A DNA stretch of 64,000 bases from Nitzschia sp. pyKryTriq1 (taxonomy: Eukaryota > Bacillariophyta > Bacillariophyceae > Bacillariales > Bacillariaceae): assembly GCA_956465555.1 (NCBI GenBank), contig OY101119.1, positions 372,001-436,000 on the forward strand, in the 5' to 3' direction. Position 1 is the first letter of the stretch. Each line of letters opens with the position of its first letter. Below are positions 1 to 64,000 of the stretch, in pieces. The notes beneath the pieces are model-generated. The model searched no databases and was not told the origin of the DNA. It saw nothing but the letters and a program-made list of their open reading frames with translations. The translations under genes and the position numbers were made by a program.

Positions 1-2252
1 GACCTCCTTCATAAATAAGTTGGGTAATGAATAGAGCATTGGTATCCTGTTCACAAACAATATGCTGCGTGATGATCTGGTCGCTCTCTATAACAATCTC
101 TGTCTCTTCAGGTGGGTCAAAAATTGAAATAAACATCAGGATGACTCCTTGGAACAGGATCATCGGCATGGTGTAGAGAGCGGCCTGTTTATTGCTGATC
201 ATAACTTTCCGAAAGTTCGAACTCCCAATTAATTTCTTCATTCGCCACACCTTCACGAACAGCGGCGCAAGAGCAACCACAAAGAAGACATGGAAGGACC
301 ACATCCGAAGCATGCAAGTGCCATCGGTATTAGGGCCCAAAAGAGTCAACGACGAGGCGTTGAAGAGAGCGCAGCCGGCGATGAAGGCACACGTGAACTT
401 CCAATCAGAGTTGACCACCGCGCGTTCCGTCCTCTTTCGATAAAAGAGGACAACAAAGGCCGAGCAAGCGACGACTCCAAGAGCGCTGATGGCCAAGACA
501 GCGCCAAAGAGAGGATTCCCGATCTCGATCGAGTCAGAACTGTTTTTTTCTGCAGGCGAAACAACGAGTATGCGCCACCTCAAAGTTGCGTCGGTTTGCT
601 CGTACAAACTCGATTGTGCAAGGTACACTTCCGCATTGGTATCGCCCGATGCGCTAAAGCTAAGAATTTCCTTGGGGTACCCGGCCTCCCTGTGTCTCTC
701 GAATGCTTTCACCAAGATCTCGTCTTGTTCATCACCGGACAGATTGGACATCTTGATCCGAATCGGTTCGCATGGGGTGCCCACCAATGAGAGGGCTGCT
801 GGACAGGGTATGGAGTTGTCTTCTGAGAGCACTTTGATTGCGGCCGCGGATGAAGTCGAAACTCCAATAACAAAATTAGGTTCAGAATCCTCGAAAATGG
901 CAACCAGCGTGTCTGTATTTCCGTACGCCTGTTTGAGAAACTCTGAAACATCCGAAACTTCAAGGGCATCCGACATCGAACATGTTTCAAGAAAGACATT
1001 GTGGTGAGTGAATCGCATTCCTGAAAACAAACCGATGTCCGAGCTCGCACTTACGCAAGTAGTCGATCCCAAGGATACCAGCGAAAACCTGTTTTCCGTC
1101 CACAAAGTTGTAGATTGGATGAACATATGACAATCCAATATCAAGGCCCATAAAAACGAAAGGTTCAAGCCACACAGGTTGCTGCAATTCCTTTAGTTGC
1201 ATGTACCAGGGTCTGATAGTGGGTTCGTAAATGTACGACTGAAAGGCGCCCAAATAGGGATTACATTCCCCTCCCTTGTCACTGCAATAAGCATAGTCGC
1301 CAGTAAGATTACTCTGAACCAAAGTTTTCCCATCACCATAATAGCAACTTCCCAGAGTATACGCATCGCTTGTTAGATCAAATGGAGAAATAATCTTGGC
1401 AAATTCTTTGAACTCGAGTGCCCGAGGATTTCCTTTTTTAACACCACCAATATCCTGGGTTAAGAGCCCACGTGGACCATTGCAATGATCGGTCATTGGG
1501 ATATATCCCAAAGCAGGACTATCCACTTCCGGTGCGTACACGACAGTTTCGTATTTCACGCAATATTTCTTATTGTGTTCGCACTTCGTTTGCTCTTCCT
1601 TGTTTTCTAAAACTTGGCAATCTCTCTGAGAATCTTCATCCTTGCAAAGTTCTGGTTCGCAGTTTGTATCAACACACCTGGCATATTCGGCGCCCGGTTG
1701 AAGGATACAATCTTCCGGTTCTCCATTGGTGCTGTTGAAACATGCTTTCAAGTACTTTTGCATGGAAGGATCGTCTACCGAATATCCAGAGTATCCAGGT
1801 TCCCTATAGTAGGCCATATTACCCCCGTCGAGAGTGCAAAACCTTTTTAAAATCATTATTTAAGAAGGGAAATAGACAAGCAGTGACTACGTGAGCCACT
1901 CACTCAAAGTTTTATGAAAAACGCGAGAGACAATACTCCAAATTGCTTGGCTTTATAGTACTTACCCGGTCATGGAGCCGTCGTCCATCGCGTTCCAGAT
2001 GGAATGCTGCGGCAAAGAATGGGCGAGCATCAGAAATCGATCACGATCTGCAGCCTCCATATTGTGAGGAAAGGCCCCGCTGAAGCGCATGTTAGAGATC
2101 ACCGTTAAGGTGTCCTTTGGTTTTTCCATATAATCCGAAAGGCGATCTAACACACGCTTCTCGACTTCATAGTTGAATTCTTTGCCCATAACCAGAGTAG
2201 TGAGGGAAGTGAGGAGCATCAATACCAGTGGCCTAAGAATGAGGAGCATCAT
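1..2252 (-). CDS. Class C (GABA-B/mGlu-type) GPCR with Cache-like ectodomain, 3' end outside the window
   Basis: Likely a plasma-membrane receptor that binds a small ligand outside and couples to G proteins. Exon 1 (2252-1966) starts at a double ATG and encodes a signal peptide ending near VMG. A GTAAGT donor at 1965 and an AG at 1844-1843 join it in frame to exon 2 (1842-1055). The next donor, GTAAGT, is at 1054. The acceptor is uncertain: exon 3 may begin at 1020 (a very short 34-nt intron) or at 942, and both keep the frame. The ectodomain is Cys-rich, has FAGILGID and later LRWRILVVSP, and resembles a double-Cache sensor. Then come TM1 (PLFGAVLAISALG), TM2 (CAFIAGCALFNASS), TM3 with the class C pattern CMLRMWSFHVFF...LFVKVWRM, and TM4 before the window ends. 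The TM3 pattern and the Cys before it are typical of 7tm_3 receptors. The ligand is unknown. The remaining TM helices and tail lie outside. Confidence 0.82.
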
Positions 2253-2833
2253 GATTTCTCAATTGTTGTGTGTGATTTTGTGTGTGTGTGTGTGCGTGTT
2301 TTTGTACTGTTATTTTGCACCAGAGCAGCAAAATTTGTTGCATGCAAACTGCAGCAAAAGGTGCAAACTGCAAACTCCATCGACCGGGAATACCATCAAG
2401 AATCGTAGAATTGCGGTTCCATGCATGCAAATAACAAGTTATTGGGATCCCAAAGCGGTCATTGAAGAATCCGGCAACAATCCGGCCACGCAGCTTTATG
2501 TTGCACTTGTACTGTACCAGTACCGAGTACCAGTTGTTTAGCAACGTACCTGGTACACGTATGGCTACGTGAAGCTTCTGACGAAAAGAGGCCCTAAGAA
2601 TGCAGGTTTTTAGCTTCCTTTCTTTCCGAATAGGCCCTGTTGTTAAGTACCCTTCTCATTAATCTCAGAACAAGGGCAGGCATGCGCAGGCGGTAGGACC
2701 GACATGCATGAACATTCGTTATTATTTTGTCCTACTCTCCTTTTATTAGCAGTAATAAAAAAGAACGGTAGACAAATTCCGCATCCTTGCAACTTTTACT
2801 GTTAGTGGAATTTTAGAGCCTTAGAGAACCGTT

Positions 2834-2863
2834 CAGCGGTCATTATTGGTGAGATGACCGCTG
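2834..2863. repeat. Perfect 10-bp inverted repeat
   Basis: CAGCGGTCAT at 2834-2843 is followed after 10 nt by its exact reverse complement ATGACCGCTG at 2854-2863. It could fold as a hairpin or be a dyad binding site. It lies about 580 bp upstream of the GPCR start. No function can be assigned. Confidence 0.5.
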
Positions 2864-3403
2864 ACGACTCAATCTCTACTTAACAAGAAGAAGAGCGAGC
2901 AAGACGGAACTACTCGCTTCAAGCTACCGGTGTCCAAAAGTGATGCCGTTGCAAAAGTGATGCCGTTTTTTCGCTGCGCGCGTAAAAGCACGCGGGGTTT
3001 CCTGACTTGTACGATTATAGACCCACGCACAGCTTTTGTTGTGAGCTACTGTAGAGTAGTGATGTACTCCTCTAGACTAGCTACGAACAGGACAACAACA
3101 GCATAGGTGATGTAGACTACGAGACATAATTATCATTTGACAGCAACCTAAAGTATGAGTTACAACTTGGTACCGCCACCAACTACTGGTACAGTTAGTA
3201 GCGAGTACTATCTCTACTACTAAAAAGGTCTTGCTGGCAATATTTATTGTAACAGAATTGTTTTTCTGAGAATTGTGAGCCTATTATTGCCTTCGAGGTC
3301 AAGCCATAATAAATTTGGGTACCTAAGTAATTATCGTGGAGACTGAGGCAATTGGCAAACATGGGGTCGGTTGAGACGACTTCATCCACCAGACGTATAT
3401 CAT

Positions 3404-3900
3404 TGCCCTATGCACGAGGTGGTCGACAAGAATGATTGAAAGTAAAAATTGTGAGCTAGAAATGAATTGTTATTTTGGAACTACTTGTTCGATGGATTCC
3501 ATGCGCTCGCAGAAATCCACGAATTCAGTGACGGTCCCGTCGACCGAGTTGAAGTCATGCTCGATCATTTTTCGTTGCCACGAGTGGGGAATTCCAAATT
3601 CCATTAGATCAACGATCTTGTCTTCGTCTAATTTCGCCGCGGGTGGCCCACATGCACGAGGTAGTCGACAAGAAAAATACCCACTTAACGCGTGTCGAAA
3701 TGATCGACACCGAGGCTGCGTTCCTAGAGGCCGAGCTCGACGACGAAGACATCTACATCGAGTGGCCAGAAGGAGTCAAGCAATTTGGCTACTTCTCAGC
3801 AGAGGAGATGCACGATCGCTGCCTGCAAGATCTCGAACCACGATTAGTCTTAGCAAAAGAGAGAGACGAAAGGATAGTTTTTGTCTCATAATAATTGATA
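3404..3900. mobile_element. Composite LTR-retrotransposon fossil (Ty3/gypsy-type LTR end and gag-like piece, Ty1/copia-type RT piece)
   Basis: From 3404 to about 3479 the minus strand closely matches the 3' end of the long terminal repeat seen intact at 37461-37935. It is followed, also on the minus strand to about 3640, by a gag-like segment with MEFGIPHSW and FVDFCERME. From about 3643 the plus strand reads as a copia-type reverse transcriptase piece with IDTEAAFLEAELDDED and YIEWPEGV. About 20 bases of the LTR end recur at the start of that piece. It is a broken mosaic of at least two elements, clearly older than the element at 37.5 kb because its LTR piece has diverged. Confidence 0.7.
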
Positions 3901-4165
3901 GCACGAATTGAGTAAGACTCGAGTTATTAAGTTAGTCAACTGCTATTATTATCGCCAGACCAGCACCAGACGCCAGACCTACTGGGGTACAGAAGAAGTC
4001 CCCGAGAGTAGGAAGAGTCAGATATTTCAACACATGGGCTGCATGATTCCGCGCCGTACCCAAAGAAGTGACACTGCGATTCCTGACAGACAGGTTTTTA
4101 ATGTATTGTATGTTGTTGTATAGTTTGGTTATTCTAGTAAATCTAGCCCTCTAGAGTAGGTGTAC

Positions 4166-7100
4166 CTAGTCCTTCTTGAGCACCAGGGCCTGCTCCGCCA
4201 TATCCCGAAGTGCCTTGGAACTTTCAGCGCCCGTAGCATCGACCAACTCGGAAAATACTCCATTAGAAATATTCAAGAGCTCCACTGGCGATCCAAATTC
4301 AACCGCCTTGCCCGCATCCATGACCAATACCAAATCATAATCCATAATTGTATTGAGCCTGTGAGCGATCGTCACTAGAGTGGTTTCGGGAAAGCGCGTC
4401 CGAAGCATTCGTTGAATAAAGGCATCCGTTTCGCCATCTATACTTGCCGTTGCTTCGTCCAAGACCAATAATTTGGGTTGAGACAACAAGGCACGAGCCA
4501 AGTTGAGCAATTGGCGTTCTCCCACTGAGTAGTTTGATCCACCTTCTTCTAGCTTGGTTGAAAGCAACGTCTTGTCATCGACGCTGCTGGAGCTTCCTAG
4601 CCGTACGGCCTTCAAGGCTTCAACGATGTTTTCATCAGCGTGATGGCCAAACGGGTCCAAGCATTCTCGCAAGGTAGCACCCGCTAAGAAAGGATCTTGA
4701 GGAATAATCGTCATACCTCTGCCTCTGACATCCGACAGCCCCAGACTTCCAAGATCAATGCCGTCCAAGGAAATTTGTCCTGCTTCGATTTCGACCAAGC
4801 GAAAGAGGGCTACCGTGATGCTCGACTTGCCAGCTCCAGTTCTTCCGACTACGCCACAGGTCTTGCCAGCTGGGATGTCAAAAGATAATCCATTCAATGC
4901 CAAAGGCAATCCTTCGCGGTAACGTAAGGACACATTATCAAACTTGAGAAGTCCACGCTCTGGCCAGCTGGCCGGTGGTTGATGATCGGGGTCGGTGTCC
5001 ATAGCCTTCTCCATCGGCAAATCCGCCATCGCGTCCACCCGCTCAATCGCCGTAATGGCGGCTTCCGTTTCACTGAAGGTATCCACCAAAAAGTTGAGAG
5101 TGATTGTAAAGTTGGAAGACCACATGATCAAGAGACCAACGAGGCCGGGTTCGAGATTCAAAGAATCGTTCAAGCAAACCACCAAGACTGATGATACCAA
5201 GACGACAATAGAACCCAAAAGTTCCATCCGAGCGCCCAGCCATCGCTGGGCTGACACAAAGTTCAAGAGCGCTGAACTATTTGTGTCGGCGACGCCTCGG
5301 AAGCGATCGACAAAGTTGGAGTCTTGATGAAAGACGCGGATACTGGTGGAACCCTCGAGACATTCGCTCACCATGGACTGGAGGGGTGAACGGCTGAGAG
5401 CGTCAATGCGCTGTAGATCGGGCCCAGACATGCGATAATGCAACATCAAGAACCAGTACATACCCGATACCGGGAAGACCACCAGTGCGCTCCATGGCAA
5501 AATGGTACACTGAATGCAGACGCCCGCAACATACCTGAAAAATTACATAAAACAATGGTGAGGACGTGTGGTGGTTTTTCGAGGCTGCGATAGCCAATAG
5601 CCAATAATTTATTTGTCAATCTGAAGTCGGTGGACTCACCAAGAGCAGCTAATCATAAACATGGACATGACTTGAGTCAGCGTTACATCATTGATGTCCG
5701 TATCGTAGGTGAACCGATTCAGAATGCGACCCATGGGAACGGTTTCAAAGTAAGACATGGGTGCCCTAAGCACACTTGACAACATGGTAGCAAAGACGTT
5801 GCGTGTAGCCCTTCCTCCGCCCGTGACAGCCCATTCGGATCGAAGGGCAGTCGCAACGAAGGAGACTACAATCAGAGTAGCGTAGACTCGCAAATACTCT
5901 GCCTGTGCTGAAATACCGTCCGTTTGAGGAGGGAATTCAATCCCGAGAATGTCCACCGGTCCGTCGGCAGCAGCCGTCCACTTGGCCAAGAACCATTCTA
6001 CCGCAACGTAGACAAGTCGGTCAATACCCATGAACAAGATCTGCAAAGACATGAATTTCCAACCTCCAGCACGTTGAAACCAGAGCAACCATGTTTTGAG
6101 ACTCGAAAGTCCATGCTCACGCTGTTCGACTTGAATGAGTCGGCCTCGCTTCTTTGTTCCTCCTGTTTCGTCCTCGTCCACCCCCTTGTCCGCGTCCTTT
6201 TCGGCTTCGTCATCACTGTCACTTTCTTCGGTGTTTTCTCGGACAGATGATTTGATGTGATCCACTGCTCGCAAGGTAATTTCGTCCGTGGGATGAAAAT
6301 GAGCCAATTCGTCCCAGGAACCCAAGAATCGATCTTGACCCTCGACCAGCAATAAGATTTTATCAATAGCTTTGTGGGTGATGAAATGCGAGGCATGTGT
6401 CACGAGCAGGATTGCCTTGTCTTTCAGCAAGGCTTCCGGAGAAGCAATGAGTCGTTCAAAAACCGTTTTCCCAGTGCCAGAATCCAAGGCACTAAATGGA
6501 TCGTCCATTACGTACAAGCTGGCCGCCGAGTTGTAGGCGGCACGCGCCAAGGAGACGCGTTGTTTTTGCCCTCCAGAGAGCGTCACTCCTCGTTCTCCAA
6601 TTTCTGTCAAATCTCCCGAGGCTCCCAATTGTTCAAGATCGGGCCGCAGACAACACGCGTCCAATACTTGATTGTAGCGTTCTTCGTCCATGGGAAGCCC
6701 AAACAAAATGTTGTCACGGACTGTCAAATTGAGAATGAATGGTGTTTGAGGAACGTATGAAATGGGTCCGTGAATTTCAACCTTGGTGTCTCCCAGAGCT
6801 TCCGCTTCTTCCAGGATACCATTGATCAAGGAGGATTTCCCACTTCCTACGGGACCACAAACAGCCATAACCTCGCCTTTGGCAATGGAAAAGTCAAACT
6901 TGGAAACAGTAAATCCCGAAGTATCTTGTGTCGATGGATCTCGCAAAAGCTCCTCTTTCGTGGGAGGGGAGTCTCCAATTCGGAATGAGGCATGCTTTAA
7001 AGTCAAAGGCTGCTTTTCATGTTCGGGTGTAGTCGATTCTTCCTCTTCCGAGGCAGGAGTCGTTTGGTTGGTCGCCACCCAAGCAGCATCTTCTCCTTCC

Positions 7101-8656
7101 GTGGCTGTTGTTGTTTTGGTTTTGGTTTTGGAAGACGCGGAGGAGGAGTCCTCATCCTGTCGCAAGGGCCGCTCCAAGAAGAGGGCAATCCGCCGCACCG
7201 CCGACAGGGCTTGGGCCATCTTGCCAATCAATCGTCCCGCAAAATTAATCGGGAATCGGAGGGCGGAAAACAGCAACAACACTCCAAAAGTATCCGAGGC
7301 TGTCAAAATGTTGTTATCGTCCATCAAGACATAGGTACAAAAGGTCGCCCCCGTGGCCAAGACGGGTGATATGACCGTCATGAGCAAGGTGGTGGCCCAG
7401 ACGGCCATTTCTCTGGACAAGTAGTGCAACTCTTGATTTCTCGTGTCCGTGACATTTCGTAAGTAGTTTGATTCGTAATTGTTAAGTTTGGTGACTTTGA
7501 TCCCTTGCAACATGTTACTGACAATCTCGACGCGTTGGTCGGTGTAGCGTACCCGTTGCTGTCGAATCGCCAACATGCGTGCTGTCACTTTTTGAATCAC
7601 GGGCACAAAGCCAATCAAAACGACAATGCCCACAAGAGTAGATGGGCCGAGGGTACGGTAGAGAAAGAAAGTGACCAGAACAATACTCAATGGCAAGGCC
7701 CAAATCAAATGCCCTTCCTGTGTCACTTCAAAGAGTTTTTGAGCATCGACCGCCACCAAGTTGGTGACTTCGCCCGATGTCAATCCTTTCTTTCCGGCTG
7801 GACTCAATTGCAAGACATGTTGATAGAGTACATTCACAATAGTAGCTTTCAAGGCCACTCCTGTCTTGAGTGCCAGGTGTCGATGACGATGGTTCCCAAA
7901 ACCATTCAGGATGGAAACGATAAAGATGGAAATCGCCAGTGGCAATCCTTTGGTTAACACCTCGGTTCCATCGGCCTGTTGTTGTTCCAACACTCCGAGG
8001 AGCTCTCGTACCAATAGTGGCAAGGCAGTACCACACAAGACCACCAACAATTCGCAAAAGCCCGCCGGAACAAACGTCGGCGCTCCAATCTTCCACAGCG
8101 CCCACAACAACTGCCGCCGTGCTGCTTTGGACTTTATTTCACTGAGGTCCTCGTTGTCGTCATTGTCATTGTCATTGTCGTCATCGTGGCTGCTGCCGTG
8201 GGTCGTCGTCTTTGTCGTTTTTTGTTGCTGTTGTTGCTCTTGCTGTTGCTGTTGATGGTATTGTTGATCAAAGACTTGGACTAGATGAGTCGATTCCATA
8301 GCTTTGGGAACGACGTACAAGTCATCCGAAGTCAAATAATAATGTTGATGTCCATCATCTTTTCTTTTGTTTTGTTGCGCTCCCTTGTCCAAGACGACGC
8401 TCATGTACGCAAAGGTCCAAATGCTCCATTTCGACTGCAAGAACTTGTATGGATTCACCGAATTGGTTTCGTTTTCTTCATCTTCGGGCCATCGGAGAAG
8501 TCGAGGATCGCGTTCCGTCGTCGCCACCGCCACCACGTCCTCCTCCTCATGCTGCTGCTGCTGCGGCTGCTCGGTTTTTGGTTTGTTGTTATTAGGATGA
8601 TTCATATTAGCGGTTCTTGTGATGCCGTCGTTGTCGTCTTCCCCCTTCGAGCACAT
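4166..8656 (-). CDS. ABCC/MRP-type full ABC transporter, two exons, about 1461 aa
   Basis: An ATP-driven exporter, by family probably of organic anions or glutathione conjugates at the vacuolar or plasma membrane. Exon 1 is 8656-5640 and exon 2 is 5534-4166. The 105-bp intron has GTGAGT and TTTCAG ends, and the joint restores MISCSW-YVAGVC in frame. Order: a Gln/Asp-rich N-terminus, membrane domain 1 (about 180-480), NBD1 (Walker A GPVGSGKSS near 597, signature LSGGQKQRVSLARA near 690, Walker B LYVMDDPFSALD), an acidic linker, membrane domain 2 (about 850-1140), and NBD2 (Walker A GRTGAGKSS near 1236, signature YSVGERQLLNLARALL near 1341, Walker B LLVLDEATASID). Asp in place of the catalytic Glu after NBD1 Walker B, and SVGERQ in NBD2, are the usual ABCC asymmetry. 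Length is typical of short MRPs lacking TMD0. The substrate cannot be read from sequence. Confidence 0.95.
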
Positions 8657-9407
8657 CGTGCTCTTATTGTCCTCGTCGTTACTGCTCTTATGTTTTCAAA
8701 TTAATACTAATAATAAGGAAGCACAGTACTTCTTTTGTTCGGCAGTGTAGTGTAGTGTAGTCTAGTCTAGTCTAGTGAAGCAAAGAAAAGTGAAATGTGG
8801 ATGAATCGATGGATCGATGGATGCTGTACGGATGCATTCGTACGTTCTGACGTAGTAGTTTGTAATGCGATCTCATCGATCTTGAAACCCTGACCCATAT
8901 CACATTCTCAATTCGTCGCATTCTTCTTTTTATTACTTTGGAGCGAGGCTTCACTACAAGTACGTACAAAAACAACGCCTACTATGGTTGCGGTTGGAGT
9001 CGAGCACAGGTTTGGGTTTGGGAACAAAAAGGAGCGTCATGGAATAACATGTAAAATAAATAGCGTGGTTCGTACACGGTACAGTACACGTGTACGGAGG
9101 TCCTAACAGGCTTTTAGTAGCGTTTGACGACGACTCATATGACTGACTTGTCGTGGAAGCAGTCGTACCAGTCGAACTGCAGTGCGACTTATTACAGACG
9201 ACAAACTCTTCTCTACTACTAGAGTAGAGAGACATAGCAGAGATTATACGTACGAGTGCGTATAGTAGCATGCAACAGTCATCAATAGCAAATAATACTT
9301 CGTACCATAGACAAGAAACATTCGTACCCCGCGCCGGTACTTCTACCTCAGTATATACGGTATAGATGCGGTGTTAGAATATATAACCTTACGCAGGAAC
9401 CGCAATA
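8657..9407. promoter_or_regulatory. Divergent spacer between the ABC transporter and the next gene
   Basis: This 751-bp region separates two genes transcribed away from each other, so it should hold both promoters. Near 8745-8780 it contains TAGTGTAGT and CTAGTCTAGT repeats. Around 9060-9100 lies a GTAC-rich patch with ACACGTGTAC. I can identify no specific binding site. Confidence 0.5.
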
Positions 9408-10775
9408 ATGACGGCCTCCTCGTCCTTTCTTCCGGGAGGTGGAGCAGGAGCAGGAGCAGGGGAGGAGAGTAATAATATTCTTCCTCCTCCTTATAATAAG
9501 GATGACGAAGAATCCATTCTAAAAGAGCTCGCCGAGTTGGAAGACGACGACGATGATGATGATGATGACGACGACGACGACGATGACGATGACGAACAAC
9601 TCGGCCCCACAGCAGCGGGGGGTATTCCTATGAAGCGACATCACCAAGAAGAAGATCAATATGCTACTACTATTTTATCCTTGGAAGAAGAACTTTCCAG
9701 AGTCACTTTGGAATTGACGGCTATTCGCAACGAACGCGAAAAACAGCGTGTCCAACTGCTGGATCCACTGACCAAAGAACACCAAGCCTTGCTGAATCAA
9801 AAAGATCTTCGGATGGAGCGTCTGAAATTGCAAGAACAACTGGATGAATTGCAAGGAATCATCGATGCCAAGATTTTGGTGCAAAAGGGGCCGCTGGGCG
9901 AAGAACAGGCGCTGGAACAAGTCAAGTCGCATCATCGGCAGTTGCAACGCACCCTCAAACTGTTGCAGGGAAGTGTGGAGCAGATTTTGGAGCAATCGGC
10001 CTCGGATAGATCGACGAGTCTGGAAGATCGGAATCGTGCCATTATGCGGCAAGCCCTACTCAAACAATTGCTTCAGCAAGATTGGAACAAATCTCAAGCA
10101 CTGTACCTCTATCACGAGGATGACAACGATGACGATGAAGATGAAATTCATGATGAAGATGGTGATGGTGATGGTGATGGCCCGCAACTCTTTTACAAAA
10201 AGAACAAACGATACGAATCCATGGACAGTATGATTAGCGAAATTGCCAGCATTCCTCCTCAGGATATGCTGTTAAGGCCATCCAGTCTGCTCTACAACAA
10301 GGCCCATCAAAAGTTCCCTTCCACTGTTTCATCATCATCATCACCCCCCGGCCCTGGAGGACGTACTCTGAGTCGATCCAAATTCTATCAAATACAGGAC
10401 AAAGAACAAGAGCCTCCTCAGCGTCATCCTACTAGCATTTCGAAGAGTCACTCCATGGATTCCTCTTCGCAGGGCAGTATTGGTGGTGGTGGTGGTGGTA
10501 GTAGCGGTAGCGGTAGCGGACTACGACGGAAACGAAGCAAGTCGAGTAGTCGAACAAATTCTTCTTCTTTTTCTTCTTTGCGACGATCGAAGAGCTTTGA
10601 TGCAGTTTCGTCAAATGCGAGTTCGAATACCAGCAGTGCTACGAGTCGACGGAAAACGTCCTTGATGCGCATGTTGGATCACGATCACAACGAAGATGGT
10701 GGTGGTGGTGGTGGTGGTGATGATGAAGGATCCCACGATACACCCAAGACTACCAATACACAAGGAACAAGATAG
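9408..10775 (+). CDS. Coiled-coil, low-complexity protein of unknown function, 455 aa
   Basis: I do not recognise a family. A single exon starts at the ATG of MTASSSFLPGG. It encodes a Gly/Ala-rich N-terminus and an uninterrupted Asp run (about residues 46-62). Next is a Leu/Glu/Gln-rich segment (about 85-230) with heptad character that should form a coiled coil (LEEELSRVTLELTAIRNERE). A second acidic stretch follows near 240-260. The C-terminal half is Ser-rich and basic, with motifs such as RRKRSKSSSR and RRSKSFD and poly-Gly runs encoded by GGT repeats. The RxxS motifs could be phosphorylation sites (inference). A soluble scaffold or cytoskeleton-associated role is plausible but unsupported. 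The Asp and Gly runs come from near-pure triplet repeats that may vary in length. Confidence 0.75.
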   Translation: MTASSSFLPGGGAGAGAGEESNNILPPPYNKDDEESILKELAELEDDDDDDDDDDDDDDDDDEQLGPTAAGGIPMKRHHQEEDQYATTILSLEEELSRVTLELTAIRNEREKQRVQLLDPLTKEHQALLNQKDLRMERLKLQEQLDELQGIIDAKILVQKGPLGEEQALEQVKSHHRQLQRTLKLLQGSVEQILEQSASDRSTSLEDRNRAIMRQALLKQLLQQDWNKSQALYLYHEDDNDDDEDEIHDEDGDGDGDGPQLFYKKNKRYESMDSMISEIASIPPQDMLLRPSSLLYNKAHQKFPSTVSSSSSPPGPGGRTLSRSKFYQIQDKEQEPPQRHPTSISKSHSMDSSSQGSIGGGGGGSSGSGSGLRRKRSKSSSRTNSSSFSSLRRSKSFDAVSSNASSNTSSATSRRKTSLMRMLDHDHNEDGGGGGGGDDEGSHDTPKTTNTQGTR

Positions 10776-11572
10776 ATGATACTATTGTGTAGTCCAAGAC
10801 GAGAGAAGTGGTGGTGATTTTCATTTTAAAACGGTGGTTATATTCTGCTGCTGCTGCTACTGATGCTGCTACTGATCTCCTCTCCTCGGGAGGAACTTCC
10901 TCAAGAATGATCCTCAGCACCAAACGACGACGACGGCTACTACGACGCCGATCATCTCAATGCAAACACACAGAGATCCAAACAAACATTTGCATGTGTC
11001 GAGTGAGTATTTTAGGGCATTTTTCATTATATTGCATGCAAACAAAATACAGCGGGAATATGGTTTGTTTGTACTTCTCGGGGACCAGTGGTATTACGTA
11101 TACGTACGTACATGGACGATGCGAGACGACTCACTCACTCACTCACTCACTCGCCCGCCTCGCAAGAGCTGCCGCGACTGAGGAGACCGTGTACTGGTAC
11201 TATATTATTTCTCATCGATCTCTCATCAGCGCAGTCCTCCAGAAATGCATTGTAGAGAAGAACGGCCAGCAAAAGTATTCCCCGTGTGAATACGATACGT
11301 CCAATCGATGTTTTGAGAATTTCACGCCACAGACAAGGAACGATGACGTTCCGACTTCCGCTCCGATTAGATCTGAGAATATAACATTCAGCAACGATGA
11401 GGTTTAACATCATCTAATAATACTCGCACATGCTCTAGAGAGTACAAAAGCAACAAGACAACAGGTGTTTTCAAATAATAGATAACCATGTACGGTTTAT
11501 ATAAAATTAGACAATGCATCAAAACTGTGCTCTTAGGCAATAGCGGAAGGAATGGATGTACAGAACTAACGA
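10776..11572. other. Convergent spacer with ACTC microsatellite
   Basis: Between two genes that converge here I see no coding sequence. It holds a pure (ACTC)n run at 11128-11152, next to a TACGTACGTACATG stretch at about 11099-11112, plus general A/T-rich DNA. Confidence 0.5.
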
Positions 11573-12337
11573 CTATGACTCGTGGTATCTTCGTGGAACA
11601 AAAAGCGAGTCGCTGCCAGTAGAGGGGATACTCCACCGGCAGGAGGATGTCCCTGCTTCACCGCTAGCAGAAGCCGAAGTTCCTGTAGAAAGGCGTCCAT
11701 AGTAGCTTGGTTTCGTGGTTCGAAGATCGGAAAGCCCGAGGCTCTCGAGGCGGTCGTTATCGGCCGAAGAAACGGCTTGCTGCGAAGAAGTAACATGCGA
11801 GGAAGACGGGGAGGTCGGTGATTGGGGACTCCACGTGGCGTTGCTCTGCAAGGAAGAAACAGTGGAAGAAGAGATGAACCGGGATGGGACCTTGGGAGAA
11901 TGCCTCACGTTGCTTTCCGTGCTGGACTGGCCCCATCGATTCTTGGACTTATTCTTTCCCAGGGCTGGCGCGGAAACGCTCGACTTCAAATAATTCCCAG
12001 AGGCAGGAGCCGAGTGTCTGCGTTGCGCGGCTTCGTGGCTCTTGTGGTTGTCTGCAACAATGTGCAAGACCGCATCGATAGACTGCACGGCGTTGAACTC
12101 CTCAGACGGCTCTTTTTCTTCTTCTTCCTCCTCATCGCCTACCTCTGGAATAGAACTGTGACAACTTTCCTTATCGAGAGGCAGTTTCTCGGCCAGAAAC
12201 CTCCAGTAGGAGGACTGTACGGCTGCGCTCGCTTTCAGCTTTCCTTGCATTCCACACGAGCTTGCCATTGTCATCTCCATCGAGCTTCTCTCCAGGTCTT
12301 CCTGGGAAGTGTTATGGACGTAATCTGCATTCACCAT
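11573..12337 (-). CDS. Ser-rich protein of unknown function, about 254 aa; 3' reading frame uncertain
   Basis: I do not recognise a family. The ATG at 12337 (MVNADYVHNTSQ) is taken as start; the frame stays open a little further upstream but without an ATG. The N-terminus includes SSYWRFLAEKLP, then an acidic run (DEEEEEEKEPSEE), a short hydrophobic helix-like stretch (AVQSIDAVLHIVADNH), and a long Ser/Thr/Pro-rich tail with motifs such as RRHSAPAS and SVSAPALGK. Odd: near 11566-11796 the frame shifted by one base is also open. It reads as more protein-like, with MDAFLQELRLLLAVKQG and SPLLAATRFLFHED. Either frame may be the real C-terminus, through an unseen intron or a base error. Confidence 0.55.
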   Translation of the reverse strand: MVNADYVHNTSQEDLERSSMEMTMASSCGMQGKLKASAAVQSSYWRFLAEKLPLDKESCHSSIPEVGDEEEEEEKEPSEEFNAVQSIDAVLHIVADNHKSHEAAQRRHSAPASGNYLKSSVSAPALGKNKSKNRWGQSSTESNVRHSPKVPSRFISSSTVSSLQSNATWSPQSPTSPSSSHVTSSQQAVSSADNDRLESLGLSDLRTTKPSYYGRLSTGTSASASGEAGTSSCRWSIPSTGSDSLFVPRRYHES

Positions 12338-13918
12338 TTTGGATGATAGGGATGTTAACCAAAAGGTAGAATAGTACGGTACCGCTACCAAATGGAGCTT
12401 CTCGAGATTGTGTTTTGATATTCTACCCGCGGTGCGTTGTGTCGGTTATTGTTGGTCGGTTCCGCGCTACTCGCTGCTTTCTCGTTACGGTACTGGTATC
12501 GGAATTGTATGCGAGTACTGGTACGGTACCGGTACAGCAGTACCTGGTACGTACCGGCCTGCTGGTAGGGAATCGCTTTCGGCACACGTGAGCTTCTTTT
12601 CCTTATTTCCTTATTTATCAAAACTGTCCGATTGACATGCATTCAACATGGCCTGGCACAAGTATATATATGCCACATTTCAGCACCAGTCATTTGGAAC
12701 AGTTTCAAAATATCCCGATAAAATATCTCCTTATGTCGCATGGGAGAAGCCTTCTCGGACGGCTCCAGATGGCTTCGTTTGCTGCTGACACCACCTCGTG
12801 CCACTTAACCAAGTCAGTTAAGAGTAATAGCGCGATGATCGAAAATATTCTATCACGACATTTTGGTTTATATGCCCTGAACATCGCAAATGTCGATTTT
12901 TTATTGCTCCCTCCTCCTTCTTCGTGCGTCATTCTTTTGTTGTTTCTACCGGTACGTAGACTCTACATGCCGTCAATAGTAACAGTACATACATGCACTC
13001 CTATTTAGCAGCATAGCAGCAACATGAACCGTCCAACCAACATTCATCAGCCAATAATCAGCAAATCAGCAACCGCAAATCCAATCGATGAGAAGCCAAT
13101 AGTGTAAATGACGCACACATCCAGTCCACGATCCCAATACGAATGATTGGCGCGTTCTAACTTCACGAACGCTAATGGAATAGTCTACGACCTCATTACG
13201 ATTTGCTTGATCGTAATCGAGGATAGTGCAACTACTCTCTAGTAGAGTAGCTACTCGTAGATAGCTTCGTTTCAGTATTAATATCATTTCAGAAGCTACT
13301 AGCAGAAGTGGTGGAAATGTGCAGAATCGTTAGTCGAAGAAGTTGGCTCTTTGCGCTCTCGTTCATTTTAGAATGAACACGAGAACGCTTTTCTCTACTA
13401 CGAGTAACTCTAGACTCTTCTACTAGAGTAGCTACTACTAGAGCTCAAAGAATCGACAGAGTTCTGTGGCATTCCATTCATTCATGCTGGTGGTGCAGCC
13501 AGTAGCACTACTATAAGTAGAAAATATGTAAGCCCGAGTACTACTTTACCTGCCCTCTCTTCTACTGCTTCCTGGCAGCAGCCCAATCTTTTGTTGCATC
13601 CCGCAAGCATTAGGTTCCATCGTCTCTGTAGATGTGCAGACAAGTACTAGACTACTAGCTAGTAGTAGAGAAATAAAGGAGCGTTGTGCTTGAAATGGGC
13701 ATAGTAGCTAACGGACAACATATAGTAGTTTGTTCCCTCCCGAAAAGTTGTAGAAGCTAGCATTGCCCATCATCTTTTCGAACCAATCTGGTAGCTCGTT
13801 TGCATGCCCCCTCGTCCGTGGTACCCCTGTTGTCGAACGAGCTGTTCCTTCAGTTGAAAAAGGGAAATCTGCTGATTAGTTTTTTCTTCCTCCCACGAGA
13901 GGTCTTCGTTGTTGCTGG
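12338..13918. other. Gene-poor spacer with GTAC-rich and CTAG-rich stretches
   Basis: I see no credible gene. Around 12483-12560 the DNA is dominated by GTAC and GGTACC words. Around 13225-13450 and 13640-13670 it is dominated by CTAG, TAGTAG and CTACTAG words in both orientations, which are self-complementary. The same two word classes recur in other spacers of the window. Confidence 0.55.
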
Positions 13919-14440
13919 TTAAACATTGGCTTCGCAGCCCTCGCCGAAGGCAACTTCTCTAAGGTCGTTGGAGCGTTCACAACCGGCACCCATGACTTCA
14001 CCGTTCCAGTTCAAAAGCTCGAAACACACATTACCAGCTCCGCATGGATCTATCAAAATCACAATCTTCTGCTCCCGAAAGTACGGAATCAATCATCCGG
14101 AATCATCCGAACATTTACAGATGTACCCTTGAGACCCACTGGTATCGTCATGGCAAGTTCTAGCCGTAGCCTTCTTTGCCTCCAGCCTCTAGATCCACGT
14201 ATTCGTCTACGCTGTCCTCGTGACTTCTAGAATGTCGCCCTCCCCTGACTCATCTTCAGACTCCTATTCTTGACTTCCGTCCTCCTCAGACCCCTCTTCA
14301 GACCCGCGTGATCTTGTTGGTTTTCGTCCTCGCACTCGTCTTCTTCTTCGCATTCCGTTTCATTTCGTCTTTCTTGCGCCAATTCATGTTTTTTACATCT
14401 CCCTCTCGGAGAGGACGGAGCTGGCCATTTATATCATTTA
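13919..14440 (-). pseudogene. Decayed protein-coding gene of unknown family
   Basis: The minus strand reads as a protein-like segment ending at a stop at 13921-13919. It includes IPYFREQKIVILIDPCG and CFELLNWNGEVMGAGCERS. Upstream in the same and neighbouring frames lie Glu/Asp-rich pieces (ETECEEEDECEDE, EEGSEEDGSQE, ESEDESGEGD) and a Cys-containing GYICKCSDD piece. These are interrupted by several in-frame stops and by changes of frame, so I read it as a relic. Composition resembles a host acidic protein. No family was recognised, and the 5' limit is approximate. An alternative is a multi-exon gene with introns I could not place. Confidence 0.4.
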
Positions 14441-14647
14441 TTCCAGGACCAAGGCGAAGATGACGACAACGACGACAACAACAATAACTGTATTGCACTC
14501 TTGAGAAGATGGAGTAGTCAGTACTTCTCTCGCTACTAGCTAGTATAGTTACACCACTTGATATGAACAAGTAGGACTTATAGTAGCAATGCTTGATGTT
14601 GCAGTACAAGCCATCCCTCCATCCATCTCGAATTGTACCGTCTTCTT

Positions 14648-16495
14648 CTAGTCGTTCTTTTTGTCCTCGGAGGGCTTGGGGGTGTCGTCGGCATCAGGAG
14701 ACGAAGAAGACGCTTCTTCTTGTGCAGTAGCCGTTGTAGTATTGCCTGGTGCCGGCGCAGGGCTTGGTGCCGCGGGGGGTGCCGGTGCTGCGGCGGCTGG
14801 AGCAGGTCCCATCAAGAGCTGATCGACGGCTCGATTCAAGTTTCCATGAACTTGTTGCAATGCCGCCAAACTGGCTTGTTCATCATCAAAACCCATGTCT
14901 CTCAAACTCTGCAGTTGCGATCGATATCGATCGGCAGGATGCTGCTGTTGCCGTTGTTGTGACGACGACGATGCGGCACCACCTCCCATGGCTGGAGGAG
15001 GAAAGAACATGCCGCCACCGCCGCCGCCATAACCACCCTGCATTTGTTGCAAAAATGCCCCGAAATCCATGGGTGGCGCCGCCCCAGCCGAACCCGACGA
15101 CGATGCAAGCAAGTTGGAAAAGTCCAAACCACCTGCTGGTGGCGCTGCGGCTCCACCCGACGGAGGAGGTGGCATAAAGGGGAATCCACCAGCGCCCATT
15201 CCACCCATTCCACCACCCATGGCTTGTTGCATTTGCGCCATATTCCTCAAATTTTGTGGATTCATCATTTCTCGAATGAATTGATTGGCTCGTTCGGGGT
15301 TCTCACCAAACATTTGTCGCAACATTGGATTTTGTGCTTCGAGCATTTGTCGAATCATGTCAGGATTTTGATCGACCATTTGTTCCATCATGTTCATCAT
15401 CAATGGATTGTCCAAAATCTGCAGGATTTGTTCCGGATTGGGTGGCGCTCCTGTCATACCGGGCGTGCCACCCATGCCTGGCATTCCTCCAGCAGCAGCT
15501 GCTGCCGCCCAAGGATTGGCGGCCGCACCTCCTCCTCCCATGGCTCCTCCCATCATGGATGGTGGCATGCCCCATGGATTGGGCATACCTCCAGCACCAG
15601 CAGAACTATTATTGTTGGTGGCTGCCGGTGCGCGGGTGCTGCTAGGGCTTCCCCATGGATTCGGCATGGCCGCTCCCGTGGCTCCTTCTCCCAAGGCTTG
15701 AGACGAACGCGTTCCTGTAGTCGGTCCTTCTTCTCTTTGTTGCGCTTCCATGAGTGGCTCTTGTATATTCCGATACATACTGCTCAATGCCGAAAATCCA
15801 CCGGGCAAATTTTCCAATTGCGACATGGCCAATTCTTGCGATCGCATCGCTTGTTGCATCGCTTCCGGATTGCGCATCATTTGCATCGCTTGTTGCATCA
15901 TGGCAGGGTCGTTCATCACTTGGCGCAATTCGGGATTGGAATCCATGAGCTGCTGCAATTGAGGATTGGTTTGCATCGTCATTTGCATCGCGGCTTGCAT
16001 CATTTGAGGATTGTCCAGCAAGCCCTGCATCATGGGAGAATTCATCATTTCTCTCATGGCATCCGGAGAAGGCATACCGCCAGCTGCTCCACCTCCAGCT
16101 CCAGGAAAACCAGCTCCGGGAGGCATTCCCATCATATTAAAGGGATGGGGGGGAGTCGTGGTAGTGGTGGTGGTGGCACGGGGGGCCGGAGGTGCGGGCC
16201 GAGAAGTCGCCGTGGCCCCGGGTGCTCCACCACCAGCGGCAGTAGCGCCTGCACTACTCAAGACAAGAAAGAGGGTCGACTTGTCCACGACACCATAATC
16301 GGTCAAGAGACGTTCATTGTCATCGAGGATACGTCCCTTGTAGACCAAGCGTTGACGACTGGCGGTACATTCCGATTTCGCCGTTGCAATCGCTGCCTTG
16401 GTAGCCCCGACGGAACTCGTGGAAGAAACGTCGACCACAAAGCGCTCTCCGTTGGAAAGTCGAATCGTCAAGGACCAAGAAGAAGAAGAAGACAT
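14648..16495 (-). CDS. DSK2: Ubiquilin / Dsk2-type ubiquitin receptor, 615 aa
   Basis: A shuttle that binds the proteasome through its UBL domain and ubiquitin chains through its UBA domain, delivering substrates and chaperoning membrane proteins (family knowledge). The ATG at 16495 (MSSSSSWSLTIRLSNG) begins directly at the UBL fold, so I prefer it to an upstream in-frame ATG at 16573. UBL is about residues 8-80 (RLVYKGRILDDNERLLTDYGV). Two STI1/Met-rich regions follow at about 148-250 (MMQGLLDNPQMMQAAM) and 348-423 (LMMNMMEQMVDQNPDMIRQM). The UBA domain is at about 521-562 (LRDMGFDDEQASLAALQQV). Between these lie Gly/Ala/Pro/Met-rich linkers. The C-terminal tail after the UBA is Ala/Pro/Ser-rich and acidic. 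Length and order match ubiquilins. No intron is needed. Confidence 0.95.
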   Translation of the reverse strand: MSSSSSWSLTIRLSNGERFVVDVSSTSSVGATKAAIATAKSECTASRQRLVYKGRILDDNERLLTDYGVVDKSTLFLVLSSAGATAAGGGAPGATATSRPAPPAPRATTTTTTTPPHPFNMMGMPPGAGFPGAGGGAAGGMPSPDAMREMMNSPMMQGLLDNPQMMQAAMQMTMQTNPQLQQLMDSNPELRQVMNDPAMMQQAMQMMRNPEAMQQAMRSQELAMSQLENLPGGFSALSSMYRNIQEPLMEAQQREEGPTTGTRSSQALGEGATGAAMPNPWGSPSSTRAPAATNNNSSAGAGGMPNPWGMPPSMMGGAMGGGGAAANPWAAAAAAGGMPGMGGTPGMTGAPPNPEQILQILDNPLMMNMMEQMVDQNPDMIRQMLEAQNPMLRQMFGENPERANQFIREMMNPQNLRNMAQMQQAMGGGMGGMGAGGFPFMPPPPSGGAAAPPAGGLDFSNLLASSSGSAGAAPPMDFGAFLQQMQGGYGGGGGGMFFPPPAMGGGAASSSSQQRQQQHPADRYRSQLQSLRDMGFDDEQASLAALQQVHGNLNRAVDQLLMGPAPAAAAPAPPAAPSPAPAPGNTTTATAQEEASSSSPDADDTPKPSEDKKND

Positions 16496-17267
16496 GTCAA
16501 AATCAATTTTCTTCTTGTTGCTTGTTGCTTTTAAAATAACAGAAGATCTCGGTGGTCTCACACACAAAGTCACGTCAGAATTTTAGCAGTGATCGGGATA
16601 TTATTGTGGTAAGACAGCAAAGTCGTTTGACTTTCCGAATTATTTTTTGTTCGGCATGCCCCACCACACCATGGTCGGTCGCAGCGGTGCGGTTAGCTTG
16701 GTTGATGAGGTGGTTCTTTATTTTTTTGACGAAAATGTCACCCCTTTGGTGTTTGACTCTTTCGACCACTCTGAAATGATCAACTCCTTGACGTACATGG
16801 TCAATGGTCTTCTGCTCTGAAATGCAAAGGGGTCACCGCTCGAAGGAAGCCCAACGACACGCTTCGAAATCCAAACCCGGAGAGTGACAGACGCACAGAA
16901 CAGATCCCGTCCAACGTTACGCCGGCCATACTCCAACGGAAGCTCTTGGCTAAGTAATTCATGTCGCATCGACTTTCGCGCCAAAACTCAACGTGTAACG
17001 TTCACTGCTCAACAACCAAACCAAACCAAACAAACAAACAAACAACAAACGCCGAACGAAAGAAAAATGATCCCATCTTGTTCACAAAGCCAACAACCAT
17101 GAAACGATAGAGGTCCATGGTTCTTTCTGCTGGTACAGAATTACTACTTCTTCAAGGAACATTCATTGAATTATAATTCTGCAATAATCATCTACGTACA
17201 GCATCTCTCCACGACACATCATCATCAGCAGCTATATTCTAACACTCCCACAAACTGCTACTAAAAT
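16496..17267. promoter_or_regulatory. Divergent promoter region between ubiquilin and the MFS gene
   Basis: This 772-bp spacer must contain the promoters of two genes running in opposite directions. Near 17020-17050 there is an (AAAC)n-like run. I recognise no defined element. Confidence 0.5.
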
Positions 17268-18896
17268 ATGATTGGTGCTGGTGCTAGTGTCGGAGTTTCG
17301 ACACTGTCCGCCTTTTTGTTGACGGCCTTCTCCTTGGCCGAATTGGGAGATGGCTTTGGTGCCTTTTTTGATATTTACCTGTTGGGATTGGGATGGACGG
17401 AAACCGCAGTGATTTTGTCGGGCATACTACGAGGAGTGGTGGATTTGTCCCTCAAGGGAGTGGTCGGGGATATCATTGATAAAACCACATCCTTTGATCG
17501 GAGAATTTACTTGGGTGTGGCCAGTTTGGCCATTGCGGCGTCGTCATGTATGGTATTTGCGGTCAATGGATCGGAGGGAATCGATAAAGCCATTGTCTTT
17601 TGTGTCCGAGCGATGGAAAGTGTGGCCTTGGCATTTTTGGGACCAGCCTTTGCCGCCATTACTCTTTCGGCCTTTGGACCCGAGCTCTTTGACAAAATGC
17701 AAGTGCAAAAGGAATTGGTCTCGCATGCGGGATCCATTTTGAGTGCCGTACTGAGTGGACTGTTGGCGTGGTACATGTATCCCAATATTGAAGTGGTATT
17801 TTTGTTGCCCACCCTGTTTGCGATCAGTACCATATTCTTTGTCCGACAAATTCCTCGGGGAGATCCTCTCATGGGACGAGGTTTTCATGGGACGACGGAA
17901 AAACGGGACGAAGAAGGATGTGTGGTGGATACGCATAAAGATGAGCCACCGCCAAAGGCAGCAACGTATTGGGATGTCTTTTCGGACCGAAGGATCGTGT
18001 GGATTATTGTGGCCGATGTCTTTCATGTATTGGCGGAAGCCAACGTCGGGCTGGTCTTTAACGAATTATTGGCAGGAGTTGGGTCATACACCAACAATGA
18101 TGATGGCGACAACAACAACAACAACAACAATCGTGATGATGATGCTGGGGATGATGATTCGGGACTGAGTGCCGTCATGTCACGGTCAGCCATCCCGCTC
18201 ATGGCCACAGCCGGCTGTTTGGCACAGATTGTCATGATTGCTGGAACTTGGTTGGTGGGGTACTTGACGGATCGAGGATGGGGACGAAAACCATTCTATG
18301 TCTTGCATTTGAGTATTCATCCCATTCGAGTCGCCTTAATTCTACTGTGTATTTGGACGGATGCGGGTAGTGCATGGATGGCATCGACGGAATTGGTGGG
18401 AGGACTCACGGGGGCCTTTGGGGTGGTCAATGCCTTTATGCAAGCCGATATTCTGTTTGGATCGGGGCGATTCAATGTTGTCGATGGGTTCCGAGCTACC
18501 ATTCGGGGAGTTGCGGCAACGTCCTCAGCGTATGTGGGAGCATGTATTCTTCAAAATCATGGACCATCGGTGGCACTTGTGATTTCCTTTTTCATTGCGA
18601 TAATTCCACCAGTCATTGGGTATATATTTGTTCCCGAAACATTAGGAATGAGGCAGATCGATTTCGTCCAGGAAAAAACAGAAGAAAAGATCCATCGGGC
18701 CATGTCCAAGGAGCAAGGAGAGTCATCTGGCTTTGGCTACATTCTCATGTCCTTCAGTGGCGACCATGCTGCGAATACAATACGGACTACCAAAGAGACA
18801 GAATTGCGTCAACGAAAGATGCCCACGGAGGACGAGGACACCGTCACTCCCCAACAGATGCTCGCGGTACATGGCGAGGACAAGACGATAGTTTAA
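17268..18896 (+). CDS. Major facilitator superfamily transporter, 542 aa
   Basis: A secondary transporter with the 6+6 helix MFS layout; the substrate is unknown. The N-terminal half starts MIGAGASVGVSTLS and carries helices such as LAELGDGFGAFFDIYLLGLG. A cytosolic loop (about 195-245) includes RGDPLMGRGF. The C-terminal half has GYLTDRGWGRKPFYV, the conserved DRxGRK-type loop after helix 8, and ends near GYIFVPETLG. Between helices 7 and 8 lies an Asn/Asp repeat insert (about 276-300) encoded by AAC and GAT triplets; its length is probably variable and it is unlikely to be functional. The C-terminal tail is charged and may be cytosolic. One exon; the start is the first ATG after an A/T-rich leader. 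Confidence 0.88.
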   Translation: MIGAGASVGVSTLSAFLLTAFSLAELGDGFGAFFDIYLLGLGWTETAVILSGILRGVVDLSLKGVVGDIIDKTTSFDRRIYLGVASLAIAASSCMVFAVNGSEGIDKAIVFCVRAMESVALAFLGPAFAAITLSAFGPELFDKMQVQKELVSHAGSILSAVLSGLLAWYMYPNIEVVFLLPTLFAISTIFFVRQIPRGDPLMGRGFHGTTEKRDEEGCVVDTHKDEPPPKAATYWDVFSDRRIVWIIVADVFHVLAEANVGLVFNELLAGVGSYTNNDDGDNNNNNNNRDDDAGDDDSGLSAVMSRSAIPLMATAGCLAQIVMIAGTWLVGYLTDRGWGRKPFYVLHLSIHPIRVALILLCIWTDAGSAWMASTELVGGLTGAFGVVNAFMQADILFGSGRFNVVDGFRATIRGVAATSSAYVGACILQNHGPSVALVISFFIAIIPPVIGYIFVPETLGMRQIDFVQEKTEEKIHRAMSKEQGESSGFGYILMSFSGDHAANTIRTTKETELRQRKMPTEDEDTVTPQQMLAVHGEDKTIV

Positions 18897-19050
18897 ATCG
18901 GTCAGAAATGCTGGCGCGATACCCTATACTAAACTCGATGTGCATCGCAATCCTCTCTGATACCTCCAAAGTATCGGCCGCTACGTCCAAAGGGTCTGTA
19001 CAGTGTACTTTACCCTGTTTGTATCCAAACGATAGGCTACTAGTATCTTA

Positions 19051-20895
19051 CTATTCACCATCTTTGCTTTTCCCATTGGTTGTAGCGGCTCCCCCCTTTC
19101 TTGCTGCTGCCTCTTCCTTGGCCGCCATTTCTTTTGCGGCCTCTTTGATTAGTGTAGCTTCCAGCAAACTGTCTAGTTTCCGCTCTCTGACCTTCTCTTC
19201 TTTTTCCTTTTCCTTTGTCAGTCGCGCCAGGACTCGATTGAAGTAGAACGCGTCGCTCATACCCGGCGGAATCTTGTCGTGGGTCTTGGCAAAATCCAAT
19301 TCTTCGAGCGCTTCCTCCAAGACTTCTTCCCGGGCTTGCTCAGGCCGATCTTCTTTTTGATGCAACAAATCTTGAATGTACGATTCCGCACCCAAGCTGA
19401 TCATACTACTGTGCATGTCCTCGTGATTACTGTTGCTGTTGTTGAGACTCAAAAACTGAGGTAGATTCATGGCCTCGAGTTCCTTGGAAATACTCGACTC
19501 CTCAACTGCTTGATCCTCTCCAATATCTGACAAGTCATCTTTGACATCATGATTCAGATTGAACCCCTCCAATGCCTCGCTATGTCGTTCTTTCAATTGG
19601 TCGAGTCGCTTCTTTTTCCGACTAGCTGAGGATTCGTTTCCCAGGGGAGACTCGGGGACCAGAGCGGTCGTGCGAAGGACAAAATCCTTGGGCCGCGCCA
19701 TGGAAAGGCCTCGACAAGTCCACCAGAAGCGACTGTTGCGCAAACAATAATAGAATAGGTCGGGATCATCCTTGACGTCGACCATCAAATCAAGCCACTG
19801 TGAGGTGGACGTCCGTTTGTTGACAAGTCGCTTTCGTCCCCTACGGTTTAGCTTTAGAAGGTGGGGAATACGGCCCTGCTGATATGATCGTCTTGGCGAC
19901 TCTCCTTCAAAGATTTCTTCTTCTTCTCCCCACAAATGTATCCGCAACGTATGTAACGTAGTGTTGGTTTTCAAGGCCTCTTCAAACAGGTCCACGGTAG
20001 AACCCATGACCACCGATTCGGATTGATAACACTCCAAATGTTCGAGGGCGCAATCGGCTTTGAAAAGGAGTGACGCCATCATGGCTAGTCCCGACTCCGT
20101 ATTGAGATTTTCATTCAATATCAATTCAGTCAAGCAGGATGTGGAGGATCGCTGGGATAACTGTTCCACCAAGACCCCAAAATGTGCGTCCGTCAAGTTG
20201 AGACGCGACAACTCAAGTCGTTGCAAGGTTAAGGAATGACATAACTCTTTGACTCCCAAGAGGGACAGCATGGGCCGCGGTACGATTGTTTCTGTACTCG
20301 GGTTCGAATCGACGGTAACTTTAGCTGCTTCTTGCTCTGGACTACAGGAAAGTTCTAAAACATTCAAAAAGACAATCGAAGTGAAGGCCGGCACCAACAC
20401 ATCCAAGGGAGGTGCAGGATTCTTGTTCCATCGAGCAAGCAAGCGATTCCTCGCAATCAGATTATGAAGCCTGATTTCCCCTAGAAACTCATGTTCGTAA
20501 ATAGATTTTCCCAAGACCACCCGATCATCCTGATTCGCCAGGAGTAATCCTGACTTGACCTGCAGAGCGGTCAAATGAGAAGTGATCGCCGAAGCCAGCA
20601 TCGCCCCCGTTATCTGCGTCGTATCCAAGTCGACATGCATAGTTTCCACAGTAGCATCGAGTTGCTGTAGGTCCAGAAATATCTTTTTCAATTCTCGATC
20701 ATTCCGCTTGGGGACCAAGTCCGTCTTCATGAATCGCTCCGTGATGTGCAAGGCTTTGACTCTTTTCGCCTTGGCTCCAGTGATCATATCATAGTCAATC
20801 TCAATGATATCATCCTGATCATCGCAAGCTGCTGACGCTGCTGCTGCATCAGGTGTCGGGTCGACCGTGTCTGCTGCTTCGGCAGGCCTTCCCAT
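19051..20895 (-). CDS. Leucine-rich-repeat (ribonuclease-inhibitor-like) protein, 614 aa
   Basis: Start taken at the ATG at 20895 (MGRPAEAADTVDPTPD); the frame is open further upstream but without an ATG. The N-terminal 40 residues are Ala/Asp-rich. The middle (about 75-330) contains irregular leucine-rich segments of the RNI type (LQRLELSRLNLTDAHFGVLV, LTELILNENLNTESGLAMMA). The C-terminal half is charged and mostly helical, with a Ser/Glu-rich stretch and a final Lys/Glu/Ala-rich helix (RLTKEKEKEEKVRERKLDSL). Such proteins usually act as protein-binding scaffolds. No catalytic domain, signal peptide or membrane helix is visible. It converges with the MFS gene across a 154-bp spacer. Confidence 0.75.
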   Translation of the reverse strand: MGRPAEAADTVDPTPDAAAASAACDDQDDIIEIDYDMITGAKAKRVKALHITERFMKTDLVPKRNDRELKKIFLDLQQLDATVETMHVDLDTTQITGAMLASAITSHLTALQVKSGLLLANQDDRVVLGKSIYEHEFLGEIRLHNLIARNRLLARWNKNPAPPLDVLVPAFTSIVFLNVLELSCSPEQEAAKVTVDSNPSTETIVPRPMLSLLGVKELCHSLTLQRLELSRLNLTDAHFGVLVEQLSQRSSTSCLTELILNENLNTESGLAMMASLLFKADCALEHLECYQSESVVMGSTVDLFEEALKTNTTLHTLRIHLWGEEEEIFEGESPRRSYQQGRIPHLLKLNRRGRKRLVNKRTSTSQWLDLMVDVKDDPDLFYYCLRNSRFWWTCRGLSMARPKDFVLRTTALVPESPLGNESSASRKKKRLDQLKERHSEALEGFNLNHDVKDDLSDIGEDQAVEESSISKELEAMNLPQFLSLNNSNSNHEDMHSSMISLGAESYIQDLLHQKEDRPEQAREEVLEEALEELDFAKTHDKIPPGMSDAFYFNRVLARLTKEKEKEEKVRERKLDSLLEATLIKEAAKEMAAKEEAAARKGGAATTNGKSKDGE

Positions 20896-21712
20896 GCTAT
20901 TGGCCCAGTCGACTGTGATTTGACGGACCAATATAGCAATCAATCAACCAAAGAAAAAGTGGGCGAGTCAATCGATCCGCCGAGAAAGGTGCTCCGGGCA
21001 ATAGAGAAGGAACGAATGAAGACGATCGCTGCTACTTCTACTACCGAGTCTCTCTCCAATTCAATTGCTTACAAATAATATGCCGAACAGTCATCCGTCT
21101 TCACTATAATAATACTTGATGGACCTCCTTGGAATGCCCTCTTTCCGTTCCATAATCTATCCCCCCGCCGATTTTGGCCATGATGGGCAGAAGATGGGAC
21201 ATCATCACCATATCATATGTCATGCGGTGGCCGAAAAAAGAACTTTTGAATTTTGGGAATGTCCCCCTCTTTCCGAATTAGTCGATGCAGTCGATTAGAC
21301 TAAAGGGACCGCAACTGGAATCCCGATGATGATTCCCGACTGGTCCAGTCACTAGTAATTCGAGCTCTCTCTTCTTCGATAGCAAAAATATACAGGCTAT
21401 TGTACTATGGTCATCGTTCTATTATTATACAGTATTGGTATTGTACTAGTCTCTAGAGATCCTACAATGGAGATGCATCTTTTCGTATGTATCACAGAGT
21501 CAGATAGACGAAAATGTTGGACATCGATCGACTGCAAAGTCTGCTGCTGATGATCATAAGAATGTGCTAGTAACAAGAGTCAGCAGCACCGTGGCTCTAG
21601 AGCTCTACTAGTCTATTCTTGAAGAACGACCTCTTTCAGGGCGAACTGACTGACTGACTCGCACCAAGCAAATGGAGGAGTCTCCTTTTGGTGAACATCA
21701 CATTGTCAATGC
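20896..21712. other. Spacer upstream of the LRR gene with a decayed partial duplicate of the neighbouring small gene
   Basis: Mostly non-coding. At about 21648-21700 a stretch with CGCACCAAGCAAA and GTGAACATCACATT repeats, with differences, the sequence at about 21772-21835 inside the adjacent small open frame. It looks like an eroded tandem copy of that gene's 3' part. Near 21590-21620 there is CTAG-rich DNA. Confidence 0.5.
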
Positions 21713-22054
21713 TTAGAAAAAGCCACACACGATCGGGACATGATGATCCCCTTTCTTCAAGGCGTAGGACTTGACTCCTCGCACCAAGCAAAAGGAGCAG
21801 TCGTCGTCTCCGGTTGGTGTGAACATCACATTCTTGTCGATAAAATCATGGGGTGGTGGATCATGGCGCCCTCCATATATGTATATAGATCGAATCACAG
21901 AACAACCATGATAGTTCGTGAGATTCTCCAGAAAACGTTCCTCGTCGCATGGTGGCTGCTGCCGAGGAGCCAGCAAGTTACCCACCAGCACAACCAAGGA
22001 GAAGATTATTTTTCTCGGATTAAAGTCTTCCTTCCTCATCGCCATGATCCTCAT
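21713..22054 (-). CDS. Possible small Cys-containing secreted protein, 113 aa
   Basis: I do not recognise this family and am unsure it is a gene. The frame from the ATG at 22054 begins MRIMAMRKEDF, followed by a hydrophobic stretch (IIFSLVVLVGNLLA) that could be a signal peptide or anchor. A short polar domain with four to six Cys follows (NYHGCSVIRS, DDDCSFCLVRG). Its ATG overlaps the stop of the LON-domain gene as ATGA. In a eukaryote this does not imply an operon; the frame may instead be a downstream exon or 3' UTR sequence. An eroded repeat of its 3' portion lies just downstream, which favours it being or having been a real unit. Confidence 0.35.
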   Translation of the reverse strand: MRIMAMRKEDFNPRKIIFSLVVLVGNLLAPRQQPPCDEERFLENLTNYHGCSVIRSIYIYGGRHDPPPHDFIDKNVMFTPTGDDDCSFCLVRGVKSYALKKGDHHVPIVCGFF

Positions 22055-23454
22055 TCTGTGTTTATCTGGAAAAAACGGGGAGTAGTACTTGCGTCCATGC
22101 GCTGAATCGAATTCCAAAGAGCGTTGAGTACTAGCTGTGTTCGCTCCAGAGCCGTATTGGACGTCAATAATCCCATTCGGATATCGACCGCCAGTCCCAT
22201 GCTGGGAGTTGGATTGATAAGTGCAGCTACCCAATAGGCACATTCACTAGGCTCTTCCCAAGAGGGCATTTCTCCTAGTTCCTCGAGCAACATATCCAAT
22301 TGCTTCTCATGCTGTCGCTCGTTTACTCCACGAGCAAGATCCAACCACATCTGGACCAAATTTTTGGATTCTTTCATACTGTTGTTGTTATCGGTGAATT
22401 CTTGTGCCTGTTGCATGGCCAGGGCAACGTTGAAAGTATCCGGTTCTGCGGCTTCGAGGCGTTGGAAATCTAAATATTGAACCTTGGCATCCGGAATCCA
22501 GCCTTGCTGTTGCCACTTGTTCTTGTTATTATTATTACTACTTCGATTCGTCATGTCCGGTGCCACCGTCGTTGCTGTCGTCGTCGGCACGTCCACAATT
22601 TCAAAGGTGCGGATACCACGGACTTTCATTTCGACCAATGCTTCTGGTGTAGTATTCGGTTCGTTTTTGCCGTCGGGGTTGGTACTACTACGACTAAACT
22701 TGTTGGAGGTTGGAATGTTCTGTATCATGACAGGGTTGGCCGACAAAACCTCCACTTCGACACCAATCGGAAGAAATTCCTCTTTGACTGCTGCTGTTTC
22801 GCAGGCGCTGCCGCTGCCGCCATTATTACTATTTGTACTAGTCGTAGCGTTCTTCCCCCGCACCACCGCCACAAGCCCAAAGCGTGGAATATCCGTATCT
22901 TTTTGTCGAAGAATCACTTGGGAAAGAAAGTCAGGACTCTGGATTTTGACCGTCACTACTTGTCGAGGTAAAATGCAACCACCGGGGATCATGACCAAAG
23001 GAATGGATTGTGGAGCATTCAAAAGTTCTTTGGTTCGCGACTTGAGACTCTCCATACTCATGCGCCAAGAAAAATCTTCTTCTTGTTCTTCTTCTTGTTC
23101 TTGATGACCATGATCATGATCATGATCCTTCTCTTCTTCATTGTTTGATGGACTTTTATTGTTGTTCAAGGGGGGCAAGGTTCTTTTCAAGAACGACAGA
23201 GACGGTGTGGTGGTGCCGTGCTTCTTCTTGCTGCGAGCTGGTGCTGGTGGTGATCCGAAAGCAAAAGCAGCAGCAAAAGTAAAAGTAAAAGTAAAAGCAG
23301 TCACGTCACATTGAGGACTCGTGCAGCAGGAGATCGCCACCACCACCACCACCACAACAAAGGATAACAGCAGCACCAACCCTAATAATCCCCGTCGCCG
23401 CGGCCGAAGAGGAATTTGGGATCGTCCTCGCAACCTTATTTTTTGTAGGCTCAT
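22051..23454 (-). CDS. LON substrate-binding-domain protein with plastid-type leader, 467 aa
   Basis: Contains the LON N-terminal (substrate-recognition) domain without the AAA+ ATPase and protease parts of Lon. The N-terminus has basic residues, then a long hydrophobic core (GLLGLVLLLSFVVVVVVV), then VTAF-TF. That resembles the diatom signal peptide followed by an AF-type cleavage site used for plastid import (inference). A His/Glu/Asp-rich linker follows (about 100-130). The LON domain runs from about 148 (IPLVMIPGGCILPRQVVTV) through FGLVAVV, PIGVEVEVLSA and ALVEMKVRGIRTFEIVDV. The helical C-terminal half (AYWVAALINPTPSMGLAVDI, then ALERTQLVLNALWNSI) matches the second lobe of algal LON-domain proteins. 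Asn/Ser-rich inserts interrupt the barrel. Likely a plastid quality-control or adaptor protein. One exon. Confidence 0.7.
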   Translation of the reverse strand: MSLQKIRLRGRSQIPLRPRRRGLLGLVLLLSFVVVVVVVAISCCTSPQCDVTAFTFTFTFAAAFAFGSPPAPARSKKKHGTTTPSLSFLKRTLPPLNNNKSPSNNEEEKDHDHDHGHQEQEEEQEEDFSWRMSMESLKSRTKELLNAPQSIPLVMIPGGCILPRQVVTVKIQSPDFLSQVILRQKDTDIPRFGLVAVVRGKNATTSTNSNNGGSGSACETAAVKEEFLPIGVEVEVLSANPVMIQNIPTSNKFSRSSTNPDGKNEPNTTPEALVEMKVRGIRTFEIVDVPTTTATTVAPDMTNRSSNNNNKNKWQQQGWIPDAKVQYLDFQRLEAAEPDTFNVALAMQQAQEFTDNNNSMKESKNLVQMWLDLARGVNERQHEKQLDMLLEELGEMPSWEEPSECAYWVAALINPTPSMGLAVDIRMGLLTSNTALERTQLVLNALWNSIQRMDASTTPRFFQINTE

Positions 23455-24432
23455 CCCGATCAGGAAGTTGGTCGATTCAAGTACCAGTACTTGTACTGTG
23501 CCGTAGGGCCCAGCACAAACAGTCAGTATGTATTATCCTTGCGGGTGGGTGGTGTAATAGAGAGTAAAAGGCAGTGCCCTTCACATCAGTCTGAAGAATC
23601 ATCATCTTCATCCTTCCGCATCATCGTCTGTGACGAAATAGTAGATGTCCGTACAGACCTTACGGTTGACGTACGGACACTATCGGTCATTTGGTCATAA
23701 CCATCACTTTCTCAACTGACGCACGCTCTTCAAGAACAGACAACAACAGGATCGCAACATGTCGATCAAGATGATATTATAATTCATACTTTCTCCCTAC
23801 CGCAACGTGTACGGTCAAAAACAAGCCGGCCGAGTGTGGAATGACAGATTCAACATCTATATTCTCACAATCGTCGTCGTAGATGAAACCGAAACCTCCA
23901 ACTATTTTTTTTGTTTCGTGAGCCAGACAGACGGAGCCATTCGTGACTCCTCGTGACGGCGGAGAAGAGTGAAGGCGACCGACCGGCGCGCTGCCGTCAT
24001 AATACCGGGTATCAAGACCAAGACCGAGCCAAGCAAAGGACGAGAGGGACGCGAGCGAGAACTTCAGAAAATCTCATTCCGACCTGCCGGTCGGTACTCG
24101 GTACTGGTATTCCGTCCGCCCAAGTTCCGCCCGCCGCGGGGAAGCGGAGGAAGGGAAAGGATGTTGTGCAGCATCATCAATTAATGACAACAATGATGCT
24201 GGATGTTCTTGTACCGGTTCCATGCATGATGAGAAGCAGGAAGAGGAGAGAGGGGAGGGAGGCAGTCGTGCGTATTACATCCGTAGACTACCTGGTACAT
24301 ACCAAAACCCCAATCATAATATCAGCATACTTGTGCCGACCAAGGAACAACTGAACAAGCAGATATCAATCTTCCTTACCTTACTGCTGCTGCGCCCACT
24401 CTACCGGCAGAGTAGTACCTATATTGCTGCTG
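23455..24432. promoter_or_regulatory. Divergent spacer between the LON-domain gene and the DUF6824 gene
   Basis: This 978-bp region lies between two gene starts pointing outward. It has an imperfect inverted motif at about 23650-23690 (TCCGTACAGACC, then GACGTACGGA). A GTAC/CGGTAC patch lies near 24090-24110. No gene or named site is apparent. Confidence 0.5.
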
Positions 24433-26853
24433 ATGAGCCAAATGTCACAAGAACAAAAAACAATCATGATCACCGGTCAATACGATGACGCATGGTTGCT
24501 GAGCGGAGGAGATGATACTAATAATTATCGCAGTGGGAGTCTGCACTATTGGGCTTACGCAAATGAATACAATCGACATCTGCAGCAGCAGCAGCAGCAG
24601 CAGCAGTTCCTTGCTGTTGGTGGTGTGACAAACGAGGATGAAGATGAAATAGAAGTAGGAGCACCACCGCCGCAGCCGGATTCGTCCATGTCGTTGTCTG
24701 TTCCGTGTACTGCGCGCAGTCTGATGGAGGCCAATCCTCGTCATTACGATTTCGAAGGACAAGAAAGAAGAACACGGGAAGAAGAACAGCAGTATCACAA
24801 CCAAAACGACCGTTCATCTCATCCACATTTGTGGTCATCATCATCATCATCACCATCACCGACAGCAACAGGGCAACGCGCAGCGGCTGTGCAACGAAGG
24901 AACCAGTACTATCTGGAGCAGGAAAAGGCGGCGCTACTCCAGATTATTGCTGGCAATAATAATGTCGCAAGTGAAAATACTGCTAGTAGTAGATTACTCC
25001 AAGAGGAGGAAGAGGAGGATGAGCCTTTGACAACAACCCGAACCATCACCTCAAGGGTGGACACAAACACCGCGGCGTTTGCTGACTACTTGAATCATAC
25101 TATGCGATCATCATCGTCAGCATCATCCTCATCACCGTCATCGTCCGCTTTTTATCATCATCATGATAATTATCCTGGAAGAAGTGGCCTCGCCTTTCCA
25201 TCCTCTAAAACTACCGGTACTGTGAATCATACTCCTCGGGTTGGTGTTCCAAATGCTGGTGCCGAGATGATATCATCCGCCGACGTCTCAAGCTCAGTAA
25301 CATCACAGTTGATAGAATCAGCAGTATCGGTGAAGGGTGTGGCGGCGACAGTAAAGAAGTCAGCATCAGTCGACGAATCTCCCATCCTTCCCAACAATGA
25401 TAATGACGACGATGTTGATGACAGTGATGATGATTCTCCTCGTCGCCCTCTCGTCGATGGTAAGGATGATTGGCCAATCGATCCGTTCTACCACACCCTG
25501 GTGATGCCCCTATCAAAGAACAAAGGTGATACTCAAAAAGAAGTACAAAGTCTTCTTGCCAACTACCGAGTGGAACAACTGGATTTACAAACAGGAAAGG
25601 TACTTCGCACGTTTTTCAATGGCTACGAGGCATTAAGAAGTCAGCAGCCGCATGATTCGTCCTCGCCAGAAATGGCCAAGACGACGAATGAAGTTCTTTC
25701 GTATTTCTTTGGAACTGTCATTGGCGCGAAGAGACGCATTCTTTCTGTCTACTGCAAGCGACACATTTGGAATGGCTTCTTCTGGCGCTTGAAAGGGTCC
25801 AAGGCAGCTCCTCCAGTTCCCTCTAGGATAGAAGAACCCGCAATGACAGTAGGCAAGAAGCGCTCGTTATCATCTCCCGACTTATCAAGCTCAATAACAT
25901 CACAGTTTGAAGACGAAGGAGCGGTGGTTGCTGTGGCAGCGGCAGCAAAGTCATCAGCAGACGAAGACTCATCCATCGTTCCCATCGATGACGACGACGA
26001 TGACGACGATGATGACGACGACGATTCTTGGTGCCCTCTCATCGATGAAGATGATGGTTGGCCAATCGATCCGTTCTACCACACCCTGGTGATGCCCCTA
26101 TCAAAGAACGAGGGTAATATTCGAAAAGAAGTACACAATCTTCTTTCCAACTATCAAGTGGAAAAAATGGATGTACAAACAGGCACGGTACTTCACACGT
26201 TTTTCAATGGCTACGAGGCATTAAGAAGTCAGCAGCAGCAGCAGCAGGATCCGTCCTCGCCAGAAAGGACCAATACGACGAATGAAGTTCTTTCTTATTT
26301 CTTTGGAACTGTCATTGGCGCGAAGAGACGCATTTCTTCGGACTATTGCAAGCGACACATTTGGAATGGCTTCTTCTGGCGCTTGAAAGGGTCCAAGGCG
26401 GATCCTGGGCATCATGGCGCCACAGAATTTTACAAGAAGCCGCAGGTCCAGCAATCAACAATACCACCCACCACCACTATACCGTCGGCAATACCCGGTC
26501 CAATGGCCGTGCTTTTAGGCAGGGGGCGGCGCGGGGCCAACTCTCCGGGGAACCTTTTGCTTGATCAACTTATCAAAAAGTTCTTTCGCAAGTACCAAAA
26601 GGCTTCTACCAAAGAGGAGAAAACGGTTATTTCAAATGGAGTTTACGAAATTCTGAATGATGCCGGGTATCGATTTCTTTTACCAATAGACAAACCAGGG
26701 AAATTGAACAAAACGTCGGTGGATCGTTCTTATCGTCCCTCAGCGTGGGTCGAAGTCAGTAAAAACGATGCCCAAAAACGAATCGCCCATCGATGCCGGA
26801 ACAGAGGCAACATCAAAGGAAGAAAAAATCGACTGAAGAAAAGATCCACCTAA
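24433..26853 (+). CDS. DUF6824-domain protein with internally duplicated novel domain, 806 aa
   Basis: Start taken at ATG 24433 (MSQMSQEQ). The N-terminal third is low complexity: poly-Gln near residues 50-58, Ser-rich and acidic runs. Two copies of a segment of about 180 residues follow (about 279-457 and 478-656). Each has an acidic spacer and then a conserved block with WPIDPFYHTLVMPLSKN, TFFNGYEALRSQQ, EVLSYFFGTVIGAKRRI and CKRHIWNGFFWRLKGSKA. I do not recognise this domain. The C-terminus (about 691-790) fits DUF6824: VLLGRGRRGANSPGN, then a helical stretch, then AWVEVSKNDAQKRIAHRCR. DUF6824 is common in diatoms and of unproven function; the basic C-terminal tail (KGRKNRLKKRS) suggests a nuclear protein. 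The DNA of the two copies is very similar, so the duplication is fairly recent. Confidence 0.8.
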   Translation: MSQMSQEQKTIMITGQYDDAWLLSGGDDTNNYRSGSLHYWAYANEYNRHLQQQQQQQQFLAVGGVTNEDEDEIEVGAPPPQPDSSMSLSVPCTARSLMEANPRHYDFEGQERRTREEEQQYHNQNDRSSHPHLWSSSSSSPSPTATGQRAAAVQRRNQYYLEQEKAALLQIIAGNNNVASENTASSRLLQEEEEEDEPLTTTRTITSRVDTNTAAFADYLNHTMRSSSSASSSSPSSSAFYHHHDNYPGRSGLAFPSSKTTGTVNHTPRVGVPNAGAEMISSADVSSSVTSQLIESAVSVKGVAATVKKSASVDESPILPNNDNDDDVDDSDDDSPRRPLVDGKDDWPIDPFYHTLVMPLSKNKGDTQKEVQSLLANYRVEQLDLQTGKVLRTFFNGYEALRSQQPHDSSSPEMAKTTNEVLSYFFGTVIGAKRRILSVYCKRHIWNGFFWRLKGSKAAPPVPSRIEEPAMTVGKKRSLSSPDLSSSITSQFEDEGAVVAVAAAAKSSADEDSSIVPIDDDDDDDDDDDDDSWCPLIDEDDGWPIDPFYHTLVMPLSKNEGNIRKEVHNLLSNYQVEKMDVQTGTVLHTFFNGYEALRSQQQQQQDPSSPERTNTTNEVLSYFFGTVIGAKRRISSDYCKRHIWNGFFWRLKGSKADPGHHGATEFYKKPQVQQSTIPPTTTIPSAIPGPMAVLLGRGRRGANSPGNLLLDQLIKKFFRKYQKASTKEEKTVISNGVYEILNDAGYRFLLPIDKPGKLNKTSVDRSYRPSAWVEVSKNDAQKRIAHRCRNRGNIKGRKNRLKKRST
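24582..24606 (+). repeat. CAG trinucleotide run encoding poly-Gln
   Basis: About eight CAG triplets in frame in the N-terminal part of the DUF6824 protein. The run is pure and so likely to be length-variable. Confidence 0.8.
25268..26399 (+). repeat. In-frame tandem duplication of about 540 bp inside the DUF6824 gene
   Basis: Copy 1 spans about 25268-25803 and copy 2 about 25866-26399. Long stretches are identical, for example around WPIDPFYHTLVMPLSKN and NGFFWRLKGSK. The acidic linker between domains differs, being a GAC/GAT run in copy 2. Both copies remain open. Confidence 0.85.
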
Positions 26854-27019
26854 ATAATATCGTCGGAACCAGGCACTTGTAGCGGAAAAAGTGGCATAAA
26901 ACAAGCACTGTCGTTTTTAAAACATGTTATCATAGTAATCCCTTGTTCAGATGGAAATTGGACTTCCTTCCTTACTTCCACCCATCACATCATGTGCACA
27001 TTCATTCAATCATATCATT

Positions 27020-28143
27020 TTAGACACTGGTACTGGTCAACGAGTCGTTGATGACGACCAAGTAGTCCGACACGACGCGTTCATAAACCTCTTTGATATC
27101 CTTGGTTTCTTCAGCGTTCAACGCGTATCGGAAAAGAAAGGCCAGACCGAGCGACTTTTCATACAATGCATCCTTGCCCTCTGGAATATCCTTCAGATAC
27201 TCTTCGAGCGCCTTGTCGTATTGTTCTTTGACTGTAGTGTTCGGTGTCCCAAGTTCCTGCACCAAGTGGCGGATATGAACCAAGCTTTTGAGCGGCTCTG
27301 GCAAGGTTTCCAGAACAACCTTTTCATCCAAATGCTTCCATGCCATGGCCCCCGACAAGAATCTTCGAGTCGATGAAGGTGTCTTCAATGACGCCATTCG
27401 AGGAGTGGCCAGCGAGCCAGGTGTCTTGGGCGTCGCCGATCCTTCCTTCTTGGGAGTAATGGCCTGGGTAGTACACGACTTTTTGTACTCTTCATACTGC
27501 GCCAAGGCCCGGTCCCTGAGAGGCAGATCATCCCCGGTGTGCGACTCCACGCCCTGCCACAACTCGACAATCTTGTCCTTGAACTTGTGGTAGCGGTTCT
27601 TTCCATGGGGGATGCTGCAGTCACGAGCGACGCCAGTGTAAATGCTATTGAAAGCCTTGTACCATGGATTGGTCGCCTTGTGAGAGGCGCAAGCCGCCGT
27701 CGGAGCTGCAGCCTCATCCAAGGCATCGAGTACTCCGACCAAGAACTGTGCGAGTATAAGTCGAAGTTGGTGAAAGAGAAGAAGAAGTGGAAGCATTGGG
27801 TTAGTGAGGAGTTGGACTGGAAAGTGACGGATCTTTCCCTACGTTGAATCATCTACAATACAGACGTGAAGCCACCTTCTGTACTTCCTGCACTTACAGG
27901 TTCCCATTCTGGAGTCAAGAGATGTTTCACCCGAGGAAAGAATCGTCGCTTGGAACCCGATTCGGGACCGTCCTCGTCGTCCTTGTCCTCGATTTCCATA
28001 GAAGCATCGGCATCCGCAACGGTAGCAGCGGCGGCAGCAGCTACTTCTTCGGCTACTTTTATAACATCGTCCTTTTTCGCTTCTTCTGGTTCAGCGCCTT
28101 TGGTAATGTCTTCGGCTTTTCGCTTGCTGTTGGTGGGCGCCAT
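27020..28143 (-). CDS. Two-exon protein of unknown function, about 323 aa
   Basis: I do not recognise a family. Exon 1 (28143-27898) encodes MAPTNSKRKAED, which has a nuclear-localisation-like KRK, then Ala- and Asp/Glu-rich sequence ending LLTPEWEP. A GTAAGT donor and a CACAG acceptor (intron of about 152 bp) join it in frame to exon 2 (about 27745-27020), which begins FLVGVLDALDEAA. Exon 2 is helical. It includes NPWYKAFNSIYTGVARDC and KNRYHKFKDKIVELWQGVE, then a Thr/Pro/Ser-rich linker (KTPGSLATPRMASLKTPSS) and a helical C-terminal domain (LPEPLKSLVHIRHLVQELG). The TP and SP motifs could be kinase sites. The mixture suggests a nuclear or cell-cycle-linked protein, but this is guesswork. 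The exact base of the exon 2 boundary may be off by one. Confidence 0.65.
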
Positions 28144-28622
28144 GGTGCTGGTTCGATGTTGCCGTTTATTGGGGGGAAACAACGAAGATAGGAGGGGAAG
28201 GATGTTTTTTGGATGGGTCCAATTCTTTGGGGTTGCCTCTCTTTGTGTTGTAGCAAAACCCAAAAACAACGTCTTCCGCCCACCAAAGCCCTCCGCCTCC
28301 GCCTTCATTCGCAAACACCGAGCGAGCAAGCGCGGGATGATGGAGAGAAAAAGGAAGCATCAACGAGAACACGCACGCCTCCATTATTTTCAATTTCTGA
28401 CCGCGCCGGCATCGCCTTGAATAGTTCAAAACGCATCCTGTAGATTTTGGTACAAAATACCTCGTGGCGTATTAATTTTTGAAGCTCAATCAATCATCAT
28501 CATCTGGCGCGACAGGCTCGCCACCAGATGCTGAGAACCATGCTCCTTTCCCCGGATTGATATTCTCTTTTCACACGCACGCGCCAGCTTGCGGTTTCAC
28601 AGATAGCCTTGTTTACCACACT

Positions 28623-28662
28623 CATCATCGTAAATAGCAAAATATCATCGTAAATAGCAAAA
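28623..28662. repeat. Perfect 20-bp tandem duplication
   Basis: The word ATCATCGTAAATAGCAAAAT occurs twice head to tail with no spacer. Confidence 0.9.
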
Positions 28663-28935
28663 TACCAAGAGCTCGAAAAGCCTCTGGAACAAAAATAATA
28701 TTGAGAACAGGGATCGCTTGTGTCATAAGCAATATCTACAAAAGTCTTAAGAAACGTGATTTTTGACGTGCTTGGCGACATCGTCGCGCTATCTGATTGG
28801 CTGGAATAAAACAAGGTTTCCCTCGTCAGAAAAATATTATTCTCGTGTCTTCCAGGCAGCTGGAGAATGCGTATGATACCGTAGAACCCTCTTTCGACAT
28901 AATGAAAATGGTTCAGATAGCGTTTGATCCGATTT

Positions 28936-28973
28936 AGGGTTCCTTATGGAGCGATCGAGGGTTCCTTATGGAG
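28936..28973. repeat. Tandem duplication, 22-bp period
   Basis: AGGGTTCCTTATGGAG occurs at 28936 and again at 28958, separated by GCGATCG. Confidence 0.85.
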
Positions 28974-29330
28974 AATATTTGCAATTTAAATGAGAAGACG
29001 CTTCCTGTCAGTCTGTTAAGTATGAGTGGAAATATGTCTTCTTCTTTGACGATCGACTTCCGCTCACCACCACGTAATTTGCGTGGTGAAATGCCCGGAC
29101 AATGCGAAGACGACGGCAGTGCTATGCCTTGATAGCGACCTACACGAGGTCGGTTTCGTGCCTTTTCCAACACACCAACAACTGCGTGTCGTTGCCTTCG
29201 GGACAATCACAAAGGCCGGCAGTAGTGGACTGTTTCATCAACCACAAACTAATCCAACTTCACAGTCAGATAACCAAACGAGCATCTGACCAACACAAAA
29301 GCAGTAAACCCAACAACTAGTTACAGATAA

Positions 29331-31094
29331 ATGATGCAAGACAACCAAGAGTCGTCGAGTGACCGGCCAGAAAGCTCCGACAGTGGAGGTGGAGGCAGAA
29401 GCGGGGGCAGCAACGGGGGCAGCAGCGATAGGAGCAGTTTCGAGCAAGCAAACCAGAATGGTGGCCCTGAGCAGCGCGTCCCGCAGTTCGTTGACATGGT
29501 GATCCCCGATTACGATGAATCCAGTAATGCAAACCAAGCCCCGAGTCACCAGGGCGGCAACCAAGTAGCCCGAATGCCTACTAGTCGAGAGCGATCAGGG
29601 GAAGGCTTGCAAGCAGGCGGTGAAGACGGGGAGGAGGAAGATGAGGACGACGGATCGCTGGAGGAGGGCTCGCTAGGGGCCGACTCTCAGGACGCCATCT
29701 TCAACGATGACAGATCTCCTTCACAACCGTGCATACCTAACGAAAACGATGTTCTGCTTGATACTCCCGGCGGCGACGACGAGGGCGAGCACCCAGGCAA
29801 TCTGCGGTATCGAGCCGTGGTAAGACACCTCGCAAAGAAGTACACCAAGGTCAAGATAGGCTACCGCCGTGCTGCCGTTCAAATACTGGTCAATGCAGTC
29901 AAGGCACAGGGTGGTCGCTTTCTGAAACGAACTCCTGACGGCCTCTGGAAACAGGTCTCCAACAAGAAGGCTTACCACAAGTCCAGCCACGCCATAAGAT
30001 TTACTTGCAAAAAAGTTGAGATTGTGAGCTCGGCTCGAAATCGATCCAAGAACAAGAGACGAAGATCCAACAACCGCATGGCAAGTGCTCAAGATGAGCA
30101 ACAGAACACAAACTCTGAAACCACATCGGGCAGCGACTATCCTGCAACGAGACCGGTGGAGCACGAACGAAAGAGCAACCTCGAGATCATGTCGCTGAGA
30201 CTGCAGACGAAGGATGAAACTCTGAGACATCTGAATCTGGATCTTCAGACAGTCAATCACGATTTCATCTTTCCGTTTGCAAAAGCCTTGGATTCAAGCG
30301 AACTACTTTCGAGCTTAAACCTAAGGTTATCGCATATGAATCGAACCAACGCAAACGCCCTCGCTTGGGGTCTCAAGCGATGTAAATCTCTTCGTCAGGT
30401 CAAGCTCACCTACGGAAAACTCAGTGAGAAGTCTTCCATTGTTCTGGCAGGCTTGCTAGACAACTCTTCCATAGAGTCTTTGAATCTCGACGAAAACGAC
30501 ATTGATTCTGAACAACTCAAAGCCTTGTGCCGAATGATCTATCAAGCCAAAGACTCCAAGCTTCAACGGTTAAGCCTTGAGAGCAATCCATTCGGCGACG
30601 AAGGAGCGAGTTTCCTCGCCAAGCTGATATCATCAAGTCGCCATTTGCGATTCTTGAATCTTGGCGATAACAATCTCCAAGCAGCTGGTGTTGCTCAAAT
30701 CCGAGCTGCCACCAAGAAGAAGACTAGCTGTCTGTTTGAAGTCAGTGGCCTCGAAGCCATTCAAAGGAATCGCAAGCGAGCCATTGGTGAATCCACCGAA
30801 GACTCAAATGAAGAGCACGCCAACAAAAAGCAGAGGGAAAATCCTTCGAGCAAGCCTTCCGCAGCTGCGAGCGCTGCTCCGGTCTCTTCAAGTCAACCAT
30901 CCTCTAGCTTTGGAGGATCCATGCGGAACCAGAGCAGTTCGAATACCAGCAGTTCCAATGAAACTGAAATGGCCCCTGAGAGTTCTGCAGGAAGTGACAA
31001 TGGTATCAACCATGGAACTGGAAGCGATGATGGTGCTCCAACGAGCAGTATGAATGACTCCTCTGACGATTCTCCGAGCAGCTCCAGCAATTAG
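29331..31094 (+). CDS. DUF6824-LRR protein, 587 aa
   Basis: A single exon from a double ATG. The N-terminus (1-130) is Ser/Gly/Asn- and then Glu/Asp-rich. A DUF6824-type domain spans about 137-235: NDVLLDTPGGDDEGEHPGNL, RYRAVVRHLAKKYTKVKI, GGRFLKRTPDGLWKQVSNKK. The usual GRGGG after DVLL is replaced by DTPGG. Next comes a basic patch (RSKNKRRRSNNR). About six leucine-rich segments of the ribonuclease-inhibitor type follow at about 280-475 (LRHLNLDLQTVNHDF, IESLNLDENDIDSEQL, LQRLSLESNPFGDEGASF, LRFLNLGDNNLQAAGV). The tail is Ser/Asn-rich. LRRs imply protein binding; the basic patch and DUF6824 suggest a nuclear regulator (inference). No membrane segment is visible. Confidence 0.82.
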   Translation: MMQDNQESSSDRPESSDSGGGGRSGGSNGGSSDRSSFEQANQNGGPEQRVPQFVDMVIPDYDESSNANQAPSHQGGNQVARMPTSRERSGEGLQAGGEDGEEEDEDDGSLEEGSLGADSQDAIFNDDRSPSQPCIPNENDVLLDTPGGDDEGEHPGNLRYRAVVRHLAKKYTKVKIGYRRAAVQILVNAVKAQGGRFLKRTPDGLWKQVSNKKAYHKSSHAIRFTCKKVEIVSSARNRSKNKRRRSNNRMASAQDEQQNTNSETTSGSDYPATRPVEHERKSNLEIMSLRLQTKDETLRHLNLDLQTVNHDFIFPFAKALDSSELLSSLNLRLSHMNRTNANALAWGLKRCKSLRQVKLTYGKLSEKSSIVLAGLLDNSSIESLNLDENDIDSEQLKALCRMIYQAKDSKLQRLSLESNPFGDEGASFLAKLISSSRHLRFLNLGDNNLQAAGVAQIRAATKKKTSCLFEVSGLEAIQRNRKRAIGESTEDSNEEHANKKQRENPSSKPSAAASAAPVSSSQPSSSFGGSMRNQSSSNTSSSNETEMAPESSAGSDNGINHGTGSDDGAPTSSMNDSSDDSPSSSSN

Positions 31095-31854
31095 CACGAC
31101 GCTACATCAGTATGCCGCATGTACATTATTTTAGTACATTGTTTTTGATGACGAAACAATCCACGCAGTAGCTCGACGATGGAGGCACTCCTGGTGCGCC
31201 CGGTCTGCTTGCTTCTCTACATACTATACTAGTGCAAGCTATCTCCGCGCCCTACCGCTGACTACTTGATTTCTCATTTAAATATCATCTTTTTGAGTTC
31301 TTTGCTGGCTACTACTGCTAATAAGGGAACAACAACAAGAGAGACTTTGATCTTGGTGGTAGAACTAGCTCTAGACCCTCTGGTCCCTACCACTAGTAGA
31401 GAGTACTACTGCACAGCATTGCCAAACAGTAATACAGAAGGAATGATTAGCTCAACGAGGACATAGCTCCCAGGAGCTTGTTGAGTAGTAGTACTCTACT
31501 CTAGTAGCAGCCACTTTGTTCAGCTCTACTGTGCTGCGCTCATTTTCGCTAGTACTAGCAAGCTATAGAGTACTACTAGTAGAGGAGAGATAGTAGTATC
31601 TGGTTCTCTCCTGGTCTCTTCGTAGAGAGTAAACTAGCTAGTACTATAGAGCTATTCTTAGCAATAGCAATATCTATATCTTTTTTCCTGGCGATGGCAT
31701 GCTTTTTCTTGAAACCTCGCAGGTACTTGTCCATCTCGTCGAAGAAGGCTGGTTCTGAGATGAAATACTAATGATAACAGCACCGTGCATGCACATTACC
31801 AGTACTGTAGGCAAGCACCGAGAAAGCGTGCTGAATGTGCGTTGCAGAGAGGAG

Positions 31855-31949
31855 CGAGGCGATGATGATGTGTTCTTTTCTTCCACGCGATAATTGTACC
31901 CGAGGCGATGATGACATGATGTGTTCTTTCTTCCACGCGATAATTGTAC
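31855..31949. repeat. Imperfect direct duplication of about 45-49 bp
   Basis: Copy 1 (31855-31899) and copy 2 (31901-31949) both begin CGAGGCGATGATGA and end CCACGCGATAATTGTAC. They differ by small insertions and lie one base apart. Confidence 0.85.
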
Positions 31950-31975
31950 GTGTTGACAAGTTCTACTGCCTTCCT

Positions 31976-32107
31976 CCGGAAGAATAAAACAGATTCTTTT
32001 AATAATTTTCCGGAACTACCTGTCGGTAGCATCGATTTTACCGTGAAATATCGCGAAAAATAAAAGAATCTGTTTTAATGCTGACGTGGGGTTTTATTTT
32101 TCCGGAA
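31976..32107. mobile_element. MITE-like inverted-repeat element, 132 bp
   Basis: Outer ends are inverted repeats: TCCGGAAGAATAAAAC at the left and GTTTTATTTTTCCGGA at the right, one mismatch in 16. An inner pair, AAAACAGATTCTTTTA and TAAAAGAATCTGTTTT, is perfectly inverted. Most of the element can therefore fold back on itself. I see no coding capacity and no clear target-site duplication, so the superfamily is unassigned. It could instead be a simple palindromic repeat. Confidence 0.55.
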
Positions 32108-32476
32108 GACTGTACTGTAAGTACCGGTAGCCAAATACCGGTACAGTACAGAACATGTAATTACAATTACTCAAGAGCAGCTAGCGAAAAAGTGCCCGTC
32201 CAAGAATAATTTACCGTGTACGAAGTACGAGTGTACCAGGTACCTGTACCGGTACCGCGTACGTACCTCTTCTACCAGTACCGCGGTAGAGCAAGAACGC
32301 GAATAGTTGTCTACTTTGTACTTTTGAACCTACCCGGGTGTGCTATGCACACACGCCTCCACATCCGTCTGACCCCTGCAGGTACCGGTTCAGTACCGGT
32401 ACCAGGTTCGTACTTGTACCACCCCAGCGTTGTGGTCTTCTTCGTTTGTGACCTCCGGGTCTCTCACGCCAGTGCG

Positions 32477-32484
32477 TGACGTCA
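32477..32484. promoter_or_regulatory. CRE-type palindrome TGACGTCA
   Basis: A full TGACGTCA lies about 390 bp upstream of the NCA2-type gene. The surrounding GCGTGACGTCATAG is shared with the site at 45467-45474. Such sites bind bZIP factors, and TGACGT elements are known in CO2/cAMP-responsive promoters of a model diatom. Function here is inference. Confidence 0.4.
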
Positions 32485-32508
32485 TAGGTGTCAACCAGAA
32501 TATGTCGA

Positions 32509-32531
32509 ATGCATGCATGCATGCATGCATG
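32509..32531. repeat. (ATGC)n microsatellite
   Basis: Five to six ATGC units; the repeat is self-complementary and can form a cruciform. Confidence 0.9.
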
Positions 32532-32868
32532 TGCGAACATCGCGAAGGATCTGCCGCTGGATCTACAGTACATGTACTGGTACCCGAGTATCCGACGGGA
32601 ATACTGGAATGTAGTGGTACCTACGGTACCGGTACTTCAGTCAGTACCGTACCGTACCGGTATAACACAAGTACGTCTACCGGGTACTAACAGGCGACCT
32701 CCGATGCCTCTCTTATTTGCATCGCATGGGCTGCCTCTCGACCATCCACATAATACAGTAGATAAAGCCAAGAAGGAGCAGGAGTGAGCTACTGTAGCTG
32801 TCCTCGACATCCCACACCACATCATACGGTGGGCAGTCAAGTACGAAAAGTCACCAAAGTCAGTCATC

Positions 32869-35466
32869 ATGACGTCTCGGCCGTACATTTTGTGCTCACT
32901 GGTCGCCATCATTTTATTGGAGCCCGTCGTCGCTAAATGGCGATTTCCCTTTAAAAGCGTCAAGGGGGCTGCAATAGATGCCGCGAGTGCGGCATCTTGT
33001 CCACCAGATGCCTCCATGGAAGATATTGCGGCGGGTATTTGTGGAGCAGCAGCAGCAGCGGGAGGGGATGGCGGTGTGGGCGGTGTGGGCGGTGTGGGCG
33101 GGCCAGCCAAGAAACTCAGTCAGCTGCTAATGTTTGACTGGAAGCAAGTGAAAGAATGGCCAGGGGTCCAGCTGCCTATGCAAGCAGCAAGCTGGGCCAA
33201 AAGTGTGATTCTCTATCAGCCTCCTGTGGGGATTGTCGCTGCTTGGGCGATTTCAAATTTGGTCATGTCGGGGCGTCTCTTTCGATGGAATACACCACAA
33301 AAGGGAGAGGGTCGCGGCGGAGATGCTTCCGAACAGGCCCTGTCCAAAAAGTCGTCTAGGCTGGATCGGCATTTCGGGCGAGCTTTGGATCTGGATAAGG
33401 ACGATTTAGACTATCAAAAATTTGGCGGGGTGGAGCGCGTTCGACGGCGTCTGATGTGGAAGGCTTTGGAGGAAGCGAGTACCCGGGTGATTCCCTCCTC
33501 GACGCCAGAAGGAGGCGACCCCGTGGAAGAACTTGTAGGATCGCTGTTACAGCTCATGAAGATATCCTTTCCACCGGGTGGATCGCATGCGGACTATATT
33601 GAACAGTTGCTGGGCCCCTTGGCGGAAGCGGAACTAGCCTGGTTGCAGTACACCAGTGGTAGAGCCAACGACCCCGAATTGGCTCGATTGCTAGAGATTG
33701 CCATGCAGACTGCCGAAAATCGTGTTTTGGATAGTATGGTACGATTGGCACGGGATCGATTGGTTCGAACTTCCTTTCGCTTGTCCCGGACAGTCCAGCA
33801 TTGGAAGAAGCGAGTCCAATCTCAATCCAGTATGTGGCCGCCACTAGTCAGATCATTCATGGCGGGATCCTTTGAGGGCGATCGAATGCGACTGGCCTTT
33901 GCCGAATCAGCGTATCGTTCAGAAGTGACTCGTCTCGGCAAGGTTGTGAATTTCTTGTTGGAAAGACCAGAGGGAATGGATGATTCGTATTTGCAAATGG
34001 CGGTACAAAAGACCTACATGATGGGGACGACTGCTCCCGCCAAGCCCAAAAAATTTCGATGGAAGAAAAGACTTACCCCAGATATTTCCAACTGGTCTAT
34101 TCGATTCAACGCAGATGGTAGAGGCAAGATTCAAATTCAAAAGTACGAAGACGCCCTGGGGATTGAAGGCCCAGGTGCTTTGGAAGTATTGCTGGAAGAT
34201 TCGGATCAGCGAGAGTGGCTAGCGGCGTCCAAGGAATGGACTCGAAAGGCGCGTAGCATGCTCGTGGGCATTGTGGACGAAACATTAGAGACCAGTATCG
34301 AGGCGAGTATGGAGTACCAGGTACAACTAAAAAAGATACAATCGACCTGGATGGTCAAGGAGTACTCTGAAGGACGGGGCACCGCGGAGCTTGTGCCAGA
34401 GGATATTGCTGATTCTTGGCAGCTAGTCTTTGGCATGATCCGGGACTTGCAAAAATTCCGTCGTGTAGGAGATGGCAAGAGTGTGAAATGGAAGGATGCC
34501 AACGTCATTCATTGGGCTCGCCAGTGGGACTTGCTGGGGATTCCATCAGCGGCACTCCACATTATTCTGGCGCGAATGGTGCACAATCGCGTCATGCCCT
34601 ATTGGCCAAGAATGAAACACTTCCTTCAAGAAACCTTTGAGGTGTCGAATGAGATTTTTCAGAGTCGCTTTTGGATTCCGATTCGGGACTTGCTCACCGA
34701 GCTGATGTATCGAGATACGAACTCTCTTCTAATGGGAATCCAGCTGAACGACGAAGAAACCTCCTTGGACTATATGCTCCGTGACCTGAACTTTGGAGAC
34801 GGTACTCCTGAAACACGTCACGAAGCCATTATTAAGGCGACGCGTCAATATGAGAATGATATGGCTACTGGCTTGATGCGGCATGCCATCGGGGGTCGCT
34901 TGATTCGTTTGATTTTGATTCAAGTACAACAACTCAAGGTCGGAATGCTGCATGCGGCAGATACAGTCGACGTCTTGTTGCAAACAAACCGATTCAATAT
35001 CCAACTCTTGGCGATTATTCCGGCTTTTGTCATGGTCTCTCTCGGCACCAAATTGTTCTTCCGCTCTCTATATACTCTGCGTCACAAAGATTTGAGACCC
35101 ATGAGAGTTGTCCACAGCGAAATGACAGGCTATCTCAATCAATTGGAAGCAATATTGTTGTTGGCAAATGATCAAGACATAAGTGAGAGTAAACAACGAA
35201 CGGGGGACAATCGGCCGATGACGGCACTTGGGGCCTTGGGCGATCAAGAACTGGGAGAATTCGTATTGAATCTTTATGACTATTTGGTGCTATTGGACTA
35301 TTCATCTCCCACACCCTTTCCGAGTTGGCAATGCGATAGCATTCACCAATCGATTGTGGAATTTCTGGGACCGAAAGGATCTCTGAGTCGAATGGGACTC
35401 CATGATCAAGTCAGATTGATCTCCCTTCTCAAGAGGAAGCATGATGATTTGGCCAAGAACCTGTAG
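32869..35466 (+). CDS. NCA2: NCA2-family membrane protein with N-terminal signal, 865 aa
   Basis: NCA2 (nuclear control of ATPase) proteins are mitochondrial membrane proteins linked in yeast to expression of ATP synthase subunits; the diatom role is unknown. The protein begins MTSRPYILCSLVAIILLEP, a hydrophobic leader ending VVA, followed by an Ala/Gly-rich stretch (GGVGGVGGVGG). A likely membrane segment lies near 110-132 (PVGIVAAWAISNLVM). The long middle is helical and charged. The C-terminal region carries the NCA2 hallmark: IGGRLIRLILIQVQQLKVGM, then a membrane helix with NIQLLAIIPAFVMVSLGTKL near 705-725, then MTGYLNQLEAILLL and GEFVLNLYDYLVLLD. One exon. The leader looks more like a secretory signal than a mitochondrial one, so the compartment is open. 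Confidence 0.75.
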   Translation: MTSRPYILCSLVAIILLEPVVAKWRFPFKSVKGAAIDAASAASCPPDASMEDIAAGICGAAAAAGGDGGVGGVGGVGGPAKKLSQLLMFDWKQVKEWPGVQLPMQAASWAKSVILYQPPVGIVAAWAISNLVMSGRLFRWNTPQKGEGRGGDASEQALSKKSSRLDRHFGRALDLDKDDLDYQKFGGVERVRRRLMWKALEEASTRVIPSSTPEGGDPVEELVGSLLQLMKISFPPGGSHADYIEQLLGPLAEAELAWLQYTSGRANDPELARLLEIAMQTAENRVLDSMVRLARDRLVRTSFRLSRTVQHWKKRVQSQSSMWPPLVRSFMAGSFEGDRMRLAFAESAYRSEVTRLGKVVNFLLERPEGMDDSYLQMAVQKTYMMGTTAPAKPKKFRWKKRLTPDISNWSIRFNADGRGKIQIQKYEDALGIEGPGALEVLLEDSDQREWLAASKEWTRKARSMLVGIVDETLETSIEASMEYQVQLKKIQSTWMVKEYSEGRGTAELVPEDIADSWQLVFGMIRDLQKFRRVGDGKSVKWKDANVIHWARQWDLLGIPSAALHIILARMVHNRVMPYWPRMKHFLQETFEVSNEIFQSRFWIPIRDLLTELMYRDTNSLLMGIQLNDEETSLDYMLRDLNFGDGTPETRHEAIIKATRQYENDMATGLMRHAIGGRLIRLILIQVQQLKVGMLHAADTVDVLLQTNRFNIQLLAIIPAFVMVSLGTKLFFRSLYTLRHKDLRPMRVVHSEMTGYLNQLEAILLLANDQDISESKQRTGDNRPMTALGALGDQELGEFVLNLYDYLVLLDYSSPTPFPSWQCDSIHQSIVEFLGPKGSLSRMGLHDQVRLISLLKRKHDDLAKNL

Positions 35467-36550
35467 TAGTCCTCTCATAGTTAAATATTATACTAGCCAT
35501 GGTAGTTTTTGTGTTGTCGGACTTCTTCTAGATCCACCAGCCTCATGCATGCGGGGCTCTGTCTCGAACTATTCTCTACGTACAAGAGACTTCACAAGTT
35601 ACAAGTTACAGCTAGCTAGATGTACAGCCTCCTGCCCTGCCTACTACTACTAGAGATAGTTAAGAGGGCTACCACTCTGTTGCTCTCAGAGAGTCGTCTA
35701 CGCAGTAGAGTATTCGTAGTAGATACGTACATAGTACTGGTAGACTCTAGAAATAGAGTTCATTCTTGCTTGTCCCGGTCACGGGATTGATACTTCCGAG
35801 TGGTTGGCGCGAAGAAAGCATCCATCCATCGTACTGTGATTGATGATGATGATGATGATGATTCGTCATCATCTGCGCCACCTCATTTCTTTGCGAGTAA
35901 TTAGCAGTCTACTCGAAGGAAGTGGGCATAGCTCGAGCAGGCTTGTGACTATTGATAAAACATTTTCCTTATGATTATGGTCCCAGCTAGTCAAGCAGTC
36001 ATCTAAAATCGTTAAATAAGTGTACCCCATAAAAGCGAAAAAAGTGGAGATACTTTTAAAGTTCGTTGACTAAAAGAAGGATCATAGAAATAATTCGACC
36101 CGGTCGTCGCCTTGCATGTCTACTCGCGCACTACGTACAGCTAGTAGCGCTACAATAGCGCTAATAATTATCGGATGGGCGTGCGTTCTCTACCGCCCCC
36201 TGTTTACGAGTACTACTAGTACTACATACAAGTACTACTGCACGTACCGGTAGTTGACACCGCCATCATCAGTGATGTACGTAAAGCAAACACGGATTGA
36301 TGGATGATCATGGACGGAGGATGGAACCGACGATGATGATGTGGGAAGAGGCTAGATAGGTAGTCTAATAGAGAGGAAGCACGCCATGGAGTGATAAAGC
36401 AATATTCGTTCAAAAAGCAAAATATCTATTTTGAAAACTTTAGAAATGTATGTACATTGCAAAGAAGAGGACCGTGCTCTGGAAATCTGACGCAGAAGAA
36501 GGTGCCGCGTGGTGGAGCAAAAATGAAGGAAAATTGTAGTACTGGACGAC
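35467..36550. other. Spacer with ATG microsatellite and CTAG/GTAC-rich DNA
   Basis: No gene recognised. It holds a (GAT)n run at 35840-35862, TAGTAG/CTAG-rich DNA at about 35640-35760 and 36120-36240, and otherwise A/T-rich sequence. Confidence 0.5.
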
Positions 36551-37051
36551 TCAGGCAGCACAGTTTGTAAGACTGTGGGGCCGGAGTTTCGTCATATCCT
36601 TGGCACCGAGATGTGTTGACTGCAATTCCTTTGAGCCTGAGACCTGCGGCTCAGATTTCAGGGGCATGAATATCATTTCGGTGGGTAGACAATCCTTCAC
36701 GCTTCCTCCTTCTACCAGCGAAGTCTGGCGGAATCTCCTCGTCAACTCCACTGAGTCAACTGAGTAGCTGTCATTGACAATGTGTCGCTTTGGAGACCCT
36801 CTTCGGCGAGCTCCTGCGGTCACACGCTCGAGATTCAGCGAGTCGTTGGCGTAGGTGCCGTTGTCGCTGTGATGATCAGAGGACGAAAAACTCATATTCT
36901 CGATACTCTCGATGAGACTCTCAAGTTCCGCAATGTGCAGCAGCTCCAAGCCAACAATCTCGATCGTCTCGGTATTTGGTTGAGTTACCATGGTTGTCTT
37001 TTTGTTCTTTGTGGAAGCCTTGGGCATTGCGACGTTAGCATGAGATTTCAT
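36551..37051 (-). CDS. Small hypothetical protein, 166 aa
   Basis: I do not recognise it. ATG at 37051 (MKSHANVAMPKAS), or an internal ATG at 37027. The first 25 residues are basic and polar. A short amphipathic helix follows (IVGLELLHIAELESLIESIE), then a Ser/Asp-rich stretch and a basic RRRGSPKRH motif. A region with ELTRRFRQTSLVEGG could contain kinase sites. It has no membrane segment or signal peptide. The helical stretch and sensible composition favour a real gene, but support is weak. Confidence 0.45.
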   Translation of the reverse strand: MKSHANVAMPKASTKNKKTTMVTQPNTETIEIVGLELLHIAELESLIESIENMSFSSSDHHSDNGTYANDSLNLERVTAGARRRGSPKRHIVNDSYSVDSVELTRRFRQTSLVEGGSVKDCLPTEMIFMPLKSEPQVSGSKELQSTHLGAKDMTKLRPHSLTNCAA

Positions 37052-37460
37052 CAAAGTTTGGATTTTGTGACAGATCTTATTTTGATCGATCCTCCACCTC
37101 CTTTTCAGTATAGAGATTGAGGAGTCGTCGCGTCTACTTCTACTCGTACGTACCGTACTATTTTCGCTCTTCAGTAGTCTTCCGTCCTTTCAGATAAAGT
37201 ACGAGAACAGCGCGAAATATTGGAGAACCTCACGACCATACGTTGAACCTGATTGATTGAGGTCGACCATCATTCAATATGCCTTTAATATGCCTTTGTG
37301 GCATATTATAAATAAGATTAAAATGTTTTCTTCTCATGACTTCGACGGAATTTTGATGTTGCTCGTGCTACAGGTACGTATGTACTCTATTTTGCTATAG
37401 CCCAGTATTACTAGTGGTAGTAGTACGGTACCAGGTACAGTACCAGTACTACTGCTGTAT
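37052..37460. other. Spacer upstream of the small hypothetical gene, ending at the LTR element
   Basis: Non-coding. Contains a repeated AATATGCCTTT/ATATGCC motif near 37277-37310 and GTAC-rich DNA just before the retrotransposon insertion (37375-37450). Confidence 0.45.
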
Positions 37461-37935
37461 TGCAATACACACGGTCTACGCGACTCGTACGACCATAGTC
37501 TGCCCGTCGTCGGTAGATAATGTCCTGAAGGATCTTCCACGCTAGTGCGCGCCGTGCATGCGCAGACGCCCTAGCCACGACCAGTCGATGACGTGGTCGG
37601 CCCGTAATGACTCGGGTGCGTGTGAGACGCGCGACGTACGACTGGCCCCCGTCCGTTGCTAAGACTCAACAGAAACTACAAGTCTATGTACTAGACTGCA
37701 ACTGCCAAACAGGCACCGAAAATAGCTCATCACATAAAATGAGATTCAAACCACATGAAATAGATTCATCTGGTCAACCATGTGAAAGTCATGCAAGATT
37801 AATATTTCGCCAAGTCAGCGCAATATCTTTTCTCAACAATTGATTTTGAAACAAGTAGTTCCAAAATAACCATTCATTTCTAGCTCATAACTTACACTTT
37901 CAATCATTCTTGTCGACTACCTCGTGCATAGGGCA
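37461..37935 (+). repeat. 5' long terminal repeat (475 bp)
   Basis: Begins TGCAATACACACGG and ends GCATAGGGCA. Identical by eye to the 3' copy. Open frames inside it are repeated in both copies and are not genes. Confidence 0.93.
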
Positions 37936-38515
37936 CTGTAAATTTACACCCAAATCAAGTGCATTAGCAACATGAAAGTAAACACCCCCAACCCCAGCCA
38001 AAAGGCACGCATCGTGCCACCCATTCCTTTGGAGCGAGTCGAGAACCCTCCACTTGAGAAAGGCGAGTACTTGACGTACAAGCTTCGTAATAACCCCACG
38101 GATGACAGCAGTCCGCTGTACGAACTCTCGGTTCCCTTCTTCGGAACCGGTACTCCACACCACAACTCAAGCAACCCCAATGCAACTCGTGTTCGGACGA
38201 GACGCTATTATGAACATCCAATTCGAAGCAAATTGGAAACTGATCAAGGATCGAAAACAGAAACTTATCAAACAAAACAACGCGCGAGAGAACTCGAAGC
38301 GAATTCCCCATAACTACCAAGTCGGGGACGAAATCCTCATAAAACAGGATCAAAACACAAAATTCGGAACGGACCCATACAAAGGTCCATACGTTATTAC
38401 GGAAGTTCGAAACAATGGAACCGTTCGCGTTCGCGAAGGCATAATTGAAGATACTTATAACATACGAATGATAACCCCTTACAAACGCTCGTAGATCCCA
38501 GAACATGGGGGCGAG

Positions 38516-38990
38516 TGCAATACACACGGTCTACGCGACTCGTACGACCATAGTCTGCCCGTCGTCGGTAGATAATGTCCTGAAGGATCTTCCACGCTAG
38601 TGCGCGCCGTGCATGCGCAGACGCCCTAGCCACGACCAGTCGATGACGTGGTCGGCCCGTAATGACTCGGGTGCGTGTGAGACGCGCGACGTACGACTGG
38701 CCCCCGTCCGTTGCTAAGACTCAACAGAAACTACAAGTCTATGTACTAGACTGCAACTGCCAAACAGGCACCGAAAATAGCTCATCACATAAAATGAGAT
38801 TCAAACCACATGAAATAGATTCATCTGGTCAACCATGTGAAAGTCATGCAAGATTAATATTTCGCCAAGTCAGCGCAATATCTTTTCTCAACAATTGATT
38901 TTGAAACAAGTAGTTCCAAAATAACCATTCATTTCTAGCTCATAACTTACACTTTCAATCATTCTTGTCGACTACCTCGTGCATAGGGCA
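38516..38990 (+). repeat. 3' long terminal repeat (475 bp)
   Basis: Same sequence and length as the 5' copy, followed by the GTAT target-site duplication. Confidence 0.93.
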
Positions 38991-38994
38991 GTAT

Positions 38995-39300
38995 GGTACT
39001 GTGTACAACATCATCAAAATGCTTCCTCTACTAGTATTATGATATTATTCTCATATTTTTACGATCAACAGTAACAAGCAAGAGTGCCCGTATTGAAGCG
39101 AACACCATCAAACAACATCATCATCTTCGGTCGATCCTCTGTAATGTGCTGGCATGGCTGGCGGTAGACTAGGTACAGTACTATTGAAGATACTGTAGAA
39201 GTAAAATCAATGAAAACGCACTAACGGTGCTTAGTAGCAAGCAAGGTACCGAGGAAGGACTGGCTCTTGTGCGGGTGAAAGGACTCCTCGTCAGTTGCCT
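38995..39300. other. Spacer between the LTR element and the TPR gene
   Basis: About 300 bp of non-coding DNA forming the 3' flank of the TPR gene; nothing recognised. Confidence 0.45.
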
Positions 39301-42300
39301 CTAGAGTAGTACGACCTTCTCCTCTTCCTTTTCGACGGCCTTCATGAGTTTTTGGCGGGCCGCCTTAGTTAAGGCGTTTTTCTTGCCAAGCTTTCGTTCC
39401 AAAATCGAGAGTGACTTCTTGTGGAATTCCTGGGCTTCGGTAAACTCGCCTAGCATGCTGTGGAGGGTGCCCATCACACCGAGCGCTTGGGCGGTGTCAG
39501 TGTGATCCTTGCCCAAGGACGACTCTTTGATTTCGAGCGCCACTTGGACTTCGTCGAGAGCCTCTTCCAGGTCTCCTTGTGCAGCCAGGACAGCACCAAC
39601 TTCAATACGAGCCGTAGCAGATTCAGGATGCTCTTCTCCGCACAGCCCAACGGTAATGGCTAGAGCCTGTCGATATGCGACGAGTGCTCCAACGAGATCG
39701 CCCTTTTCGGACAAGAGTTTACCGATTCGGGCGCAAGAAACGGCGGTGTCGGGGTGGTCCTTGCTTAGGATATTGGCGCGAACTGCAAGAGCCTTTCGGT
39801 GTTCAATGAGAGAATCGTCCTTGTCGCCCTTGGCAAACAATGCGTCAGCAAGGCATTGATACCCGGTTGCAGTTGCAGGGTGGGTCTTGCCAAGGGTGGC
39901 CTCAAAGATAGCAAGTGCCCTTTTGTGCTCGTTCAAGGCGGCATCGTGCTCCCCTTTCAGGCTCAAAACATTGCCGACTGCATTGTAGGCAACGGCCGTG
40001 TCTGGGTGCCTCTGACCAAGAAAGCTTTCCCGGACAACCTTAGCCTTTCGAAATTCTTGCAACGCTTGATCAAATTTTCGTTTCTTCAAGTATACTTGGC
40101 CCAGGTCGAGATGCGAACCAGCACTAACTGGGTGGTCCATGCCCAAATTCTTTTCTCGCATCTTTATAGCTCGTTTGATGCTCTTGATGGCTCCATCGTA
40201 GTCTCCTTTTCGTTTCAAAACCTCGCCCAAGTGCGTCAACGACACCGCGCAATCCTCATCGTCCTTACCCTTGACGGCTTCTTGAATTCGTAGCGCCTTT
40301 CGATACCGCCACTCAGCAACTTCGTAGTCACCCTTTTGACGTAACACGATACCAATATTTGTGTGGGAATGGGCCGTCAGCGGGTGATTCTTTCCCAGGA
40401 CTGTCTCGCGGATAGTAAGGGCCAGGCGATGCTCCTCCATAGCTTTGCTGAAGTCACCCAATTCACACAAGGTCGTTCCAAGCATGGATCGAGTAACAGC
40501 CACGTCAGGATGTATGTCGCCCAAAACAGATTCCTGGATCTTAAGCGCACGGCGTAGTTCCGCTTCGGAACTCCTAAAATCTCCAGTATCTCGTAAGGCA
40601 CAGCCGATGTCTTGCAACGAGTTGATCACCAAAAAGTGCTCTCGGCCCAGTTGTTTCTCTCGGACTTTCATCGCGTCTCGAAATTTCTTGAGAGCGCCGG
40701 CGTAGTCCCCCTTCTGAGAAAGCATGTGGCCAATCTCGGTGTAAGTATGTGCCACCTCGAGGTGGTCTGTGCCCTGGATGGATTCTTTGATGGCTAGCGC
40801 CTTTTCCAGATTAAGAAGTGACTCATCGACCTCTCCTAGTGCACCAAGCACGAGACCGAGGCCCATGTAAGTGTCGGCTATATCCTCGTGGTCGTCACGG
40901 CCTTCTTGCAAAAGCAGTATTCGTCGATATAGTTCCAGGGCACGGTCAAATTCATCAAGTTTGTCTCGACACAGTCTTGCAAACAGGCGAAGCTGGTCTG
41001 GGTCTTTAGATTTCAAAAGTTTTACCATGCACTGGCCACCAATCTCTCCGTACTTATTGAGCATGCCAAGGTCTTCCAAAATTTGATCTTGAGTACGCCA
41101 GGGGCCAGCGAAAGCGGAACGGAAGTATTCATAGTGTTTCGGCATCCCAAATTGTTCGTCGAGTGCCTTCATATCTTTCAAATGCACTTGAATCTCACAG
41201 ATGTGGGCAAGATCGTCTTTGTAAGGGATGGAAACATGATACAGTAGATCCCGATAACCGTTAAAAGCGGGCTCCAAAAATCGATTTTTCGAAGTGACAA
41301 TATGGGCGTTTTTGCCCAGCCATTTGTTGACATCATTCATTTGTTTGTAGGATTTGCACATCACGCTTCCACGGACAATATCATACAGCCACGACTCCGG
41401 AGGACCTGGTTTGCGATCAAAATACTCTTCTTGTGCCTTCTCGAATGCTTTGTTTCGTTGTTTCAGTGGGACTACAATAATGCTGCCCCCGTCCAAGCCT
41501 TTGATTTCTGCGATTAATTGTTCAAGAAGTCTCTTCAACTCGAGCTGAGCAAGTTCAGCGGCATCATACAGATCGTCGAGAGTTCGAACGATTTTGTTAC
41601 GGAGATCGTGCTGCTGATATTCCTTTTTGTATTTCCCGTTTTTCTTGAGGATACCTCCGGAGTGTAGCTTGACCTTAATCGACTGGAATTTCCCCGAAGA
41701 GTCCATGAGTTCAGCTCTTTCGTCCACCTTCCTGCGTACTTCAAAGAAGTGCTGGAGGCGATCGAAGAATTGCTCAACTTTTGGATTTGCTTTCTCTTCT
41801 TTTGGCTCGGTCTTGGTCCCTGATTCATCTGAGTCGCTCTTGCTTGTATCGGAACCCTCGCTCTTGTCCTCGTCTTCCTCTTCCTCCTCCTCGTAATCGA
41901 CTTCATATTCTTCATATTCTTCCTCGTCCTCGTCCTCGCTGTCGCTTCCGTATAAACCAGGCATGGATCTTCCCATGCTACTGAGGTCATCATCGCCGTA
42001 GTCTCGCTTTACTTCCAAAATATGGCCGTTTTCGTCGGGCAGCGCAAAGTCTCCTTCTACTCCTTCACCTTCCCCGTCATGATCTTCTTCGGCATCTTCG
42101 ATTTCAGCAGCTCCGCCATCTTCTAGTTCATCTGCATCGTCATCATATACCTCGCCGTCCTCTTCTGCGGCATCATCGTCGTAAAGCTCATCGTCGTCAG
42201 TCTCAAGGCCGGACTCGTTTTCCTTCACAAACGATTCTGCCGAATCCATTCCAGCGAGTTGCATTTCTCTGTAGGAACCACCCAGATCGGCAGTTCGGTA

Positions 42301-44661
42301 TGATCGCTCATATTCCTGAGCATCGTGTCTCTTTTCGGTCTCTAGCTGTCCTGAATATTCGGATGGTTCAGAACCTTGAGAACCTACTGAGGATGAGCCT
42401 CCTAATACCATTTCGTTGTACGAGTCTTCGACACCTTCCGCCTGAGACGAAGAATCAGGGTCGCCGTATTTTTCTCGGTTGCTGCCTTTGCGATTGGAAA
42501 GATCTTCGGACTCCAGGTCAGACTTGTCAGCCAACTGTAATTCGTAGTCTTCGTGGCCAGGGTCCGAGCTAACATCATCCGGATCGCCTATGCGCCGTCC
42601 AGAATCCAGTTTCTCATGATTGGTTGATGCGGACCCCAGATCATCAATGTCGCTTGTCCGATGTTCATCGTGAGATAAACCATCGTCATCGAATTCGTCG
42701 TCGTCCATCGATAGTGAAACAGCTGAATGATTGAGTCCAAGATCGGAGCGTCCTGGGGACTTCAAAGGAGATGAGTCCTGAGCTGAACCTTCCAAAGAAT
42801 TCAAAGCATGCCTGTCGCTTGATGGTTGGCCATGCTCTGAACTGACATTTATTGTTCGTCGGTGCCGAGCACCTTGGTGAGAATTTGCGTCTTTTTCGAC
42901 ACGGTTAGAATCTGAACTTTCGACGCGATGAGAAGTTGAATTCTCAACGTCGGTGTCGGGGTCAGCCTCCAATGGCCTTCGCGGACTAGTTGGTGGCCGA
43001 TCCATCGAGGGTTGTTTCGACAGCGTAGTCTTGTCGACACCATTGGGGCTCTTATGGTTCTGTTGGAGGTGCATTAGGGATTCCTGCAGCGAGGAGGAGC
43101 TGGCGTTGTTCTCCGTCAAGGATTGATAGTAATCAGTGACATGACGTTCGATTTTGGTCAAAATATCTAGAAGAGGAGCCATACTCGCATATCTCATTCG
43201 CTTCGCCAGGTCCTCCAGCTTATCAAGTTCCGCCTTGAGAGCCACTGTTCGTGATGAGTCGGCCAAAGTCAAAAGTGTATTTAACTTTTCTTCCGCTGCA
43301 ATCCCTTGCTGTAAGAGAGTCACATCATCAAAGGGTCGAGCATAATCTTCCGCTCCTTCGATTTCCCGCATTGCCATTAAAAGATGCGTATCACTGGTAA
43401 TAATTTCTCCTGAACTCAAACTCCTCTTTGACTGGCCTCGCTCCGTCTTAAGTCTAGCCGCTTTCGTGTGACCGGCCAGAGCTGTGTCACTAATCGTCCG
43501 CCGTGGCGAACTATGAAAGTCGAAACGGCCCTTGCTCTTGATTTCCACTTCTCCATTGTCATGGTTGGACATTCTTGGAGTGGGGGCGGAAGTGGGTGTC
43601 GGTGTAGGGAGAGGTTCCTTGGTAGCTGTACCATTGACATTGACCTCTGGTTCGTCTGTATCCAAGATGTCTGCAACTGAAAGACTCATTTCCGACTGTG
43701 CGGCAGAATTTTGTAAACTACTATCGATACCAGAGTCATCGTCGGTGATTCCCTCTTTGTCCCTCCGTCGTTCTTCGTTGAAGCACTCTCCGAATAGCTC
43801 AATGACCTCTGGCTTTGTAGCTTCTCGCCAAGAAGTTCTTTCGGTACGTCTTGTCCGGACGAGGAACCGTCGTCCTTTCAGCTTTTTCTTGATAGCTTTA
43901 TAGACAGGTGGACTGTATTCCTGGCCCACAAACTTTTCTAGACACTCTCGAATGACAATAATCCAGTCTTTGGTACCGGGATGGTGCCGGTCATCGAAGC
44001 AAATATCTGTGTCGTCTGGATTGTAGATGACTTCCACGCCGTCAATGATCTCGACAACTGGATCGTCTTGTATCGCGTCTCCTATATCCGAAACATCGTC
44101 GTCGTCTTCGGCTGTATGCATAGCGAGAATCTCTCCGATCGGAGGACCCGCCTCGAATATTTGCGAATCTTCCATCATGTCCATATCATCATTGATGTCA
44201 TCTTCTAAACTCGCTGCTGCCGCACTATCCGCCTTTTGGGGAGGCTTGGCATCCGCATTGGATGAAATTGACTCGCCCTTGCTTATTTGATCCTGCAGTT
44301 GCTGTTGTGGTTGTTTCATGTCGGCATCATCATCTTCGAGCTGTTCATTCCCCTCCTCAATATTAATCATATTATTGTTTTCGTCCTCATCCTTATCCTC
44401 ATCCTTGTGGATCACGAGATGACGCTTGCTCTTCTTGCTACTACTACTGGACTTTTTTGGTTTTTTCTTATCTTTTCCACCCAGAGAAGAAGAAGATTTT
44501 GGCTTTTTCTTTTTTGCCTTGGATTCGGTACTCATGAGCGTCATGGAACTTTCGGGTTTTACTACACCGTCCTTGCTCTTCTTCTTCTTCTTTTTGGGGC
44601 TTTTTTCACCCTTTTGTCCCTTGACGAGACTCCGTGAACTTTCTGCGTTTTTCTTCGGCAT
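39301..44661 (-). CDS. Large TPR protein with RelA/SpoT-like and DUF6824-like domains, 1786 aa
   Basis: A single exon from MPKKNAESSRSLVKGQ. Residues 1-215 are Lys/Ser-rich then acidic. About 219-300 resembles DUF6824 (DICFDDRHHPGTKDW, GRRFLVRTRRTERTSWREA). A long Ser/Asp/Glu-rich region follows to about 990, including a strongly acidic block. About 1000-1190 resembles the RelA/SpoT nucleotidyltransferase fold: SIIVVPLKQRNKAFEKAQEE, WLYDIVRGSVMCKSY, KNRFLEPAFNGYRDLLYHV, ICEIQVHLKDMKALDE. The GYRDLL and EIQVHL blocks match the catalytic-core positions, with the EIQ Glu kept. From about 1225 to 1770 come twelve 42-residue repeats of kinesin-light-chain/nephrocystin type (GxxHPxTAxxxxxxG). Whether it makes a nucleotide is unknown; it may be a binding fold. 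The TPRs imply partner binding. Previously such proteins would be labelled kinesin light chain from the TPRs alone. Confidence 0.88.
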   Translation of the reverse strand: MPKKNAESSRSLVKGQKGEKSPKKKKKKSKDGVVKPESSMTLMSTESKAKKKKPKSSSSLGGKDKKKPKKSSSSSKKSKRHLVIHKDEDKDEDENNNMINIEEGNEQLEDDDADMKQPQQQLQDQISKGESISSNADAKPPQKADSAAAASLEDDINDDMDMMEDSQIFEAGPPIGEILAMHTAEDDDDVSDIGDAIQDDPVVEIIDGVEVIYNPDDTDICFDDRHHPGTKDWIIVIRECLEKFVGQEYSPPVYKAIKKKLKGRRFLVRTRRTERTSWREATKPEVIELFGECFNEERRRDKEGITDDDSGIDSSLQNSAAQSEMSLSVADILDTDEPEVNVNGTATKEPLPTPTPTSAPTPRMSNHDNGEVEIKSKGRFDFHSSPRRTISDTALAGHTKAARLKTERGQSKRSLSSGEIITSDTHLLMAMREIEGAEDYARPFDDVTLLQQGIAAEEKLNTLLTLADSSRTVALKAELDKLEDLAKRMRYASMAPLLDILTKIERHVTDYYQSLTENNASSSSLQESLMHLQQNHKSPNGVDKTTLSKQPSMDRPPTSPRRPLEADPDTDVENSTSHRVESSDSNRVEKDANSHQGARHRRTINVSSEHGQPSSDRHALNSLEGSAQDSSPLKSPGRSDLGLNHSAVSLSMDDDEFDDDGLSHDEHRTSDIDDLGSASTNHEKLDSGRRIGDPDDVSSDPGHEDYELQLADKSDLESEDLSNRKGSNREKYGDPDSSSQAEGVEDSYNEMVLGGSSSVGSQGSEPSEYSGQLETEKRHDAQEYERSYRTADLGGSYREMQLAGMDSAESFVKENESGLETDDDELYDDDAAEEDGEVYDDDADELEDGGAAEIEDAEEDHDGEGEGVEGDFALPDENGHILEVKRDYGDDDLSSMGRSMPGLYGSDSEDEDEEEYEEYEVDYEEEEEEDEDKSEGSDTSKSDSDESGTKTEPKEEKANPKVEQFFDRLQHFFEVRRKVDERAELMDSSGKFQSIKVKLHSGGILKKNGKYKKEYQQHDLRNKIVRTLDDLYDAAELAQLELKRLLEQLIAEIKGLDGGSIIVVPLKQRNKAFEKAQEEYFDRKPGPPESWLYDIVRGSVMCKSYKQMNDVNKWLGKNAHIVTSKNRFLEPAFNGYRDLLYHVSIPYKDDLAHICEIQVHLKDMKALDEQFGMPKHYEYFRSAFAGPWRTQDQILEDLGMLNKYGEIGGQCMVKLLKSKDPDQLRLFARLCRDKLDEFDRALELYRRILLLQEGRDDHEDIADTYMGLGLVLGALGEVDESLLNLEKALAIKESIQGTDHLEVAHTYTEIGHMLSQKGDYAGALKKFRDAMKVREKQLGREHFLVINSLQDIGCALRDTGDFRSSEAELRRALKIQESVLGDIHPDVAVTRSMLGTTLCELGDFSKAMEEHRLALTIRETVLGKNHPLTAHSHTNIGIVLRQKGDYEVAEWRYRKALRIQEAVKGKDDEDCAVSLTHLGEVLKRKGDYDGAIKSIKRAIKMREKNLGMDHPVSAGSHLDLGQVYLKKRKFDQALQEFRKAKVVRESFLGQRHPDTAVAYNAVGNVLSLKGEHDAALNEHKRALAIFEATLGKTHPATATGYQCLADALFAKGDKDDSLIEHRKALAVRANILSKDHPDTAVSCARIGKLLSEKGDLVGALVAYRQALAITVGLCGEEHPESATARIEVGAVLAAQGDLEEALDEVQVALEIKESSLGKDHTDTAQALGVMGTLHSMLGEFTEAQEFHKKSLSILERKLGKKNALTKAARQKLMKAVEKEEEKVVLL

Positions 44662-45466
44662 GATTGAATTCCAAACACAGAAACAGAGAAGGGCAGGGGA
44701 AGTACACGAAGATCCAGAGCTCCAGCGCAGCGCACTGTATACTCAAGGCAATCCGATGAGCGAGACGACGATTCCGAGATGAATGACCGCCGCTGGGGTT
44801 GATTAAAAAACAGAAACCTTCAACCACTGCTCGTTGGATCGAGAGGAGCCAAGTCCTGGCGTCACTACTACTTGAAGTGTTGAGCTTATGTTACGGCGTT
44901 GCTCCTTTTGCTTGGGACAGCAGAGTCGTCGTCCTCTCTCCTCTCTTATTTTCACTCCTCAAAAGGCCGCAACGGCAGCTGTACTCGTACAGTATGCGTA
45001 CCGACCGGCGCACGTCTATTACTACGTGTACCTACCGCTTTTGCGCTCTAAACACTATGCAACTAATTGTACTGTAGCTACTTTTAGCTACCCCTGTGTA
45101 CAAACACTACTGGCTACTGCTGCTCTGTCCGGGTCTGTGCGCGATAATAGAGCCTTGTCAATAAAAAATACCCGCGATGCTGAAAATGTCGAAGTGGCGC
45201 GCCAGCGAGCCCAAAATTGGCGCACCACGAGTACTAAATATTTACAGTACAAGCACATAATACAGTGCTGAGTACTGCACCTTGTGCCTGTACCTGTGGT
45301 ACTCGTACTTACAGTAGAAAAATGTCTGTCGGTTGTCCGGAAAGGGCTATAATAAAACGGTCCGACTTGGGTCATACTCCTCGAACAGAAAGACTCCGAA
45401 ATCAGTCCCTGCAGTGTCCTGTAGACGTCTGTCCTTCCATCCTGTCGACGTCAGCCTGACACTGCG

Positions 45467-45474
45467 TGACGTCA
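45467..45474. promoter_or_regulatory. CRE-type palindrome TGACGTCA
   Basis: Full TGACGTCA in the context CACTGCGTGACGTCATAGCG, nearly the same context as the site at 32477. It lies about 800 bp from either neighbouring start, so the target gene is unclear. Confidence 0.4.
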
Positions 45475-45806
45475 TAGCGTTCCAACTAGTCGTGACACCG
45501 CTGTCAAGACTAATGCATTTCATCTAGAAGCGATCCTTACTTCACAGGACATCCAAGATCGCCATCACCTCTACATTTATAAAAGTTGTGATTACATTCT
45601 ACTCCATGACCCTCGACATCGTCGGTCGCTCATCCACCCAAGATGTTGGATGGCCATGACCAATTATCAATGGCTTGGAGGTCATGTCGTCCTCGTGCCC
45701 GGCGTATCCCATGACAGACTCTTCAGTCACTAATGATCAGTCTTGGATTCTGGGATGCATATTCCCACAAAAAGATATTGTATTTTCCGCAATCTTGCGT
45801 ACTGTT

Positions 45807-46117
45807 TAGTGTTCTGGAAAATATGGATTCCATATTTCGGCCATTATTTCCGAAAATATGGAAGGAAATATGGAAAAAATATGGAAATATTAACGCGTGT
45901 TCTATCGTGTTAAATATTTAACACGTTAGGAACCCGTAGTAAATATTTACTAGTAAACCCACGCGGTAAATATTTAAGACGGTAGAAACACGTAATAAAT
46001 ATTTAACACGGTAGAAACAAGCGATAAAAGTTAAGTACCAGACCAAGTAGGACGCTACGTAGTTCCATATTTTTTCCATATTCGGGCCTCGTGACTTCCA
46101 TATTTTCCAGAACACTA
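45807..46117. mobile_element. hAT-type MITE, 311 bp, with 8-bp target-site duplication
   Basis: Ends are inverted repeats: TAGTGTTCTGGAAAATATGG at the left and the matching inverted ATATTTTCCAGAACACTA at the right. The flanking 8 bp GTACTGTT at 45799-45806 is repeated exactly at 46118-46125. An 8-bp duplication and a TAGTG-type terminus are the hallmarks of hAT elements. The interior has no coding capacity; it holds about four imperfect 27-29-bp units, each with TAAATATTTA and most with CGGTAGAAAC or a variant. It is non-autonomous and needs a hAT transposase from elsewhere. Confidence 0.88.
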
Positions 46118-46261
46118 GTACTGTTAGACTACGAATAATAATACAGAAGCAGCAACGTGAACGTGATCGGAATATCACATAAGTTGTGTTGTTTCCGGTA
46201 ACAAGACACAACTTGTTTTCCACCGCCATCGGATATTCTCGAAGCCTCTCTACTAGCCACA

Positions 46262-46978
46262 ATGAAGTTTGCCTTGCCCTTGCTGTTTGTATCTCTCTCG
46301 ATCAAGGGATCTGTCGGCCAGACGAACCAAACCAGCTGCGCAAACGCCGATGATTGCGCCGAGACGGACTTCTGCGCAGTTGGAAATATTTGCACAGCCT
46401 ATGGATGCGAGGAACTTTATGACATCATCAAAGATCAAATCGATGGGATTGAAGCATTAGAGTGCATGGATTACTCGGGACAAGGTGAAGCTCAAGTCTA
46501 TGCGTGCTCCGTTGGCACTGGAATACGCGGAGGGAATCTCGCATTGGTTATTGAGCCAAAAGAAACCAGTATCATCCAACCTTTTGCGCGTGAGTGCATG
46601 GCGATGATTCCTGGTGACGCTGGAGAGTCCTTCTACTGCCTTGACAACAAGGATACAAGCTTCGATGACTATCGCTCAGCCGCAGCAGCCGCTGGACTGG
46701 ACTGTGGAGGTGATGCCCCTATCCATGCCACTGTTCGGATCAACTTGTTGTCAGGACTCTCCATAGGTGCTGTGAGAAAAGAGGAGTTCGATGAAGCCAT
46801 CGCCAGATCTGGTTACTTTGCCGATATTGGTGTTTATTCCAGTAGTGATAGTAGTGGCGGAAGTGGTGGCAATGGCGGTGGTGACGGCGGTGACGGCAGC
46901 AGCAATGCAGCTGCTGGTGGATTTTTTCCCACCTCAGCGTGGGTGATATTTGGTTTGGTCCTCACTGCTTTGTTCTAA
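46262..46978 (+). CDS. Secreted, probably GPI-anchored surface protein, 238 aa
   Basis: Begins MKFALPLLFVSLSIKGSVG, a clear signal peptide with cleavage near VGQ. The mature domain has about ten Cys (SCANADDCAETDFCAVGNIC), probably disulphide-bonded. A Gly/Ser/Asp-rich linker (SSSDSSGGSGGNGGG) precedes a C-terminal hydrophobic tail (AWVIFGLVLTALF) that stops without a charged end, as in GPI-attachment signals; a short membrane anchor is the alternative. Family not recognised. Start is the first ATG after the hAT MITE, which sits 144 bp upstream, so the MITE may influence this promoter. Confidence 0.75.
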   Translation: MKFALPLLFVSLSIKGSVGQTNQTSCANADDCAETDFCAVGNICTAYGCEELYDIIKDQIDGIEALECMDYSGQGEAQVYACSVGTGIRGGNLALVIEPKETSIIQPFARECMAMIPGDAGESFYCLDNKDTSFDDYRSAAAAAGLDCGGDAPIHATVRINLLSGLSIGAVRKEEFDEAIARSGYFADIGVYSSSDSSGGSGGNGGGDGGDGSSNAAAGGFFPTSAWVIFGLVLTALF

Positions 46979-47271
46979 CAACACTGCAGAAACTTGCTTG
47001 TTAATGGATGAGTATACTTCGTGTCTACCCGATACTAGAGACGAATCCAACCTAGCGAGGCTACCACTATGAGATTTATTGGAGTAAAACATTACTTCAC
47101 CAACAGTAGTCAAATAAGCTACGCAGATCAGGTACATAGCCAACTTCGATCATTGATTTTGGAGGGGTGTCATAATCTCCATGGTTTCAGGTGGTCGTCC
47201 GAATACATACTGTAGTAGTACTCCACGTAGGGCTGGTGTAGTCTTGTCTTCACCCTAACCTATCGCCGTCT

Positions 47272-50200
47272 TCAAACATCAGCAGTGTCCTCGGGGTAAA
47301 TCAAATCGCGGAATTCGTCGGGGGATGCAGTTTCCATTGGCGTCTGAGGATAGATCTCCGAAAACGCGTTGCGGAAAAGATCGGATTGCAAAGCATCCTG
47401 CTGCAGTTCCGAGAAAGTTCCGTGCCAGTCAAGCCAGGTATCGCATGCCAGAGCTATCATCTGCTTACAATTCTTGACCAAGAGATCAAGGTCCAATTGT
47501 CGCACACCATTGTCGCAAATCGACTCATCGTCTCCAAGGTCGTGGAATTGTTCGTAAATGGCAGTGGCACGGCGCCTCATCAAAATGCAAACGGCGATCG
47601 CTCTAAGCAGCACCGATTTGGACGGCTGTCGTCCGCACGAAAACATTGGTCTGAAGGTCTTGATAAAGTGATCAACCTCGTTCGCCGTAAAAGTTTCAAG
47701 TTCTTTCACGTACCCTCGTTCGTCATTTTGGAGAAGGCGCCGTGTCTCAATCTGGCTCAATGTCTTCCGTGGGTACCCTTCTCTGAGGCGCTGTTGAGCA
47801 AGAGCAGCGTAGAGTCAAACTGGATTATCAAAAATATGCTCACAGATCAAGAATGCCTGCCAAACGATCGCACTTACCACAAGCTCGTAGGATTCTCCAT
47901 AATCGATAAAGATCTCTTCTTCTTGCCCATCTGCAACGAAACAAAAGTCGCCATCGGCCACGTGCGTATGCCCCAGAAGATAATGAAGAGAGCCCTCCGG
48001 ATCAATCTTAGCGTGGACAGAAGGAGTGTCGTGATTGGGGTCGTTGATTTCATTCAAGAACGAAGGAACATGCTTCCTGGCAACCAAGTGGAGTTCTCCC
48101 GTCATGTTATCCGTGATATCAAGATAGGAATCTGCGTCGCGACTTGGAAAGGCATAATTCTCGTTCTTGTACGAGTGGATAATGCTCTTGATCATAAACT
48201 CGTGGTCGCTGCGACAGTCTTCGGTTCGATACGGCGCGTAGACACCAAAGTCCAGCAGCTCCCCGGCTGGCAATATGAATTCCTCTGGTATTTGTACCGA
48301 TTTGATGAGCGGACGTATCGAGAGGAAGACCCCGAAGCCCGCATTTTCGATTGTAGATTTCTTCACAGTAAATCTCAGCAAGTACCCCCTGTGGGTGATT
48401 TCAACGCAAGGGAGTTGACCAAATCCAGGAATGACTGGCTCTTCGGCTGGTACCATCTCTCTCCGATAGGTACGTGGCACTATCCATTTAGTATGGAATG
48501 GCGCCTTGGAAGCAAGTCGCTTGGACGGGGGATCAGAACCATATTGGGAAGTATTGAGACAGCCATCCCATGCTTCATCAGAATCGAAATCCCATGAAGT
48601 AGGCACATGAAGCTTGCCGCGACTCGACTTGTTGATCGGGCCACGTGTCTGGTCTTCATAAACGACCGTGAACTTTTCTTCCCCGCCATCCATCATATCC
48701 TTGACGACCTTTGTGACTCGACCAGTGAGACACGCCAGAGATCCGTCCACTCGAATCCACTCTTTCCAGAACAGACCACCGATCAAAGGATGCTGTGAAA
48801 CTGGAACAAGCAACTTGGCGCCAATCTGTGTGTAAAAGTGGTTGCTACGCGACTGAACCTCGGAAGCGTCGTAGCCACAATGCCTCAAAGCCTCCTCGGC
48901 AGATGAAAAATGCACGTCGTTCAATGGCGGCAGAATTGTCAATCCTCGAAGATCTTCGTGCTCCACTTCTGATGTCTCCTCTTGAGAAGCAAAATAAAAA
49001 GTCCAACCAAAAGGGAATCCCTTCGCGTACTGTTTCTTTTCTTCTTGGGACCACTTCGTGCAGATGCGGCGGAGACAGGCTAGAGGATATCGAGCGGTTC
49101 GTCCTCGGTTGCTAGTGCAGCTGGAGCAGCTAGTACAAGTTTCTCGAGTGCACATTTCGCACGTTCGACATCGATTTCGGTAGAGTGCAGGTAGATTGTC
49201 TCTCACTGCTCTCGTCCGATCACTGTCGTCCCTCAATATTGCCGTCAGAGTACTTTCCATTTCCGACTCGGAAGAATCGATTTCTATCACTGATGGGGTG
49301 CCGTCGTCGTCCTGCTTCTGGCGCTTCCTAGGTGGCTGGTCCAGATCATCATTCCCAGCTGCCTGTGCTGATGACCGCCTGGTACAGCATTCCATTCTGG
49401 CAATCTCGTCTGGTGGTGAGTTAAATCCAAGGTACTTGTACAGTTTCTCCGGCGCATCAGGGAACAAAGCAAAGCTTGAAGGGTGCTGCCTTATGGCATC
49501 TTCTATGGAATAGTATTTTCTACCAGTCGGCGAAAAGATGGTCAGGCCGTCCAAATTCACTACGACTTTACTTTTCATTGAGTCAGAGGATGAAAAGTAA
49601 AAGGTCCAGCCATTGGGTAGAAAATCCGATTTTTGCATCTTGTATTGGTCGTCTATCTTGAGGCACATCTTTGGAGAAAGGGTGTCAGTATAAACTTTAG
49701 CAAGACGACGACGAGACAAAAACGAAGATACAAGAGCAATCTCTGAACAACGACGTACCATTCGAAGACATCCAACTCCCGGCTTGCGGTGTACACACGT
49801 ATCGCAAGCTCCACAAGGACTTCGGTTGCAACTCTCGCACGTTCCACAGCGCCTTTGGTTTATTTTCTTTAGACTCCAAGGCTGGTTGGCTTCTTCGTGT
49901 GGAGCAGGATTTCTTGCGGCATTGTTGAGTGAAGCTGCGGTGCTGCTGGCTGCCGCCGAGGAATGGGCTGTTGCCGACACCGCGAGTCCTACGTAGCGAT
50001 AGAAATCCACCGCATCGTACCCGTCAAATTGCTTCCCCCCTTTTTTCTTTGCTGTTTCAAAGCTCCTCCATTTCTTTGTCCCGTTCCTTTTTGTGAGTAC
50101 CAGGCCAGCGTGATCTCGATTCTTATCCGATTCCTCAAAGTAATAATACCATTCCGAGGGAATGTGCTTACATTGCTGGGCCTTATCCTGGGGTGGCAGT

Positions 50201-52084
50201 ACCGCGCACATCTAGAGTACAATAGACGGTAGTAAATGATTGAGCGGACGATTTCGTTTCCATATATAATGCACTGTAGCTGTCTCCCTCGCGCGTTAGT
50301 TGGAATAACCAAACTCACTCACCTTTTGAACGCAGATCGGGTGTGACGGTGTCACTGTATCACGATTTTGGATGCATACGATACAAGATCCACAATCACT
50401 CCGCTCTTGGCACTGGCTACAACTTCCGCATTTTTTATCGTATAGTTCATCGAGGGTCAGACCTGCACGAGTAATTTTTTCGTCAGCCGCTGGTTGTTTC
50501 TTGCTCGTTACAGTAGCAGCAGTAGTAGCAGTCGTGGCCTTGGCTGCTTCCTGCTCCTTCTCTGCGGGGAGTGGTGCGGAAGCAGTCTCGCTTTCGTCAG
50601 GAGCATCATCATTTCTACTAGAACTGCTATTATCAGGCTCCTCGAAAGCATCCAAGGGTGGAGGCCCATCTCGTTCCTTATTCCATTTTCGGATGTAGGC
50701 ATGTGGAGCTTTTGGAATCACTAGTTGACGATTCTTTTTGGAGAGTAGTTTGATTGCTTCCTCCATTCGATGGAAATAACGGGACGCAATTCCATCCAAT
50801 TCGTCCCCATCCGCGAATTTGATCTTGTACATTGGCCTCGATCCAAGACCTATCCATTTTCGTTCCACCACACCCCAGTAAAAGTCTACAGGTCGTACCA
50901 TAGGAATATGACAGAGTATTAGACGAGAGAACACACACACACACAAGCCAGTTTTGAGAAAGTTTGGTAAGGAGACCGTTACATAAGCGGTGGGAGACAA
51001 AGAGGCACCAACAAGTGCTGGGCCTGCACTGAGTAATACTGTACGAGAACGAGCACTTACCTCCTGATTTTGCGTCCGGAAACGGGGCGAAGACGGCGCT
51101 TCCCTCTTTGAGGAGACTGTCCTTGAAAGCAACCGTCTCGTATTTAATTTTCTGCTCGCAACGAATGGGATCAGACTTTGTTCCTGCCCCAGCGGCCGCC
51201 CGGCGTTTGCTTGTTCCTACTGCTGCTGATGCTCCTTTCGCCCCATCATTACGGCAAGTACTGCTCTTGGTAGAGTCCGGCTTGGGCAGCTCCTTATTCC
51301 CGTCCCCCTCGTCTGGAGAATTCTTTACTGCCCAGATACCTTTATACTTGTCCCACTGAAATCCACCTTTTGGAGCCCGCCCCAGAGGCTTTTTGAACGT
51401 ACCGTCATCCAGTTTGACTAGTGGTTGGGTGTTGTTGGGAATCAGATGCCCTTCTTTGGTTTGCTTTAATCTCCAGCCCTTGTAGACACCAGGTTGTTCC
51501 GCAGCAGCAGTACTCGTACTGTAGTTGCTTTTCTGCTGGTGCTGCTGCTGCTGCTGCTTTGGTGAAGGAGAATCCTCCTCCTGCTCTACTTCTTCCTCGT
51601 CGGACGAAAATCCATCCAGACCGGTAGTCTTCAAAGAGGCACCACCGCTCAGTCTCAGTCGCTGCACAAGCTTTTGAGACGAGGCCGGGGAGGATGAAGC
51701 ATCATCCTCGGACATTTCTGCAGTCTTGTCGTCATCATCATCATTATCACCACCATCATTGTTGGAATGCTTATCATTGACTACCTTGACAACTCCAATG
51801 TCCGAATCATCATCGTCGTCGCTTTCCAAGAGTTGAGAGAACTTGGCTCGAGCCACATCAAACTGATTGAGCTTTTCATTTGGTGTCTCCTGATGCTGAG
51901 AGGATGAGAGCGGCGGCACATTTTCCTCTGCCTCAGCTTCGGATTCGGGTAGATCATACGCTACATCATCTGGTTGGCGGGCAATCTTGGCGGTTTGGGC
52001 CACTATGTGCGACAACGAAAAGTCGTGGTCGATGTCGCTGTCGGAAAAAGAACCGGCTGGGTTGTCACCGTGGCCGTGTTGCAT
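47272..52084 (-). CDS. Chromatin protein with three CXXC zinc fingers, MBD-like and Tudor-like segments and SET domain, 4 exons, about 1479 aa
   Basis: Probably a histone lysine methyltransferase. Exons: 52084-51061, 50885-50323, 50211-47878, 47790-47272, all GT-AG and in phase. Residues 1-341 are acidic, with GRAPKGGFQWDKYKGIW. A Tudor-like segment follows (DFYWGVVERKW, YKIKFADGDELDG). CXXC fingers lie at about 494-534, 649-684 and 874-914 (CGSCSQCQERSDCGSC, CGTCESCNRSPCGAC, CRTCEMCTRETCTSC), each closing with a later Cys pair; the first closes across the exon 2/3 joint (CVQK-MC). After each finger comes an MBD/TAM-like block (GWTFYFSSSD with SPTGRKYYSIEDA). The SET domain spans about 1139-1310: STIENAGFGVFLS, ELLDFGVY, PSFLNEINDP, EEEIFIDYGESYELV, continuing across the last intron as RLREGY. 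The usual NHS-type motif reads FLNEIND. CXXC domains typically read unmethylated CpG. The C-terminus is helical. Confidence 0.85.
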
Positions 52085-52894
52085 TTTTTCCGAAATCGAA
52101 TCGATACGAGACACGATATCGAATCGATGTACAGATGAAGATGGGTGGGCCTTCAATCTCTACTGCCTGTCAAAGGCAATGCTATGGCCGGTACGAAGAA
52201 GAAGAAGACAACGACTCCTCCTTTGCCCAATGCCCTTCTACAGTACCCCGAATGAATACTGTACTCGAAATGAGGAGAGAAGCTACATATCAAACAAGGT
52301 TTTCCGGTGCCCGGTCGGTGCCACTTTGAAAATTGGATCTACAGTACTCTAGCTACAATAATAGCGTAGACGCGCGGACGGAGACCTCGGTCGGACGGAG
52401 CGGGACGTGCGAGGAGGGGCCGCTCTCTACGATGAGTACTGGGGGTACCAGTACAGTATCGTACACGTACCGGTACTACATACACAGCTCGTCGCTCTCA
52501 AAATGCGAGCCGCCGTGGCGGCGGCCCCGCGCGCTCTCCATCCAGCGGCTTGCGCTTTTTTGTGCGATTTGAACTCGTGAATGACTGTCTACTTCTCATT
52601 CACCAACGAAATCCCACGTTAGCGTCTTGCTGGCCATCCGTTTTGGACGCGCCCTCGCGCTCTGCAACAACTGACATATCCAACGCTCGACTGCTTTTTG
52701 CCATCATCGATCGGCGTTGTTATATGTTGTTGGCACCTGCAAGCATCAAGAACGATCGCAGTAGATGGGAAGGCAAAGATATACACTTCATGTTCATCTT
52801 GTCGGTGGACGCCTTCCTTGCAATAGTAAATCCTGCTGCTGTCTCCATTCAGTCATCTTGGTTCTTGTTGCTCGTCTCCTCTCCAACAACCACC
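52085..52894. promoter_or_regulatory. Divergent promoter region between the SET gene and the amino-acid permease
   Basis: This 810-bp spacer serves two outward genes. It has GTAC-rich DNA at about 52440-52480 and a G/C-rich block (52500-52545). The frame of the permease stays open upstream to 52550, but without an ATG in a convincing context before 52895. Confidence 0.5.
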
Positions 52895-54708
52895 ATGGCT
52901 GCTGCTAAAAATACCACTGATGGTTCCTCGATCATGACGACGGCGAGCAGGAAGAAACCACCGCTGCTTTCCACAGCCCTCTTCCTTGTGGTGCTCCTAG
53001 CAGTGAACCACCGAACAGTCCAAGCCCGATTGCCACCGGTGCCATCGACCGTTGCCAAAAATGTACGAGGAGGGGGAGGAGGATACCGAGGAGGAGGATC
53101 GTCAACGGCCGGAGGAGGGTGGAATCCTCATGATGATGATGCTACTGGTGATGCATCATCGGCGATAGAAAAAGGATCATTATGGGATGACGACGAAGAG
53201 GAGGAGGAGGAGGAGGAGGCTACCAGTACCACAATGCCTATTATTAGTGCTGCTACCGCCATGACCCCCAAGGGTGGTGGTATTGTTGGTGTTGGTGTTT
53301 CTGGGGCCTACCCACCACCCACCGCCAACATTGACGATGGCGCATCGATCCCCACCGAAATTTTTAATCTCGTCAAGAGTATTGTCGGGGCAGGAGTGTT
53401 GGGTCTTCCTGCAGGTATGTACATGCTACGATAGGAACACCAGACAATCAGACTGTTAGAGTCTAAGTACGACTAGTGATGAAGCGCAGTATGGCGAAAC
53501 AACATTTCTCACCCACTATTTCGTGTTGATTTCTTTCTTTCTGTCTGTCTACTCCTAAAGGCATTGCCGCCTTTGGTGGTACTTCCATGGCGTTGATCCC
53601 CGCGGTGACTTTGATGACGTTGGCAGGACTCTTGAGTGGGTATTGCTTTTCCTTGATCGGACGGGCCTGTGCCTACACTGGAGCCAAATCCTACCGACAA
53701 GCCTGGGAACGAGCCGTGTCTCCCAAAACAGCCTGGATTCCGGCGGCCGCCTGCTTCATGGTGACGTCTTGTAGTGTTTTGGCATACAGTATGATTTTGA
53801 GTGTCACATTGCCGTCCCTCGCGAGTGCCTTTTTGGGTGTACTTATTACTCGAACGCAAGCGTTGGTGGGAGTCACGACAGTGGCCTTGTTGCCGCTTTG
53901 CTTGATGAAGAGTTTGAAATCATTGGGACCCTTTAGCTTGGTGGGTATCATGGGAATGTTCTATACTTGTATTGCCATGTTTATTCGATGGATGGATGGA
54001 AGTTATGGAGTCACTGGTCGCTTCATCCGAGATTTGCCGCTAGATTTGTCTCCGCGTTTTGGTCGTCCCGAGGATCTAGGCGATCTATTGAATCCCAACA
54101 TTTTCTTGTTGGTCAGCATGTTGAGTACGGCATTCATGGCACACTACAATGCGCCCAAGTTTTATTTGGAGCTCAAAAACAACACACTCCGTCGATACAA
54201 TACAGTAGTGGGGGTATCGTTCTTTGTCTCGCTTTTATTGTTTGTGGCCGTGGCGTCCTTTGGATTCGCGACCTTTGGAAAGGCATGCTCCGGTCTGGTC
54301 TTGAATAATTACTCGACCGACGATAAACTCATGAGTCTCAGTCGCGTCGCCGTCGCCGTGAGTCTCCTCTTTTCCTACCCATTGGCCTTTGGAGGAGTTC
54401 GCGATGGTTTGCTGGATTTGCTCAAAGTGGAGAAACGCCCGGATTCACTCTTGAATACCATCACGGTGCTCCTCTTGACGATGATTACTGGATTGGCGTA
54501 TGCCTTGACGGATCTTCGAAAACTCTTGGCCTTTAATGGCGCGACATGGGGAAACGCAGTCATCTACTTGCTTCCCACCTATATGTTTATCCAGTGCGCG
54601 AAGAACCTTCGGCCGGAACTGAGAAAGGAAGTCCCGATTGTCGCGCTGACAGGTCTAATAGGATTGGCAATGGGATTGCTGGGGACGGCAATTGCCGTCA
54701 GCAGCTAA
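52895..54708 (+). CDS. Amino acid/auxin permease (AAAP, SLC38-like) transporter, two exons, 555 aa
   Basis: Proton- or sodium-coupled amino-acid transport is expected from the family. Exon 1 (52895-53414) starts at MAAAKNTTDG in a CACCATGG context. Exon 2 is 53561-54708. The 146-bp intron (GTATGT...AAAG) splits the first core helix, and the joint reads VGAGVLGLPAG-IAAFGG, the diagnostic AAAP TM1 motif. The N-terminus is unusual: a hydrophobic stretch (LLSTALFLVVLLAV) that may be a signal peptide, then Gly-rich and Asp/Glu-rich runs before the transporter core. The core shows about eleven helices (YCFSLIGRACAYTGAKSY, PFSLVGIMGMFYTCIAM, FGKACSGLVLNNY). The membrane used (plasma, vacuole, plastid) is not clear; the leader suggests entry through the ER. 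Confidence 0.88.
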
Positions 54709-55163
54709 TGACTGTCTGCATTGATTGTGTGACTATATTCGTTTGATTTTTTGTTATTTCCCCTATCTTGCTAAAGACGTACTCATAGTAGACATTCCTA
54801 CATCATAGACCATGTAAAGTGCGGTATACATTGCCCAATAACTTTGGTGGAGCTAATCTTAGTATTCTGCTTCACTTTCAACTCTTCAGGAAGTGTTGAC
54901 AACTCTTCAGGAAGTGTTGATGGCATGTCGCGTCCTATCAGTAGAAAACGCGGAGGGTTCTGCTGAAGCTGAGACTGTGCCGCCCCGTACTAGTCCGAGA
55001 AAGCAAAAATGGCATTTCCGAAAAGTGCACGAGGCGTGAGATCCTGGCAGTATGACACTCGTGCAGTATCCGTGGTCTCACGAATATCACACTAGCATCA
55101 ACTTCCATGCATTAAAATCGCAAAGCTATTCTTTCCCTCTTGTCCCATTTTTCTTTTGAGGTC
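54709..55163. other. Convergent spacer with a 21-bp tandem duplication
   Basis: Non-coding 3' flanks of two genes. CAACTCTTCAGGAAGTGTTG (plus A) is present twice head to tail at 54879-54920. Confidence 0.55.
54879..54920. repeat. Perfect 21-bp tandem duplication
   Basis: Two adjacent identical 21-bp units in a non-coding spacer. Confidence 0.9.
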
Positions 55164-56960
55164 TCAAACGCTGAGGCATTCCACACCAAAAGGTACAGCA
55201 GTGCCATTGGTCCCTGGGGCGCCCACACATTCACAATACACGTCTGAGACGTCCCCTCTAGCATCCTCGCGCTCGTGGCAAATGGCTAAATCTCCACAGG
55301 GATTGAACGGCTCAAAACACGAGTTTATGGTAGAGTCAGGACAGTCATCATTTTCGGAAACAACGGAATCATCAGGACAGCGGCAAACAAACCCATTGGC
55401 ATTATTGGCATCCTCATAGCAGGCTGAGGCGACGCCTCTGCAGGGTGTTCCTGTGACCAAACATTTTGAGCCCTCTGCAAAGCAGCGTCCCCTAGCGTCT
55501 TCGATTGGTGCCTCCGGCGGACAGACACATATTCCTTGTTCGGCGTCAAGCACCTGGCCTGGTAGACAAGTAACTGTATCGATGCCACAAGGTACATCAA
55601 AGTCAACTTCTTCTCCATTGCCGCATTCGCACATGACGCCACCTTTCTCAAGTTCCCAACAGCTGGCCAAGCTTCCACATGGCTGCTGATCGCAGGAAGT
55701 GATCTTCACGTTCCTGTACTCATGGTAAATCTTGGGGGCGACGATTTCTCCCGATTCACGAGATTGAAAGCTTTCACCCAGAGGGTTACTCTCATCATTT
55801 GTCTGTAGTGCGAGGACTACGGTGCCTTGTTGAAGCAGACGGCCGTGGCGACGACCATTTAACTCTGATAGAATCAAGTCCGTAATTTCGACATCGAAAA
55901 CGTCCGTTTCATTGGTAAGGGTGAATGTAGAACCTTCTACCATCCCTTCTGTCAAAGAGCTATTGATCGCATTCCATGTCAATGATTCAATGTCCAGATC
56001 TTCCAGCAAGCCGAGACGGCTGACAGTTATGGATGGGGACGGGTTGGAAAGGACTTCTCCTGCATGGACCAGACGAAGGAAGAGCAAGCTTTCAACGAGA
56101 ACACTGTCAATCTCTGGCGGCAACTCTGTCAAGTTAAATTTCAGTAGAATCACAGAGCTGGCGTTGGCAGTCGTAAGAACTTGCAAGATTTCACTTGTGC
56201 CAAAGGCTAGATCAGCAAATTCTTCTTCGTCTGTGACGTAAGTGTCCGCAGTGGCAGGGAAGAACGTCTTGTTTGGGTCTTCCGTTGGTGAAACCGAGGG
56301 CGATGCAGTAGGGGCTTCTGTGATATTCACGACTTCCGGAGACGCGGTTGGGCTACTGTCAGGACTGCTTCCCGGTGAGGCAGGTGAGGCAGGTGACCTG
56401 GGAGGGCCACCAGGAGTAACAGCAGCCAAGCCTTCTGTAGTTGTATTTTTCTCGTCGCCACCATTAGCCATGAGGAGCGCAAAGAAAACAACAGCAAGAA
56501 TGAACCAACAGCAACAACAAAGACTCAAGACTAGCGTTGTTGGACGCTTGTACTCGGATTCATATCCTCGATCCTTGCCTTCTTCATCGCCATACGGCTC
56601 GTCAGCATACATTTCCTCGTCTCCTTGTCCATCATCATACTCGGAAGACTCTTCCCTGGTGCTGTGATCGTAGTCTCTGGGAGTCTCTTTGTCGTAGGCT
56701 CCTGCCTCGAGATCCTCGGCTTGACTGCCGTCTTCGGACGACTCTTCCTCTTCGGACGACTCTTCCTCTTCGGACTCGTCGACCTCATCGTCTTCTTCGT
56801 CCTCATTTCCTTCTTCTTCGCTTTCCTCTTCCTCCTCATCGTCCTCACTTTCTTCGTCTCCGCTTTCTTCTTCGCCAACTAATTCGACGTCTTCTTCACT
56901 GATGCTATCTTCCTCGCCATAATCATCTTCGAACGTGTTTGTATTTGTCTCGTATACCAT
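55164..56960 (-). CDS. Single-pass membrane protein with DNRLRE and Cys-rich EGF-like ectodomain, 598 aa
   Basis: Start at ATG 56960 (MVYETNTNTFEDDYG). Residues 1-135 are extremely acidic and Ser-rich and should be cytosolic. One membrane helix lies at about 140-163 (LVLSLCCCCWFILAVVFFAL), with a Cys cluster that may be palmitoylated. Outside come a Pro/Ser-rich stalk (SPASPASPGSSPDSSP) and a DNRLRE-type beta domain at about 228-412 (FFPATADTYV, AFGTSEILQVL, ILLKFNLTELPPEIDSV), a fold often linked to polysaccharide binding. The Cys-rich tail from about 418 (CDQQPCGSLASCWE, CRCPDDSVVSENDDCPD) resembles EGF-like repeats. Many NxS/T sites fit a glycosylated ectodomain. A role in cell wall contact or adhesion is plausible. 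Orientation is type II (no leader before the helix). Confidence 0.78.
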   Translation of the reverse strand: MVYETNTNTFEDDYGEEDSISEEDVELVGEEESGDEESEDDEEEEESEEEGNEDEEDDEVDESEEEESSEEEESSEDGSQAEDLEAGAYDKETPRDYDHSTREESSEYDDGQGDEEMYADEPYGDEEGKDRGYESEYKRPTTLVLSLCCCCWFILAVVFFALLMANGGDEKNTTTEGLAAVTPGGPPRSPASPASPGSSPDSSPTASPEVVNITEAPTASPSVSPTEDPNKTFFPATADTYVTDEEEFADLAFGTSEILQVLTTANASSVILLKFNLTELPPEIDSVLVESLLFLRLVHAGEVLSNPSPSITVSRLGLLEDLDIESLTWNAINSSLTEGMVEGSTFTLTNETDVFDVEITDLILSELNGRRHGRLLQQGTVVLALQTNDESNPLGESFQSRESGEIVAPKIYHEYRNVKITSCDQQPCGSLASCWELEKGGVMCECGNGEEVDFDVPCGIDTVTCLPGQVLDAEQGICVCPPEAPIEDARGRCFAEGSKCLVTGTPCRGVASACYEDANNANGFVCRCPDDSVVSENDDCPDSTINSCFEPFNPCGDLAICHEREDARGDVSDVYCECVGAPGTNGTAVPFGVECLSV

Positions 56961-57655
56961 TTTGTTATTATCAGTCAATCGCACAAGTAGTAGAGTAAAT
57001 CTTTCTGAATGGGATGTGGTCGTTTTTCTAGAGTGTATTGTTTGCTGGGTAAATAAGTCCCAACATCATTATTTGATAGTGCTACAAACTACCGGTACAT
57101 ACAGTACATAACGAAGACTGGAGGTAGGGGATAATGTAGCAGTCTATTATGCGTGGCACTTGTAATCTTCGTACTGGCACAGCACTCAGTACCAGTACTG
57201 TACTCGTTGTCCCAACAAGTTCAAGTACGCGCACTTAAACGCGAACAGTGAAACTTAACGACTGATCGTAATTTTTCGAGAACTGGTCATCCGACGATAC
57301 CACAGTGACCGATTGAAATGTCTTGGTCCTTTTGTTAAATAATGATCTTTTGCTTGAATTGCCCAGGAGTCATTTTGATATTTACCAGTTAAATCACCAT
57401 TCGCACGACTTGAAACTGACTCAGCAGACTGGGGACTGACCGTTTCCCGAACGGACGACGGGCAGAAACAAGCAAACCACCACCACCGCACAATAAATAC
57501 ATATATACCGGTACCGGTATATCGCTTTTCCATCAACTTTATGATGTGCTATTTTGATCAAACGAAGAATACTGAACTCAACCAAATGACAAAGACACAT
57601 TCCTTCCAGCCAACCTAATACCATCTTCCAGCAATCAATCCATCAATTAATCAAC
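56961..57655. promoter_or_regulatory. Divergent spacer between two unknown-function genes
   Basis: Holds GTAC-rich DNA at about 57090-57215 and a palindromic TACCGGTACCGGTA stretch near 57508-57521. No gene recognised. Confidence 0.5.
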
Positions 57656-58399
57656 ATGGGAAAGAAAAAGTCCAAAGTTTCCAAGTCCAAACAGGCCAAG
57701 GCGGCGTCAAAGCAAGCCCACAAACGAAACATTCCGTCGTCGTTGGGTGGCGTTTCCATGTCCAAGGGATTGTCGAGTAAATTTCAGCAACAACAACAAC
57801 AAATGGGTAACAACAATAAAAAATCTCTCTTGGTATTAGAAAGCAAGAGTAAATCCATGGCAGAAGTATCTACATCATCGTCTGCCGCCGCCGCCACCTT
57901 TTCCAACAAATTCAACAAACCCCGCGCGAAAAAAGTCTTCTTGTCGTCGTCACCTCCACCGATCACCGGATTCGGCGCCCAGAAAAACGACAACATGTCA
58001 ACAACAATAATTAAGAATCAGCAATACGATGAACAAGCCGACTTTACTCGTCAAATGGCGTCTCTTCACGAACGCCAGGCGGCCAGCCGCAATGCAGCGT
58101 CGAAACAGCCAAAGAAGAAATCGACTCTACTTCAAGCGGGGGGAGCCGTTTCCACGTTGGTACAGTCCTTCCAACCAGCATCATTTACCGTAGAAAAGAC
58201 GACGACCGACTTGTTACATGAAGCCGTGGGTCAGATGGAAAGTATGGAAGGTGTCGGACTGTCCTCCCTTCCAACTCCGGTTCGAAACAACCAATCTTGG
58301 GCGACTATTAGTCTAAAGCCAGTCCCGAACACTAGCAGCAACCCGTTTGCCGCCTTAGAAGAAGACGACGAGGATTCGGACAACGAATATCATGTATCC

Positions 58400-58445
<46 letters not shown>

Positions 58446-58597
58446 CGAATAATACATTCTTTCAAATGGCACCCGCCTCATTCACTCTTTTGCCACGAAC
58501 GACACCGACCCCAGCGACGACGCCGCTCCGAGAATCCCAGTTTTCGCCACCGAATGGGCATGATGATGGTGACGGTGACATTGACCCAGATCTATGA
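57656..58597 (+). CDS. Basic low-complexity protein with poly-Asn run, 313 aa
   Basis: I do not recognise a family. It begins MGKKKSKVSKSKQAKAASKQ, strongly basic and likely nuclear or nucleolar. Gln- and Ser-rich runs follow. A more conserved-looking core lies at about 125-225: DEQADFTRQMASLHERQAAS, TTDLLHEAVGQMESMEGV, NQSWATISLKPV. An acidic stretch (LEEDDEDSDNEY) precedes poly-Asn (about 248-263) encoded by pure AAC repeats. The C-terminus is Pro/Thr-rich and ends in Asp/Gly. One exon, first ATG. Confidence 0.7.
58399..58443 (+). repeat. AAC trinucleotide run encoding poly-Asn
   Basis: About fifteen AAC triplets in frame; pure, so likely polymorphic in length. Confidence 0.9.
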
Positions 58598-59030
58598 GAA
58601 GAAGACAAAGGCAACGCACCTGTACACGTACTGGCAGTTTTCAGCTGCAACGCAAGAACAGAATCAATCATGCTGGCCGAAACAGTATTCCTCTCGAAAG
58701 ACCCAGCACGACAACACTGTTGAACGAAAGGCACCAACATTATGGATCCGGTATGTACAGCAAAGAGAAGATGAAAATCCCTGATATTTTTTATTATCGA
58801 AGCCGAGCTGTATATCCGGGCAGCCGAGACTTTCTTTTCCTTGTTCGGCTGGACGGAAAACTTCCTGTTGTTACTTTTACTTTTTTAAACTTACAACCAA
58901 TGTTATGCTACTACTGTCACTCAGTCACTCAGTTTTCTAGCAACAGTAGAATCTAAAAGTCCTCAACTTCTACTAGTGACTGCATGGGCGATATTCTAAC
59001 AATAGAAATCCTATCACGACCAAGACCCAT
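58598..59030. other. Convergent spacer
   Basis: About 430 bp of 3' flanking DNA for two genes. Short repeat TCACTCAGTCACTCAG near 58918-58931; otherwise nothing recognised. Confidence 0.45.
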
Positions 59031-61712
59031 TTAATACGAGACTCTTGAAGGCATCGCCAGCCGTAAGTGGGATAGGGATAGGGATCCTTCTTCTTCTAGT
59101 TCCTGGTTGTTTTCAGGCACGTGTTCCTCTTCGGTTGAATGGAGGCTATCCGCCATCGTAGCGACGGAATTCATTCTCTCCACCCCAGGAAAGTGGGGCG
59201 CCGACGAAGAAGCGGGTCGCGGAATAGCGCGTCGATTCGTTCCCGAGGGCGATGGCAGTGGAGAGATGGGTTCGGCTCCCATATAATCCGATGCTTCAAC
59301 CTCTTGCGGGGTATTCTCGGGCACAGGTAAGAGGGGTACAATCGTCCTGTTGAGCTTATCATAGAGGTCTCTGAATTCGCCTATACCCTTGGTAGTTTTG
59401 ACACAATCTTTTTCCAAAGCTTCCTTTTCTTCACGAATTCGGTCCGATTCCAAATCGAGTTCCCGTTCCTGGCGTAAAAGCTTCTCAATCTTCATGTTAA
59501 GAGTGGTCAGAGAATCTGGTGGCCCTTCATTTTGCATCAATGCCTTTCGGATACTCCAATTTGTGCGTTGTAAATGAATAATTTCCTCACGCTCCGTCCA
59601 CACGTCGCGGGTAGTACGCTTGATGAGTTTTTTCGTCTTTTTTATTCTCTTTTGAAGAGCCTCGATTTGAAGTTCATGCTCGGGCCGCACAGGGGCCGGC
59701 GGCTTTAAATATCCAACGTCCAAGTCGCCGATACTTATGTACGAGCTGTTGAAGTCGGTCACGAGCTTGGACGTGGAATAATCTTTTAATGATGCATCCG
59801 TTTTCGAAGACTGGACAGTCGATCTCGAGGAGTTTAATTCACTTTTGAGTGTGAACGCGGTCGATTTGGAAGAATTATAGTCGCTTTTGTTCGTAAGTGT
59901 GGTCGATTTGGAGGAGTTGAAGTCGCTCTTGCTTGTTGTGAACTGGGTAGAGCCAGAAAGGTGAAGCTGGCTGACATTCAGGGAAGCTTGGCTACCTGCT
60001 GGAATCGTGCGACGGGACCGACCGGGTGATTTCGTAGGATAAGGTGTTTGTAGATGTTGTTGCAAAGGAGTGGCCCCGTCAGAACTCGATCGCACTGCAC
60101 GATGAGGAGCTTCCGTGCTACCCTCCTGGGAAGAACCAAACTTGATTTTTTGTCGCTGCATTCGCATTTGCTTTAAATCGTCCTTGAGACTCTTGACATG
60201 TTCCAACGCATCCTTGTCTAAATTCGATCGTTGGAGCTCAGCTTGTCGTCGGCCAGGATCTGGCTTGCCAATCAATTCGTCCAAAGAAACGACATTCCCT
60301 TGCTGGTTTTGTACCTGCACGATTCCTTGTTCGATTTCGTCCAATGAGGTATTACTGGCGGGATTCACAGAGTCTTCCTTGGCGTTGGGTCTTCTTCCTC
60401 GCCGCGGCGCTCTGGTAGTAGGTTGCTTGTCTTCTATCGGTTCCGCGTTGGATGATTTTTCACGTGATTTACTCCGAGTCCGACGGGGCTTGTCTCGTCC
60501 CTCTGGAGACGCCCTTGAGGACTTATCTCTGGATACGCTCCGAGCCTGACGTGGTCTCTCCCTTCGCTCATGAGCTTGTATGATCGATGCTTGATCTCGC
60601 ACAATCTTGCCTGTTCTATTCTCCTCAGTTGTCGTTTCCGCGGCTTTTAGTCGTAATAGGCCCGCAGCATCAGCGTCAGCAGCCGCCTTTTGGGGCGACT
60701 TGCTCCGCGGACGACGTGGTTTGAGCGATGCCGAAGCACCGGACGACGCCGACGCCGACTCGTGCTGTCGAGATGACTCTCGCTTATTATTACTGCTGTC
60801 TCGACGGGAAGTCGTCGACTTTTGACTACTACTTCGTCGCCGTACCGGTGATAGATCAGCAGTACTCGCAGTAGTACTTGACCGCTCGGCAGGGTCTCTT
60901 TGGGTCTTCGCCATCGCCGTCGCCGCCTCCTCACTCCTCCCCCGCCGCGAAGAACTAGAAGTAGTAGGTGTCGCACTTCGGGCTCGTCGTGGTCGAGGCG
61001 TTTCATCGCCGTCGTCGGTGGTTCTTCCTCCCCGTTGGATGGTGGTCTTGTTGTTACTTTCGTCTGACTTTCGATGGGGATGCCGAGGAACTCTCCGTCG
61101 ATCTACCGAACTGGGTCTTGGTGGCACGGCCGGTGCTGTTGTTGTTTCCGACGCGGCGGATCCAGCACTGGAAGAAGAGTGAGGCTTTTTAATACTGCTA
61201 CTGCTGCTCGGTTTGTTTTCTCCACCCGAAGAACCCGCCGAGGAAGAGGATGGTGGTTTTTGTTTGGAACTGGTCGAGGACCAAGAGAGGGGTTTTGAAG
61301 AACTATTGGAGGTGGACGACGATGGTTTCTTGGTACTACTGCTCCTGCTACTGCTCGGTTTATTTTCTGCAGCAGCAGAACCCGCCGAAGATGAAGAGGA
61401 AGGTTTGTTGGGATGAGCAGGCGGCCCCAAAACCGATGGCTTATTAGAATTCAAAGGAGAGGTAGGAGATGGTCGACTTGTTGTGCGCCGTAATGGTGGA
61501 TCATCATTATCATGTTCATCATCGTCGTCGTCGTCATCATCAGGTGTAACATCAAAGCGCCCCGACACTGGTTTCATAGCAGCTGACAGACCTGTCGGCC
61601 GCGCCCTGGAAAAGGCAGCAAACGCATTAAGTGGTTGTGGTGGTGGTGGCTGCTGCTGCTCAGTGGATGAGGAGGAGGATACCAGTGGCAATCTATCAGC
61701 ATGGTCGTCGTT

Positions 61713-61744
<32 letters not shown>

Positions 61745-62159
61745 GAGATGGACTCCGCACATTTCGAGATAGCAATTTCAATCCTTTCATGACGGGTGTC
61801 AACATGGGCGTCAACGATCCAGAGATATTTCGAACAATGGTTTTTCGGGGACTCAAACTCCGTGTACGCTGCTTCTCCTGCTGCTGCTGAGAAGAAGAGG
61901 ACGATGCCACGGGTGCCTGCTGATGCTGGGAATCCACTGATGCTGTTGTCGCTTCTTTGGCTGTCGCCTTTGTCTTTCGTTTGGTTCTTTCTCGGCTGCC
62001 CGCTCGCTTAGTATTCTTGGCGGATGGTGATGGTGCTGGTGCTGGTGCTGGTGCTGCTGCTGGTGCTGATGATGATGCTCGAACAACTATCTCATCGCTC
62101 AACGACGACATGTGAAACATACCACCAGATTTGCTGGTGTTGCCTTGGTCCTCGGACAT
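59031..62159 (-). CDS. Ser/Arg-rich low-complexity protein with C-terminal coiled coil, 1042 aa
   Basis: No family recognised. Starts MSEDQGNTSKSGG. Residues 1-640 are disordered: Ala/Pro, Ser, Asp runs and many RS/RR motifs (RRRSSSQKSTTSRR, KPRRPRSKSPQK, KPRRTRSKSREKSS). Near 650-700 is a more ordered patch (VVSLDELIGKPDPGRRQAEL, ALEHVKSLKDDLKQMR). Four 14-residue repeats of the form KSDxNSSKSTxxT lie near 735-790. A coiled coil runs from about 823 to 940 (LQIEALQKRIKKTKKLIKRT, IEKLLRQERELDLESDRIRE). The tail is Pro/Ser- then Glu-rich. The layout suits a cytoskeletal or RNA-associated scaffold (inference). The very high Ser content with basic residues suggests heavy phosphorylation. Confidence 0.75.
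59818..59943 (-). repeat. Three 42-bp tandem units in the coding region
   Basis: Units at 59818, 59860 and 59902, each beginning GTCGAT on the plus strand, encode 14-residue repeats with SSKST or SSRST. Confidence 0.85.
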
Positions 62160-62359
62160 TGCTGATTACAGTGCTGTTGGCTGTTAAAACAAGGAAAAGA
62201 ATGGCTCTCTGCTACGGCTCGAAAGTCATTCCTTTTTCTTCCGACAGCTAGTCGTAATTCACTCGAATTCTTTTTGTTTTCGTGTCTCCTTTTTTATGTT
62301 GACGTCTGCCTGCTTTCTTCTTGGATCCTACTCGTACGCCTACACACACTGCTGCTCTG

Positions 62360-62396
<37 letters not shown>

Positions 62397-62944
62397 AGCG
62401 AGCGAGTGAGCGAGCGGTCACTCACTCAATTCAAATACAGTAAACGAAACGAAACGGACCTCGGTAGCAGTAGAAGAGAACAGAGCGAGTATTTCGTAGA
62501 ATAGAGTAGAGAGAAAAGAGCAATAGTAGTTTTCGCCAGATAAAAAAATTCGATTGGGAGTGATAATTCGCGCGTGTATGTGATATGGCGCTGCGTACGC
62601 GCGCAATTTTTTTGGCGGGAGACGGCGGTTGGTATTTGCCGTTACAGCGGTTAAACTAGACTGAGGTCCAATGAGTCGTCGACCTGCGAAGAAGCAAAAA
62701 GCCCGGCATAATGAACGAATTTGAATTTGCAGTGTTTTGGATTTATTGTTGTCAATACTACTGTAAAAGCATACCGGTAGTATGACTTGGGCTTTTATTG
62801 CTGCCGGTACTTTTTATGCCTGAACATCACACATACAGCACGCTACGAGTATTGTGCCGTCCATCGATATAATATTGACAACTGAGAACTGAGACTTAAA
62901 TTTTCTCTGAGTGCTATGAGTCCAGCATTCTATTATCACCTATT
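62160..62944. promoter_or_regulatory. Divergent spacer with AATC microsatellite
   Basis: Lies between two gene starts pointing outward. It contains a pure (AATC)n run at 62360-62395 followed by a GAGCGAGCGAGTGAGC stretch. No coding sequence recognised. Confidence 0.5.
62360..62395. repeat. (AATC)n microsatellite
   Basis: About nine AATC units in the non-coding region upstream of the coiled-coil gene. Confidence 0.92.
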
Positions 62945-64000
62945 ATGCTAAGGCTACGTGGTGTCTACGATGCTTTTTCTCCGACAAAAGCAGAAAGCGA
63001 GAGTAGATCGGACGCTTCCGTGCGCTCAGATGGTGTGAACTCTCCACTACCATCCGCCGAACCAACCCAGGCGACTCGCCATTGGAATCCACCCCCCAAC
63101 GACGACTTGGATGGTGAGCCGCTTCATGTGGACTTTCGTTGCGCGTGCTTTAAACTGAGCAATATATCAACGGTCGACTTTACGGTATTGATCAAGTTTG
63201 TGGTAGTTTTCGAGTGGAACGATGAGCGGCTGATGAATCGAGAGGATATTGTCACAACGAACGACTTGCCTGGCGATCTTTGGGGTCCAGATATCGTTTT
63301 GGAGAACGCTCAAAATGACTGTGAGGTGATTTACGATTCGTTCTCTTTGCTAGACAACCAAACGGGTCGATTGAAGCGTACAGTCACTTTCCATGGAGCA
63401 GTTTATAATCCGATGGACTTGGAGGATTTTCCTTTCGATGCCGATGAGTTGGAAATGAAATTCATATCTATTTGCAACTGGCGCACGCTCGACGGATCGC
63501 GGTATGGCAACGATCCGTGCAACCGTATCTATACACTCCACCCGATGTTGCGCCGGAACGACGTCAAGTTCTTTATTCTAGGCTGGGGAGGTAAGTTTGC
63601 AAGAATGGAACGTGCCAAGGTTCTGGAAAACAATGGTGGTGCAGTCCCGTTGTTGTTACCGGAGTACTCAGTATCGGATTGATGTTTCGCGCCACTCCAG
63701 GAAAGATTCCCGAATTTCAAATTCTCGGTTGGTCTCAGAATGTTACAATTCCTGACGATGCTGCGATCCCCATGTGCTTCAAATTCGAGTTTCATTTAGT
63801 TCGGAAGGCCCAGTACTATTATCTGAAGGTTCTTCTTCCGCTGTGGCTTCTCGTAATTACTTCCGTGTCTGCGTTCGGTATTGAGCCGGAGGACCTATCC
63901 GGCAGACTACAGGTGTTGGTGACATTACTACTTTCGACCATTGCCTTCCTCTATGTCGTACAAGAATCGGTCCCCAAAATCAATCATCTGACTGTGATTG
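62945..64000 (+). CDS. Pentameric ligand-gated ion channel (Cys-loop superfamily without the Cys loop), 3' end outside the window
   Basis: A receptor-channel subunit of the GLIC/nicotinoid fold. Exon 1 (62945-63590) starts at MLRLRGVYDAFSPT. The donor is GTAAGT at 63591 and the acceptor CCAG at 63697-63700; exon 2 (from 63701) continues in frame as FILGWGG-KIPEFQILGW. The ectodomain has FEWNDERLM, LWGPDIVLEN and DLEDFPFDADELEMKF, the beta-strand core of the family. The two Cys that would make the Cys loop are not at the eukaryotic spacing, as in bacterial members. M1 (YYYLKVLLPLWLLVITSV) and M2 (DLSGRLQVLVTLLLSTIAFL, then ESVPKINHLTVI) follow; the window ends after M2. No signal peptide is visible, so an upstream exon may be missing. 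Ligand and ion selectivity cannot be read. Confidence 0.9.

Follow-up and report, generated by a model that had tools for sequence, protein, structure and literature searches.

The window, the whole 64,000-nucleotide stretch analysed here, comes from the 40.65 Mb, 20-contig genome of the diatom Nitzschia sp. pyKryTriq1 (assembly GCA_956465555.1, contig OY101119.1, positions 372,001 to 436,000). On its minus strand, at 39301..44661, it carries an open reading frame of 1786 amino acids that begins with ATG and runs to its stop codon (included in the coordinates) without an internal stop; all features described below lie on this strand. The protein starts with a Lys/Arg-rich stretch (residues 1–84, 44410..44661; 36% K/R), in which inspection by eye found neither a signal-like hydrophobic stretch nor a Sec signal. 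This is followed by a segment resembling DUF6824 (residues 216–305, 43747..44016), a module common to the N terminus of a 961-aa paralogue (residues 454–521, 43099..43302), and a long acidic linker (residues 830–954, 41800..42174) that had already been noted in the sequence-only reading of this DNA and is real by composition, with 46% D/E. A conserved stretch common to three paralogues in the alignment (residues 961–1020, 41602..41781) directly precedes the predicted RelA/SpoT synthetase (SYNTH) domain (about residues 1022–1200, 41062..41598), for which profiles, an AlphaFold2 model and a tree provide the evidence. The three motifs from which such a fold had been proposed begin at residues 1091, 1126 and 1155. 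The protein ends with twelve 42-residue TPRs of the kinesin-light-chain/NPHP3 type (residues 1226–1775, 39337..40986), so that both the acidic stretch and the SYNTH segment are N-terminal to the TPRs.

Pfam matched TPR_10 in 12 stretches and TPR_12 in 10 (2.6e-99), together with TPR_NPHP3 (nephrocystin-3 TPR) and others, in agreement with the earlier count of twelve repeats, and the families above the Pfam cut-offs in the window protein were all TPR-type. These repeats are shared with kinesin light chain and nephrocystin-3, whereas no further domain of either was found in the window protein by Pfam at E values up to 1. At the same limit this search gave no NTPase family, NB-ARC and NACHT included, so that an NLR/STAND identity is not supported, and the suggestion of NLR-like signalling was given up. 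Pfam also found no HD hydrolase, TGS or secretion-delivery domain in the window protein. Without HD and TGS it is not a long RSH, and because neither a signal nor a delivery domain was seen we do not call it an exported synthetase.

The DUF6824-like segment is less clear. Residues 216–305 had no Pfam match at E values up to 5, and with local DUF6824 profiles built from 5 and 14 sequences the window protein ranked 123rd and 306th, below shuffled segments. The segment was nevertheless matched at eight other places in the genome (E of 1.5e-4 or better), where it forms a small family, and a profile of the segment and seven of these genome matches, compared with the 5-sequence DUF6824 profile, gave a probability of 74 (P of 2.8e-5). 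DUF6824 is a domain typical of diatoms, with at least 150 matches in this genome and none in 14 control genomes. We therefore dropped DUF6824 as a firm assignment, given the lack of a Pfam or local-profile match, while the profile-profile hint makes a likeness to DUF6824 (PF20710) at about residues 216–305 plausible, if not proven.

Two more copies of the RelA/SpoT-like segment are present in the genome (50% and 52% identity). Both are on contig C2, in divergent genes whose start codons are about 2.6 kb apart by their ORF coordinates. The encoded proteins, of 692 aa and 961 aa, show the order of the window protein, with an acidic or charged stretch, the SYNTH segment and then TPRs. The TPR part of the window protein also has its best two matches in the TPR parts of these paralogues (39% identity over 498 residues and 45% over 252 residues), while other genome matches to it have 24–34% identity, apart from 39 and 42% over two pieces shorter than 100 residues. 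Residues 454–521 are 28% identical to the N terminus of the 961-aa paralogue (BLASTP E of 2e-6, for one subject sequence with filters and composition correction off). A look for expansion of this architecture in diatoms had been suggested, and such expansion is seen only as three copies within this one genome.

Standard family libraries recognise the SYNTH domain poorly. Pfam RelA_SpoT did not match the window protein, and it reached the 692-aa paralogue below cut-off (3.9e-4 for the whole protein and 5.4e-5 for a fragment); NCBIfam had nothing for the domain, and PHROGs had nothing for the SYNTH domain of the window protein. A profile of the three diatom sequences found YwaC as its best match in the PDB at 0.012, and the same three sequences, scanned against viral and against prokaryote contigs, gave 145 and 272 stretches that fitted a pattern, none of which was confirmed. 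Translated searches with the 692-aa paralogue gave relatives, at 2e-8 in a Photobacterium plasmid pair and at 9e-3 in a gene of a Bordetella phage, the phage protein itself being above the Pfam RelA_SpoT cut-off. A match on a Pseudomonas aeruginosa plasmid (E of 0.3), antisense to an oxidoreductase gene, was set aside as chance. Further relatives were found in ten viral contigs, one of which (L019) seems to repeat the Bordetella phage, and in seven Vibrionaceae genomes. Among 299 genomes of the phylum of these Vibrionaceae relatives, 10 match, the centre genome included; nine of them encode a short form (open frame of 257–297 aa) and one has a frame of 463 aa. A class-level search matched 11 of 369 genomes, where nine of the 11 matches (E of 2.6e-7 to 9.8e-6) lie in frames of 713–760 aa that look like canonical RSHs and were not used.

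Alignments of 22, 20, 25 and 24 rows were drawn from 28 plus 6 distinct cores, near-copies being omitted. The more distant matches L049, L050 and L063 and a partial match on a Rhizobium plasmid (L052, E of 3e-4) are in none of them; an Azospirillum relative (L051) was used in the 25-row alignment and the tree only, and a T6SS-type relative (L090) in the tree only. Eight of the 22 members of the 22-row alignment match phrog_7625, named 'head morphogenesis'.

A profile without any diatom row, built from 20 sequences of bacteria and phages, recovered the whole diatom trio with E values of 8e-21, 1e-18 and 8e-17 for a database size of 20000; the window protein was matched over residues 1026–1169 with an E value of 8.4e-21. 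The best of 4000 shuffled segments reached 1.8 and two canonical RSHs of the same genome reached 1.3 and 1.4, so that a chance resemblance to RelA/SpoT is refuted. A profile of 22 rows (the three diatom sequences and 19 from bacteria or phages) searched against PDB sequences had Tas1/Apk1 as its best match at 5.2e-17, followed by YwaC (4.1e-11), SaEAS (8vx3; 3e-5), other small synthetases (7e-6 to 2e-4) and one unrelated chain (0.38). Together with the structural matches below, these profiles uphold the earlier proposal of a RelA/SpoT-type domain, and on sequence and model we assign it to the RelA/SpoT SYNTH superfamily, with an identity to bacterial and phage relatives of only 16–32%.

The predicted fold agrees with this assignment. 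An AlphaFold2 model from the 24-row alignment had a mean pLDDT of 78.1 and a pTM of 0.73, with a weak last quarter (pLDDT of 41–67), while an earlier model from three sequences was poor (pLDDT of 47.5). Foldseek matched the newer model to 70 PDB entries at E values up to 0.001, and all 50 of the matches listed belong to the RSH family (RelP, SAS1, SAS2, two Streptococcus pyrophosphokinases, Tas1, CapRel, FaRel, Rel/RelSeq, SpoT and RelA); the best among those listed was RelP bound to AMPCPP and GTP (E of 2.7e-8). TM-scores were moderate (0.40–0.62) and rmsd values large, and in a viral library the top match of the model was named RelA/SpoT. Structure prediction had been proposed as a check on the fold, and among the matches listed it points away from an unrelated one. 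Because the underlying alignment is mostly bacterial and viral, the model and the sequence argument are not independent lines of evidence.

Within the alignment, the residues expected of a nucleotide-binding core are strongly conserved. In all 24 rows K1067, K1075, D1094, R1097, N1126, P1131, G1135-Y1136-R1137-D1138, E1156, Q1158, H1160, H1176 and Y1179 are invariant, and position 1071 is Lys or Arg throughout. When the Azospirillum relative is added (25 rows), both Lys, the Asp, Arg, Gly, Tyr, Glu and Gln, H1176 and Y1179 are still invariant. The Glu of the EIQ motif, singled out in the sequence-only reading, is thus kept, as is the core of Asp, Arg, Glu, Gln and both loop Lys across paralogues and bacterial and phage relatives. 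In the gene these are Lys1067 (41461..41463), the first of two invariant basic loop-motif residues (the second being Lys1075), the D-x-x-R of Asp1094-Arg1097 (41371..41382), the GYRD motif of Gly1135-Asp1138 with Tyr1136 (41248..41259), and the EIQVH of Glu1156-His1160 (41182..41196), in which Gln1158 stands two residues after the Glu.

The ATP-binding residues reported for SaEAS and Apk1 are paired as R124/R330, E182/E382, N169/N370 and K154/K353, with Q184 of SaEAS paired to a residue printed as Q382, and the D121A variant of SaEAS is inactive (PMC12691689). By alignment with Tas1 (numbering offset of 21, checked), R330 corresponds to R1097 and E382 to E1156, and D1094 stands three residues before the Arg, like SaEAS D121. 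Two of the five named Apk1 ATP-site residues are unmatched: N370 falls on Leu1140, where 6 of the 24 rows, all of them non-diatom, have Asn, and K353 falls on Ile1121, where Lys occurs in no row. Relatives therefore also do without these residues. The position of the canonical loop Arg (R46 of SAS1; PMC6881373) depends on the register, being 1065 by the 3l9d and 6fgj alignments and 1069 by the YwaC alignment. Position 1065 is Pro, Glu and Glu in the three paralogues and Arg in none of the 24 rows; position 1069 is Arg in the three paralogues and mixed in bacteria, with most bacterial rows non-Arg. As judged from these alignments, the predicted catalytic core is kept and some contacts are altered.

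In a 41-row tree, canonical RSHs (14 bacterial ones and the three of this genome) separated from the rest at 100/100, the other half being made up of the TPR proteins of the diatom, short proteins of the Vibrionaceae type, and relatives from phages or of the T6SS type. The diatom trio forms one group at 100/100. Its link to a phage group is weak (83/46), the branches are long and the bootstrap is not fully settled, for which reasons we name no donor. The tree places the SYNTH domain with the branch of RelV, exported, phage and Apk1 enzymes and not with the long RSHs. Three canonical RSH genes are found elsewhere in the genome as single open frames, all with SYNTH over cut-off and the NGYQSLH motif, two with HD_4 over cut-off and the third with it under, and one with TGS; an intron-blind search of the genome (E up to 0.1) found no HD_4 outside these three, a point that weighs against a synthetase acting in the cytosol, whose product would need some means of removal. 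The tree and the separate canonical genes rule out an origin from the canonical RSHs of this genome. Three canonical RSHs are also known from Phaeodactylum tricornutum (RSH1, RSH4a and RSH4b; PMC6881373). The canonical diatom enzymes share the superfamily and the kind of host with the window protein, but the three in this genome carry HD_4 (under cut-off in one) and NGYQSLH and stand on the opposite side of the 100/100 branch.

Other known systems resemble the window protein in part. The RelV/exported group (VpEAS, RelV of V. cholerae and SaEAS) likewise has SYNTH without HD, and the D-x-x-R and E-x-Q core is common to both. Among bacteria, the nearest relatives that we found are short proteins from Vibrionaceae; we take them to be probably of the EAS type described in PMC12691689, judging by taxon, size and their signal-like N termini. 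In contrast to exported synthetases, the diatom domain lies within a 1786-aa TPR protein in which an N-terminal export signal was not seen. The T6SS effector Apk1/Tas1 of P. aeruginosa (PDB 6ox6, solved with its immunity protein according to the PDB title) is the top PDB profile match and shares the Arg, Glu, Gln, Asp and both loop Lys; it is described as a homologue in the RelV subfamily (PMC7591505) and as an enzyme of the (p)ppApp kind (PMC12691689). Apart from N370 and K353, it differs from the diatom domain in having no KNRFxxP stretch and from the window protein in its fused delivery domain (PMC7591505).

Among eukaryotes, divergent one-domain synthetases named divRel[S] were reported from Thalassiosira pseudonana and P. 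tricornutum (Atkinson et al. 2011, PMC3153485). By their description they are divergent SYNTH-only proteins of diatoms, for which the available text of PMC3153485 gives neither an architecture beyond SYNTH nor an activity; they could be orthologues of the proteins described here. Some green algae have an RSH4 with C-terminal TPRs (Ito et al. 2017, cited in PMC6881373), which resembles the window protein in joining an RSH-family synthetase to such repeats but belongs to the long-RSH side of the tree. The protein had been called possibly undescribed, and this stands in part. In the open-licence literature, where subscription papers are mostly absent, we found no description of a eukaryotic SYNTH and TPR protein of this branch, whereas diatom divRel and a green-algal RSH4 with TPRs have already been reported in the sources available to us.

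The above analyses suggest, with a probability of about 0.62, that the window encodes a large, probably cytosolic or nuclear, TPR-scaffolded alarmone-type synthetase of the RelV/exported/Apk1 branch that does not derive from canonical RSHs. Against this, the pull of the TPR-type families, the only ones above the Pfam cut-offs, towards an ordinary kinesin-light-chain-like cargo adaptor with a fortuitous RelA/SpoT likeness is negligible, as the homology lies far past the shuffled controls in profiles and is seen again in structure and tree. A more serious alternative is that the SYNTH fold only senses a nucleotide or alarmone, and that the protein acts as a TPR scaffold. This could account for the two unmatched Apk1 ATP contacts, for the divergence of the domain and for its place within a huge scaffold protein. 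It is at odds with the invariance of the Asp, Arg, Glu, Gln and both loop Lys in the three paralogues and all 24 rows, as decayed enzymes usually do not keep such catalytic residues, and we consider it unlikely.

The chemistry may also be directed at RNA, with the domain pyrophosphorylating the tRNA CCA end like FaRel2 and CapRel instead of making a free alarmone. The fold is the same, the structural matches include CapRel (7ztb and 9erv) and a FaRel complex (8pu1), and tRNA-modifying relatives are known (PMC11559606). Yet the best PDB profile match is to Tas1/Apk1, an enzyme of the other kind (PMC12691689), and in the tree the domain stands next to synthetases of the exported type and of phages, so that this reading has little probability. 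The same tree position, among phage, T6SS-type and exported-type synthetases, would suit an immune-type or self-restricting effector, in which infection or damage would make the TPR part release a synthetase of interbacterial or phage descent. Builds of an effector plus TPRs are common among defence proteins. With no NTPase switch domain found by Pfam and a phage-diatom link of only 83/46, we regard this as the more doubtful of the two.

Our best reading on the sequence evidence is hence that of a probably active predicted pyrophosphokinase, non-plastid, and placed or gated by its TPRs. The SYNTH domain, with a long acidic N-terminal half before it and the solenoid of twelve TPRs after it, would move pyrophosphate from ATP to a nucleotide 3' hydroxyl, most likely yielding (p)ppGpp or (p)ppApp from a guanine or adenine nucleotide. 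For the acceptor itself, a guanine nucleotide is our tentative first choice at somewhat under even odds, an adenine nucleotide is distinctly less probable, and something else, such as tRNA, slightly less again. Through its TPRs the protein would be joined to a partner that positions the enzyme or turns it on or off, and the acidic half and the DUF6824-like segment may add localisation or partner binding. As a more speculative extension, which we think improbable as a whole, diatoms may keep a second, non-plastid alarmone system, in which a weapon-like synthetase of the bacterial and phage branch was domesticated on a TPR solenoid and duplicated, and in which a protein-protein trigger (stress, infection or a cell-cycle partner) sets free (p)ppGpp or (p)ppApp in the cytosol or nucleus, whereas work on this signal in these algae has so far been on the plastid.

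In the algal and plant literature available to us, alarmone work centres on plastid RSH enzymes. The gene family described here is a candidate alarmone source separate from the canonical RSHs, with another ancestry (RelV/Apk1/phage), a scaffold for protein binding and no hydrolase domain in view. If these proteins are active, the idea that a eukaryotic alga makes an alarmone in its cytosol or nucleus would become directly testable, and an enzyme domain of the exported or toxin type would have been turned into a host regulator.

Relatives of the window's RelA/SpoT synthetase (SYNTH) domain are also carried by viruses. Within Bordetella phage vB_BbrM_PHB04 (L011:2080-4345), a SYNTH domain lies within the C-terminal half of a protein whose gene adjoins the portal gene, and one small ORF separates this gene from the HD_4 hydrolase gene that follows (E 3.3e-21). 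Judged by sequence, these two genes are a predicted phage synthetase/hydrolase pair. Relatives are present on ten viral contigs (L013-L022), one of which (L019) is apparently the same Bordetella phage. By fold search, the model of the window domain was also matched by a BFVD model from the giant virus Fadolivirus (A0A7D3R1N1; E 3.1e-4), a protein named relA/spot nucleotidyltransferase.

Among bacteria, Photobacterium encodes short, signal-bearing SYNTH-only genes in tandem pairs (L010:3845-4633 and 4853-5677; likewise L023-L026), and the two SYNTH cores of the L010 pair are ~54% identical to each other. In the Vibrio/Enterovibrio loci L027-L029, single SYNTH-only copies were seen, with no tandem pair at these loci. 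A 463-aa open frame in genome G061 (L061/L090) joins a PAAR-like region, recognized by eye, to a C terminus that is a Tas1-like SYNTH domain.

Elsewhere in the Nitzschia genome, the third canonical RSH (L032; contig C17:718570-719034) differs in its ATP loop, its HD_4 domain scores under the cut-off, and it is possibly degenerate or specialized. Other ORFs of the window include an 865-aa ORF that encodes an NCA2 domain, a family linked to ATP synthase regulation (32869-35466, +; E 7e-20), a 798-aa ORF with a below-threshold CXXC zinc finger (47815-50211, -; E 2e-5), and a short ORF (38102-38494, +) with no Pfam match, which we take to resemble the tail end of the polyprotein of Ty3-like retrotransposons. 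The DUF6824-like segment of the window protein occurs in three copies in a 1174-aa open frame elsewhere in the genome (C13:616900-618672), and the DUF6824-like segments of this genome appear to form a small family that is sister to DUF6824.
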